From assembly GCA_002839795.1 (NCBI GenBank), contig PGYS01000009.1:1-41913 (forward strand): DNA of 41,913 nt. Reading direction: 5' to 3'. Below are positions 1 to 41,913 of this stretch, piece by piece (position 1 is the first letter of the stretch; every line of letters starts with the position of its first letter). The stretch comes from Ignavibacteriae bacterium HGW-Ignavibacteriae-3. GTDB lineage: Bacteria > Bacteroidota > Ignavibacteria > Ignavibacteriales > Melioribacteraceae. Under the pieces are notes generated by a model, which had not been told where the DNA came from, did no database searches, and was given only the letters and a program-made list of their open reading frames with translations. The translations under genes and the position numbers were made by a program.

Positions 1-1197
1 AATCAGGAAGTGGATACAATCGAAGAATTGATTCATGAGATAGAACATTTAACGGATGCTGCCTCAAATGGAAATCTTACAATACGGGGAGAAGACGAAA
101 AATTCAAAGGCGGATTTAAAAAAATAGTTGCCGGATTGAATAAAACTCTCGACACAGTGATTTATCCTATGAAAGAAGGTGCCGAAGTTCTGGCAGTTAT
201 GGCTACCGGAGATCTTACAGCCAGAGTAAAAGGGGAATATAAAGGCGATCATCAATTAATGAAGAACAGTATCAACGCAGTTTCCGATTCTTTAAGCAGT
301 GCGCTTATGGAAGTCTCTGAATCTGTTACCGCTACTGCCAGTGCCGCAAATGAAATTTCCGCAAGTTCCGAACAGATGGCGGCGGGCGCCAGCGAGCAGA
401 GCGTTCAAACTTCAGAAATTACCGGCTCCATAGAACAGATGACAACAACAATTCTCGAAAATACAAAGAACGCTTCATTTGCCGCTTCTACTGCCAAGAA
501 TGCCGGCGAACAGGCAAAGAAAGGCGGGCTGGTTGTTCATCAGACAATTCAGGGGATGAACAGAATAAGTGATGTTGTGGAAAAATCCGCAAAGATGGTT
601 TACGCGCTCGGGAAAAACAGCGATAAGATTGGAGAAATAATTCAGGTTATTGACGACATTGCGGATCAGACAAATCTTCTTGCGCTTAATGCCGCCATAG
701 AAGCGGCGCGCGCCGGCGAACAGGGAAGAGGATTTGCAGTTGTTGCCGATGAGGTTCGCAAGCTGGCTGAAAGAACTACCAAGGCAACCAAAGAAATTGC
801 GAGTATGATCAAAACAATTCAGAAGGATACCGGCGATGCCGTAGCATCGATGAAGGAAGGCACGGTTGAAGTTGAAAACGGAAAACGTCTGGCTAATGAA
901 GCTGAAAATGTTCTCAAGGAAATAATTGATGTTGCCCAAAAAGTTGCCGACACGGTCATTCAGGTTGCGGAAGCCAGCATGGAACAGTCTAATTCTTCGG
1001 AACTTATAAGCAGGAATATTGAAGGGATCAATAATGTAACCAGAGATACCTCTCAGGGTATTACGCAGATTGCAAGAGCATCCGAGGACCTCAGCAAACT
1101 GACAATAAATTTACAGGAAATGATCACGCGATTTAAAATATCTTCCGACCACAGCAGACTGAGTGTAAGAAGCAATGGAAAATTGATTCACGGCTGA
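1..1197 (+). CDS. Methyl-accepting chemotaxis protein, 3' part
   Basis: Chemoreceptor signalling protein that would pass ligand or redox input to the CheA kinase. The frame is open to the window edge (three codons lie upstream of the GTG at 10), so the true start and any membrane or sensor part probably lie outside. The visible N-terminal 90 residues look like HAMP-type helices (two similar stretches, each with a GNLT or GDLT turn). A long coiled coil follows, with the hallmark hairpin tip [20 protein letters not shown] and then [18 protein letters not shown], near residues 218-255. No CheR-docking pentapeptide is seen at the C-terminus (it ends KLIHG). It sits just upstream of the flagellar regulators and che genes. 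Family call is certain; ligand and topology are not visible. Confidence 0.93.
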
Positions 1198-1232
1198 CAG
1201 ATTGCATAAAAATAAATAGTTTATTAAGTCCT

Positions 1233-1280
1233 AAGGGCGGTTCAAAACCGGAATAGATTATACGGAGAAGAGCCGCCCTT
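1233..1280 (+). terminator. Possible terminator hairpin after the chemoreceptor gene
   Basis: AAGGGCGG (1233-1240) and CCGCCCTT (1273-1280) are perfect inverted repeats. They extend inward by a wobble pair and two Watson-Crick pairs (1241-1243 with 1270-1272), and a small inner CCG/CGG pairing is possible (1248-1250 with 1263-1265). The following sequence is only moderately T-rich (AATTATTTCTT), so intrinsic termination is plausible but not strong. It lies 35 nt after the stop codon, where an end of transcript is expected. A protein-binding dyad is the alternative. Confidence 0.5.
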
Positions 1281-1416
1281 AATTATTTCTTCCCCGTCCG
1301 GAAAGCAGCCTTCATATCCAATCGCCTGATAAAATAATTCATCCTTCAAGTAAAATTCTCTATTTTTGTTACTGGAAATATGTTGTATTATTGGGATGTA
1401 TTACGAGGATTGACAT

Positions 1417-2118
1417 ATGAATGATTTAACACAGGAAAACAAGCTTCTCCTGCTGGGTAAATTGACAGCAGGACTTGTTCATGAAATTCGAAATCCGCTG
1501 TCGGCAATTAAATTAAATCTTGATTATATGAAAATGGCGGAGGATGATCTGCCGACCGATCTTAAGGAAATAGTTTCCGAATCTCTCGATTCATTTGAGC
1601 AGGTAAACTTTCTTATTGAGGATGTGCTTGATTTTACGCGCAAGTCCACTGATAAAACACATCAGGTATCCGTGCCGCATATTACCGATAAATGTCTTAA
1701 AATAATTTTAACAACAGCGCGCACTAAAGGCGTTTCAATTGTTAAAGAGATCTCTGAAAACCTCCCGGTACTAAATGTTAATAAAAATAAATTGATGCAG
1801 ATTTTTTTAAATATCCTTAATAACGCAATTGAAGCTTCCAAGGAAAAAAGCAACATTATTATTCGCAGTTTTCTTGAAGAATGCAACGGAGTAACTGCGC
1901 TTGTCTGGCAGGTGCAGGATTTTGGAATCGGAATGAAACCCGAAGATAAAGCAAAAGTTTTGAGCGGATTTTTTACTACGAAAAGTAAAGGACATGGAAT
2001 CGGGCTGGGGGTCTGTAAATCTCTAACCGAAGAGTTAAACGGCGAAATGTTTTTTGATTCCGAATTTGGAATTGGAACAACATTTTCCGTAAAATTTAAC
2101 ATCAATAATAATTTGTAA
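1417..2118 (+). CDS. Soluble sensor histidine kinase, FlgS/NtrB-like
   Basis: A 233-residue kinase that should autophosphorylate on His and pass phosphate to the response regulator encoded 21 nt downstream. The H-box is HEIRNPLSAIK (His22). The ATPase domain shows an N-box (IFLNILNNAIEA), a G1 box (DFGIGM) and FFTTKSKGHGIGLGV. There is no transmembrane segment and essentially no sensor domain before the H-box, so it must sense an intracellular cue or a partner. This matches the cytoplasmic FlgS kinases that monitor the flagellar export apparatus in Campylobacter and Helicobacter. That functional parallel is inferred from architecture and context, so no gene symbol is assigned. No sigma-54 element is seen upstream, so it is probably transcribed by a housekeeping sigma factor. 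Confidence 0.9.
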   Translation: MNDLTQENKLLLLGKLTAGLVHEIRNPLSAIKLNLDYMKMAEDDLPTDLKEIVSESLDSFEQVNFLIEDVLDFTRKSTDKTHQVSVPHITDKCLKIILTTARTKGVSIVKEISENLPVLNVNKNKLMQIFLNILNNAIEASKEKSNIIIRSFLEECNGVTALVWQVQDFGIGMKPEDKAKVLSGFFTTKSKGHGIGLGVCKSLTEELNGEMFFDSEFGIGTTFSVKFNINNNL

Positions 2119-2139
2119 TATTTACCCCAAAGGTTTGAT

Positions 2140-3534
2140 ATGATCAAGGCAAAAATACTTGTTGTGGATGATGACGATCTTGTCTCCGCTTCTCTTAAAA
2201 AAGTTCTGATTAAGCTGGGATATGATGTTGAAACTTGTCTTAATGCCGCCGAAGTGGAGCAGTTTATCACCCAATTCAATCCGGATATAATCCTGCTTGA
2301 CATATATCTCACAACCCACAATGGTATTGATGTTCTGCGGTCGCTAAAGAAAAAATACGCGGGCATTCCCGTAATTATGATAACCGGGTATGCGGACGTT
2401 AAAATTGCGGTTACTGCCATTAAAGCCGGGGCGTACGATTTTCTTCTGAAACCGATTGATCTTGAACAGCTGAATTTTATCCTCGAAAAAGCGATAGAAA
2501 ATCTTAATCTAAAATCCGAGGTTAATAAACTTCATACATTGCTAGAGGATAATCATCTTACAAAAGAGTATTTCGGAAAAAGCTCAAAGATTCAGCGGAT
2601 TGTTTCTTCAGTTGAAAAACTTGCGAGAAGCACGGATACAACAATGCTACTCGAAGGCGAAAGCGGTACAGGAAAAGAAGTTTTTGCCAAATTTATTCAT
2701 CAGCAGAGCCCTCGGTGCAATTCCCCTTTCATAACGATTAACTGCGCTACAATCCCTAAAGACCTGGCGGAAAGTGAATTGTTCGGACACGAAAAAGGCG
2801 CTTTTACTGGCGCATCAACAAAAACAAAACTCGGTAAATTTGAACTTGCCGACGGAGGCACAATTCTTCTAGATGAAATCGGTGAGCTGACACTTGATCT
2901 TCAGGTAAAATTGCTGCGGGTGCTTCAGGAAAGAAAATTCTATAGGTTAGGCGGCGAAAAAGAGGTTACTGTGAATGTTCGCATCCTGGCCGCAACAAAC
3001 AGAAACCTTGAGGAGGAAGTTGGCAGAGGATTTTTCAGGGAGGATTTGTACTATAGGTTAAATGTTGCCAAAATAAATGTCCCTCCGCTCCGCGAGCGAA
3101 AGGAGGATATAATTTATATCGCCTACTCCTTTATTGATGAGTTCTCAAAAAAATTCGGAAAGAATATCGGAGGTATTGATCAAACCGGCCTCGATATTCT
3201 TAAATCCTATTCGTGGAAGGGTAACATAAGAGAATTGCGTAATGTTATGGAAAGGGTGATTCTTCTTGCCGAAGAGAATGAACTTACTGACCATCATTTT
3301 TCATTTCTGGCAGATAAAAAGGACACAGTTGAAAGCGAAGATGAAAAATTTATTCTCCAGGTTCCCTCCAAAGGTGTTAAAATCGATCTGGTCCTGAAAA
3401 CTTTAATTCAGAAAACACTCAAAATCACAAACGGAAACCAGGTAAAAGCCGCAAAAGTGCTTGGACTTTCAAGATCCAAACTCCGATACAGAATGGAACA
3501 GCTTGGCATAGAGGTTACAAAAAATATTAATTAG
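2140..3534 (+). CDS. Sigma-54-dependent response regulator, FlgR/NtrC-like
   Basis: Enhancer-binding activator of RNA polymerase-sigma-54. The receiver domain spans about 1-118, with phospho-acceptor Asp54 in LLDIYL and Lys107 in LLKPI. The AAA+ domain spans about 145-380, with Walker A GESGTGKE (about 173-180), the sigma-54 contact loop GAFTGA (220-225) and Walker B GGTILLDEIGEL (about 239-250). A Fis-type helix-turn-helix is at the C-terminus (KAAKVLGLSRSKLRYRM). All catalytic motifs are intact. Its partner kinase is directly upstream. The next promoter region, 250 nt downstream, holds a dyad plus a -24/-12 element that recurs before flgB and fliL, so this protein is the prime candidate activator of the early flagellar operons. 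The activator role is certain from motifs; the target genes are inferred. Confidence 0.95.
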   Translation: MIKAKILVVDDDDLVSASLKKVLIKLGYDVETCLNAAEVEQFITQFNPDIILLDIYLTTHNGIDVLRSLKKKYAGIPVIMITGYADVKIAVTAIKAGAYDFLLKPIDLEQLNFILEKAIENLNLKSEVNKLHTLLEDNHLTKEYFGKSSKIQRIVSSVEKLARSTDTTMLLEGESGTGKEVFAKFIHQQSPRCNSPFITINCATIPKDLAESELFGHEKGAFTGASTKTKLGKFELADGGTILLDEIGELTLDLQVKLLRVLQERKFYRLGGEKEVTVNVRILAATNRNLEEEVGRGFFREDLYYRLNVAKINVPPLRERKEDIIYIAYSFIDEFSKKFGKNIGGIDQTGLDILKSYSWKGNIRELRNVMERVILLAEENELTDHHFSFLADKKDTVESEDEKFILQVPSKGVKIDLVLKTLIQKTLKITNGNQVKAAKVLGLSRSKLRYRMEQLGIEVTKNIN

Positions 3535-3718
3535 CGGTCAGTTTTAGTTAGTACCGCCGCGTCAGTAATTCCCCGGAAATCTTTCCCCCGATTAATACCG
3601 TTTTTTTCGCTAATGCGTTAATCATTTTTAGAAAAGTTCCGATAATATATCCGTACTGGTTTATACTCCGGACAATATTAAACCGCGATTGGAAAACCGT
3701 CTGTGCGAATATTTCCAC

Positions 3719-3736
3719 ATGGCTAATATTGAGCAG
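3719..3736 (+). promoter_or_regulatory. Predicted activator-binding dyad, HEAT/che promoter
   Basis: ATGGCTAATATTGAGCAG matches 13 of 18 positions of the dyad TTGGCTAATATTAGCCAA that I derive from this window. The left half (GGCTAATATT) is perfect and the right half is degenerate. Its AATATT begins exactly 62 nt before the first G of the -24 GG at 3787, the same distance as at flgB and fliL. The likely binder is the FlgR-like regulator encoded just upstream, by inference. Confidence 0.6.
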
Positions 3737-3785
3737 AGATATAGCGGCAAATGGTAAGATTTCCATTTAAGGAAAGGAAAATTTG

Positions 3786-3800
3786 AGGCACATAATTTGT
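3786..3800 (+). promoter_or_regulatory. Sigma-54-like -24/-12 promoter of the HEAT/che operon
   Basis: The sequence AGGCAC-ATAAT-TTGT fits the sigma-54 pattern TGGCAC-N5-TTGC, with GG at 3787-3788 and TTG ending at 3799. The near-invariant C of the -12 GC is T here, and the first T of the -24 box is A, so it is a variant. The predicted start of transcription is near 3812, giving a leader of about 59 nt. Support comes mainly from the fixed distance to the upstream dyad. Confidence 0.6.
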
Positions 3801-3870
3801 CTTTCCAAGTTCGGTTGAAGAGCAACGGACTCACTAAATAATTTATAATATCATCATTTGAAGACGAATT

Positions 3871-5271
3871 ATGAAAATAGACGACGAATTCAAAAAGATT
3901 GAAATATTAAAAAAAGGGGATGCAGAAGCTAAAATAGAATTTTTGAACAGTCTGACATATGAAGAACTTTCAGAAAAATTATGTGAAGCCGTTGCCGAGT
4001 TAATCAATGATGATGATAAAGGTGTCCGCAATAGTGCGGTTTCACTCATCATCAGAAATCGCCATCCAAAGTTTCCGGAATTGGTTGCCAGGTTTATAAA
4101 TTATAATGATTTATCAGTACGGAATCTTGCGGGTGAAATATTAATAGAACTTGGTTCCCTTTCTGTTGAACCTCTGATCATATATCATCATCAGGATGAT
4201 AAAGACACCCTTAAATTTATTATTGACCTTCTCGGTGCTATCAAAGAGCCGCGTTCGTCGCTTTTCATATTAGGAATTTTAAGCAGTTCCGAAAATGATA
4301 ATGTTATTCTTGCCTGCCTGGAAGCCCTGGGAAATATACGATTCGACGGGGCCGTTGATGTGATGATGCTTTTTTATGACCGGAATGATTTGTACAAACC
4401 CACCGTAGTTGAAGCGCTTGGCAAGATAGGTTCAAAAATTGCTTTGGACTTTTTGGTTGAGCGTTTTCCGAATGCGGATGAACTCACACGGTATGCAATT
4501 ATTGAAAGTCTGGGGTCGCTCGGCGATATGAATACGTTTTTCTTTCTGCTTGAACAAATGTCCGAGATTAAAGGCCCAATGGTACTGCCTTTAATAAGCT
4601 CGTTGGCCGCTCTTAAAGAAAAATGTTGTCTGGATATTCCATTCGATGACAGAACGAAAAATATTCTCCTTTACGCAATAGCCGAAGGTTCTCCTGAACA
4701 TAAAAAAATTGCTTTTAATCTAGTTGAGACGTTTGATGATAAAGAAATTCTCAGTGCAAGTTTAAAACTGCTTGGTGAAGATATTGAGCTTGATGAAGTG
4801 ATTCAGTCAAAGATCCTTAAAAACACTGATTTTATCTACTTCGATATTGCCCGGTTGATAAACCGGAATGTTCCAAACCTCAAAAATATACTTGAACTCT
4901 TCCGCGTTACCATTAACCACATTAAAGAATTTAATGTACCGGTCGGGGTTTCAGTCATGGAGATCAGGAATATCGTACATGCAATAAGCGGGTTACTGGA
5001 GCATCATGATGAAGAGATAAGGAAGACGGCAATGGAAATTCTATTCGAACTGGATAAAGAAAGCGCTCTTCTCTTCATTGATGTTATCTCGGGTGATGAA
5101 AACAACTGGAACCGGTTAAGACTTTTAGAAATCATTGAGAACATACCGGGTTCAGCATTCGATTCAGTAATCCTTAAATTTTTGGATGATTCCGATGAAA
5201 TGATTCGTGAAAAAGCGGCCCAAACTGTCAGGATCAAAAAAATTAGTCACTCATCAACTAATGTGAACTGA
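3871..5271 (+). CDS. HEAT-repeat protein leading the chemotaxis operon
   Basis: A 466-residue, probably cytosolic protein with no signal peptide or membrane segment. It is built of helical repeats of the HEAT type with the typical D-x-x-V/I-R pattern: DDDKGVRNSAVSLI (about 47-60), NDLSVRNLAGEILIELG (about 78-94), HHDEEIRKTAMEILFELD near 385-400 and DSDEMIREKAAQTV near the C-terminus. The middle holds further poorly conserved repeats. HEAT solenoids usually act as protein-binding scaffolds, and the partner here is unknown. It is the first gene of the operon, with cheR starting 4 nt after its stop, so a role in assembling or positioning chemotaxis or motor proteins is plausible. No catalytic motif is visible. 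Confidence 0.8.
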   Translation: MKIDDEFKKIEILKKGDAEAKIEFLNSLTYEELSEKLCEAVAELINDDDKGVRNSAVSLIIRNRHPKFPELVARFINYNDLSVRNLAGEILIELGSLSVEPLIIYHHQDDKDTLKFIIDLLGAIKEPRSSLFILGILSSSENDNVILACLEALGNIRFDGAVDVMMLFYDRNDLYKPTVVEALGKIGSKIALDFLVERFPNADELTRYAIIESLGSLGDMNTFFFLLEQMSEIKGPMVLPLISSLAALKEKCCLDIPFDDRTKNILLYAIAEGSPEHKKIAFNLVETFDDKEILSASLKLLGEDIELDEVIQSKILKNTDFIYFDIARLINRNVPNLKNILELFRVTINHIKEFNVPVGVSVMEIRNIVHAISGLLEHHDEEIRKTAMEILFELDKESALLFIDVISGDENNWNRLRLLEIIENIPGSAFDSVILKFLDDSDEMIREKAAQTVRIKKISHSSTNVN

Positions 5272-5275
5272 AATC

Positions 5276-6178
5276 ATGAATTTAACTCCAAATATAAGTT
5301 TTACGGAACCGGCTACTAAATTCGGACTGATATCGACCAAGCCAGCGTTGATGTCTGAGTTGCTTTTCGAGTCAATCCGCAAGTATATCTATGAAATTAC
5401 AGGTATTTATTTTCAGGATAATAAAAAATATTTTCTTGAAAGCAGACTGCACCGGAGGATGAATTTTCTTGGATTGAAGCGATATGACGAATATTTTGAC
5501 TTAATTAAACGCGGCGATGATTCCACAGATGAAAAACAATATTTAATTGAAGCAATTACAATTAACGAGACATTCTTTTTCAGAAATCAGCCGCAGCTTG
5601 ATGTTCTGGCCTCTCAGATTTTCCCGGAAACAATTACGGCATTGGCTTCTAAAAACAGGACTAAAATCAGAATCTGGAGCGCGGCTTGTTCATCCGGCGA
5701 AGAAGCTTATTCCATTGCAATGATTTTTCAGGATCTTATTAAACCCCGCTATCCTCAGATAGAACTTGAAATTGTGGGAACAGATATTAATGGCGCAGTA
5801 ATAGAAACCGCCAATTCAGGAATTTTCAAAGATTATTCCGTGCGCAATACTCCTCCTTATTATTTAAAAAAATATTTCAAGTCAAAGAACGGATCTTATG
5901 AAATTCTTCCCGAAATTAAACAGATGGTGAATTTTAAAGTGCACAATTTATACGATGATAGCTCAATGAAGACTATGTATAACTTTGATGTAATTTTCTG
6001 CGCAAATGTTTTAATCTATTTTGATGCGGCATCGAAGACTAAAGTAATAGCTAATTTATACAATTCACTCAATAAGGGAGGGTGTCTGTTTATCGGTTAT
6101 TCGGAAACTCTTCACGGCATCTCGAAAGCTTTTAAGCTGCTCAGTTTCCCAAATACCGTAGGATATAAAAAGGAGTAA
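5276..6178 (+). CDS. cheR: Chemotaxis protein methyltransferase CheR
   Basis: Transfers methyl groups from S-adenosylmethionine to receptor glutamates in adaptation. An N-terminal helical domain (LFESIRKYIYEITGIYF, then ITINETFFFRNQPQLDVL) is followed by the SAM-binding fold with RIWSAACSSGEEAYSIAM (about 130-148), VGTDINGAVI, and the FCANVLIYFD segment. The 300-residue length is normal, with about 25 extra N-terminal residues. A second Met at residue 26 (MSELLFESI) could be the real start. It lies between the HEAT gene (4-nt gap) and a CheY-like gene (6-nt gap) in one operon. Confidence 0.95.
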   Translation: MNLTPNISFTEPATKFGLISTKPALMSELLFESIRKYIYEITGIYFQDNKKYFLESRLHRRMNFLGLKRYDEYFDLIKRGDDSTDEKQYLIEAITINETFFFRNQPQLDVLASQIFPETITALASKNRTKIRIWSAACSSGEEAYSIAMIFQDLIKPRYPQIELEIVGTDINGAVIETANSGIFKDYSVRNTPPYYLKKYFKSKNGSYEILPEIKQMVNFKVHNLYDDSSMKTMYNFDVIFCANVLIYFDAASKTKVIANLYNSLNKGGCLFIGYSETLHGISKAFKLLSFPNTVGYKKE

Positions 6179-6184
6179 ATATTA

Positions 6185-6550
6185 ATGAAGAAAGTAATTC
6201 TTGTTGTTGATGATTCTCCAACGATCCGAAAATTCGTTTCGGTAGCTTTGTCCTTGAAGGGATTCGAAATAGTCAGCTGCGCCGATGGAATGGAGGCAAT
6301 TGAGTTTCTCCCGACGAAAAAAGTTGATCTGTTAATAACTGATCTTAATATGCCCAATGTTGACGGTTTTGAATTGATCGCTTCGATTAGAAAAAATAAT
6401 GAGTATAAGGAAATACCCATCATTGTTTTATCGTATCTGGGAGATACGGAGGATATCCAAAAAGGTTTGGAGTGCGGGGCTAATTCCTATCTGGTCAAAC
6501 CATTTGACCCGGAACGTATTATTAATGAAGTCTCTAAATATTTAAATTAA
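6185..6550 (+). CDS. Single-domain response regulator, CheY-like
   Basis: A stand-alone 121-residue receiver domain. It has the acidic pair DD (9-10), phospho-acceptor Asp53 in ITDLNMP, a Ser in place of the switch Thr in IVLSYLG, and the invariant Lys in YLVKPF. There is no output domain, so it works by binding another protein. It is the first of two consecutive receivers. The second (6561) looks more like classical CheY, so this one may be a phosphate sink, an adaptation partner (CheV/FrzZ-like) or a second motor regulator. Its role cannot be settled from sequence alone. Confidence 0.9.
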   Translation: MKKVILVVDDSPTIRKFVSVALSLKGFEIVSCADGMEAIEFLPTKKVDLLITDLNMPNVDGFELIASIRKNNEYKEIPIIVLSYLGDTEDIQKGLECGANSYLVKPFDPERIINEVSKYLN

Positions 6551-6560
6551 GGAAGCAGTT

Positions 6561-6938
6561 ATGGCACTTAAATTTTTGGTCGTTGACGATTCGGTGACAA
6601 TGAGAAGAATTGTTGCTAATTCACTAAAAACAATCGGGCATGATTTATATGTTGAAGCGGGTGACGGGCGGGAAGCTTTAACAAAGTTAATTTCCGATGA
6701 CTCTATTAATTTTGTTATTACTGACTGGAATATGCCGGAAGTCTCCGGTCTTGAACTCGTAAAAGCGATCCGGTCAAATGAAAAATTCGGTTCTATCCCT
6801 ATTCTTATGGTTACTACGCGCGGATTAAAGGAAGATATAATTGAGGCACTTGCCGCAAAAGTAAACAATTATGTTGTTAAACCGTTCACACCACAGATCT
6901 TAAAAGAAAAAATTGAACAAATAGTAAGTTCAAGCTGA
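6561..6938 (+). CDS. cheY: Chemotaxis response regulator CheY
   Basis: Receiver protein that, when phosphorylated by CheA, binds FliM to change motor rotation. All key residues are seen: DD (9-10), Asp55 in the CheY-typical TDWNMP, Thr in MVTTRG, and Lys in VVKPF. At 125 residues it matches CheY size. The start ATG at 6561 has an AAGGA sequence about 9 nt upstream. It is directly followed (9 nt) by the cheZ phosphatase gene, which supports assigning the CheY role to this receiver rather than to the preceding one. FliM in this window carries the matching EIDQLL binding motif. Confidence 0.92.
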   Translation: MALKFLVVDDSVTMRRIVANSLKTIGHDLYVEAGDGREALTKLISDDSINFVITDWNMPEVSGLELVKAIRSNEKFGSIPILMVTTRGLKEDIIEALAAKVNNYVVKPFTPQILKEKIEQIVSSS

Positions 6939-6947
6939 GAGGGGAAA

Positions 6948-7622
6948 ATGATGCAGTCTAACACCAGCTTCGAAAACATATTTAAAAAGCTCGGCGACCT
7001 GAAAGATTTTTTTGTCTACGGACAAAAACTGATCCCGATTCTGCATAAAATTTTGAATTTTATGCATGATACTGTTCCGCTTTTGGAAAATGTGAATCAT
7101 TCTATTCAGGACAGCACGAGTAAAATACCCAAGGCCGCAAGACAAATTAACAACATCACAAATGCCACGGAAGTAGCCACGACGGAAATTCTTGATATCG
7201 TCGATGAGCTTGCATTGGACATTGCAGATATGCAGAATAAGGCGGAATCGCTGCGGAAAAAGTATGGAAACGACAAAGACCTGAATACGCTTCTGGCGAC
7301 AATTGAAAAAATTAAGGATGGGGTAATAAATATTTCAATCCCTCTGCAGGTGCAGGATATTACTTCTCAGCAGCTGTTCGCTGTAAATCATATGATCCAG
7401 TCCATTCAGGAAAGACTCGGGGCTCTTCTTGTCGAATTTAAAGATAAAGATATTCAGGATGTTCCGGATATAAAATTTGATTTTCCCGATGAACTATCTT
7501 TTAATGCCAATGCACGATATGAAAAAACTAATAAGTCGCAGTCCCTGGCTGATTCATTAGTAAATGAAAAATTAAAAAAGGCAACACAATCTGAGATTGA
7601 TAAACTTTTTGCGAAATCATGA
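6948..7622 (+). CDS. cheZ: CheY-P phosphatase CheZ
   Basis: A 224-residue helical protein that should speed dephosphorylation of CheY-P. The diagnostic segment is VQDITSQQ with Asp137 and Gln141, the same Asp-x3-Gln spacing as the catalytic pair of the E. coli enzyme (DFQDLTGQ). An upstream helix, NITNATEVATTEILDIVDEL, resembles the CheZ four-helix bundle. The C-terminus, SEIDKLFAKS, follows an unstructured linker and resembles CheY-binding peptides (compare EIDQLL at the FliM N-terminus here). It lies 9 nt after cheY and overlaps cheA by 4 nt (ATGA). CheZ is best known from proteobacteria, so this is a divergent member. Confidence 0.85.
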   Translation: MMQSNTSFENIFKKLGDLKDFFVYGQKLIPILHKILNFMHDTVPLLENVNHSIQDSTSKIPKAARQINNITNATEVATTEILDIVDELALDIADMQNKAESLRKKYGNDKDLNTLLATIEKIKDGVINISIPLQVQDITSQQLFAVNHMIQSIQERLGALLVEFKDKDIQDVPDIKFDFPDELSFNANARYEKTNKSQSLADSLVNEKLKKATQSEIDKLFAKS

Positions 7623-9397
7623 GTGAATTAAATCAAAATCCGACTCTCATCGATCCCGATATGAAGGAGATTGTTGAGAGTTTTTTAATAGAGACGAAGG
7701 AAATACTAGAGAAACTGGATTTTGATCTTCTCGAACTGGAAAAAAGACCGGATGATGCAGATCTGCTTAATAAAATTTTCAGGTCATTCCACACCATCAA
7801 GGGTACATCGGGATTTCTCGGTCTTGAAAAACTCCCGCTAATTACACATAAATGTGAAGACATACTTAATAAACTTCGAAAAGGCGAATTAAAACTGAGC
7901 ATCCGTTTAATGGATGGAATTATTCTCGGTTATGATACTATAAGAGAACTTCTAAATAAAATTGAGTTTGAACAAAATGAGGATTATGATATTTCAGGTG
8001 CGGCCGCCTCTCTGGAAGTTTTAATCGGCGAAATTGAAAACGGAAATTTGCTGGATGAGACTCCTCTTGCAATAAACACAACTGTTATGCCCAATGAGTT
8101 CAAGTCTGAAGCAATGCACCCGAATGAAAATACACAGGGTCGAGCTGATAGTACCAATGATGAAATTGCAAAAAAATCTGCCGCGGCTCCGCAAACAAAT
8201 GAAAACACTATCAGGATTGATGTTAACAGACTCGACGCTCTGCTTGATATAGTTTCCGAACTCGTTCTGGGAAGGAACAGGCTTGCGGAGGTTAGCGCGA
8301 AATTCGGAATCGAGCATGAAGGCACCAAATATTCCAAGGAATTCGGAGAAGTAGCAAAACAAATTGATCTTATGACAACTGAACTGCAGCTTGTTGTAAT
8401 GAAACTTCGGATGATAAAGATCGCAAAAATTTTTAACCGTTATCCGCGGCTGGTGCGTGATATAAGCAAAGAGATGGGTAAAGAAGTTGAACTTATAATT
8501 AAAGGCGAGGAAACAGAAGTTGATAAAAATCTGATAGAGGAAATTAACGATCCCCTTGTTCATTTAATACGCAACTCTATAGACCACGGTGTTGAAGGAC
8601 CGGAAAAACGCATTAAGGCCGGAAAAAATAAAAAAGGAAAAGTAACTCTTTCCGCCGAGCATCTTGGGAACAATGTAATAATAACAATTGAAGACGACGG
8701 AAATGGAATTGACCCGGATGTTATAAGGGAAAAAGCTATTGAGAAAGGACTGATTACACGTGAAAGGACAAAAGAACTTTCCAGACAGGAAGTGATGGCA
8801 TTAATATTTCTACCCGGCTTTTCTACCGCTGAAAGGGTCTCAAATGTTTCGGGACGCGGCGTCGGTATGGATGTTGTCAAAACAAACGTAGCTAAATTGC
8901 GCGGAATCATTAATATAGAGTCTGAACCCGGGATCAGGACTAAAATATCTCTCAAACTCCCTCTTACATTGGCGATTATATCCGGAATGATAGTAAAAGT
9001 AGACGGAGATTTTCTTGTTATTCCGCTCGGCTCTGTAATAGAAGTCCTGCGCGTAAACAAAAACCAGCTCTATTCTGTAAATAGTAAACCTGTAATAAAA
9101 CTCCGTGATTCCGTCCTTCCTTTGGTTACTCTCGATCATCTTCTCACCGGAAAGGTGAACGGCAAAAATCATGAAGAAAAAGAATGGCAGTATATTGTTG
9201 AGATTGGAGTCGCGGAAAAGCGTTACGGAATCAAGGTAGATGAGCTGATCGGTCAGCAGGAAGTGGTTATTAAATCTCTCGGCTCTTATCTCGGAAAAAT
9301 AGACGGCGTTGCAGGCTCAACAATCATGGGCGATGGCACGGTCGTAATGATCCTTGATGTGAACGAATTATTTATCAGAATGGAAAGAAACTCTTGA
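7619..9397 (+). CDS. cheA: Chemotaxis histidine kinase CheA, lacking P2
   Basis: Central kinase of the chemotaxis array. The P1 phosphotransfer domain (about 14-135) has His58 in FRSFHTIKGTSGFLG. A linker of about 60 residues replaces the usual P2 CheY-docking domain. P3 dimerisation begins near 195 (IRIDVNRLDALLDIVSELVLGRNRL). The P4 ATPase shows the N-box NDPLVHLIRNSIDHGVE (about 310-326), DDGNGID (about 358) and GRGVGMDVV (about 411). The P5 CheW-like domain fills about 450-592. The start ATG overlaps the cheZ stop, and the TTG start of cheB overlaps its own stop. At 592 residues it is shorter than enzymes with P2. Confidence 0.96.
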   Translation: MSELNQNPTLIDPDMKEIVESFLIETKEILEKLDFDLLELEKRPDDADLLNKIFRSFHTIKGTSGFLGLEKLPLITHKCEDILNKLRKGELKLSIRLMDGIILGYDTIRELLNKIEFEQNEDYDISGAAASLEVLIGEIENGNLLDETPLAINTTVMPNEFKSEAMHPNENTQGRADSTNDEIAKKSAAAPQTNENTIRIDVNRLDALLDIVSELVLGRNRLAEVSAKFGIEHEGTKYSKEFGEVAKQIDLMTTELQLVVMKLRMIKIAKIFNRYPRLVRDISKEMGKEVELIIKGEETEVDKNLIEEINDPLVHLIRNSIDHGVEGPEKRIKAGKNKKGKVTLSAEHLGNNVIITIEDDGNGIDPDVIREKAIEKGLITRERTKELSRQEVMALIFLPGFSTAERVSNVSGRGVGMDVVKTNVAKLRGIINIESEPGIRTKISLKLPLTLAIISGMIVKVDGDFLVIPLGSVIEVLRVNKNQLYSVNSKPVIKLRDSVLPLVTLDHLLTGKVNGKNHEEKEWQYIVEIGVAEKRYGIKVDELIGQQEVVIKSLGSYLGKIDGVAGSTIMGDGTVVMILDVNELFIRMERNS

Positions 9398-10467
9398 ACG
9401 AAATTATTACAGTCCTGATAGTTGATGATTCCGCCTTCATGAGAAAATCGTTGTCGATAATGCTGGAGAGCGATCCCGGTATTAAAGTTATTGCAACGGC
9501 CAGAAATGGCAGGGAAGGAGTTGACTTTGCGAAGAGTCTTCATCCTGATATAATTACGCTTGATATTGAAATGCCCATAATGGATGGTATTACCGCTCTT
9601 CAGAAAATCATGAAAGAGTGTCCTACGTCTGTAATAATGGTAAGCTCAATTACAACGGAGGGTGCTCAGGCGACTATCCAAGCCTTGGAACTCGGTGCTG
9701 TGGATTTTATTTCCAAAGAATTATCTTTTGTTAGTCTGAGTATCTCTAACATTAAAGCAGAAATAATTCAGAAAGTAAAAACGATTGTAAGGCAGAAATC
9801 TCTTAAAGAACGCCTGGCCAGAATAAGAGATTCATCCGGGCAGCCTAAAACCTACAGAAGGTTAACAAGTGTTTTACAAGAATTGCCGAGAATCGGATAT
9901 TCTGCTGTTGCAATCGGCATTTCAACCGGAGGACCTCTTACACTTCAAAAAATTCTTCCGATGATCTCCGATAAAATTAATGTTCCTGTTTTTATTGTTC
10001 AGCATATGCCTCCGAAATTTACCAGATCATTGGCGGAACGGTTAAACGGTTTGTCGCCCCTGGAAATAAAGGAGGCCGAAGATAACGAAGAGGTGAGGCG
10101 GAATGTGGTTTATATTGCGCCCGGAGGATCTCAAATGACAATAACAAATGAGAGTCTTACAAAAATAAAAATTCTAATTTCATCTGAACCGAGCGATATA
10201 ATTCACCGGCCTTCCGTAGACGTTATGATGAATTCGGTTATTGATATCTACGGCAGGCATACATTGGGAATAATTATGACCGGTATGGGAAGAGACGGCT
10301 TGGAAGCCACAAAAAAATTGAAATCAATCGGTGGTCATGCAATTGCACAGGATGAGGAAAGCAGCGTTGTTTACGGAATGCCTAAGGCAATTGTTGATGC
10401 AGGTTATGCCGATCTTATTCTGCCCCCGGAGGGAATTGCGGGAACTATCAACAGAGTTTTCCAGTAA
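9394..10467 (+). CDS. cheB: Chemoreceptor methylesterase CheB
   Basis: Removes methyl groups from receptors and deamidates glutamines when its receiver is phosphorylated. The receiver has DD (11-12) and Asp57 in ITLDIEMP. The esterase domain starts near 168, and its catalytic triad is visible: Ser177 in GISTGGP, His204 in VQHMPP and Asp301 in TGMGRDG. The start is a TTG overlapping the cheA stop (TTGA); the next in-frame ATG would cut into the receiver, so TTG is chosen. It pairs with cheR in the same operon. Confidence 0.95.
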   Translation: MNEIITVLIVDDSAFMRKSLSIMLESDPGIKVIATARNGREGVDFAKSLHPDIITLDIEMPIMDGITALQKIMKECPTSVIMVSSITTEGAQATIQALELGAVDFISKELSFVSLSISNIKAEIIQKVKTIVRQKSLKERLARIRDSSGQPKTYRRLTSVLQELPRIGYSAVAIGISTGGPLTLQKILPMISDKINVPVFIVQHMPPKFTRSLAERLNGLSPLEIKEAEDNEEVRRNVVYIAPGGSQMTITNESLTKIKILISSEPSDIIHRPSVDVMMNSVIDIYGRHTLGIIMTGMGRDGLEATKKLKSIGGHAIAQDEESSVVYGMPKAIVDAGYADLILPPEGIAGTINRVFQ

Positions 10468-10499
10468 ATAAATTTTTAATTAAATAAGGAAGGACGGAA

Positions 10500-10748
10500 A
10501 TGGGAAATCATTTTGAAGACGCGCTTTTTAAGGATATTTTTTCTAAAAATAAATTACAAACCGGCAATCTGGTCAAACAGGAAGATTTTGAGGTCAAAGG
10601 ATCCGCCAAGATAACCGTTGAAGATGATGAAGTTGACGGTGTCCGGGTAATTCTTAAAAAAGATGCTAACGATTCAATTAAGGAGATAAAATTTGTTTGC
10701 TCATGCGGACAGACAAAATCAATTATTCTGGATTATTCTGAGCAATAA
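10500..10748 (+). CDS. Small unknown protein with CSC motif ending the che operon
   Basis: An 82-residue protein I do not recognise. It has an excellent ribosome-binding region (AAGGAAGGACGG before the ATG). The N-terminus is charged and helical (FEDALFKDIFSK), the middle acidic, and the C-terminus holds FVCSCGQTKSIILDY, with its only two cysteines in a CSC pair. Two cysteines alone do not make a zinc finger unless it dimerises; a redox or metal role is only a possibility. It is 32 nt after cheB and directly precedes the flgB promoter region, so it is probably co-transcribed with the chemotaxis genes. Confidence 0.7.
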   Translation: MGNHFEDALFKDIFSKNKLQTGNLVKQEDFEVKGSAKITVEDDEVDGVRVILKKDANDSIKEIKFVCSCGQTKSIILDYSEQ

Positions 10749-10755
10749 ATAACAA

Positions 10756-10773
10756 TAGGCGAATATTAGCCAA
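10756..10773 (+). promoter_or_regulatory. Predicted activator-binding dyad, flgB promoter
   Basis: TAGGCGAATATTAGCCAA is the best dyad of the set: GGC-G-AATATT-A-GCC is symmetric but for one pair, and it matches 16 of 18 positions of TTGGCTAATATTAGCCAA. The AATATT starts at 10762, exactly 62 nt before the -24 GG at 10824. AATATTAGCCAA (12 nt) is shared letter for letter with the fliL promoter site. Confidence 0.7.
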
Positions 10774-10821
10774 AAAAGGCGCTCCTCTTTAATACATTCA
10801 TATAATTTCAGAACATTTAGC

Positions 10822-10838
10822 TTGGCATTTTATTTGGG
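10822..10838 (+). promoter_or_regulatory. Sigma-54-like -24/-12 promoter of the flgB operon
   Basis: TTGGCAT-TTTAT-TTGGG fits TGGCAC-N5-TTGC, with GG at 10824-10825 and TTG ending at 10836; the C of the -12 GC is G. The predicted transcript start is near 10849, 19 nt before the flgB ATG. The fixed distance to the upstream dyad, as at two other operons, supports it. Confidence 0.7.
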
Positions 10839-10867
10839 TAGTTAAAAGAAAAACTCAAAGACATAAA

Positions 10868-11263
10868 ATGCCAACATCAGTCAAATTACTTCAGAATCTT
10901 CTCGATTATTGCGCGGTAAAAAATCAGGTCATCGCAAAAAATATTTCCAACATCGGAACAGAAAATTACAGAAGGGAAGATGTTGTGTTCAAGGATGTTC
11001 TGGAAGAGAACGTAAATTCAATTCTAAAAACTTCAAACGGCCGCCACATCAACAATCTACCCGGTGATATATCTCCCAATTCAAAATTTGAAAGTGTTCT
11101 CGATGAGAGCACCGATATGGATTCCGGAATCAATAATGTGAATATCGATCGTGAAATGGCCGAACTGGCAGAGAATACGCTTCGCTTCAAGTTTGCTTCA
11201 AGAAAAATCGGAGACTATTACCGAAACATTCAAAACGTAATTAGAGCGGGAGGCAAAGTTTGA
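10868..11263 (+). CDS. flgB: Flagellar proximal rod protein FlgB
   Basis: Proximal rod subunit linking the MS ring/export gate to the rod. At 131 residues it has normal length. The rod/hook family N-terminal motif is KNQVIAKNISNIGTENYRRED, and the C-terminal part ends with NNVNIDREMAELAENTLRFKFASRKI, typical of FlgB. It is the first gene of the flgB operon, 19 nt after a predicted sigma-54 start site, and it overlaps flgC by 4 nt. Confidence 0.96.
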   Translation: MPTSVKLLQNLLDYCAVKNQVIAKNISNIGTENYRREDVVFKDVLEENVNSILKTSNGRHINNLPGDISPNSKFESVLDESTDMDSGINNVNIDREMAELAENTLRFKFASRKIGDYYRNIQNVIRAGGKV

Positions 11264-11763
11264 AAGTTCTTGGAAGTTTATTCGGTTTGAATTTTAGTTC
11301 GCGTGGCATGAGTATCCAGAGAAAAAAGATGGATCTGATCTCTCAGAACATTGCCAATGCCGATACTGTGCGTACAGAAACCGGAGAACCGTATAAAAGA
11401 AAATATATAAAAGTCGAGACTGAGCAGAATTCATTCGCTAAAAATTTATCCAGCGAAGGACAGATGCTTAAACTCTCAACAACAAAACAGGGTCATATAG
11501 CCGTATCAGCCGCTCAGAAGGATATTTCTATTTCGGGAGAACTGGAAAAACTGAGTTTGAACGAGATGGTAGATCAGAAACAGGGCGACCTTGTTCATAT
11601 GCCTGATCATCCGGATGCTAACGAAAAAGGATACGTTCAGATGTCGAACGTTAGCGTTATTAACGAAATGGTTGATATGATAGCGGCAACAAGAAGCTAC
11701 GAGGCAAATCTTCAGGCGCTTAATGCGGCCAAACAGATGATTAAAGATTCGTTGGAGATCTAA
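11260..11763 (+). CDS. flgC: Flagellar proximal rod protein FlgC
   Basis: Rod subunit of 167 residues. The N-terminus, FSSRGMSIQRKKMDLISQNIANADT, and the C-terminus, YVQMSNVSVINEMVDMIAATRSYEANLQALNAAKQMI, are diagnostic for FlgC. The start is a TTG overlapping the flgB stop (TTGA); the next Met is at residue 17, inside the conserved N-terminal helix, so TTG is preferred. The stop overlaps the next gene by one base (TAATG). It is a little longer than typical FlgC, with the extra length in the middle. Confidence 0.96.
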   Translation: MKVLGSLFGLNFSSRGMSIQRKKMDLISQNIANADTVRTETGEPYKRKYIKVETEQNSFAKNLSSEGQMLKLSTTKQGHIAVSAAQKDISISGELEKLSLNEMVDQKQGDLVHMPDHPDANEKGYVQMSNVSVINEMVDMIAATRSYEANLQALNAAKQMIKDSLEI

Positions 11764-12002
11764 TGAAAGTATCTACAAACAGTATAGGCAATTATCAGCC
11801 ATCATACATTAGGACAAATGCGGTTACCAGAAATGATGCCGTTCAGAAAACAGAAAAAGAAAATATTTCTGTGGAAGAAAAAAAGTTTTTTGCCGAACTC
11901 TATCCCGGCAGGCGCGATGAGATAGCGGGATACCAATCTTATAACTCAAAAGGGAAAGTTTCCGGCGTTCATGTCGGTTCCCTTTTTGACAGGAGAGGAT
12001 AA
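11763..12002 (+). CDS. Small unknown protein between flgC and fliE
   Basis: A 79-residue soluble protein that I do not recognise. It is tightly coupled to its neighbours: its ATG overlaps the flgC stop (TAATG), and fliE starts 1 nt after its stop. The first 35 residues are polar and likely disordered. The C-terminal half looks conserved-like: EEKKFFAELYPGRRDEI, GYQSYNSKGKVSGVHVG, then SLFDRRG at the very end. The position, exactly between rod and rod-adaptor genes, suggests an assembly chaperone, a rod accessory or a regulator. No function can be assigned. Confidence 0.75.
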   Translation: MKVSTNSIGNYQPSYIRTNAVTRNDAVQKTEKENISVEEKKFFAELYPGRRDEIAGYQSYNSKGKVSGVHVGSLFDRRG

Positions 12003-12003
12003 T

Positions 12004-12294
12004 ATGAATATAGAAGGTCTCGGAAGTCTAATTCCGTCATCAGTTCAGCCCCAGAAAACAAATAAAACCGGAGCTGAAAATTTCGGCAGCACGCTGACCG
12101 ATCTTATAAAAGATGCTAATCAGGATCAGATTGATTCACATGCGGCAATAGAAAATTTCGTCGGCGGACAAGGAGTTCAACTTCATGAAGTAATGATAGC
12201 AGGTGAAAAAGCTAAAACAAGTCTTGACCTGTTGATGGAAATCAGAAATAAAACAATTGATATGTTCAAAGAATTAACAAGGATGCCGGTTTAA
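12004..12294 (+). CDS. fliE: Flagellar hook-basal body adaptor FliE
   Basis: A 96-residue protein joining the MS ring to the rod. The C-terminal helix, VQLHEVMIAGEKAKTSLDLLMEIRNKTIDMFKELTRMPV, is the FliE signature. The ATG at 12004 is chosen over an in-frame GTG at 11971 because it has AGGAGAGG about 5 nt upstream, begins one base after the previous stop, and gives the usual length. The region between residues 10 and 30 is low in complexity. Confidence 0.95.
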   Translation: MNIEGLGSLIPSSVQPQKTNKTGAENFGSTLTDLIKDANQDQIDSHAAIENFVGGQGVQLHEVMIAGEKAKTSLDLLMEIRNKTIDMFKELTRMPV

Positions 12295-12296
12295 TT

Positions 12297-13913
12297 ATGA
12301 ATTCAAATCCGCTTCAGGCACTATTCGGTATTCTGAATAAATTAAACCCCAAACAGAAATTTATGCTTGGGGGAGGTGTTGCTTTAACGGTCGGATTGCT
12401 GTCAGTTCTGCTTTTTATTCTGAACGAACCGAACTATACCACTTTGTATTCAGGATTATCCCAGGAAGATGCTTCAAAAGTCGTTGAGTATCTCTCCAAT
12501 CAAAAAACTCTTTATAAGATAGAGGATAACGGTCAAACGATTAAGGTACCGAGGGAACAAGTGTACGAACTCCGTTTGGCTGTCGGAGGAAAAGGCATTA
12601 TAAACTCCGGAACAAAGGGTTATGAGTTATTTGATAATAACACTATGGGAATGAGTGAATTTCAACAGAAGCTGAACTTCAAACGCGCGCTCGAAGGAGA
12701 ACTCTCAAGAACTATTCAGCAGCAGGAAGGAGTAGCGAGCGCAAGAGTTCAAATTGTTATTCCGCAGAAATCAATTTTCAAAGAGGAAGAAAAACTGCCT
12801 TCGGCGTCTATAGTCCTGAGATTAAAAAGTAATGCTCTGCCGAGTAAGGAAAATATCCAATCTATCGTTAATCTAATTACGGGAAGCGTGGAAGGTTTGC
12901 AGGCCTCAAAAGTTTCTATTATTGATACAAAGGGAAGAATACTTAATAGTGATAACGATGAAGGTCCGCTTGCATTTGCGTCAACAAAACAATATGAAAT
13001 AAAAAAATCAGTAGAAAATTATCTTGTGCGTAAAGCCCAGTCGATGCTGGATAATGTTCTGGGTTTGGGCAATTCAATGGTGCAGGTGAATGCAGATCTT
13101 AATTTTGACCAGGTTGAAAAAACTATGGAGAATTATGATCCCGATTCACAGGTCGCTGTCAGCGAATCCCAGGTTAAAGCAAACAATCAGGGAAAAGGAA
13201 GAAACGACTCAACAGCGCAGTCCAATGCAAATACTATCACAAATTATGAAATCAGTAAGACCATTGAAAGAGTAGTTTCCGGAAGCGGGAATATTAAACG
13301 CTTAAGTGTCGCCGCGGTTATTAACGACATACCGAAAGAAGTAAAAAATGGCGATAAAACCGAAATTGTCTTTGATCCCCGTCCGCAGGAACAGATTAAG
13401 AAACTTGAGGAGATAATTAAAAACGCCGTTGGTCTTGATGTGCAAAGAAACGATCAGTTTTCCATTACAAATATTCCGTTCGAAACAAAAGTGCCGGAAA
13501 TAATCACAGAAGAAGCGGGCTCCGGAGCATTGCCGAATGCAGATCAATGGATTAATCTGACTTTTATAGTCGTCGCCATTGTTTCATCAATTTTTGTTCT
13601 CAAAAGTTTAATGAAAAGATTAAAGAATGAAAGAATAGTTATCGGAACTGTTAATCCGTCGCAATTTGCGTCGATGGGCGACTCCCTTGCCGTATCTGCG
13701 CCGGCCTCTCTGTCCCAGTCCCCGTCATCTGTAAATCAGCTTGTGGCAAAGAAGAAGAATCGAATTTTGCCGATGGGAGATATTGAAGATGATATTTCCG
13801 ATGAAGCAATGCAGAAGAAAAATCAGCAGGAAAGAATTGTTAATTACGTAAGTAAAAATCCAATAGATGCAGCAAAACTAATTAATGCCTGGATGCATGA
13901 AGATGAGATCTAA
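12297..13913 (+). CDS. fliF: Flagellar MS-ring protein FliF
   Basis: Inner-membrane ring on which the motor and export gate are built. It is 538 residues long with two membrane segments, about 22-42 (FMLGGGVALTVGLLSVLLFIL) and about 418-437 (NLTFIVVAIVSSIFVLKSLM). The periplasmic ring-building domains are recognisable, with NEPNYTTLYSGLSQEDASKVVEYL and FQQKLNFKRALEGELSRTI near the start. The cytoplasmic tail ends NYVSKNPIDAAKLINAWMHED, the FliG-binding helix. The fliG coding region overlaps its 3' end. Confidence 0.97.
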   Translation: MNSNPLQALFGILNKLNPKQKFMLGGGVALTVGLLSVLLFILNEPNYTTLYSGLSQEDASKVVEYLSNQKTLYKIEDNGQTIKVPREQVYELRLAVGGKGIINSGTKGYELFDNNTMGMSEFQQKLNFKRALEGELSRTIQQQEGVASARVQIVIPQKSIFKEEEKLPSASIVLRLKSNALPSKENIQSIVNLITGSVEGLQASKVSIIDTKGRILNSDNDEGPLAFASTKQYEIKKSVENYLVRKAQSMLDNVLGLGNSMVQVNADLNFDQVEKTMENYDPDSQVAVSESQVKANNQGKGRNDSTAQSNANTITNYEISKTIERVVSGSGNIKRLSVAAVINDIPKEVKNGDKTEIVFDPRPQEQIKKLEEIIKNAVGLDVQRNDQFSITNIPFETKVPEIITEEAGSGALPNADQWINLTFIVVAIVSSIFVLKSLMKRLKNERIVIGTVNPSQFASMGDSLAVSAPASLSQSPSSVNQLVAKKKNRILPMGDIEDDISDEAMQKKNQQERIVNYVSKNPIDAAKLINAWMHEDEI

Positions 13914-14943
13914 CGACAAATTACAACTCAAAGACTTGGGAGAAGAAATCTCCGGTTCACAAAAAGCCGCAATGCTAATGGTTGCTCTAAACGTTGAAGC
14001 GGCTTCACTTGTCCTTCGCTATCTTGATCCGGCCGACGTGGAGAATCTTACTGCGGAAATATCCAAGGTTAAGAATATCTCCTCCAAGACAGCCGATAAG
14101 GTAATTGATGAATTCTACAGCATGGTTACCGCAAGGGAATATGTACTGGAAGGAGGTTTGGATTTTGCCCAGGCAGTTCTTGAAAAAAGTTACGGATCAC
14201 CCAAGGCAATCGAAATCATTGAAAAAGTAAAAAGATTAACCACGATGAAGGGGTTCGACGTTCTTAAGAAGGCAGAACCCGCCCAACTTGTAAACTTTTT
14301 GAATAAAGAACATCCCCAGACGATGGCTTTAATATTATCGCAGCTTAGCCCGGATCAGACGGCTAATGCTTTAAAGGAATTACCTGAAGAATTAAGAATT
14401 GACGTTGTTTACCGGATTGCAACGTTAGGTAAAATAGCGCCTCAGACTTTAAAACAGATAGAACATGTTGTGGATGAAATCGCCGGCGCGTCAATGAGCC
14501 AATCGGTTGGAAAACTCGGCGGGGCAAAGTGCCTTGCGGCAATTCTGAACAGAACAAATGTAGCGATGGTTAAGGAACTTCTGGATAAGCTGGAAGGAAT
14601 AGACACTGAAACAACCTACGAAGTTAAAAGACTTATGTTCATCTTTGAGGAAATAATAAACATTGCCGATAAGGATATTCAAAAAATTATGAGGGAAATC
14701 GACAGAAAAGATCTTGCCCTCGCGTTAAAAATATCCGATGATAAATTAAGAGAAAAAATATTCAAGAACATGAGCGAGCGTGCAGCGGACCTGCTTAAAG
14801 AAGAACTTCAATACATGGGAATGGTAAAATTGAAAGAGGTTGAAGGCGCTCAGGCGCGTATAATCGATGTGATTAAACGCTTAGAGGAACAGGGAGAAAT
14901 TTCCCTCAACCTGCGCGGCGGACCGGAAGAAGTTTATGTCTGA
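13903..14943 (+). CDS. fliG: Flagellar motor switch protein FliG
   Basis: C-ring protein that receives torque from the stators. The N-terminal domain begins GSQKAAMLMVALNVEAA, the middle domain carries EHPQTMALILSQLSPDQTANALKELPEELR, and the C-terminal torque helix region contains the charged series MREIDRKDLALALKISDDKLREKIFKNMSERAADLLKEEL in pieces. In-frame ATGs exist at 13885, 13897 and 13903; I prefer 13903, which has GGA 9 nt upstream and gives a normal N-terminus, with an 11-nt overlap with fliF. The start is uncertain by six codons. fliH overlaps its 3' end by 8 nt. Confidence 0.96.
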   Translation: MRSNDKLQLKDLGEEISGSQKAAMLMVALNVEAASLVLRYLDPADVENLTAEISKVKNISSKTADKVIDEFYSMVTAREYVLEGGLDFAQAVLEKSYGSPKAIEIIEKVKRLTTMKGFDVLKKAEPAQLVNFLNKEHPQTMALILSQLSPDQTANALKELPEELRIDVVYRIATLGKIAPQTLKQIEHVVDEIAGASMSQSVGKLGGAKCLAAILNRTNVAMVKELLDKLEGIDTETTYEVKRLMFIFEEIINIADKDIQKIMREIDRKDLALALKISDDKLREKIFKNMSERAADLLKEELQYMGMVKLKEVEGAQARIIDVIKRLEEQGEISLNLRGGPEEVYV

Positions 14944-15556
14944 TGTTATCAAGCTCAATCCGCGTTCAAGTAATACAAGTGTAAAGGTCTCCGGAATCGC
15001 AAACAGGATGGATCCGCAGAGCGAGACTGATTTGTATAAAAAACAGATGGAAGATCAGTATGCTAAGGGATTCAGCGATGCTCAGGAAAAAACCAGAAGG
15101 GACGTTGAACGTGAATACAGCGATAAACTTTTCCGTAAATATGAAGAAGTACACAGAATTTTACAGCACTTCGATGAAAGTTATAATGAGTATGAGACCG
15201 CATTTGAAAAACTGGTAATCGAAACAGCTTTTGAGATTTCAAAAAAAATTATTCAGAGAGAAATGAGCAACGAAACAGTGATTAATGAGAACGTTAAAAA
15301 GGCAATCAATAAAGTTATGGGAGCTAACGAGGTCAGATTAAAACTTAATCCCCTGGATGTGGAAAAATTAAATGAGGAGAGTAAAAATCTTATTCATGCC
15401 GGCTCATTCAATAAAATAAAAATTGAACCTGACGACCGGATTGAACAGGGCGGATGCCTGATTGAAACCGAAATCGGAAACGTTGATGCGAGAATTTCTA
15501 CTCAATTGAATGAAATGCAGAAACAGCTTGAAGATAGTCTTATAAAGAAGAGTTGA
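14936..15556 (+). CDS. fliH: Flagellar export ATPase regulator FliH
   Basis: A 206-residue peripheral-stalk protein that tethers the FliI ATPase to the C ring. The central half is strongly helical (YKKQMEDQYAKGFSDAQEK, then REYSDKLFRKYEEVHRIL). The C-terminal V-type ATPase E-subunit-like domain has LVIETAFEISKKIIQREMS, EVRLKLNPLDVEKL and EQGGCLIETEIGNVDARI, the last typical of FliH. Family sequence conservation is low, but position between fliG and fliI makes the call secure. Confidence 0.93.
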   Translation: MSDVIKLNPRSSNTSVKVSGIANRMDPQSETDLYKKQMEDQYAKGFSDAQEKTRRDVEREYSDKLFRKYEEVHRILQHFDESYNEYETAFEKLVIETAFEISKKIIQREMSNETVINENVKKAINKVMGANEVRLKLNPLDVEKLNEESKNLIHAGSFNKIKIEPDDRIEQGGCLIETEIGNVDARISTQLNEMQKQLEDSLIKKS

Positions 15557-15557
15557 A

Positions 15558-16889
15558 ATGGATATTACAGAACATCTTATTGATAAGTACAGGATCCTGA
15601 TTAAAAAAGCCGAGACTATTCGCGTCAACGGAAGAGTTGTTGATGTTATTGGTCTGGTAATTGTTTCGGTCGGTCCGAATGCCGTGATGGGTGAGGTTTG
15701 TTCCGTAGTCGATCAGAATGGAAATGAAGTTTGTAAAGCGGAAGTAGTTGGATTTAAAAACGGAAAAGTCCTATCAATCGCAATTGGAGAAGTACATAAT
15801 ATCTCTCCAGCTTGTGAGATTAAAGCGTCAGGTAAAAATTTCTCCGTGGGTGTCGGCAAGGGCCTGCTGGGACGTGTTATAGACGGTCTCGGAAATCCGA
15901 TTGACGGTAAGGGAGAGATCGAATTTTCATCTTTTAGAGAATGTTACCGCGAACCGCCTAATCCGCTTGAACGAAAGAGAATTTCATCCCCGATTCAAAC
16001 AGGTATTAGAACTATCGATGGTCTCCTGACTACGGGCAAGGGACAGCGCGTCGGAATCTTTGCCGGAAGCGGAGTGGGGAAGAGCGTTCTTCTTGGAATG
16101 ATAGCGCGGAATACCAGCGCGGATGTTAATGTAATTACTCTTGTTGGAGAACGCGGAAGAGAGGTAAGAGAATTTATTGAACGGGATCTTGGCGAAGAAG
16201 GTTTGAAAAGATCCGTTGTCGTCGTGGCTACCAGCGATAAATCTCCTTTGATAAGAATGAAAGGCGCATATATAGGAACAACTATAGCGGAATATTTTCG
16301 TGATCTGGGAATGGATGTTCTTCTCATGATGGACTCGGTAACCAGATTTGCAATGGCTCAGAGAGAAATCGGACTTACCATTGGAGAGCCGCCCACAACC
16401 AAAGGCTATACTCCCTCTGTTTTTTCATTGCTTCCTAAACTTCTTGAAAGAGCCGGTAACACCGACAAGGGTTCAATTACGGGACTTTACACCGTTCTGG
16501 TTGACGGTGACGATTTAACGGAGCCGATAGCCGATGCTGTACGCTCAATTTTGGACGGACACATTGTCCTATCGCGTAAAATTGCGAACCGCGGTCAATA
16601 TCCCGCTATCGATACACTGCAGAGTGTCAGCAGAGTAATGACGGATATAATTGACAATGAGCATTATCAGCGTACAAAACGATTCAATGAAATTATGGCA
16701 ACTTATAAAGAAGCCGAGGATATGATTAACATCGGCGCGTACGTCAGGGGCAGCAATCCGCAAATTGATCACGCTCTCTCGAAAATATCTCAGCTAAGGG
16801 GTTTTCTAAAACAGGATATTTTTGAAAAAGCTTTATATGATGATTCAGTGGAACGCCTCAATAACATTATTGATATGCCAATAGGATGA
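15558..16889 (+). CDS. fliI: Flagellar export ATPase FliI
   Basis: Type III export ATPase of 443 residues related to the F1 beta subunit. The P-loop is GIFAGSGVGKSVLLGM (about 166-181). LVGERGREVREFIE and the Walker B region DVLLMMDSVTRFAMAQREIGL follow, with the FliI-typical GEPPTTKGYTPSVFSLLP. A cytosolic enzyme docked at the export gate, it acts with FliH (1-nt gap upstream) and FliJ (8-nt gap downstream). Confidence 0.97.
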   Translation: MDITEHLIDKYRILIKKAETIRVNGRVVDVIGLVIVSVGPNAVMGEVCSVVDQNGNEVCKAEVVGFKNGKVLSIAIGEVHNISPACEIKASGKNFSVGVGKGLLGRVIDGLGNPIDGKGEIEFSSFRECYREPPNPLERKRISSPIQTGIRTIDGLLTTGKGQRVGIFAGSGVGKSVLLGMIARNTSADVNVITLVGERGREVREFIERDLGEEGLKRSVVVVATSDKSPLIRMKGAYIGTTIAEYFRDLGMDVLLMMDSVTRFAMAQREIGLTIGEPPTTKGYTPSVFSLLPKLLERAGNTDKGSITGLYTVLVDGDDLTEPIADAVRSILDGHIVLSRKIANRGQYPAIDTLQSVSRVMTDIIDNEHYQRTKRFNEIMATYKEAEDMINIGAYVRGSNPQIDHALSKISQLRGFLKQDIFEKALYDDSVERLNNIIDMPIG

Positions 16890-16897
16890 GGTAAAAA

Positions 16898-17335
16898 ATG
16901 GCAGAATTTAATTATCGCTTTGCCTCAATACTTAATGTAAAAGAAATTCTTGAAAGGAAAATAAAAGAGGAAATTTCTTTTATTACTAAGGCGATTGCTG
17001 ACATAAAAGCAGAACGGAAATTTGTAATCGAAGAGCGGATAAAAACTCAGAGAGAAATGATGGAGCATTCCCTTAAGGTTTCAGAATTCCAGAGCGTGAA
17101 AATGTACGATTCGCTATTAGAAAGACAGATACATTTGCTCGAAAAAAAAATTGAGCAGTGGGAGCAAAAAAAAGAGGAAAAGCAGTTAGAGTTAATTGAA
17201 AGAAAAAAAGAAGTTAAATCTTTTGAGACGCTGAGAGATAATCAGTATGAAGATTTTTTAATTGAGGAAAGAAGAGGAGAACTTAAAGAAATGAACGAAA
17301 TCGCAATAAGAAATTATAACGGAGTTCATAAGTGA
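16898..17335 (+). CDS. fliJ: Flagellar export stalk protein FliJ
   Basis: A 145-residue, almost fully helical protein rich in Lys, Glu and Gln, forming an antiparallel coiled coil. The start MAEFNYRFASILNVKEILERK and the middle SLLERQIHLLEKKIEQWEQ match the FliJ pattern of a central stalk that turns in the FliI ring and contacts FlhA. Sequence conservation in this family is weak; the call rests on length, coiled coil and position right after fliI. GTG of the next gene overlaps its stop. Confidence 0.9.
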   Translation: MAEFNYRFASILNVKEILERKIKEEISFITKAIADIKAERKFVIEERIKTQREMMEHSLKVSEFQSVKMYDSLLERQIHLLEKKIEQWEQKKEEKQLELIERKKEVKSFETLRDNQYEDFLIEERRGELKEMNEIAIRNYNGVHK

Positions 17336-17928
17336 AAGAAAAGATCGTCTATATAGTTTCGTTCCTTCTTGCATTTGTAATTGTAACAGGACTGATAATT
17401 TACCTGAATTCAACCTTCAAGAACATTTTTGCGTTCGATTTCTCTTCGGATACTTCAAGCGTAATTGAAACCAAGGAACCGGCGGAGCCCGGCTCGGTGA
17501 CCCCGGGTGATTCAACACAGCCCAAAGCTACCCAGAGTGATATTCCAAATGCAATAATAGATACTGCCCAAATAAAAGAGGCCACGGCGGTTCAAAAAGA
17601 TACTTCTTTGTCTGCAGCTGCCGGCAAAATAATCGGTGAAATCAAACCTGAAAACAGTAATGATCCGGTAAATCTGGCCGAATCGGCTAAAAAAACATTG
17701 GCTGAAAATAATAAAGCGAAACAGGATAGCTCATATGTGGAGTGGATTAAAAATACAGTTAAACTATATGAATCCATGGAAACTCAAAAAGCCGCTAAAA
17801 TAATTCTCGGTTACTCCGATAATATCGCAAGGGATATTCTACTGAAAATGAAAAAGAAAAAAGCAGCGGAAATTTTGGCTGAATTTAAACCTGAAATCGC
17901 AACTAGAATAATTAGCGTTGTACAATGA
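17332..17928 (+). CDS. MotE-like flagellar membrane protein (MgtE N-domain fold)
   Basis: A 198-residue protein with an N-terminal membrane anchor (about 6-25, VYIVSFLLAFVIVTGLIIYL), a disordered Pro/Thr/Ser-rich linker, and a C-terminal helical repeat domain, KLYESMETQKAAKIILGYSD then KKKKAAEILAEFKPEIATRI. That repeat (pairs of 'KAAxIL' helices) is the MgtE intracellular-domain-like module of MotE/FlbB-type proteins commonly encoded right after fliJ. MotE helps stator or flagellar protein function in the periplasm of other bacteria. The start is GTG overlapping the fliJ stop; it overlaps fliK by 4 nt. Confidence 0.8.
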   Translation: MKEKIVYIVSFLLAFVIVTGLIIYLNSTFKNIFAFDFSSDTSSVIETKEPAEPGSVTPGDSTQPKATQSDIPNAIIDTAQIKEATAVQKDTSLSAAAGKIIGEIKPENSNDPVNLAESAKKTLAENNKAKQDSSYVEWIKNTVKLYESMETQKAAKIILGYSDNIARDILLKMKKKKAAEILAEFKPEIATRIISVVQ

Positions 17929-20354
17929 ACTTCAATACATTTTTCCTGGATAAGCTCTCAGCGAGCGATCAACCCCTTTCTCTTAATTCCAAGAAGGGAT
18001 CTTCCTCGACCAGCTTGTTCTCAGATATTATTAAAGTGTGCGAGCACGAAAACACAGGCCCGAAGTTGGGAGACCCGTTTACCGGCCTAAATTCCGCACC
18101 GAGTGAAAATCACCGACTGACTGAAAATGTTGTGGAATGCAGCGGGGATAAACTGCGGATTCTCAGCGAGTTTATTCAATCATTTATGGATGGATCGGCA
18201 AAAACGGTAAGTTCACCTGAAGTGATTCATGACTTGCAGCAGGTAGTAATAAGTAAAAAACAATATGTGCTGCCTGCAGGCGGTATGGCAGAATTCCTAA
18301 GCGGGCTGCTGCAAAAGTCAGACCTTGATAAGGATTCGGATTATAAATCGGCTATAAATTCCGGGGATGGAAAAACAGACGTTTTACAAATTTTCCATAT
18401 CGATAGTGCTTCAGCGGAAAACACCGGTATTTCGCCTCTCGATATATCATCACAGAATAAAATGAGTGAGGATGAATTGATTCATCATGAAATGATGACA
18501 CAGTCCCTTCTCAATTATTTAACGAACAGCAAAATTTTAAATCTTTCTTTCAAAAATGGACCGGATAAATTAACAGTTACTGTCCGGGAAGTTCCGGAAG
18601 ATAATATAGAAGCCAAATTAAATTTCGATAAGCTTTCCGCCGATTTTGAAAACGCGGGAAAAATGATATATAATTCCGATGCTCTCCCGTCTGATAAACC
18701 AGCCGAATATTTTTTAGCAACATTAAATATGAACAGCAAAAATTTATCTGATCCGGAGAGCGGAGCAGGTAAAAACATTTCTCCTGTATATGTATCCAGT
18801 GCGGGAAAGCTGTCCGTTGACAATATTTACAAGACGGAAGTTGTGCAGGTTTCATCAAAATCCGCACCGGAGGAGACTAATTCTCTATTTTCCGCCCCTC
18901 CGATTGAAAAAGACCGTGATTTAAGTTCTTCAGCTACTGCGCAAAACGTAAGAACCGCTAATTCAATATCGGATGGCTACGATAATAAACAATTTAAAAT
19001 TTTTAATCTGGAATCAGATAAAACGCTTAATGGTTATTCTTCAACAGAGCCGTTAGACATTTCCGGACTCGAGATTGTATATCCGGAAAAACTCAGTGAC
19101 AGCGTGCTGCTTGAAAAGATATCATCTATGCCGCCTGTCAATAATAATGGAACCGGTAATACTAAGCACGTAAATGCTTCGGCTGAAATAAAAAATCCGC
19201 CCGTGGAAAATATCCCGATTCAGATGCGGAAAAATTCTCCAGATTTTAAAGTGTCAGACTCCAATAAAAACCTGGAGCAAAACGAGGACAATAAACCCGC
19301 AGTAAATACGGAAACATTGAAAAATCTGCTCGCTAAAAATGATTCAATAAACCATGCCGTTTTCACAAAGACAGATAGCGCTTCAAACAGTAATTTAAAA
19401 CAAAGCGGAACATCAATACCCGGGGATGTACTGAACAATTCTGAAAAGTTGCCAGAACCGGATATGGCTTTAAGAGATGAATCTGTAAATAGGCCTGTGG
19501 AGGAATTAAAAAATCTTTCAAATCAAAAGTCAACTCTTAAAAAAGTAATGGACTCTCGGGAAGAAAACGCAGTCAATCAGAAAAATAAAGATGTTGGTAC
19601 AGAAGCAGCCAAAAACGGCACCTCAATAGACGATCAAATGATATTGGGCGGAGAAAGTAAAAACATTCCTGTAATTAAACCTTCGTTGGCAACAGACGTT
19701 TCGGGCGTGGAGAATACAAAAATTGAAAAAGAAACCATGAGTAATAAATCCGGCCAGGGCATAAATACTCAGGAGAATAAAGATTCGGCGAAGTCGTCTC
19801 AAACTAAATCTTCTGAAGAGAAAGATCTTTCAAAACAAAAACCTAATGAGATTTTTAAGAATGTACTTCAGGGCTCAGATCAGGCAAATGAAGTTACCGC
19901 TGAAAAATTTAAAAATCTTCCGGAAATGAAACAGGCTAATGAACCAATTAAAATCCTTAAAGCGCCGGAACTTGTGCATGAATTATCAAAATTTATTCAA
20001 ACCGGCGAAAAGCAGAGCATGACATTTCAGCTGTCTCCCGAAAATCTGGGAAAAGTGAGACTTATAGTTGACCTTATAGACAATCAGATACATACGCGCA
20101 TTGAAGTTGAAAATGAAAATGTAAAACAATTTGTGCAGTCAAATGCGGAACAGCTTAAACAGAATTTACAGTCAGCCGGAATTAACCTGGGTCAGCTTAA
20201 CATAAGTCTTGCGGAATCGGAACAAAAATTCGCGAAGGCTGGGGCACCGAGGAAAAAGACGGGCGAAAAAATTTCTAAAATTAAAGATTCTGATGTCAAT
20301 ACCCGGCCTGCGCAAAAGACATTAGGTTATAATACTTACGAATATTTAGCATAG
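17925..20354 (+). CDS. fliK: Flagellar hook-length control protein FliK
   Basis: An 809-residue secreted ruler that measures hook length and switches export specificity. It is long for the family. About 680 residues are low-complexity, rich in Ser, Asn, Lys and Asp, with no clear domain, as expected of the ruler part. The compact C-terminal domain (about 680-770) contains MTFQLSPENLGKVRLIVDL, ENENVKQFVQSNAEQLKQNL and SAGINLGQLNISL, the FliK/Flg_hook signature. It overlaps the upstream gene by ATGA and is followed by flgD, as usual. Ruler length tends to follow hook length, so a rather long hook is possible. Confidence 0.93.
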   Translation: MNFNTFFLDKLSASDQPLSLNSKKGSSSTSLFSDIIKVCEHENTGPKLGDPFTGLNSAPSENHRLTENVVECSGDKLRILSEFIQSFMDGSAKTVSSPEVIHDLQQVVISKKQYVLPAGGMAEFLSGLLQKSDLDKDSDYKSAINSGDGKTDVLQIFHIDSASAENTGISPLDISSQNKMSEDELIHHEMMTQSLLNYLTNSKILNLSFKNGPDKLTVTVREVPEDNIEAKLNFDKLSADFENAGKMIYNSDALPSDKPAEYFLATLNMNSKNLSDPESGAGKNISPVYVSSAGKLSVDNIYKTEVVQVSSKSAPEETNSLFSAPPIEKDRDLSSSATAQNVRTANSISDGYDNKQFKIFNLESDKTLNGYSSTEPLDISGLEIVYPEKLSDSVLLEKISSMPPVNNNGTGNTKHVNASAEIKNPPVENIPIQMRKNSPDFKVSDSNKNLEQNEDNKPAVNTETLKNLLAKNDSINHAVFTKTDSASNSNLKQSGTSIPGDVLNNSEKLPEPDMALRDESVNRPVEELKNLSNQKSTLKKVMDSREENAVNQKNKDVGTEAAKNGTSIDDQMILGGESKNIPVIKPSLATDVSGVENTKIEKETMSNKSGQGINTQENKDSAKSSQTKSSEEKDLSKQKPNEIFKNVLQGSDQANEVTAEKFKNLPEMKQANEPIKILKAPELVHELSKFIQTGEKQSMTFQLSPENLGKVRLIVDLIDNQIHTRIEVENENVKQFVQSNAEQLKQNLQSAGINLGQLNISLAESEQKFAKAGAPRKKTGEKISKIKDSDVNTRPAQKTLGYNTYEYLA

Positions 20355-20361
20355 GTGAATT

Positions 20362-21033
20362 ATGGTCGATCCAATTACAACCGGTAATATAAGTTCAAAT
20401 GCCGCCGCTAAGGGCAAAACATCCCTTGGTAAAGATGATTTTATGAGACTTATGATTTCGCAATTGAAAAATCAGGATCCGTTAAATCCGATGGACGGCA
20501 CTGCCTTTTCCGCCCAGTTAGCCCAATTCAGTTCTTTGGAGCAGCTTACTAATCTTAACGATTATATGAAGCAGAGTATCGACGCCAATGCAATTTTAAC
20601 TCAATCGATAAATAATACTCTTATCACGAACATGATCGGGAAAGAGGTTAAGATAACCGGCGGCAATTTGAAAGTTAACGGACAGGACAGCATGACCATC
20701 GGTTATACACTGCCTGCGGAAGCGAGATCAGCCCAACTAAAAATTTATAATGAGGCCGGCGGTCTGGTAAAAATTATCGATGGTATTCCAACAAGCTCCG
20801 GGAGCAGTAAACTTTCCTGGGATCTAACCGATAATAATGGCAACAAATTACCTAATGGTAAATATAAATTTGAAGTTGATGCCACAAATCTTAGCGGTGA
20901 CAAAATGAGGCTTGATTTATTTAAGGTTGGATTGCTGGAAGGTGTACGTTTTACGGAGAACGGAACAGTTTTAATTGTAAACGGATCAGAGTATTCGATC
21001 TCTGAAATTTCAGAAGTAAAAAATCCACATTGA
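20362..21033 (+). CDS. flgD: Flagellar hook capping protein FlgD
   Basis: A 223-residue scaffold cap for hook polymerisation. The N-terminal motif [41 protein letters not shown] (read in pieces) is diagnostic. The C-terminal half has a beta-rich FlgD Ig-like region ([20 protein letters not shown]). It lies 7 nt after fliK and is followed by the flagellar operon protein and flgE, a classical order. Confidence 0.96.
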
Positions 21034-21049
21034 ATGGAGGTGAAAAATA

Positions 21050-21430
21050 ATGGCAGAAATTAACGGCATCTCTGTTCCCTTTATACCGATAGTCGGCAAT
21101 ACTGAACCGGTCTCTAAAAAAGTTGGAAGAGAATCGGTCTCAGGTTTCGATGCTATCTTTAAAGAGGAACTCGAGAAGGTCAAATTTTCAAATCACGCAT
21201 TAAAGAGGCTTGAGTCAAGAAATATTCAGCTAAGCGATAATGATCTTTCTAAGATTCAGAACGCTGTTGAGAAAGCTGAAGCGAAGGGCTCCAAGGATTC
21301 GTTGGTAATGATGGACAAGACCGCGTTTATAGTCAACATTCCCAATAAAACAGTAGTTACGGCAATTGAAGTTGCCGATTCAAACGAAAGTGTCTTTACG
21401 AATATAGACAGTGTGGTTTTTGCATTTTAA
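21050..21430 (+). CDS. Conserved 'flagellar operon protein' next to flgD/flgE
   Basis: A 126-residue protein of the family I know as flagellar operon protein (TIGR02530-like), found between flgD and flgE in many Firmicutes, deltaproteobacteria and others. Recognisable pattern: KFSNHALKRLESRNIQLSD, AVEKAEAKGSKDSLVMMD, TAFIVNIPNKTVVTAI and VFTNIDSVVF near the C-terminus. Its molecular role is not established; a link to hook assembly is inferred from position. The start has a strong GGAGGTG 7 nt upstream. The family assignment is from memory of the motif. Confidence 0.85.
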   Translation: MAEINGISVPFIPIVGNTEPVSKKVGRESVSGFDAIFKEELEKVKFSNHALKRLESRNIQLSDNDLSKIQNAVEKAEAKGSKDSLVMMDKTAFIVNIPNKTVVTAIEVADSNESVFTNIDSVVFAF

Positions 21431-21451
21431 CTAAATAACTTAATAAGAACT

Positions 21452-21506
21452 GAGCGGGACCTTCCAAGGACGCTCTCCGATTTGGCCGACTGACTGAGGC
21501 CGAATC
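21452..21506 (+). promoter_or_regulatory. Paired hairpins in the flgE leader
   Basis: Two inverted repeats sit in the 94-nt gap before flgE. GAGCG (21452-21456) pairs with CGCTC (21471-21475). A stronger 9-bp stem, GATTTGGCC (21479-21487) with GGCCGAATC (21498-21506), has one G-U pair and a 10-nt loop GACTGACTGA. The second ends 7 nt before the GGAGG ribosome-binding site (21514-21518). No T tract follows, so this is not an intrinsic terminator. An RNA processing, mRNA stability or translation-control element is possible. No sigma-54 element or AATATT dyad is seen in this gap. Confidence 0.5.
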
Positions 21507-21524
21507 AAATCATGGAGGCTACAA

Positions 21525-23255
21525 ATGGCACTATTAACATCCCTTTTCGCAGGCGTTTCCGGTTTAAAAAATCATCAATCAATGATGGACGTTATTGGAA
21601 ATAACATTTCCAATGTTAACACAATCGGTTTTAAAGGATCGCGCGTTACATTCAGCGATACATTCAATCAGTTCGTAAAAGCCGGTACAAACCCAACGGC
21701 TACAACAGGCGGTACTAACTCATTCCAGATCGGTTTGGGTATGAAAGTCAATTCTATCGACCGTAACTGGAATCAGGGAACATTCGAAAGAACAGGTATT
21801 ACTACAGATCTGGCTCTTCAAGGTCCGGGTATGTTCATTCAGAAAAGCAACGGACAAACTTTCTTCTCGAGAGCAGGAGCGTTTGTTTTTGACGCAAATG
21901 GAAAACTTGTTAGTCCGCAGAACGGCGCAGTAGTACAGGGCAAAGTCGCGAGTTCAGACGGTGTAATTCCTCCTGGAAATAATCTTGAAGATATCGTTAT
22001 AGACACTAACCTGAAGCTGCCTGCGATATCAACAACATCCATCAAATGGGGCGGCAATCTGAAAAGCAACTCTGAGCTTACCAGAACACAAACTGTAACA
22101 CAGAGAGGAAATATAAATTCATCAGCTATCTCTGTAGCTCCTGCTGTTGCCCCGGCAATTGATACAACATCACCCATGAGAGCAACTGTGTACAACGAAT
22201 TCGGCGATGCATTTACTCTTGAGACAACATATACTAAAACAGCCACAACAGCAGCAGCTGCTGGACCTCCCGTTGTATTAGCAAGCGATACTTATACATT
22301 GAATTATGATCTACTAGATAAGGATGGTGTTTCTGTAACAACCGGAACTATTACCGCATTAAAATTTGAGGACGACGGAACCGGAAATGTGGTTCTTGAT
22401 GCGGCATCACTTGCAAAATTTGATGGAACTATAAACCGTGTGAATCTTCCGGCTAGCAATATCGATTTTACTATTGAGGCAACATCCGTGACCTCAAATT
22501 CAGTTACCTCAACACTTAGTATCTCGGCTGATAATAACAGAATTCCTAATGTTGTAAGCGGTTCTGTAACGGTTTACGATTCATTGGGAACCGCACATCA
22601 GGTTACTTTGAAATACACAAAAATTGCGGATAATACATGGACATGGACAGCTTCAGTTCCTGCCACCAGCACCGCGTCCGGAAGAGCGGAAATAACGACC
22701 GGAACAATTCTTTTTAACGCCGACGGAACTCTGGATCCGGCAAATATTTCTCCGAATAATCCTCAGATGACTTTCATTCCCAAGGGCGGTGCAAATTCAA
22801 CTGTAATTGATCTGGATTTCGGCAGCGGATTCGGCGGTATCACACAGACATCCTCATCATCCGTAGTAAGTGCTTTAACTCAAAACGGATCTCCATCTGC
22901 TTCACTTTCAAATATGAATATTGATCAGTATGGAAACGTCGTCGGTATCTTCTCCAACGGAAGTTCAAAGAGTCTTGCTCAGATTTTATGTGCTACATTT
23001 ACCAACTTAAACGGTCTTATCAGTATCGGTGACAATATGTATACCGCTTACGCAAACAGCGGTGAGCCCAGAATCGGAAGTTTGGGCGAGGAAACAAATA
23101 CAACCGTACAATCCGGTGCACTTGAGCAGTCAAATGTGGATCTATCAGAAGAATTCACGAAAATGATTGTTTCACAGAGAGGATTTCAGGCAAATGCCCG
23201 CGTAATTACAACTGCGGATGCATTGCTTCAGGAAATAACAAATTTGATTAGATAA
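21525..23255 (+). CDS. flgE: Flagellar hook protein FlgE
   Basis: Hook subunit of 576 residues. The N-terminus, MALLTSLFAGVSGLKNHQSM with IGNNISNVNTIGFKGSRVTF, and the C-terminus, QSNVDLSEEFTKMIVSQRGFQANARVITTADALLQEI, are diagnostic. The core domain is long and Thr/Ala/Ser-rich (tandem beta domains), making this longer than the enteric hook protein. It has a clear GGAGG site. A strong terminator follows, so it is the last gene of the flgB operon; paired hairpins lie in its leader. Confidence 0.97.
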   Translation: MALLTSLFAGVSGLKNHQSMMDVIGNNISNVNTIGFKGSRVTFSDTFNQFVKAGTNPTATTGGTNSFQIGLGMKVNSIDRNWNQGTFERTGITTDLALQGPGMFIQKSNGQTFFSRAGAFVFDANGKLVSPQNGAVVQGKVASSDGVIPPGNNLEDIVIDTNLKLPAISTTSIKWGGNLKSNSELTRTQTVTQRGNINSSAISVAPAVAPAIDTTSPMRATVYNEFGDAFTLETTYTKTATTAAAAGPPVVLASDTYTLNYDLLDKDGVSVTTGTITALKFEDDGTGNVVLDAASLAKFDGTINRVNLPASNIDFTIEATSVTSNSVTSTLSISADNNRIPNVVSGSVTVYDSLGTAHQVTLKYTKIADNTWTWTASVPATSTASGRAEITTGTILFNADGTLDPANISPNNPQMTFIPKGGANSTVIDLDFGSGFGGITQTSSSSVVSALTQNGSPSASLSNMNIDQYGNVVGIFSNGSSKSLAQILCATFTNLNGLISIGDNMYTAYANSGEPRIGSLGEETNTTVQSGALEQSNVDLSEEFTKMIVSQRGFQANARVITTADALLQEITNLIR

Positions 23256-23284
23256 TATCGCTTGAATTAATGCCTCACCCAAAT

Positions 23285-23350
23285 GGGCTGATGGAAAAAA
23301 TAAAATGCAGATAATTGTGAATTATTTTTCCGTCAGCCTCATTTCTTTTT
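23285..23350 (+). terminator. Rho-independent terminator after flgE
   Basis: A long stem is formed by GGGCTGATGGAAAAAATAA (23285-23303) with TTATTTTTCCGTCAGCC (23322-23338); the arms match apart from a G-T wobble and a small bulge in the A run. ATTTCTTTTT (23341-23350) follows as the T tract. It begins 30 nt after the flgE stop and separates the flgB operon from the fliL promoter. Confidence 0.88.
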
Positions 23351-23440
23351 AAAACTGTCTGATTTTACTCACCCAATTTAAAGTCAAATAGATTGCGCAA
23401 AATGAGCTTATCGAAAATTGAGATGCGTGGATGAATCCAA

Positions 23441-23458
23441 CTGATTAATATTAGCCAA
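23441..23458 (+). promoter_or_regulatory. Predicted activator-binding dyad, fliL promoter
   Basis: CTGATTAATATTAGCCAA matches 15 of 18 positions of TTGGCTAATATTAGCCAA, with a perfect right half. AATATT starts at 23447, again exactly 62 nt before the -24 GG at 23509. The shared AATATTAGCCAA with the flgB promoter is not explained by coding sequence, as both lie in intergenic DNA. Confidence 0.7.
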
Positions 23459-23507
23459 TAAAAGCAATTTCCGCAGCGCCTATACCCGTTTCTAAAGAAA
23501 TTTATAA

Positions 23508-23523
23508 TGGCACAGCAATTGAA
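23508..23523 (+). promoter_or_regulatory. Sigma-54-like -24/-12 promoter of the fliL-flhG operon
   Basis: TGGCAC-AGCAA-TTGAA has a perfect -24 box (TGGCAC, 23508-23513), correct spacing and TTG of the -12 box; the C of the -12 GC is A. The predicted start is near 23534, only about 4 nt before the fliL ATG. The upstream terminator and the equally spaced dyad support a promoter here. Confidence 0.75.
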
Positions 23524-23537
23524 ATTTATTTACCACT

Positions 23538-24098
23538 ATGGAAAAGACAAAAGAAGAAGCACCCGAAACCAAACTGGAAGAAGCAGCAGCAACTCCGGTT
23601 GAGAAAAAGAAAGGTATAAACATCAAAATTTTATTGATAGGAATACCGCTTTTTATAATCCAGGAAATAGCAATTTATTTTATTACGGCCAACATATTAC
23701 TTACTAAGATTCAGGCCAATCACTCGCCTGCAACTCAAGACTCGGCCGAAGTAAAAAAAGAAGCTGAACCTGCGCAACAGGAATCCAAAGAGCTCGGTAA
23801 ATTCGTTTACATGGTGGAAGATCTGATAATCAATCCGGCAAAGACGGATGGCAAGAGACTGCTTATGTCATCGCTCGGATTTGATGTATCGTCCGAAGGC
23901 GAACATAAGGAGCTTAAAGAGAAGGATGTTTTACTCAAAGACGCTGTAATTTCTGTTATGAGCAGCAAGGAGCTTGGACAGCTTGGAAATACGGCTTACA
24001 GAGACACACTTAGGACTGAAATTGTTAAACGGCTTAGTCAGCTAATGCCTAAAGTAAAAGTAAACACTATTTATTTCAGTAAATACATTTTACAATAA
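23538..24098 (+). CDS. fliL: Flagellar basal-body protein FliL
   Basis: A single-pass inner-membrane protein that supports stator function and torque. At 186 residues it has a charged cytosolic N-terminus, one membrane segment (about 29-53, INIKILLIGIPLFIIQEIAI and on), and a periplasmic domain with the FliL pattern FVYMVEDLIINPA, KRLLMSSLGFDVS, LKEKDVLLKDAVISVMSSK and RTEIVKRLSQLMP. The ATG at 23538 is the only start before the membrane segment. No Shine-Dalgarno sequence is visible, unlike most genes here. It is the first gene of the operon. Confidence 0.93.
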   Translation: MEKTKEEAPETKLEEAAATPVEKKKGINIKILLIGIPLFIIQEIAIYFITANILLTKIQANHSPATQDSAEVKKEAEPAQQESKELGKFVYMVEDLIINPAKTDGKRLLMSSLGFDVSSEGEHKELKEKDVLLKDAVISVMSSKELGQLGNTAYRDTLRTEIVKRLSQLMPKVKVNTIYFSKYILQ

Positions 24099-24100
24099 AT

Positions 24101-25087
24101 ATGCCTGAGATACTATCACAACAAGAAATTGATCAGCTGCTCAACAATATTAAGAGCGGCGCAGAACAGAATCTGGATGCTAATCTGGATAAAGAGGCAG
24201 TACTTTTCGATTTTCGTCTGCCCAACAGAATTTCCAAAAATCAGCTTAGAGTACTTAGGAGCATTTTTGAAAATTTTGCGGAGAGCTTCAGTTCGTTTCT
24301 GGTCACAAAACTCCAGACAGTTGTAAATATAAATGTTACTTCTGTGGATCAGATCTATTACTCGGAATATGTGCTTTCAGTTGCTAATCCGGCCTGCCTT
24401 TTTACATTTGATATCAGCAAGACGGACGTAAAGGGAATTCTTGAATTAAACAATGATCTTGCGCTCGCGCTCGTTGATAAACTTCTCGGCGGCAACGGAT
24501 TGGGAACAAAACAGACTAAAGTGATCACTCCAATCGAGCAGAGAGTATTGCGCGTGGTTGTTGAAAGAGTAATGCAGGATCTTAGAAAAGCCTGGCAGAC
24601 AGTTGACAATTTTGAATTCAGTCTGGAAAGATTTGAGCCGGATATCGATTTTGCTCAAATAACTTCTCAAAGCGAATCTGTTCTTCTCATTTCATTTGAA
24701 ATACTGGTCGGTGAACAGTCATTTCTGATGAATATCTGCTTTGCGACATTTGCATTCGATAATATTCTCGCAAAATTATCTACTCAGAAACTCTCCTCCA
24801 TTCGTGCGACCAAATATTTCGGAGTCACCGCAAAAGAGGTTTTAGAATCACATCTCGCTAAAACATTTCTGCCTCTGCAGGTAGAATTCGGAAAGTCAAA
24901 ACTATCGATTAATGAATTAATGGAAATGAAAGTCGGAGATATTATACAGCTGGAAACAAAAGTAAGCGACGATCAGCATGTGCGAACAGGCACACATAAT
25001 CTATTCTCCGGAAGAATAGGTGTTGCCAATAATCATAAGGCAATAAAGATAACCCGAAAAGAAATTGATGAACTAAAATCTCACTGA
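24101..25087 (+). CDS. fliM: Flagellar motor switch protein FliM
   Basis: C-ring protein that binds CheY-P. The N-terminal CheY-binding peptide is LSQQEIDQLLNNI (residues 5-17). The middle CheC-like domain contains SSFLVTKLQTVVNINVTSVDQIYYSEYV and LALALVDKLLGG; the C-terminal SpoA domain contains LPLQVEFGKSKLSINELMEMKVGDIIQLE. It is 328 residues, normal. It follows fliL by 2 nt and is followed by fliN, which shares the SpoA domain. Confidence 0.97.
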   Translation: MPEILSQQEIDQLLNNIKSGAEQNLDANLDKEAVLFDFRLPNRISKNQLRVLRSIFENFAESFSSFLVTKLQTVVNINVTSVDQIYYSEYVLSVANPACLFTFDISKTDVKGILELNNDLALALVDKLLGGNGLGTKQTKVITPIEQRVLRVVVERVMQDLRKAWQTVDNFEFSLERFEPDIDFAQITSQSESVLLISFEILVGEQSFLMNICFATFAFDNILAKLSTQKLSSIRATKYFGVTAKEVLESHLAKTFLPLQVEFGKSKLSINELMEMKVGDIIQLETKVSDDQHVRTGTHNLFSGRIGVANNHKAIKITRKEIDELKSH

Positions 25088-25094
25088 GGAATTT

Positions 25095-25481
25095 ATGGAT
25101 GACAATACAAACGAATCATTAGAGCAAATGAATGAACCCGAAAAAGCGGCTGAGCTGGTAACCGGCTCGCTTGCTCAGTTCGAAGAATTTGATGATTCCA
25201 CACAGGTATCAGGCAACTCTAATGAAAAACTGCATTTTCTAAAAGATCTTCCGATGAATATCTATATAGAACTTGGAAGAACTCAGATGAGGATTAAGGA
25301 TATTCTTGAACTGGAACGCGGATACGTAATTGAACTTGATAAGCTCGCAAGCGAACCCGTTGATGTATTCGTGAATAATAAGAAAATTGCAGAGGGCGAG
25401 GTAGTTGTTATAGATAAACACTTCGGAATAAGAATCACGAGTCTTGTTGACCCGGTAAATAGAATAAAGGATATCAACTGA
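25095..25481 (+). CDS. fliN: Flagellar motor switch protein FliN
   Basis: A 128-residue C-ring protein. The first 50 residues are acidic and flexible; the SpoA domain follows, with LKDLPMNIYIELGRTQMRIKDILELERGYVIEL and VDVFVNNKKIAEGEVVVIDKHFGIRIT, the standard FliN signature. Its stop overlaps the fliO start by one base (TGATG). Confidence 0.96.
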   Translation: MDDNTNESLEQMNEPEKAAELVTGSLAQFEEFDDSTQVSGNSNEKLHFLKDLPMNIYIELGRTQMRIKDILELERGYVIELDKLASEPVDVFVNNKKIAEGEVVVIDKHFGIRITSLVDPVNRIKDIN

Positions 25482-25822
25482 TGACATTTTTCGATATTAT
25501 AAAATCATTTATTCCGTTAGTTCTTATCCTCGGACTGCTCTTCGGCGTTCTAATCCTTGTAAGGAAATATTCCTTTTCTCTGGGCGGTAAAAAAATGCAT
25601 TCGAAAAATGTGGATGTACTTTACAATCAGCTGATATTACCCAAAAAATATTTATCACTCGTTCGCGTTCAGGATAAGCTGCTGGTTCTCGGTATAAGCG
25701 AAAACAGCATAACGCTTCTTAAAGAGCTGGATTACAACTCCTTTCAAAATGATGATGCCTCTTTTACAGAGTCCAAACCTAATTTTATTGATCTCTTTAA
25801 GCAGAATTTAGGGATGAAATGA
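25481..25822 (+). CDS. fliO: Flagellar export-gate assembly protein FliO
   Basis: A 113-residue protein with one membrane segment (about 8-27, SFIPLVLILGLLFGVLILVR) and a small cytosolic beta domain, VDVLYNQLILPKKYLSLVRVQDKLLVLGISENSITLL, typical of FliO. FliO helps FliP form its pentamer. The family is weakly conserved; its place between fliN and fliP makes the call safe. It overlaps fliP by 4 nt. Confidence 0.92.
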   Translation: MTFFDIIKSFIPLVLILGLLFGVLILVRKYSFSLGGKKMHSKNVDVLYNQLILPKKYLSLVRVQDKLLVLGISENSITLLKELDYNSFQNDDASFTESKPNFIDLFKQNLGMK

Positions 25823-26583
25823 ACAAGAGACTATTCCTTGTTATCGCTGCATCAGTTTTCTTATTAATGGCCGCTGATACAATAGCTCAGCAGAAACCAA
25901 GCGCAATTCCCTTTCCAAAAATTAATTTAGATGTTGGCACCGCCCAGAACGGAAATGACGTTTCCGTTACGCTTCAGATTTTACTTCTTATGACGGTACT
26001 GTCACTGGCGCCGTCTATTGTTATAATGACAACGGCATATCTTAGAATTATTATAGTTTTCCACTTTTTGAAGAGCGCCCTAGGGACGCAGCAAATGCCG
26101 CCGTCTCAGCTCCTGGCTGGAGTGGCGCTCTTCATAACTTTTTTTATTATGGCGCCTACCTGGAATAAAGTTAACGACGACGCGCTCAAACCGCTTATGG
26201 CTAATAAAATTAATATTGAAGAGGCCTACGATAAGGGAATTGAGCCGATCCGTCAGTTTATGTTCAAGCAGACACGCGATGAAGACCTTGAATTGTTCAT
26301 AGGTCTCTCAAATCAGGCCAGGCCGGCCAACCGCAATGAAGTTTCAACTTATGTGCTGATACCATCATTCGTTCTTAGTGAACTGAGGGCGGGATTCATC
26401 ATGGGCTTTTTTCTCTTCATCCCATTTATCATGGTCGATATGATCGTCTCAAGTATTCTGATGTCCATGGGTATGATGATGATGCCTCCGATGATGATAT
26501 CACTTCCCTTTAAAATACTCCTGTTCATTCTTGTTGACGGCTGGAATCTGATAGTCGGTTCATTGGTAAGGAGTTTTCTCTAA
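25819..26583 (+). CDS. fliP: Flagellar export gate protein FliP
   Basis: Core of the export gate, 254 residues. A signal-peptide-like N-terminus (about 1-24) is followed by four membrane segments. Diagnostic motifs: LQILLLMTVLSLAPSIVIMTTAYLRIIIV, FLKSALGTQQMPPSQLLAGVALF, TYVLIPSFVLSELRAGFIMGFFLFIPFIMVDMIVSSILMSMGMMMMPP and LPFKILLFILVDGWNLIVGSL, read in pieces. fliQ starts directly after its stop. Confidence 0.97.
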   Translation: MNKRLFLVIAASVFLLMAADTIAQQKPSAIPFPKINLDVGTAQNGNDVSVTLQILLLMTVLSLAPSIVIMTTAYLRIIIVFHFLKSALGTQQMPPSQLLAGVALFITFFIMAPTWNKVNDDALKPLMANKINIEEAYDKGIEPIRQFMFKQTRDEDLELFIGLSNQARPANRNEVSTYVLIPSFVLSELRAGFIMGFFLFIPFIMVDMIVSSILMSMGMMMMPPMMISLPFKILLFILVDGWNLIVGSLVRSFL

Positions 26584-26853
26584 ATGACAGAAGACCTGAT
26601 CATAGAAGTTCTGAAAGATGCGTTCTGGACGACATTTTTAATTCTGCTTCCTGTTCTTGGCGTGTCTCTGATTGTGGGAATATTTATTTCAATTTTCCAG
26701 GCAGCTACCTCGATTCAGGAAATGACCCTGACCTTTGTGCCTAAATTAATTGTTACAGCGGTTGTTATAATTTTTATGCTTCCCTGGATGATAGATAAGA
26801 TGGTGGCAATTACCCTGAAAATGTTCACAATGTTTCAGCAAGTGATGAGATGA
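26584..26853 (+). CDS. fliQ: Flagellar export gate protein FliQ
   Basis: An 89-residue protein with two membrane hairpin segments. It carries the conserved FliQ pattern: AFWTTFLILLPVLGVSLIVG, then FQAATSIQEMTLTFVPKLI and LPWMIDKMVAIT. It wraps the FliP/FliR gate. No gap to fliP; overlaps fliR by 4 nt. Confidence 0.97.
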   Translation: MTEDLIIEVLKDAFWTTFLILLPVLGVSLIVGIFISIFQAATSIQEMTLTFVPKLIVTAVVIIFMLPWMIDKMVAITLKMFTMFQQVMR

Positions 26854-27626
26854 CTGAGATATTAATCGGCGATTTTGTGCTTCTCCTTTTTATTTTTCTG
26901 CGCATAATCGCTATGATTGTGACCGCTCCGGTTCTTTCGCATACTGCGTTTCCAACACTTGGAAAATTATTTCTTGCTATGGTTATTGCCTATATGGTTT
27001 TCTTGACCATCGATAAGAGCAAGACTGTGGTTGATGTAAATTTAATTTCTATCGCCGTGAACGGCGCGCGTGAAGTCCTGGTGGGAATGATGATGGGATA
27101 TATGCTCACTTTCCTTTTCCATGGAATTACATTTGCGGGCAGTCTGATAGGTTATGATATGGGATTGATGATGGCAGAAGTTATGAACCCGCTTGACAAT
27201 ACAAGTAGCAATGTGGTCGGAGAGGTTATCTACTATGTATCGCTGATGATCTTTTTCCTGATCAACGGGCATCATTACATAATTGGAGCTGTAGTGGCAT
27301 CGTTTAATGTAATCCCATTGACAGAATTTACAATGACGTTTCCTGTGCTCCAGGTAATAATTAAATATTCGTTTGCGGTTTTTATTATAGCGATAAAGAT
27401 CGCTTCGCCTGTACTGGTTTCCTTTTTCCTCATTCATATTGCAGAGGGAATAATCTCCAGGGTAATACCGAATATTCAGGTGTTCTTTGTGACGCAGCCG
27501 GCAAAGATCGGGATAGGTTTTCTTTTCCTGTCTGCACTTGCACCGATTTATGTTTTTGCAATAAAGAATCTTCTCCAAAATTATGAATCGCATCTTTCTG
27601 AAATGATTAAAGCAATGGGTACGTAG
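26850..27626 (+). CDS. fliR: Flagellar export gate protein FliR
   Basis: A 258-residue polytopic protein, one copy per export gate. It has at least six hydrophobic segments; FliR-typical motifs are FLRIIAMIVTAPVLSH, AREVLVGMMMGYMLTFLFHG, AGSLIGYDMGLMMAEVMNP and the C-terminal FLSALAPIYVFAI. It ends 1 nt before flhB. Confidence 0.96.
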   Translation: MTEILIGDFVLLLFIFLRIIAMIVTAPVLSHTAFPTLGKLFLAMVIAYMVFLTIDKSKTVVDVNLISIAVNGAREVLVGMMMGYMLTFLFHGITFAGSLIGYDMGLMMAEVMNPLDNTSSNVVGEVIYYVSLMIFFLINGHHYIIGAVVASFNVIPLTEFTMTFPVLQVIIKYSFAVFIIAIKIASPVLVSFFLIHIAEGIISRVIPNIQVFFVTQPAKIGIGFLFLSALAPIYVFAIKNLLQNYESHLSEMIKAMGT

Positions 27627-27627
27627 A

Positions 27628-28713
27628 ATGGCCGAGAAAGACGGACAAGAAAAAAGTGAGGAGCCTACCTCTAAGAAGCTCTCCGACGCGAGAGACAAAG
27701 GAGAGGTTGCTAAAAGTACCGAGATAAATTCACTTGCTGTATTCGGCAGCGGGTTGATGATTATCTATCTTACGAAGGGAATGCTTAGCGAGAAAATTGC
27801 GGGATTTGCGATTGACATTTTCAGCTCGCTTGAAAAACTAGAACTCAATAAAACAATCATTCAGACTTATGCTCTTAAATGGGTGCTCTTCTTATTGACC
27901 GTATTGGCCCCGGTTATGTTAGGGATTGTTGTTGTAGCGCTTGCAGCAAATATTGCACAGGTCGGATTCGCGTTCAAAACCAAAGTGTTTATTCCCAAGC
28001 TAAGCCGCTTTAATCCCCTTGCCGGAATAAAAAGAATTTTCTTTTCCTCCCGCTCCGTAATTGAAGTAGGAAAATCCGTTGCCAAATTATTTGCAATAGG
28101 CCTGTTCGCGTATTTTATTATCTCGAAATTAGTTGAGGATACAACATCACTCATCGAGCTCAGCATTGAGGAAACTATCCGGTTTATGATTGATGCCGCA
28201 TTCTCAATGATTATTAAAATTGTGCTTTTCTTCGTGGCTATAGCGGCAATCGATTTTACATTCCAGAAGATAAAATTCAAAAAAGACATGATGATGTCGA
28301 AGCATGAAGTTAAAGAAGAGTGGAGACAGTCCGAAGGCGACCCGCTGATTAAATCAAAAATCCGCCGGCAAATGCTATCAATGGCGCGAAAGAGAATGAT
28401 GAAAGATGTTCCTACCGCCGATGTGGTAGTTACAAATCCTACTCACTTTGCAATAGCAATTAAATATGAAATGAATAAAGATAGGGCTCCTAAAGTTGTG
28501 GCTAAAGGAATGGATGAATTGGCCCAGCGTATCAAGAAAATTGCGATAGAAAATAATGTTCCTCTTCATGAAGACAAGGAACTTGCGCGTGCGCTTTATA
28601 AAGCGACCGAAGTAGGGGACGAAATTCCGACAAAATTATTTAAAGCAGTTGCCCAGATTCTGGCATACATTTTTCAGCTTAAAAAGATGAAGAAGAAAAG
28701 GAGCATAGTATAA
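27628..28713 (+). CDS. flhB: Flagellar export specificity switch protein FlhB
   Basis: A 361-residue protein that controls the switch from rod/hook to filament export together with FliK. The N-terminus, GQEKSEEPTSKKLSDARDKGEVAKS, is typical; four membrane segments follow, then the cytosolic domain with the autocleavage site NPTH (270-273) in VVVTNPTHFAIAIKY. The cleavage motif is intact, so a normal switch is expected. Confidence 0.97.
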   Translation: MAEKDGQEKSEEPTSKKLSDARDKGEVAKSTEINSLAVFGSGLMIIYLTKGMLSEKIAGFAIDIFSSLEKLELNKTIIQTYALKWVLFLLTVLAPVMLGIVVVALAANIAQVGFAFKTKVFIPKLSRFNPLAGIKRIFFSSRSVIEVGKSVAKLFAIGLFAYFIISKLVEDTTSLIELSIEETIRFMIDAAFSMIIKIVLFFVAIAAIDFTFQKIKFKKDMMMSKHEVKEEWRQSEGDPLIKSKIRRQMLSMARKRMMKDVPTADVVVTNPTHFAIAIKYEMNKDRAPKVVAKGMDELAQRIKKIAIENNVPLHEDKELARALYKATEVGDEIPTKLFKAVAQILAYIFQLKKMKKKRSIV

Positions 28714-28717
28714 GGTG

Positions 28718-30772
28718 ATGAAATCGTTCGGTAGAAACAGCGATATTTTCCTGGCGTTCGGACTCATTATGATGCTCGGTCTGATGCTTATACCGCTTCC
28801 GGCGTCAATGCTTGATTTTCTTTTGGCTACCAATATAACTCTTTCTGTCCTTGTGCTTATCGTATCATTGTATATCCAATCCCCGCTGGATATTTCGGTA
28901 TTCCCCGGATTGCTCCTTGTTACTACACTATTCCGCCTGGGATTAAATATCAGCTCAACCCGCCTTATACTTATCGATGCTTACGCGGGACGGGTAATTG
29001 AATCGTTCGGATCGTTTGTTGTAAGCGGTAATTACGTTGTAGGATTTATCATTTTTATAATTCTTGTTGTTATACAATTTATAGTTATAGTAAAAGGATC
29101 GGGAAGAATTTCTGAAGTCGCCGCGCGGTTTACTCTTGACGCGATGCCCGGAAAACAGATGGCTATTGATGCCGATCTCAACACCGGTCTTATCTCTGAA
29201 TCGGACGCGCGCAAACGCAGAGAAATGGTGGGCAGGGAAGCGGAATTTTACGGAGCAATGGACGGTGCGAGCAAGTTCGTAAAAGGCGATGCCGTTGCGG
29301 GATTGATCATTAACGGAATTAATATTATTGCCGGTTTCATTATAGGTGTGGCGCAGAAAGGATTATCATTTAATGATGCTCTTCATACCTATACAATTCT
29401 TACAATAGGTGACGGACTGGTTTCTCAGATCCCCGCTATAATAATATCAACTGCCGCAGGTCTTGTTGTAACAAGAAGCGCCACGGGCACGTCATTAGAT
29501 TTCCAGATGAAATCGCAATTGTTCTCCAATCCGCGCGTGCTTGGAACCGTAAGCGGTGCAATCTTCATGTTTGCATTAATTCCGGGAATGCCTGCCGTGC
29601 CGTTTATGATATTAAGCATCATACTTGGGACGAGTTCCTATGTTTCCAAGAAAAACAAATTGACTGCCGCAAATATTGTAAGTGCTGAGGCTGAAGTTTT
29701 ATTGCCTGAACCGAAGGAAGAAAAAGTGGAGCAGTATTTACAGGTCGATCCAATCGAAGTCGAAATCGGCTATGGATTAATCAGTCTTGTTGATGAAAAA
29801 CAGGGCGGAAATTTATTCCAAAAAATATCCTCTACCAGAAAACTTATAGCGCTTGAATACGGCGTATTAATTCCGCCTGTTAGAGTGCGGGATAATCTGC
29901 AGCTCTCTCCTAATGAGTATATTATAAAAATAAAAGGAATCATTGTTGCAAGTAATGAAATATACCCGGACAGACTTATGGCAATGAATCCCGGAAATAT
30001 TGATGAAGAATTGACCGGCATTCAGACTACCGATCCGGCGTTCGGACTTCAGAGTTTCTGGGTTACTCAGGAAGAAAAGGAAAAAGCGGAAATGCTTGGC
30101 TATACGGTTGTGGACAGTATTTCTGTCTTATCCACACATCTTCAGGAAATGCTCAAGAAAAATTTTGATAAAATACTTTCACGCCAGGAAGTAAAACAGC
30201 TATTGGAAAATATTAAAAAAGAATATCCCGCTGTTGTTGAAGAGATAAATCCGGAGATCCTGAATCTTGGAATTATCCAGAAAGTATTGCAAAATCTGCT
30301 AAAGGAAAATATCCCTATTAAAGATTTCGTACAGATTCTGGAAGCTTTAATTGATTACTCCAAGACAACCAAAAACATTGATGTTCTAACCGAGTATGTG
30401 CGACACACAATAGGAAGCACAATTGGCGCTATCTATCGCGATGCAAATGGAATTATTCACGCCACCGCTTTAAGTGAAAATCTTGAAGCGGCGATTAGCC
30501 GATCTCTGCAGGCGCAAAAGGACAGCGTTGTTGCACTTGGTTTGAATCCAACGGTTTTGCGCGAATTGAATGTTCAGCTGCAGCAGATGTCAGAAAATTT
30601 CAACAAGCTCGGATATCCTCCGATATTAATTACTTCGGCTACAATCCGTCCTTATTTCTATCGTTTAGTTAACAGCAGTTTTCCTGAATTGGCAGTGCTC
30701 TCATATTCAGAATTACCGGCAAATATTGAATTAGAATTTCTTGGAAAGTTAGAGGTGCAAAATGCAAATTAA
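28718..30772 (+). CDS. flhA: Flagellar export gate protein FlhA
   Basis: Export engine of about 684 residues that docks substrate-chaperone complexes. Eight hydrophobic segments fill the first 330 residues. The FHIPEP-type cytosolic loop has GSGRISEVAARFTLDAMPGKQMAIDADLN and GLISESDARKRREMVGREAEFYGAMDGASKFVKGDA, read in pieces. The C-terminal domain includes VVEEINPEILNLGIIQKVLQNLL. The ATG at 28718 is chosen; a GTG one codon upstream (28715) is the alternative. Its 3' end overlaps flhF by 11 nt. Confidence 0.97.
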   Translation: MKSFGRNSDIFLAFGLIMMLGLMLIPLPASMLDFLLATNITLSVLVLIVSLYIQSPLDISVFPGLLLVTTLFRLGLNISSTRLILIDAYAGRVIESFGSFVVSGNYVVGFIIFIILVVIQFIVIVKGSGRISEVAARFTLDAMPGKQMAIDADLNTGLISESDARKRREMVGREAEFYGAMDGASKFVKGDAVAGLIINGINIIAGFIIGVAQKGLSFNDALHTYTILTIGDGLVSQIPAIIISTAAGLVVTRSATGTSLDFQMKSQLFSNPRVLGTVSGAIFMFALIPGMPAVPFMILSIILGTSSYVSKKNKLTAANIVSAEAEVLLPEPKEEKVEQYLQVDPIEVEIGYGLISLVDEKQGGNLFQKISSTRKLIALEYGVLIPPVRVRDNLQLSPNEYIIKIKGIIVASNEIYPDRLMAMNPGNIDEELTGIQTTDPAFGLQSFWVTQEEKEKAEMLGYTVVDSISVLSTHLQEMLKKNFDKILSRQEVKQLLENIKKEYPAVVEEINPEILNLGIIQKVLQNLLKENIPIKDFVQILEALIDYSKTTKNIDVLTEYVRHTIGSTIGAIYRDANGIIHATALSENLEAAISRSLQAQKDSVVALGLNPTVLRELNVQLQQMSENFNKLGYPPILITSATIRPYFYRLVNSSFPELAVLSYSELPANIELEFLGKLEVQNAN

Positions 30773-31880
30773 AAAGTACATCGCTCCCACTCTTAAAGAA
30801 GCTACGGTGCAAATGAAGAATGAGCTGGGAGAAGAAGCGATAATTCTCGGAACGCGAGTGCTGGAATCGGACAAGCGTTACAATATGAAAAAGATGTACG
30901 AAATTACTGCGGGAGTAGACCAGCCTTCCAAACCTTCGCCTTCAAACGGGACGGCGTCGAATAAAAGCGGTTCTAATAATTACGAATCTGAACTTGACGC
31001 ACTCACAAAAAAAATATTTTCGACGAATGATTCTCGGACAGGAACAGAAGAGAAAAAAAACAAAAATTACAGAGCTTCGTCATCTGTAAAAACTTTTGAT
31101 AAAGAAATAAGCGAGATTGCTGAAACTCTTCAAATGCACGAAGTTCAGAAGAGTATTGTTACAAATCTTGTTACACATCTGTCGAACTCATCCGGATTTG
31201 TAGATGAATCCGGTCTTCAAAATTATCTGCTCTCAAGCATGGCCTCAATGATTCCAACCACTAATTTTAAAGTGAGCAAACGTAAAACCCATAAAATAGC
31301 TCTGGTCGGGCCTACGGGAGTAGGAAAAACAACATGCATCGCAAAACTTGCGGTAATATCCAAGATCATCCACAAATTAAATGTTGGATTAATTTCGATA
31401 GATACTTACAGGCTTGGCGCTATAGATCAATTAAGAATATTCTCTGAGATAAGTGATATAGAAATGGCCGTTGCTTACGAACCGGAGGAAATTCCTTCTC
31501 TGATAAAAAAGTTTAAAGATAAAGATCTGATATTTATCGATACTGTCGGAAGGAGCCAGAAGAGCAGGAAAAGTCTGGAGTCCATAGAAAAACATCTTCA
31601 GGCGGCCCAGGTTGACGAAACGGTTCTGGTTGTAAGTGCGACAAGTTCAACCCGTACTCTTAATGATGTTGCCGAAAAATTCAAGAATACGAAGTACAGC
31701 TCTGTGATATTTTCAAAAGTAGATGAGGCGGTTTCCTACGGAGGAATTATGAATCTGGCAGTCACTCATAATATTCCCGTTATGTTCCTGACAAACGGAC
31801 AGGTAATTCCCGATGATATCGTTTCGGTGAATCCATCATTTCTGGCAAATTTGGTATTTACGGGCAAGTTATACAAATGA
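30762..31880 (+). CDS. flhF: Flagellar placement GTPase FlhF
   Basis: SRP-type GTPase of 372 residues that sets flagellar site and number. The N-terminal YVAPTLKEAxxQMKNELGEEAIIL-like segment (MQIKKYIAPTLKEATVQMKN) and a disordered linker (about 50-110) precede the NG domain. G1 is VGPTGVGKTTCIAKLA (about 182-197), then SIDTYRLGAIDQLRIFSEI and FIDTVGRSQKSRKSLE. It overlaps flhG by ATGA. The pair suggests few flagella at a controlled, often polar, place. Confidence 0.96.
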   Translation: MQIKKYIAPTLKEATVQMKNELGEEAIILGTRVLESDKRYNMKKMYEITAGVDQPSKPSPSNGTASNKSGSNNYESELDALTKKIFSTNDSRTGTEEKKNKNYRASSSVKTFDKEISEIAETLQMHEVQKSIVTNLVTHLSNSSGFVDESGLQNYLLSSMASMIPTTNFKVSKRKTHKIALVGPTGVGKTTCIAKLAVISKIIHKLNVGLISIDTYRLGAIDQLRIFSEISDIEMAVAYEPEEIPSLIKKFKDKDLIFIDTVGRSQKSRKSLESIEKHLQAAQVDETVLVVSATSSTRTLNDVAEKFKNTKYSSVIFSKVDEAVSYGGIMNLAVTHNIPVMFLTNGQVIPDDIVSVNPSFLANLVFTGKLYK

Positions 31881-32710
31881 ACACTCAGGCGTCAAGACTC
31901 ATAGAGCTTAACAAGCTTGCTGATCTTGGGAATAAATCTCCGTCATCTAAAATTATTTCCGTTTGTTCCGGCAAGGGCGGCACCGGAAAAACATTTTTCT
32001 CGGCAAATTTCGCTAACCAGCTGTCCAAATTAAATCAGAGAGTTTTACTGATTGACCTCGATCTCAATTTTTCAAATCTGAACGTACTCCTGAATCACAC
32101 TTCCACAAGAACAATAGCCAATTTTTTTGAGCAGTCGGAATTGCTTGATGATATAATTTTCAGCTATTCATCCAATCTTGACCTGATATTCGGCGATTCC
32201 GGAAGAAGTGATTATCCCCGTGTCAGCAGGGAGATAATTGACTATCTGTTTATCTCAATTCAAAAAATTCAGCACCGGTATGATTTTATTATAATGGATT
32301 CTTCGGCCGGTGCCGACAATCTCGTTATCCATCAACTTAAAAAATCCGACTACAATGTGATAGTAACATCCCCGGAACCTACGGCCGTTATGGATTCCTA
32401 TGTTGTTGTTAAACTTCTGGTTGAAAATGACTCCTCAGCAAAAAAATATGTTGTTGTTAACAAATGCATAGACCCGGAAGAAGGTGAGAATGCGTTCATG
32501 AATCTTTCGATAGCAGTAAATCATTTTCTCAAAAAGAAGATTGATCTGCTTGGTTTTATAAGTCAGGACACTTCAGCTCACAAATCAATTCTTAATCAGG
32601 AACTCCTTTTGAATTTCGATAATGATGCAATAGCCGCAGATGAAATTTACCGTCTGGCTGAACAATTCATTACTATCGCCCAGATGGCTAATAATAACCA
32701 GCCCGGATAA
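31877..32710 (+). CDS. flhG: MinD-like flagellar number ATPase FlhG
   Basis: A 277-residue ParA/MinD-type ATPase (FlhG/FleN/YlxH) that restrains flagellar number and stimulates FlhF. The deviant P-loop GKGGTGKT (32-39) is present, with LLIDLDLNFSNLNVLL, IIMDSSAGADN and TSPEPTAVMDSYVVVKLL, the last typical of FlhG. The N-terminus carries RLIELNKLADL, similar to the FlhF-activating segment (Q-A-x-x-L) in MNTQASRLIEL. Its last codons overlap a possible activator dyad for the following promoter. Confidence 0.95.
   Translation: MNTQASRLIELNKLADLGNKSPSSKIISVCSGKGGTGKTFFSANFANQLSKLNQRVLLIDLDLNFSNLNVLLNHTSTRTIANFFEQSELLDDIIFSYSSNLDLIFGDSGRSDYPRVSREIIDYLFISIQKIQHRYDFIIMDSSAGADNLVIHQLKKSDYNVIVTSPEPTAVMDSYVVVKLLVENDSSAKKYVVVNKCIDPEEGENAFMNLSIAVNHFLKKKIDLLGFISQDTSAHKSILNQELLLNFDNDAIAADEIYRLAEQFITIAQMANNNQPG
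32684..32701 (+). promoter_or_regulatory. Possible activator-binding dyad for the fliA operon
   Basis: ATGGCTAATAATAACCAG matches 14 of 18 positions of TTGGCTAATATTAGCCAA and overlaps the last codons of flhG. Its core starts at 32690, 93 nt before the -24 GG at 32783, which is 31 nt more than at the other three promoters (about three helical turns, so the same DNA face). Because it lies in coding DNA (Met-Ala-Asn-Asn-Asn-Gln), chance cannot be excluded. A direct repeat CAGCCCGG (32699-32706, 32712-32719) lies next to it. Confidence 0.35.
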
Positions 32711-32781
32711 TCAGCCCGGCATTTTCCTCCAAAAATTGATCAAAAACCCGCTTTTCTTGAGCATAATTTACTCCTTCAAGG

Positions 32782-32797
32782 TGGTATAGTCTTTGCG
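32782..32797 (+). promoter_or_regulatory. Sigma-54-like -24/-12 promoter of the fliA operon
   Basis: TGGTAT-AGTCT-TTGCG has GG at 32783-32784 and a full TTGC -12 box (GC at 32795-32796) with the right 10-nt spacing; the -24 box deviates (TGGTAT for TGGCAC). Predicted start near 32808, 17 nt before the ATG of the small membrane protein gene. Confidence 0.6.
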
Positions 32798-32824
32798 AGT
32801 TTAGTATCAAAAATACTGGAAGTC

Positions 32825-33061
32825 ATGAATAAAATAATCTTTCAAACCGGTCTGTTAGTTTTTTTCTTTTCGGTAATCTACTTTACCCAGAAGGGCCTCC
32901 CGCTTGAAAAAATTCTTCTCAATTCATTCGTCGTTTTTATCATACTTACCTCAATGCTCAGCATCATAGTAATAGGAATTATTAAAGCCATCAACAATAA
33001 CTCGATAAATAAATTAAGCGACTATTCAGAGAACTTAGCGGGAAAATCGAAAAATGAGTAA
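32825..33061 (+). CDS. Small two-helix membrane protein ahead of fliA
   Basis: A 78-residue protein with two hydrophobic segments (about 6-22 and 31-54) and a polar C-terminal tail of about 20 residues (NKLSDYSENLAGKSKNE). I do not recognise it. It is the first gene after a sigma-54-like promoter, and its 3' end overlaps the fliA start by 8 nt, so translation of the two is probably coupled. A role tied to sigma factor control or the flagellar membrane apparatus is possible but unproven. Confidence 0.7.
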   Translation: MNKIIFQTGLLVFFFSVIYFTQKGLPLEKILLNSFVVFIILTSMLSIIVIGIIKAINNNSINKLSDYSENLAGKSKNE

Positions 33062-33686
33062 TGCAATACTTTGGTCATCGTACAAAGAAAATCCCACAAC
33101 GGATTTAAAGAAACAGATTGTCGTTACATATCTGAATCTTGTTCATTACGTAATTCATAAAACCAATCTCAATCAAAACGGAATTCTGGACAGAAGGGAT
33201 TTCTTTCAATTTGGTATAGAGGGATTGAGTGAAGCAATAGATCGGTTTGATCCTGATTACGGTACAAAGTTCGAAACATATGCCATACAGAGGATTCGCG
33301 GCAAAATATATGATGAACTAAGAAAATATACTGACAAGCACGAACATTCTGTTGAAGGAGTAAGCGGTACAAATTACTCCTTGTCTAGTATCTCTTTAAA
33401 CCAAACAATAGGTGACGAGGATGGTATGCAATACCAAGAAGTAATTCCCAGTCTGGCCGAAAAACCGGACGCTATTTTGGAAAAAAAGGATCTTAAACAG
33501 AAACTTATCGATATCATGAAAGAACTCGGTGAAAGAGAGCGCACGATTTTAAGTCTCTATTACTATGAAGAATTGAATTACAAAGAGATAGCTCAGGTGC
33601 TCAATATTACCGTCTCCCGTGTATCGCAGATCCATTCTAAAATAATAAGTGCACTAAAAATTAGGCTGGCAGAATATAATGCTTGA
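33054..33686 (+). CDS. fliA: Flagellar sigma factor FliA (sigma-28), apparently lacking sigma-3
   Basis: Sigma factor expected to direct late flagellar genes. Region 2 is intact: DFFQFGIEGLSEAIDRFDPDYGTKFETYAIQRIRGKIYDELRKY (about 49-92, in pieces). Region 4 is intact: LGERERTILSLYYYEELNYKEIAQVLNITVSRVSQIHSK (about 158-196). Between them only about 50 residues remain. The conserved sigma-3 segment that follows DELR in other FliA proteins (DWVPRS...) is absent, replaced by a short polar stretch, TDKHEHSVEGVSGTNYSLSS. Total length is 210 against about 240 in enterics. It overlaps genes on both sides by 8 nt. No FlgM gene is seen. Confidence 0.92.
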   Translation: MSNAILWSSYKENPTTDLKKQIVVTYLNLVHYVIHKTNLNQNGILDRRDFFQFGIEGLSEAIDRFDPDYGTKFETYAIQRIRGKIYDELRKYTDKHEHSVEGVSGTNYSLSSISLNQTIGDEDGMQYQEVIPSLAEKPDAILEKKDLKQKLIDIMKELGERERTILSLYYYEELNYKEIAQVLNITVSRVSQIHSKIISALKIRLAEYNA

Positions 33687-34551
33687 AGTTAAACCTCCTG
33701 AATTACGGGAACATATTAGAAGAAAACTCCAGAATATCGGAAATCTTCCTTCGCTGCCTCAGGTTATTACCGAAGTATCTATGATGCTCGACGATGAAAG
33801 AACAAACGCAAATGACTTGTGCAAAGTTATTTCCAGGGATCAGGGAATAGTGGCCAAATTGCTTGCTGTGGCAAATTCCCCCCTCTATGGTTTACCAAGA
33901 AGAGTTTCGACGGTGGAATTCGCGATAATAATAATAGGATTCGAGCACATCAAAAATATACTGGTAGCTCTGTCACTCGTTGAAGCATTCAAGACAAGAA
34001 ATTCTTCCGATTGGAATCAGAATGTTTATTGGACTCATTCCTTATTAACTGCGACAGCGGCAAAAAGAATCGCCGACGATCTCCGGTATCCGAAATCCGG
34101 TGAGGTTTTTACCGCAGGGCTGCTTCATGATCTTGGTCTTGCGGTCCTTCAGCGGTTTTTAAATTCGGACTTTAAAAAAATTATTCTTCTGAAAGAAAAA
34201 GAAGATATAACATTCCTGGCGGCGGAAGAAAAAATCCTCGGCTTTACTCACCAGGATATAGGCGAATTTTTACTGGAAAAATGGAATTTCCCTCCCTACA
34301 TAAACGAAGCGGTTCTTTGTCATCATAATCCTTCTTTATCAGAGAAAGGGCAGGTCCTTGCGTCACTTATACATTTAGCGGATTATATGACCCACAGACT
34401 TTCTATCGGGTCATTTGAATGGGACAACAGTTATGAATTAGACGAAAATATCGTCGACATTCTTGGCTTTGGAAGTTTTCAGTATCTGGAAGAGTTTATA
34501 AACGGCTATGAACAATTATTTAAAAGTCATCTTGAATCAATAAATCTATAG
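33679..34551 (+). CDS. HDOD domain signalling protein, first copy
   Basis: A 290-residue soluble protein of the HDOD family, HD-related output domains often tied to two-component and c-di-GMP signalling. The core begins LPSLPQVITEV, then SRDQGIVAKLLAVANSPLYGLPRRV. HD-type residues are retained: His120 (WTHS), His150-Asp151 (GLLHDLG), His191 (FTHQDIG), His215-His216 and Asp235 (HLADYM). No output DNA-binding or GGDEF domain is attached. Its start overlaps the fliA 3' end by 8 nt, and a paralogue follows 6 nt later. Function in the flagellar regulon is inferred only from position. Confidence 0.9.
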   Translation: MLEVKPPELREHIRRKLQNIGNLPSLPQVITEVSMMLDDERTNANDLCKVISRDQGIVAKLLAVANSPLYGLPRRVSTVEFAIIIIGFEHIKNILVALSLVEAFKTRNSSDWNQNVYWTHSLLTATAAKRIADDLRYPKSGEVFTAGLLHDLGLAVLQRFLNSDFKKIILLKEKEDITFLAAEEKILGFTHQDIGEFLLEKWNFPPYINEAVLCHHNPSLSEKGQVLASLIHLADYMTHRLSIGSFEWDNSYELDENIVDILGFGSFQYLEEFINGYEQLFKSHLESINL

Positions 34552-34557
34552 GATGTC

Positions 34558-35439
34558 ATGGAAACTATATCAATCGATTATTCGAAGAAACGGGAAAGAA
34601 CAGAATTGATTCTTAAGAAAGTGAATACACTTTCTCCAATTCCCAAAGTATTATCAGAAGTACTGGAACTGCTTAACGACCAGCAGACCAGTCCCCATAT
34701 GCTTGCAAAAATTATTTCAAAAGATCAGGGAGTTGTGCTTAAACTTCTTACGATAGCCAACTCGCCGTTCTACGGATTATCAAAGAGAGTGGCATCTATC
34801 GAATTTGCGATCATGATTCTTGGATATGATGAGATCAGGAATATTGTCTCCGCGCTTTCCCTGATGGAATCTATGAAGAACAAGAGCGATCAGTATCTAG
34901 ATCAGAAAAATTTCTGGATGCATTCATATATAACAGCAACGATCTCTAAAAAGATTGCTATGGATTTCGGGCTTGAAAAAAGCGGTGAAGCTTTTCTGGC
35001 CGGCCTGCTCCACGACCTCGGTATTTCCGTTGTTCATAGATTTATGCACTCGGATTTTGTGCACATTTGCGAATTGATCCAAAGCGGTGTGCCGTTTCTT
35101 GAGGCCGAAATACAGGTGCTGGGTCTCGATCATCAGGCAATTGGAGAAATGCTGCTGAAAAACTGGAACATCCCGGAATTAATTTGCGGCATCGTTAAAA
35201 GTCATCACACTCCAAATCAGTCTGCAAATGCGCCGGTTCTTTCTTCGGTAGTGCATCTGGCAGATTACATGACTCAGAAATTACAAATGGGAGATCTGAA
35301 GTGGGACGCTTCTATCGATCTTGATGAACACGTCTTCGCCAATCTGCATATCAAGGATCTTTCCGAACTGGGCAAATTTATTGACAGCTACAAAGAACCA
35401 TTGGTAGGTCAACTTGAGTCATTGAGGTATTTAATTTGA
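34558..35439 (+). CDS. HDOD domain signalling protein, second copy
   Basis: A 293-residue paralogue of the preceding protein, alike over its whole length: LSPIPKVLSEVLELLND, SKDQGVVLKLLTIANSPFYGLSKRV, GLLHDLG and HLADYM are in the same places. The same HD residues are kept (His122, His152-Asp153, His192, His216-His217, Asp236). It looks like an old tandem duplication, because identity is moderate. The TTG start of the next gene overlaps its stop (TTGA), so it is probably translated together with the degenerate kinase. Confidence 0.9.
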   Translation: METISIDYSKKRERTELILKKVNTLSPIPKVLSEVLELLNDQQTSPHMLAKIISKDQGVVLKLLTIANSPFYGLSKRVASIEFAIMILGYDEIRNIVSALSLMESMKNKSDQYLDQKNFWMHSYITATISKKIAMDFGLEKSGEAFLAGLLHDLGISVVHRFMHSDFVHICELIQSGVPFLEAEIQVLGLDHQAIGEMLLKNWNIPELICGIVKSHHTPNQSANAPVLSSVVHLADYMTQKLQMGDLKWDASIDLDEHVFANLHIKDLSELGKFIDSYKEPLVGQLESLRYLI

Positions 35440-36746
35440 GACTGATAAAAGAAAATACATCCGAATTCGAATCGTTCCACAAGTCGCTTCAGTATTTTAC
35501 AAAAAAATCTAAAGCGCAGGGCGACCTGAAACTGATCAGTTTTGAAAATCACAAAAACAATTTTGACCAGCTGGAAAAGTATTCTTTCTTTGCTCAGAAT
35601 TTGTATTCATTTCAGAAGAAAATTCAGAGTGTTGAAAGTGTGAGGGAATTGAATTCGATTTTTCAGGATTTCGTAACACGGATTTTGTCCTCAAAAGAAG
35701 TGGAAATATTTCTGTTTAATGATTCCCGAAGCAATCTGATTCCGCTTAACACGTCCGCAACCCAGCAGCATATGCATGTAGTTAATAAAGCATACAAGGA
35801 CGGAATTCTCGATTGGATATTCGAAACAAAAAAAGCAACAATAATTCCGGATCTAAATCTCCTTACTTCAAACGGATCCAAACTGAACCAGATTATTTTT
35901 CCGGTTTATGACAGAAAAGCCACTTACGGACTGCTTTCCGTGCTAACCTCCGCGGCAAGAGTGCAGGAAGATTCACTTGAAAACCAGTCAATTCAGATTC
36001 TTCTCAGCATGATCATTCCCATGATAATAACACTGAGACAGAAACAATCAATCAATAAGCTTTACCACGAGCTCCAGGTTTATCAATCAAAGATGAATAA
36101 CGATTTTGACATCTATGCTATCGGCGAGCTTGCAGAAGGGATTCTTGAAGAGATTGGTGAACCGCTTCAGGTTATTCTGAGCTATACTAACATGGTTGAG
36201 AACGAATACAGTGTTGATAATGAAGTAACGGATAAAATTAAGGAGCAGGTTAAAAAAATACATGAACTCACAAACCGTCTGGTAAAATTTTCGGGATTGA
36301 ATAAACCCCGCGCAGGCAGAAGCCAGCCCTGTGAAATAAACAAGGTTGTGCGTGAATTCAGAAATGTTATAAACGCCACGCTGAATAATCTTGGTATTGA
36401 ATGCGATTTGGACCTGGAAGAAAATATGCCTCCTGTTCTTAGCGATCCCAATGACATCAAGCAGATATTAACGAGTGTTTTCTCAATTATTAAAAGCGAA
36501 GCCAAAAAAGGCGGAGCTATTGTAATTCAGTCAAAGTATGTCAGAGAAAAAGTAGTCCTTTCCATCTTTACAACAGAACAGCTTCCCGTTCTTTCCGATT
36601 CAAAAAATATTAATTCGAATGTGACTGTAAAACTTATTAAGGAATTGATGAACAAAAATGAAGGCAAAGCGGAATTCAATTCGCTGCCGCTTAAAGGCGC
36701 AATTATCCATTTGAGTTTCCCGATGAAAAGGAGATTGAATTTATGA
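35436..36746 (+). CDS. Degenerate histidine kinase with GAF-like domain
   Basis: A 436-residue soluble protein. Residues about 60-205 resemble a GAF domain (VRELNSIFQDFVTRILSSKEVEIFLF; IFPVYDRKATYGLLSVL). The dimerisation helix then reads GELAEGILEEIGEPLQVILSY; in active kinases the same place reads G-x-A-H-E-I-N-N-P-L, so the phospho-acceptor His is Glu238. The ATPase-like part (about 300-436) lacks the N-box Asn residues (QILTSVFSIIKSEA), the DxGxG box and the GxGL box. It cannot be a normal kinase and may act as a scaffold or allosteric partner of the HDOD proteins. The start is TTG, overlapping the previous stop. Confidence 0.82.
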   Translation: MRLIKENTSEFESFHKSLQYFTKKSKAQGDLKLISFENHKNNFDQLEKYSFFAQNLYSFQKKIQSVESVRELNSIFQDFVTRILSSKEVEIFLFNDSRSNLIPLNTSATQQHMHVVNKAYKDGILDWIFETKKATIIPDLNLLTSNGSKLNQIIFPVYDRKATYGLLSVLTSAARVQEDSLENQSIQILLSMIIPMIITLRQKQSINKLYHELQVYQSKMNNDFDIYAIGELAEGILEEIGEPLQVILSYTNMVENEYSVDNEVTDKIKEQVKKIHELTNRLVKFSGLNKPRAGRSQPCEINKVVREFRNVINATLNNLGIECDLDLEENMPPVLSDPNDIKQILTSVFSIIKSEAKKGGAIVIQSKYVREKVVLSIFTTEQLPVLSDSKNINSNVTVKLIKELMNKNEGKAEFNSLPLKGAIIHLSFPMKRRLNL

Positions 36747-37315
36747 AACGGTTTCTTCTCTTCTTCCTTGTTGCCGCATCATTAATCAGCGGCCAGAATA
36801 TTTCAGACGATTCAAGCGGATCCGTTGCCGCCGCAGACAGCGTGAATATCGGCGATATTGTTAGAGAACAAATTGAACGCGCTAAAATGAGGCAATCAGC
36901 TGATATCGTTCCCGCTGCAGTACGCGAGGCAAATCTCGATATAAAAATCGAACCGGTTAAGATTGAAAAAAAACAGGCGCTCAGTTTTTATTATTCTCTG
37001 CCTCTTCATTATCAGATCTTTTTTGCCGGGTCAATTTTCGTGCTGTTTGTACTGGCCGTCAGGAGAACTGTTGCGCTAATAAAGAGACAGGCCTCCCGGG
37101 GTCTTAAAAATAAAATAGCACTGCTTAGGGAAGAAAAAGTGATTGTAAGGGCTAATTCAAAACTTGCGGCAATACGCAAAAAACTTAGAGGCAGGAGGCA
37201 GATTTATGATGATTCCGAAACGCAGTTATCTAAAGCTGCAAAGAATTTGAAAATTGCAAAAGGTGAATTGCTTCTTGCATCAAGATTGAAATTATATGAA
37301 TTAGGAAAAACGTAA
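36743..37315 (+). CDS. Unknown membrane protein upstream of flgF
   Basis: A 190-residue protein I do not recognise. It has a signal peptide (about 1-17, MKRFLLFFLVAASLISG), a polar segment of about 70 residues, one membrane segment (about 90-106, YQIFFAGSIFVLFVLAV), and a highly basic helical C-terminal half likely to form a coiled coil (KNKIALLREEKVIVRANSKLAAIRKKLRGR in pieces). The expected topology puts the basic coil in the cytosol and the N-terminal part in the periplasm. It overlaps the upstream gene by 4 nt and precedes flgF by 11 nt. Link to rod or motor assembly is inferred from position. Confidence 0.7.
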   Translation: MKRFLLFFLVAASLISGQNISDDSSGSVAAADSVNIGDIVREQIERAKMRQSADIVPAAVREANLDIKIEPVKIEKKQALSFYYSLPLHYQIFFAGSIFVLFVLAVRRTVALIKRQASRGLKNKIALLREEKVIVRANSKLAAIRKKLRGRRQIYDDSETQLSKAAKNLKIAKGELLLASRLKLYELGKT

Positions 37316-37326
37316 GAGAGGATGAT

Positions 37327-38037
37327 ATGATAAAAGGTATTTATACTGCCGGAAGAAGTTTGGTGCACAGAACAAAAAATATAGATGTGATTGCGAATAA
37401 CCTGGCGAATATCAGCACTACGGGATACAAGAGAGAAATCCCCTTCTCGGAAATCATTAATAGTGTGGGCGAAATCGGGACTAAAAAACTTTCCAGTCAA
37501 CTGCAGGGAGAAATAATCCAGACTTCCAATCCTCTTGATCTTGCATTGGACGGTCAAGGATTTTTTGCAACAAAGAATGAAGACGGAATGCTCGAATTAA
37601 CGCGCGACGGAAGGTTTAAAGTATCGGATGACGGTTATCTGATAGACAATAATAAAAGAAGAGTCTTAGGAAAAAACGGCGCGATCTCGATGGAAGAATT
37701 GATGCAGACTAAAGACGCACATATTCTTGTAACAAAGTCGGGTGAAATTAAAGTTGGCAATAAGACCATTGATCAGATACTTATTCTTGATGTTTACGAT
37801 GCAAGCGCGCTTCAGCGTTCAGGCGGGTCGAACTTTTTAATTGATGGCGAGCAGTATTTCGCGGCTAATGAAGATAATTACTCAGTCTCGCAGGGTTTTC
37901 TTGAGGGGGCAAATACAAATCCCATGATAGAAATGCAGGCGATGATTCAACTTAATAAAGAATATGAATCAACAACTAAAATTATGGCTGCGCTGGATAA
38001 ATCACTCGAGCAGGCAAATGAAATTGGAAAAGTATAA
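37327..38037 (+). CDS. flgF: Flagellar proximal rod protein FlgF
   Basis: A 236-residue rod protein. The N-terminal hook/rod motif is NIDVIANNLANISTTGYKRE; LDLALDGQGFFATK and LTRDGRFKVSDDGYLID are typical of the FlgF/FlgG group; the C-terminus has SQGFLEGANTNPMIEMQAMIQLNKEYE. It is shorter than the FlgG copy downstream and precedes it, so FlgF is the natural assignment. The start has GAGAGGATGAT directly upstream. Confidence 0.93.
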   Translation: MIKGIYTAGRSLVHRTKNIDVIANNLANISTTGYKREIPFSEIINSVGEIGTKKLSSQLQGEIIQTSNPLDLALDGQGFFATKNEDGMLELTRDGRFKVSDDGYLIDNNKRRVLGKNGAISMEELMQTKDAHILVTKSGEIKVGNKTIDQILILDVYDASALQRSGGSNFLIDGEQYFAANEDNYSVSQGFLEGANTNPMIEMQAMIQLNKEYESTTKIMAALDKSLEQANEIGKV

Positions 38038-38048
38038 AGGAGAATAAA

Positions 38049-38849
38049 ATGTCAGAGAGAGCTTTAAGAACAGCAGCTTCCGGAATGTATGCGCAGCAGA
38101 TTAACATAGAAGTTATTTCTAACAACATTGCGAACATTAATACAACCGGATACAAAAAGAACAAAGCCGATTTTCAGGATCTGATGTATCAGCAGGTTAG
38201 TATCAATCCTTTAACATCCTCCGCGCCCGGTGTTGAAGATACATCCACTACCAAAATACAGATCGGTAATGGTGTTAAACCCTCCTCCACAATAAAACTT
38301 TTTATGCAGGGTGATATTACTCCAACGAATAATCAGTTTGACGTGGCGATTCAGGGAGAAGGATTTTTCCAGGTCCGTAAAAATGACGGTTCTTTTGCCT
38401 ATACACGAGATGGATCGTTCAAAGTAAGTGCCGAGGGCAGAATTGTTACGGCAAGCGGATACACTTTGGAACCCGGAATTACTTTGAGCCCGGATATATC
38501 CAGTCTGTCAATTGGTAAAGATGGTACGGTTGCGGCAAATCTTCTTGACGGTAGTGTGACCGTCCTTGGAAATATCGAACTTGCCCGTTTTATGAATAAC
38601 GGCGGATTAATCGCTTTAGGAGACAATCTTTACTCCGAATCTTCATCTTCAGGCCAGCCGTTGCTCGGAACCCCCGGAGATCAGGGTTTCGGTGAAGTTC
38701 ATCAGGGATATCTTGAATCTTCAAATGTTGATATCGTTGAAGAAATGATTGCAATGATTGCCGCACAGCGCGCATACGAGATAAATTCCAAAACGGTTAA
38801 AACAGTTGAAGATATGATGTCTATGGCCAACAACCTTAAGAGAGCATAA
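38049..38849 (+). CDS. flgG: Flagellar distal rod protein FlgG
   Basis: A 266-residue distal rod protein. The N-terminus, ALRTAASGMYAQQINIEVIS and NNIANINTTGYKKNKADFQDLMYQ, and the C-terminus, VHQGYLESSNVDIVEEMIAMIAAQRAYEINSKTVKTVEDMM (in pieces), are diagnostic. It follows flgF by 11 nt with an AAGGAGA site, and flgA follows by 5 nt. Confidence 0.97.
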   Translation: MSERALRTAASGMYAQQINIEVISNNIANINTTGYKKNKADFQDLMYQQVSINPLTSSAPGVEDTSTTKIQIGNGVKPSSTIKLFMQGDITPTNNQFDVAIQGEGFFQVRKNDGSFAYTRDGSFKVSAEGRIVTASGYTLEPGITLSPDISSLSIGKDGTVAANLLDGSVTVLGNIELARFMNNGGLIALGDNLYSESSSSGQPLLGTPGDQGFGEVHQGYLESSNVDIVEEMIAMIAAQRAYEINSKTVKTVEDMMSMANNLKRA

Positions 38850-38854
38850 CTAAT

Positions 38855-39505
38855 ATGATTTGTCTGCTCTCAATATTGATAGGTTTTTTTACAGTTCAGA
38901 ATAACAGTCTTGATCTGCAGCTGAAAAAACATCTTAACGCTCAATTTAGCGATTATGCTAAATATGAATATCAGATTGTTCAGGCGCCAAGATCATATTC
39001 CCGCATAGAGATAAACAGTGAGAAAAAATCCAGACTGTCAAAAAATTATTTATATGTGCCGGTAAAAATTTATGATTCAAAAAAAATATTGAGTCTCTCG
39101 CTGTTAACTCTAAGAGTAAAGCTTTATAAAAAAGTGATGGTGGCAACAAAAGATATCAGCCGGAGTGAAATTCTTAATACGGCCTTTTTCGAAGAAAAGC
39201 TTGATGATGTGTCGATGTACGAAGGCAGAACTGTCAGTTCTGAAAATGATTTGAGAAATCTGAGAAGCAGAGTCCTTATTAAATCCGGAAGCATTCTTAC
39301 CGTTGATGCGATTGAACCGGTACCGGTTATTTTCAAAGGGGATAAGGTTACCCTCCATACCGGAAAAACCGGTGTGGATGTTGCGGTTGACGTCATTGCG
39401 CGGCAGGACGGATGTGTGGGTGACGTTATCAGCGTATACTCAAGCGGAAGCAAATTATTCAAAGGGAAAATAATTGACAAGACAACAATAAAATTGGTCG
39501 AATAA
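38855..39505 (+). CDS. flgA: Flagellar P-ring assembly chaperone FlgA
   Basis: A 216-residue periplasmic chaperone for the FlgI ring. A short hydrophobic N-terminus (MICLLSILIGFFTV) may serve as the export signal. The SAF-type domain contains VMVATKDISRSEILNTAFFEEKLDD, RVLIKSGSILTVDAIEPVPVIFKGDKVTLHTGKTGVDVAVDVIARQDGCVGDVISVYSSGS in pieces, the usual FlgA C-terminal pattern. It is placed between flgG and flgH, as in many clusters. Confidence 0.92.
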   Translation: MICLLSILIGFFTVQNNSLDLQLKKHLNAQFSDYAKYEYQIVQAPRSYSRIEINSEKKSRLSKNYLYVPVKIYDSKKILSLSLLTLRVKLYKKVMVATKDISRSEILNTAFFEEKLDDVSMYEGRTVSSENDLRNLRSRVLIKSGSILTVDAIEPVPVIFKGDKVTLHTGKTGVDVAVDVIARQDGCVGDVISVYSSGSKLFKGKIIDKTTIKLVE

Positions 39506-39506
39506 A

Positions 39507-40079
39507 ATGAAACGAAAAATAATTCTTTGCATTATGCTAATTGCTGGCGCAGTAAATGCCCAGGATATGCGCCAGAACGCATATGCTTCTCTTTTCTCCG
39601 ATCAGAAAGCAAACAGACAGGGAGACGCGCTCACTATAATTGTTCTTGAATCAACGCAGGCGTCCAATAATTCTGAAACAAATGCAGGGAGAAAAAGTGA
39701 TGTCGGCTTCGGCCTGTCCGGCGGTCTTGATAAAACAGCTTTGCCCAATGTGGATTTTAATGTCGGATCCAAAAATGATTTTTCAGGAAAAGGATCTACG
39801 CAAACAAGCGGGATTATCAGAACCAAAATAAGCGCAACCGTGGATTCTGTTTTGGCTAACGGCAATCTTTTGATAAGGGGCAGCAAGAAAATTATCATTA
39901 ATGGAGAAGAGCAGACAATTAAAGTGAAGGGAATTGTCAGGCCATCCGATATTTCGCCTGACAATGCAGTGCTATCATACAATATCTCTGATGCAGAATT
40001 GTCGTTTGAAGGCAACGGTATAATCAGCGATAATCAAAAACCGGGTTTATTAACCAAATTATTTCACTGGCTGTTTTAG
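39507..40079 (+). CDS. flgH: Flagellar L-ring protein FlgH, no lipobox
   Basis: A 190-residue outer-membrane ring protein. After a signal peptide (about 1-18, ending AVNAQ) the FlgH pattern appears: YASLFSDQKANRQGDALTIIVLESTQASNNSETNAGRKSDVGFG (in pieces) and ISATVDSVLANGNLLIRGSKKIIINGEEQTIKVKGIVRPSDISPDN. Classical FlgH is a lipoprotein with a Cys after the signal; here the only nearby Cys (Cys8, in IILC) is too early and lacks the small residue before it. The cleavage site looks like signal peptidase I. Confidence 0.94.
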   Translation: MKRKIILCIMLIAGAVNAQDMRQNAYASLFSDQKANRQGDALTIIVLESTQASNNSETNAGRKSDVGFGLSGGLDKTALPNVDFNVGSKNDFSGKGSTQTSGIIRTKISATVDSVLANGNLLIRGSKKIIINGEEQTIKVKGIVRPSDISPDNAVLSYNISDAELSFEGNGIISDNQKPGLLTKLFHWLF

Positions 40080-40087
40080 GTAAAAAA

Positions 40088-41185
40088 ATGAAAGTAAAAC
40101 TTCTATTTGTTCTCGTAATTTTATCTTTTGTGTACAATCCGGTTTATGCGCAGCGGATAAAGGATGTAGCGTATATGTCGGGTAAAAATTCCGAACAGGT
40201 AATCGGCTATGGAATTGTGGTGGGATTAGCGGGAACCGGAGACAGCTACCGGTCATCATTTACGGTCCAATCCGTAACCAGCATGCTGAAGAGATTCGGA
40301 GTAACTGTACCTCAAACAGATCTTAAAACAAAAAACGTAGCGGCTGTAATTGTAACAGCCACTCTTAATTCATATCTGAAATCAGGCGCCGAATTCGATG
40401 TAACCGTTTCATCAATGGGAGATGCAACAAGTCTTCAGGGCGGAACTCTGTTAATGACCCCGCTTTCAAGCATCAGGGGCGCCGTAATAGGGTATTCACA
40501 GGGAGCTATTTCAGTTGGCGGTTATGAAATTAATACTTCTTCAGGAAACAGACTGTCAAAAAATCATACTCTTGCCGGTCGTGTGCCGCGCGGCGGAACA
40601 TTGAAAGAATCTATGTCGGCAACCGAATTGCCGGTTGATGAAATTTCCGTATTTCTTAAAGAACCGGATTTAACAACATCGCAGAATATTACGTCAGCAA
40701 TTAATCAGAAGTTCGGCGGCGAAGTTGCCAAAGCGCTTGACGGAGCCGAGATTAAAATTATCGTTCCCCAGGATAAACAGGCTAATATTGTTGGATTTCT
40801 TTCTGATCTTGAAAACATAACGGTACAGGTAGATGACATCGCAAAAGTGGTTCTGAATGAAAGAACCGGCACAGTTATCTCCGGGCAAAATGTAAAAATA
40901 CAGCCGGTCACAATTACTCACGGAAGTTTGAATATTACCATCCGCAATTATCCGATTGTTTCTCAGCCCGAAGCTTTCTCCCAGGGAAAAACCGCAGTAG
41001 TTGATAATTTAGTTCCTTATGCTTCTCAGGATTCAACTAATACGGTTGCAATTCAGGGGGCAAGCAATGTACAGGAAGTAGCGGCGGCTTTAAATTCATT
41101 AAAGGTTTCTCCGCGTGATATAATTTCAATATTCCAGGCACTCAAAGAGGCCGGGGCATTAATGGCTGAATTAATAATAATGTAA
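40088..41185 (+). CDS. flgI: Flagellar P-ring protein FlgI
   Basis: A 365-residue periplasmic ring protein around the rod. Signal peptide about 1-21 (LLFVLVILSFVYNPVYAQ). Typical motifs: RIKDVAYMSGKNSEQVIGYGIVVGLAGTGDSYRSSFT, TDLKTKNVAAVIVTATL, GDATSLQGGTLLMTPL and VVLNERTGTVISGQNVKI, with VQEVAAALNSLKVSPRDIISIFQALKEAGAL at the end. It follows flgH by 8 nt and abuts the flgJ-like gene. Confidence 0.97.
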   Translation: MKVKLLFVLVILSFVYNPVYAQRIKDVAYMSGKNSEQVIGYGIVVGLAGTGDSYRSSFTVQSVTSMLKRFGVTVPQTDLKTKNVAAVIVTATLNSYLKSGAEFDVTVSSMGDATSLQGGTLLMTPLSSIRGAVIGYSQGAISVGGYEINTSSGNRLSKNHTLAGRVPRGGTLKESMSATELPVDEISVFLKEPDLTTSQNITSAINQKFGGEVAKALDGAEIKIIVPQDKQANIVGFLSDLENITVQVDDIAKVVLNERTGTVISGQNVKIQPVTITHGSLNITIRNYPIVSQPEAFSQGKTAVVDNLVPYASQDSTNTVAIQGASNVQEVAAALNSLKVSPRDIISIFQALKEAGALMAELIIM

Positions 41186-41913
41186 ATGGAAAAACTAGCG
41201 CTAAAAATAGATAACCCGCAGAAGCATATTTCCAGCATTCCGGAGAGTCATACCAGGTATGATGAAAACGGAAAAGCCAAGATTGCTTCCGCTACAAAGC
41301 AGTTTGAAAGCATGCTTACTCAAATGATGCTTAAGAGCATGAATAAAACTAACGGCGGTATGCTCGGAGAAGAAGGATACGGCAACGACATGTTCGATAC
41401 CGTTTTTGAGCAGGAGATAGCTTCTTATATGGGACGGACTAAAAGTCTGGGAATAGCAGAAATGCTTTATAAAAAAATTACCGGCGAGGATATGACGCCC
41501 GGGATGCGCATCAAAATAGGCAATAGGATTGATCCAATAAAAATAAAAGATGGCAGTACAGCAGTTGATACAACGAGTGTGCGTCCAAGCAGCGGTTCTC
41601 TTAACAGACTTGAATCTTTTGACGATCATATTGATGAAGCGGCTAAATCCTACGGAGTTGACAAGAATATTATTAAATCGATAATTATGACGGAGAGCGC
41701 CGCTAACAACAAGGCGGTTTCAAGCGCAAAAGCAAAGGGTTTGATGCAATTAATGGACTCCACAGCCGTAGATATGGGTGTCCAAAATGTCTTTAATCCA
41801 CGCGAAAATATTAACGGGGGCACTAAATATTTTGCACAAATGCTTCGACAATATGGTGGTGATGTGAAGCTTGCGCTAGCAGCTTATAACGCCGGGCCAG
41901 CCAACGTAAATAA
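41186..41913 (+). CDS. FlgJ-like rod-binding protein fused to a lytic transglycosylase, 5' part
   Basis: The first 242 residues of a gene that runs off the window. Residues about 30-100 are the FlgJ rod-binding domain: KIASATKQFESMLTQMMLKSMN, EEGYGNDMFDTVFEQEIASYMG and LGIAEMLYKKI. After a linker, residues about 145-242 are a soluble lytic transglycosylase (SLT/GH23) domain: catalytic Glu170 in IIMTESAANNKA, then AKGLMQLMDSTA and LAAYNAGPANV. Enteric FlgJ instead ends in a glucosaminidase domain. This enzyme would cut peptidoglycan to let the rod through. The ATG directly follows the flgI stop with no gap. Confidence 0.92.
   Translation, partial: MEKLALKIDNPQKHISSIPESHTRYDENGKAKIASATKQFESMLTQMMLKSMNKTNGGMLGEEGYGNDMFDTVFEQEIASYMGRTKSLGIAEMLYKKITGEDMTPGMRIKIGNRIDPIKIKDGSTAVDTTSVRPSSGSLNRLESFDDHIDEAAKSYGVDKNIIKSIIMTESAANNKAVSSAKAKGLMQLMDSTAVDMGVQNVFNPRENINGGTKYFAQMLRQYGGDVKLALAAYNAGPANVN

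Follow-up and report, generated by a model that had tools for sequence, protein, structure and literature searches.

The window, that is the whole stretch of 41,913 nucleotides analysed, carries between fliA and flgF one tight operon that encodes two HDOD proteins (HDOD1 and HDOD2) and a pseudo-histidine kinase (PHK). The features discussed below are the following:

1417..2118, + strand, intact, sensorless FlgS-like histidine kinase of 233 aa (HisKA and HATPase_c only)
2140..3534, + strand, FlgR-type sigma-54-dependent response regulator of 464 aa
30762..31880, + strand, flhF, a window ORF with synteny to flhA/flhG in relatives
31877..32710, + strand, flhG, polar-flagellum MinD-type ATPase with MinD/ParA-family matches, after flhF in the operon
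33054..33686, + strand, fliA, sigma-28
33679..34551, + strand, HDOD1, 290 aa (PF08668, E 4.6e-60), conserved in its operon position
34558..35439, + strand, HDOD2, 293 aa (PF08668, E 3.9e-53)
35436..36746, + strand, PHK, 436 aa, TTG start, with GAF-like, signalling-helix, DHp and CA parts
35436..35500, + strand, conserved N-terminal peptide of PHK, MRLIKEN..[YF]ESF.KSLQ, of low model confidence
36743..37315, + strand, predicted small membrane protein, encoded between PHK and flgF
37327..38037, + strand, flgF, downstream border of the module

The genes are closely packed: the start of HDOD1 overlaps the 3′ end of fliA, 6 nt separate HDOD1 from HDOD2, the TTG start of PHK shares 4 nt with the stop of HDOD2 (TTGA), and the gene 3′ of PHK overlaps it by 4 nt as well. 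The position of PHK, its overlap with the second HDOD gene and the presence of two HDOD proteins in the fliA operon are as the initial annotation had them. The small membrane protein evolves fast (dN/dS 0.20–0.28), and a search for a family match to it gave none. In nearly all loci read the gene order of the operon is identical. No good match to a sigma-54 promoter was found upstream of fliA in the window, where one sigma-54-like site (9/11) lies within HDOD1 on the opposite strand, and the window contains no tRNAs or Rfam RNAs.

Both HDOD proteins are recognised far above the Pfam cut-off of 22.9 bits (202.9 for HDOD1 and 180.3 for HDOD2), and for HDOD2, 3hc1 and 1vqr are among the relatives whose structure is known. 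A metal-ligand-like set, H120, H150-D151, H191, H215 and D235, is invariant in 76/76 operon HDODs; the GYP motif of HD-GYP phosphodiesterases was not seen by eye in either window protein. The literature searched contained no paper that links HDOD to FlhG and histidine kinases or to Ignavibacteria, and the three papers in it that join HDOD, flagellar and FliA all concern Pseudomonas.

PHK matches the kinase profiles weakly (HisKA at E 1e-3, under the Pfam cut-off) and models of the AtoS/ZraS type at E 1e-11 to 1e-17. The GAF-like, DHp-like and ATPase-like parts ascribed to it earlier are supported by its AlphaFold model, in which a GAF-like domain is followed by a long signalling helix, a DHp hairpin and a CA domain; the DHp and CA fold is also found among PDB matches (CA Z 17–19), and the CA model superposes on the CA domain of DivL with a Z of 18.8 and 1.9 Å over 136 residues. 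Pfam calls no GAF domain in the window PHK, while it does so in the sister kinases and, weakly, in one PHK orthologue.

The claim that the acceptor His, the N-box Asn residues and the G boxes are missing holds for this copy. Residue 238 is Glu, where 26/26 intact relatives have His; in the order studied here, namely the bacteria related to Melioribacter, Glu is usual (26 of 33 members, with His in one). Both Asn of the N box are replaced (N347 by Ser, N351 by Ile), the second being lost in 33/33 members of the order, whereas the first, missing in the window copy, is retained in 28/33 orthologues. The Asp and Gly of G1 are gone, the F/G2 stretch is deleted together with 14 columns of the ATP lid, and every member of the order read is without the ATP site. 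The dead form has also acquired fixed residues of its own (Q214, Y216, K219, N222, D223 and Q365). PHK is therefore predicted to fall outside the active HisKA/HATPase_c kinases, having no acceptor His and no N or G1/F/G2 boxes, and fits the broad class of pseudo-histidine kinases, in which a kinase fold is kept by selection after its catalytic residues are lost. It is not a DivL orthologue proper, as it lacks a Tyr acceptor combined with otherwise complete H/N/G1/F/G2 boxes.

Among 164 genomes of the order, PHK and FlhA are both present in 105 and both absent from 54, with just one of them in 5. Flagellated and non-flagellated species coexist within several genera, and the module disappears from members that lose their flagella. 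The co-occurrence of the same gene set near fliA and flgF across the order, and its loss with flagella, bear out the proposal of a dedicated module, and the retention of PHK almost wherever flagella are kept suggests a sensing and docking role in flagellar control. It had also been held that intact orthologues would reveal a copy in decay. Such orthologues do exist, in sister families outside the order only, and this is the point in favour of viewing PHK as what is left of an earlier kinase, in decay or neutral; the members of the order read are all dead and under purifying selection. The 33 PHKs of the order that were placed in the tree group in a single clade (SH-aLRT 100), none of the 106 order genomes having PHK shows an internal stop codon in it, close pairs give a dN/dS of 0.035–0.050 (0.019–0.054 for the CA part), similar to FlhA, and residues have been gained besides those lost. 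The dead DHp and CA domains have thus stayed under strong selection, which for the CA domain is strongly purifying, and decay, for which relaxed selection should be visible in close pairs and is not, was rejected on clade-wide fixation and low dN/dS, its probability being negligible.

In sister families of the class an intact kinase occupies the same operon slot, which makes the dead form the derived one. Locus and residue comparisons show that the ancestor of PHK was an intact kinase with a GAF sensor, encoded in this very fliA operon, and that acceptor and ATP site were lost before the order diversified. In family f11 the kinase at the same locus is also dead; a shared origin being disfavoured, f11 would have lost catalysis independently of the order, so that kinase function was lost at the fliA-operon locus at least twice. 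A common origin of the two groups of dead kinases gave an AU p of 0.021, a value obtained for a group named after the tree had been seen.

At the other end of the window, an intact kinase adjoins a sigma-54 regulator (1417–2118 and 2140–3534), an arrangement of the FlgS/FleS type that PHK does not share. This FlgS is a bare kinase in 26/26 order loci read, and in sister families it is a PAS-HK or a REC-PAS-HK. The combination of a dead sensor kinase with a sensorless FlgS amounts, in effect, to one evolutionary event in the order. Kinase death and loss of the FlgS sensor are, however, not strictly coupled, because f11 has a dead kinase and yet a FlgS that keeps its PAS domain, and f63/f65 have an intact GAF kinase with a FlgS carrying a PAS domain only. 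The REC domain of REC-PAS-FlgS was considered as the target of the GAF kinase, with joint loss of the two, and was set aside as not general, since f63/f65 combine an intact kinase with a REC-less FlgS. The sensorless kinase and FlgR, which the initial annotation did not connect with PHK, would be its likeliest targets.

Of 51 order PHKs, 50 carry the N-terminal peptide; the one exception is that of genome G360, which has neither FlhA nor HDOD. This probably disordered peptide is hence a candidate HDOD-docking motif. In G360, FlgS, FlgR, an FlhF-like protein, FliA and PHK are kept side by side; fliA and PHK overlap in this HDOD-less island, and a REC-HisKA protein without an ATPase domain lies directly 3′ of PHK. 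In G522 a REC-HisKA protein also follows PHK, with one single-receiver gene between. Rate covariation with PHK is highest for HDOD2 (0.73) and next for FlgR (0.66); the structural FlgF (0.53) and FliA (0.52) give lower values, and the permutations used ignore phylogeny.

We put at about even the chance that PHK, a long-fixed pseudo-histidine kinase, acts as a non-catalytic GAF sensor and adaptor that gates the FlgS/FlgR to FliA programme. In this mechanism the GAF domain would read a small ligand, the N-terminal peptide would dock on HDOD2 or on both HDODs, and the DHp and CA surfaces would bind another flagellar two-component protein, most likely the FlgS-like kinase or FlgR. Ligand binding and HDOD docking would alter the contact between PHK and its partner and so gate sigma-54-dependent and then FliA-dependent flagellar transcription, with sensing and catalysis on two proteins, much like DivL/CckA or RetS/GacS. 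The proposal is consistent with the co-occurrence with FlhA, the conserved operon, the single clade and low dN/dS, the residues gained, the bare FlgS across order loci, the set of proteins kept together in G360, where alone the peptide is lost, the ranking of HDOD2 and then FlgR in covariation, and the precedents of DivL and RetS (PMC4211667, PMC12189002). Against it, the pairing of dead kinase and bare FlgS counts in effect as a single event, G042 retains FlgS/FlgR and FlhA without PHK and HDODs, covariation with FlgF equals that with FliA, f11 and f63/f65 uncouple the two losses, and the FlgS of C. jejuni, which apart from a coiled coil has no recognised sensor domain either, directly senses the basal body (PMC7064773). 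A more specific form, possible but rather doubtful, is a split sensor kinase, with catalysis in the sensorless FlgS, sensing in the dead GAF kinase loaded by the HDODs through the N-terminal peptide, and phosphotransfer that may involve the REC-DHp protein (His, no ATPase); since kinase function was lost repeatedly at one locus, the dead state itself would be an adaptive design.

The same observations bear on other roles. An unlikely one is that of a reverse sensor in the manner of DivL, in which the main task of PHK would be to detect a receiver once it is phosphorylated, be it FlgR, a CheY or the REC-DHp protein, and to signal to the HDODs instead of controlling FlgS: DivL binds DivK~P and has no kinase activity (PMC4211667), the DHp/CA scaffold is kept with a CA domain near that of DivL, and REC-HisKA proteins lie near PHK in G360 and G522, but DivL retains the N, G1, F and G2 boxes that PHK lacks and several receivers exist as possible partners. 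The short distance between fliA and PHK, separated only by HDOD genes and overlapping in G360, would suit a direct regulator of sigma-28, whose GHKL-fold CA domain binds FliA in a complex that the HDODs release or stabilise. Among GHKL proteins, SpoIIAB and RsbW bind sigma factors related to FliA, and in two clusters, those of G018 and G034, the neighbourhood of flgN showed no FlgM-like gene. This role is nevertheless improbable, as covariation of PHK with FliA is not above that with FlgF, SpoIIAB and RsbW retain ATP binding, and the DHp and GAF parts would be superfluous. Finally, flhF and flhG share the operon and G360 keeps an FlhF-like protein with PHK, as expected if PHK controlled flagellar number or polar placement via FlhF/FlhG rather than transcription; since G360 has no FlhA, flagellum placement cannot be selected there, and we consider this role very improbable.

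Few pseudo-histidine kinases are understood, and the literature searched gave no description of a fixed dead kinase module of this kind. With N and G boxes lost, order-wide fixation, intact orthologues in the same slot and a second independent loss, the function of a kinase after catalysis becomes open to direct comparison, and the HDOD proteins gain a defined set of partners in flagellar control while the way they work is still debated. SadB and GsmR are HDOD proteins that regulate flagella, SadB having a YbaK-like domain and binding c-di-GMP (PMC6543031); unlike SadB, the operon HDODs are stand-alone, carry the full HD metal-ligand-like set and are paired with a dead kinase. In FlgS/FlgR, FlrB/FlrC and FleS/FleR one kinase both senses and catalyses (PMC7064773); the window pair at 1417–3534 resembles them, but here the FlgS-like kinase has no sensor, and the fliA operon encodes a dead GAF kinase. 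In a ChrS pseudokinase variant of Corynebacterium, loss of the CA domain abolished catalysis but made the protein useful as a partner to a paralogous system (PMC9491836). That variant came out of laboratory evolution, whereas PHK has a long history and is fixed throughout an order. RetS, a hybrid kinase that inhibits GacS through heterodimerisation and also takes phosphate off it (PMC12189002), is a kinase-like sensor as in the PHK model, and its kinase region is among the structural matches of PHK, which differs in having no acceptor His or ATP site and in that its heterodimerisation is a prediction. The Caulobacter pseudo-histidine kinase DivL detects a phosphorylated regulator, for which kinase activity is not needed (PMC4211667). 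Like PHK it has the shape of a kinase, another residue in place of His, retained sensor domains and a CA domain nearly superposable on the PHK model; DivL, however, keeps its N and G boxes, PAS domains and a Tyr at the acceptor site, whereas PHK has lost the ATP site and lid, carries a GAF-like domain and Glu, and is encoded with HDODs in a flagellar operon.

The pseudo-histidine kinase (PHK), whose closest named relatives are from Melioribacteraceae, including Stygiobacter electus (64% identity), is encoded on one of the 243 contigs of the genome, and this contig carries the majority of a cluster of genes for flagella and chemotaxis. From position 27628 the gene order is flhB, flhA, flhF, flhG, fliA, HDOD1, HDOD2, PHK, a small predicted membrane protein, flgF, flgG, flgA, flgH and flgI, and from fliA through the small-protein gene neighbours overlap or are almost contiguous. 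The names FlgS-like and FlgR-like are assigned from gene context.

1417-2118, FlgS-like intact histidine kinase, 233 residues, HisKA and HATPase_c only
2140-3534, FlgR-like sigma-54 response regulator
33679-34551, HDOD1
34558-35439, HDOD2
35436-36746 (+), PHK, 436 residues
36743-37315, small predicted membrane protein

The small membrane protein, without any family match, evolves fast (dN/dS 0.20-0.28) and is retained at the same position in most relatives; in family f2 (L055-L057) PHK and flgF are separated by a short reading frame that resembles FlhB. A 466-residue protein (3871-5271), encoded between FlgR and the chemotaxis genes, resembles HEAT-type repeats by eye.

By every sequence criterion PHK is a dead kinase, from which we infer lost catalysis. 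Its sole Pfam match is a sub-threshold one to HisKA, and NCBIfam kinase models match it up to 1e-17. The initial annotation had placed Glu238 at the phospho-acceptor His and had noted the loss of the N-box Asn residues and the G boxes, and alignment with intact relatives bears this out: His occupies that position in 26/26 of them. The tallies for the order cover 33 sequences picked for the tree plus another set of 40, out of 106 genomes with PHK; Glu is found at position 238 in 26/33 and His in one (G018), in which the ATP site is nonetheless absent, N351 is gone in 33/33, the G1 residues are substituted and the ATP lid is short by 14 columns. Residues Q214, Y216, K219, N222, D223 and Q365 are fixed in the dead form only, indicating that PHK has gained constraints besides losing some. 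In the AlphaFold model (26 sequences, mean pLDDT 76.7), the GAF-like domain, a long helix running into DHp and the CA domain are all still there, their relative placement being unsure because of a pTM of 0.43; the modelled CA domain matches that of DivL with a Z of 18.8 and 1.9 A across 136 residues.

Elsewhere in the class, an intact GAF-HisKA-HATPase kinase occupies the same slot, after fliA and the HDOD genes, in families f4, f5, f8, f10, f60, f63 and f65. The tree unites 33/33 order members in a single clade (SH-aLRT 100) and nests three dead copies from family f11 in another, otherwise intact, clade. The dead f11 kinases, in fliA-HDOD operons (L101, L103, L179, L180), carry Lys, Lys, Asn or Ser instead of His, and the copy in one f59 genome (G522) has His and lacks the N and G boxes; L103 and the f59 copy sit on long branches, with unsure tree positions. 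A tree uniting the order and f11 copies was rejected (p 0.021, a moderate value). The sequences thus indicate that catalysis disappeared from one locus on two or more occasions. One f11 genome (G325, L186) has fliA-HDOD and no GAF kinase after it.

Among 164 order genomes, PHK is present in 106 and FlhA, by which alone flagellation was scored, in 109; many genomes being draft, and in raw counts tallied by hand from two lists and ignoring kinship, both occur in 105/164 and neither in 54/164, with PHK only in one (G360) and FlhA only in four: the incomplete G029 and G516, G517, whose FlhA is a broken fragment, and G042. Since several genera hold both states, flagella have probably been lost repeatedly, and PHK along with them. 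The gene set near fliA and flgF, singled out at the outset, recurs: the order fliA-HDOD-HDOD-PHK is nearly always kept in the loci read, a few having one HDOD instead of two. Strong HDOD matches are confined to flagellated genomes, of which G042 is the sole one without any, and non-flagellated genomes give weak HD matches only. In G042 (L105 6720-11981) the flagellar cluster has flhG as its last gene; PHK, fliA and the two HDODs are absent at this place, and HDOD is absent genome-wide. Close pairs give a dN/dS of 0.035-0.050 for PHK and of 0.019-0.054 for the CA part, compared with 0.024-0.035 for FlhA.

PHK stands with other regulators in two rearranged clusters. G360 (L115 3027-10261), with neither FlhA nor HDOD, has in succession FlgS, FlgR, an FlhF-like protein, FliA, PHK, a REC-HisKA protein that lacks an ATPase domain and another histidine kinase, apparently an island of flagellar regulatory genes without a flagellum. 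In G522 (L168 2502-10143), FlgR, a hybrid kinase, FliA, HDOD, the GAF kinase lacking N and G boxes, a receiver and REC-HisKA stand together. REC-HisKA, which adjoins or stands near PHK in both clusters, is encoded downstream, within the flagellar region, in G016, G018, G034 and G045.

REC-HisKA protein, L208, 9085-9735
REC-HisKA protein, L209, 9693-10370
REC-HisKA protein, L210, 9065-9736
REC-HisKA protein, L212, 10078-10740
REC-HisKA protein, L115, 8426-9103
REC-HisKA protein, L168, 2502-3224

This conserved protein has His (GHKINNP and variants) and no ATPase domain, which gives it the look of a phosphotransfer protein that stands alone. At these loci the regulators therefore stay together even where flagellar structural genes are rearranged or lost.

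Among candidate partners, FlgS is a bare kinase of 229-264 residues in 26/26 order loci read, a REC-PAS-HK in f4, f5, f8, f10 and f60 and a PAS-HK in f6, f11, f20, f63 and f65, a raw comparison of families that ignores kinship, with domains checked by Pfam on examples and otherwise assigned from length and similarity. In the order, therefore, a sensor without catalysis occurs together with catalysis without a sensor; f11, f63 and f65 show that there is no strict link between the two losses. Rate covariation with PHK, a weak test without phylogenetic control, is highest for HDOD2 (0.73), followed by FlgR (0.66), FlgF (0.53), FliA (0.52), FlgS (0.42) and FlgH (0.02). An N-terminal peptide is found in 50/51 order copies of PHK, including five variants missed by a regular expression and read by eye; the only copy without it is that of G360, which also lacks HDOD. 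In the operon HDODs (33679-35439) the H, HD, H, H, D set is invariant in 76/76 sequences, so both may keep metal binding.

Our best guess is that PHK serves as a GAF sensor and adaptor without catalysis. The sequences show that it is conserved, where it descends from and that its catalytic motifs are gone, whereas we infer its ligand, contacts and output. HDOD2, and HDOD1, would dock onto the N-terminal peptide, the DHp and CA surfaces would touch FlgS, FlgR or REC-HisKA, and these contacts would gate sigma-54- and FliA-dependent genes. Elsewhere, HDOD proteins influence flagella, and SadB binds c-di-GMP (PMC6543031). Such a mechanism has precedents: DivL acts although it has no kinase activity (PMC4211667), RetS inhibits GacS through heterodimerisation (PMC12189002), and there are FlgS-type flagellar kinases that read basal-body assembly (PMC7064773).
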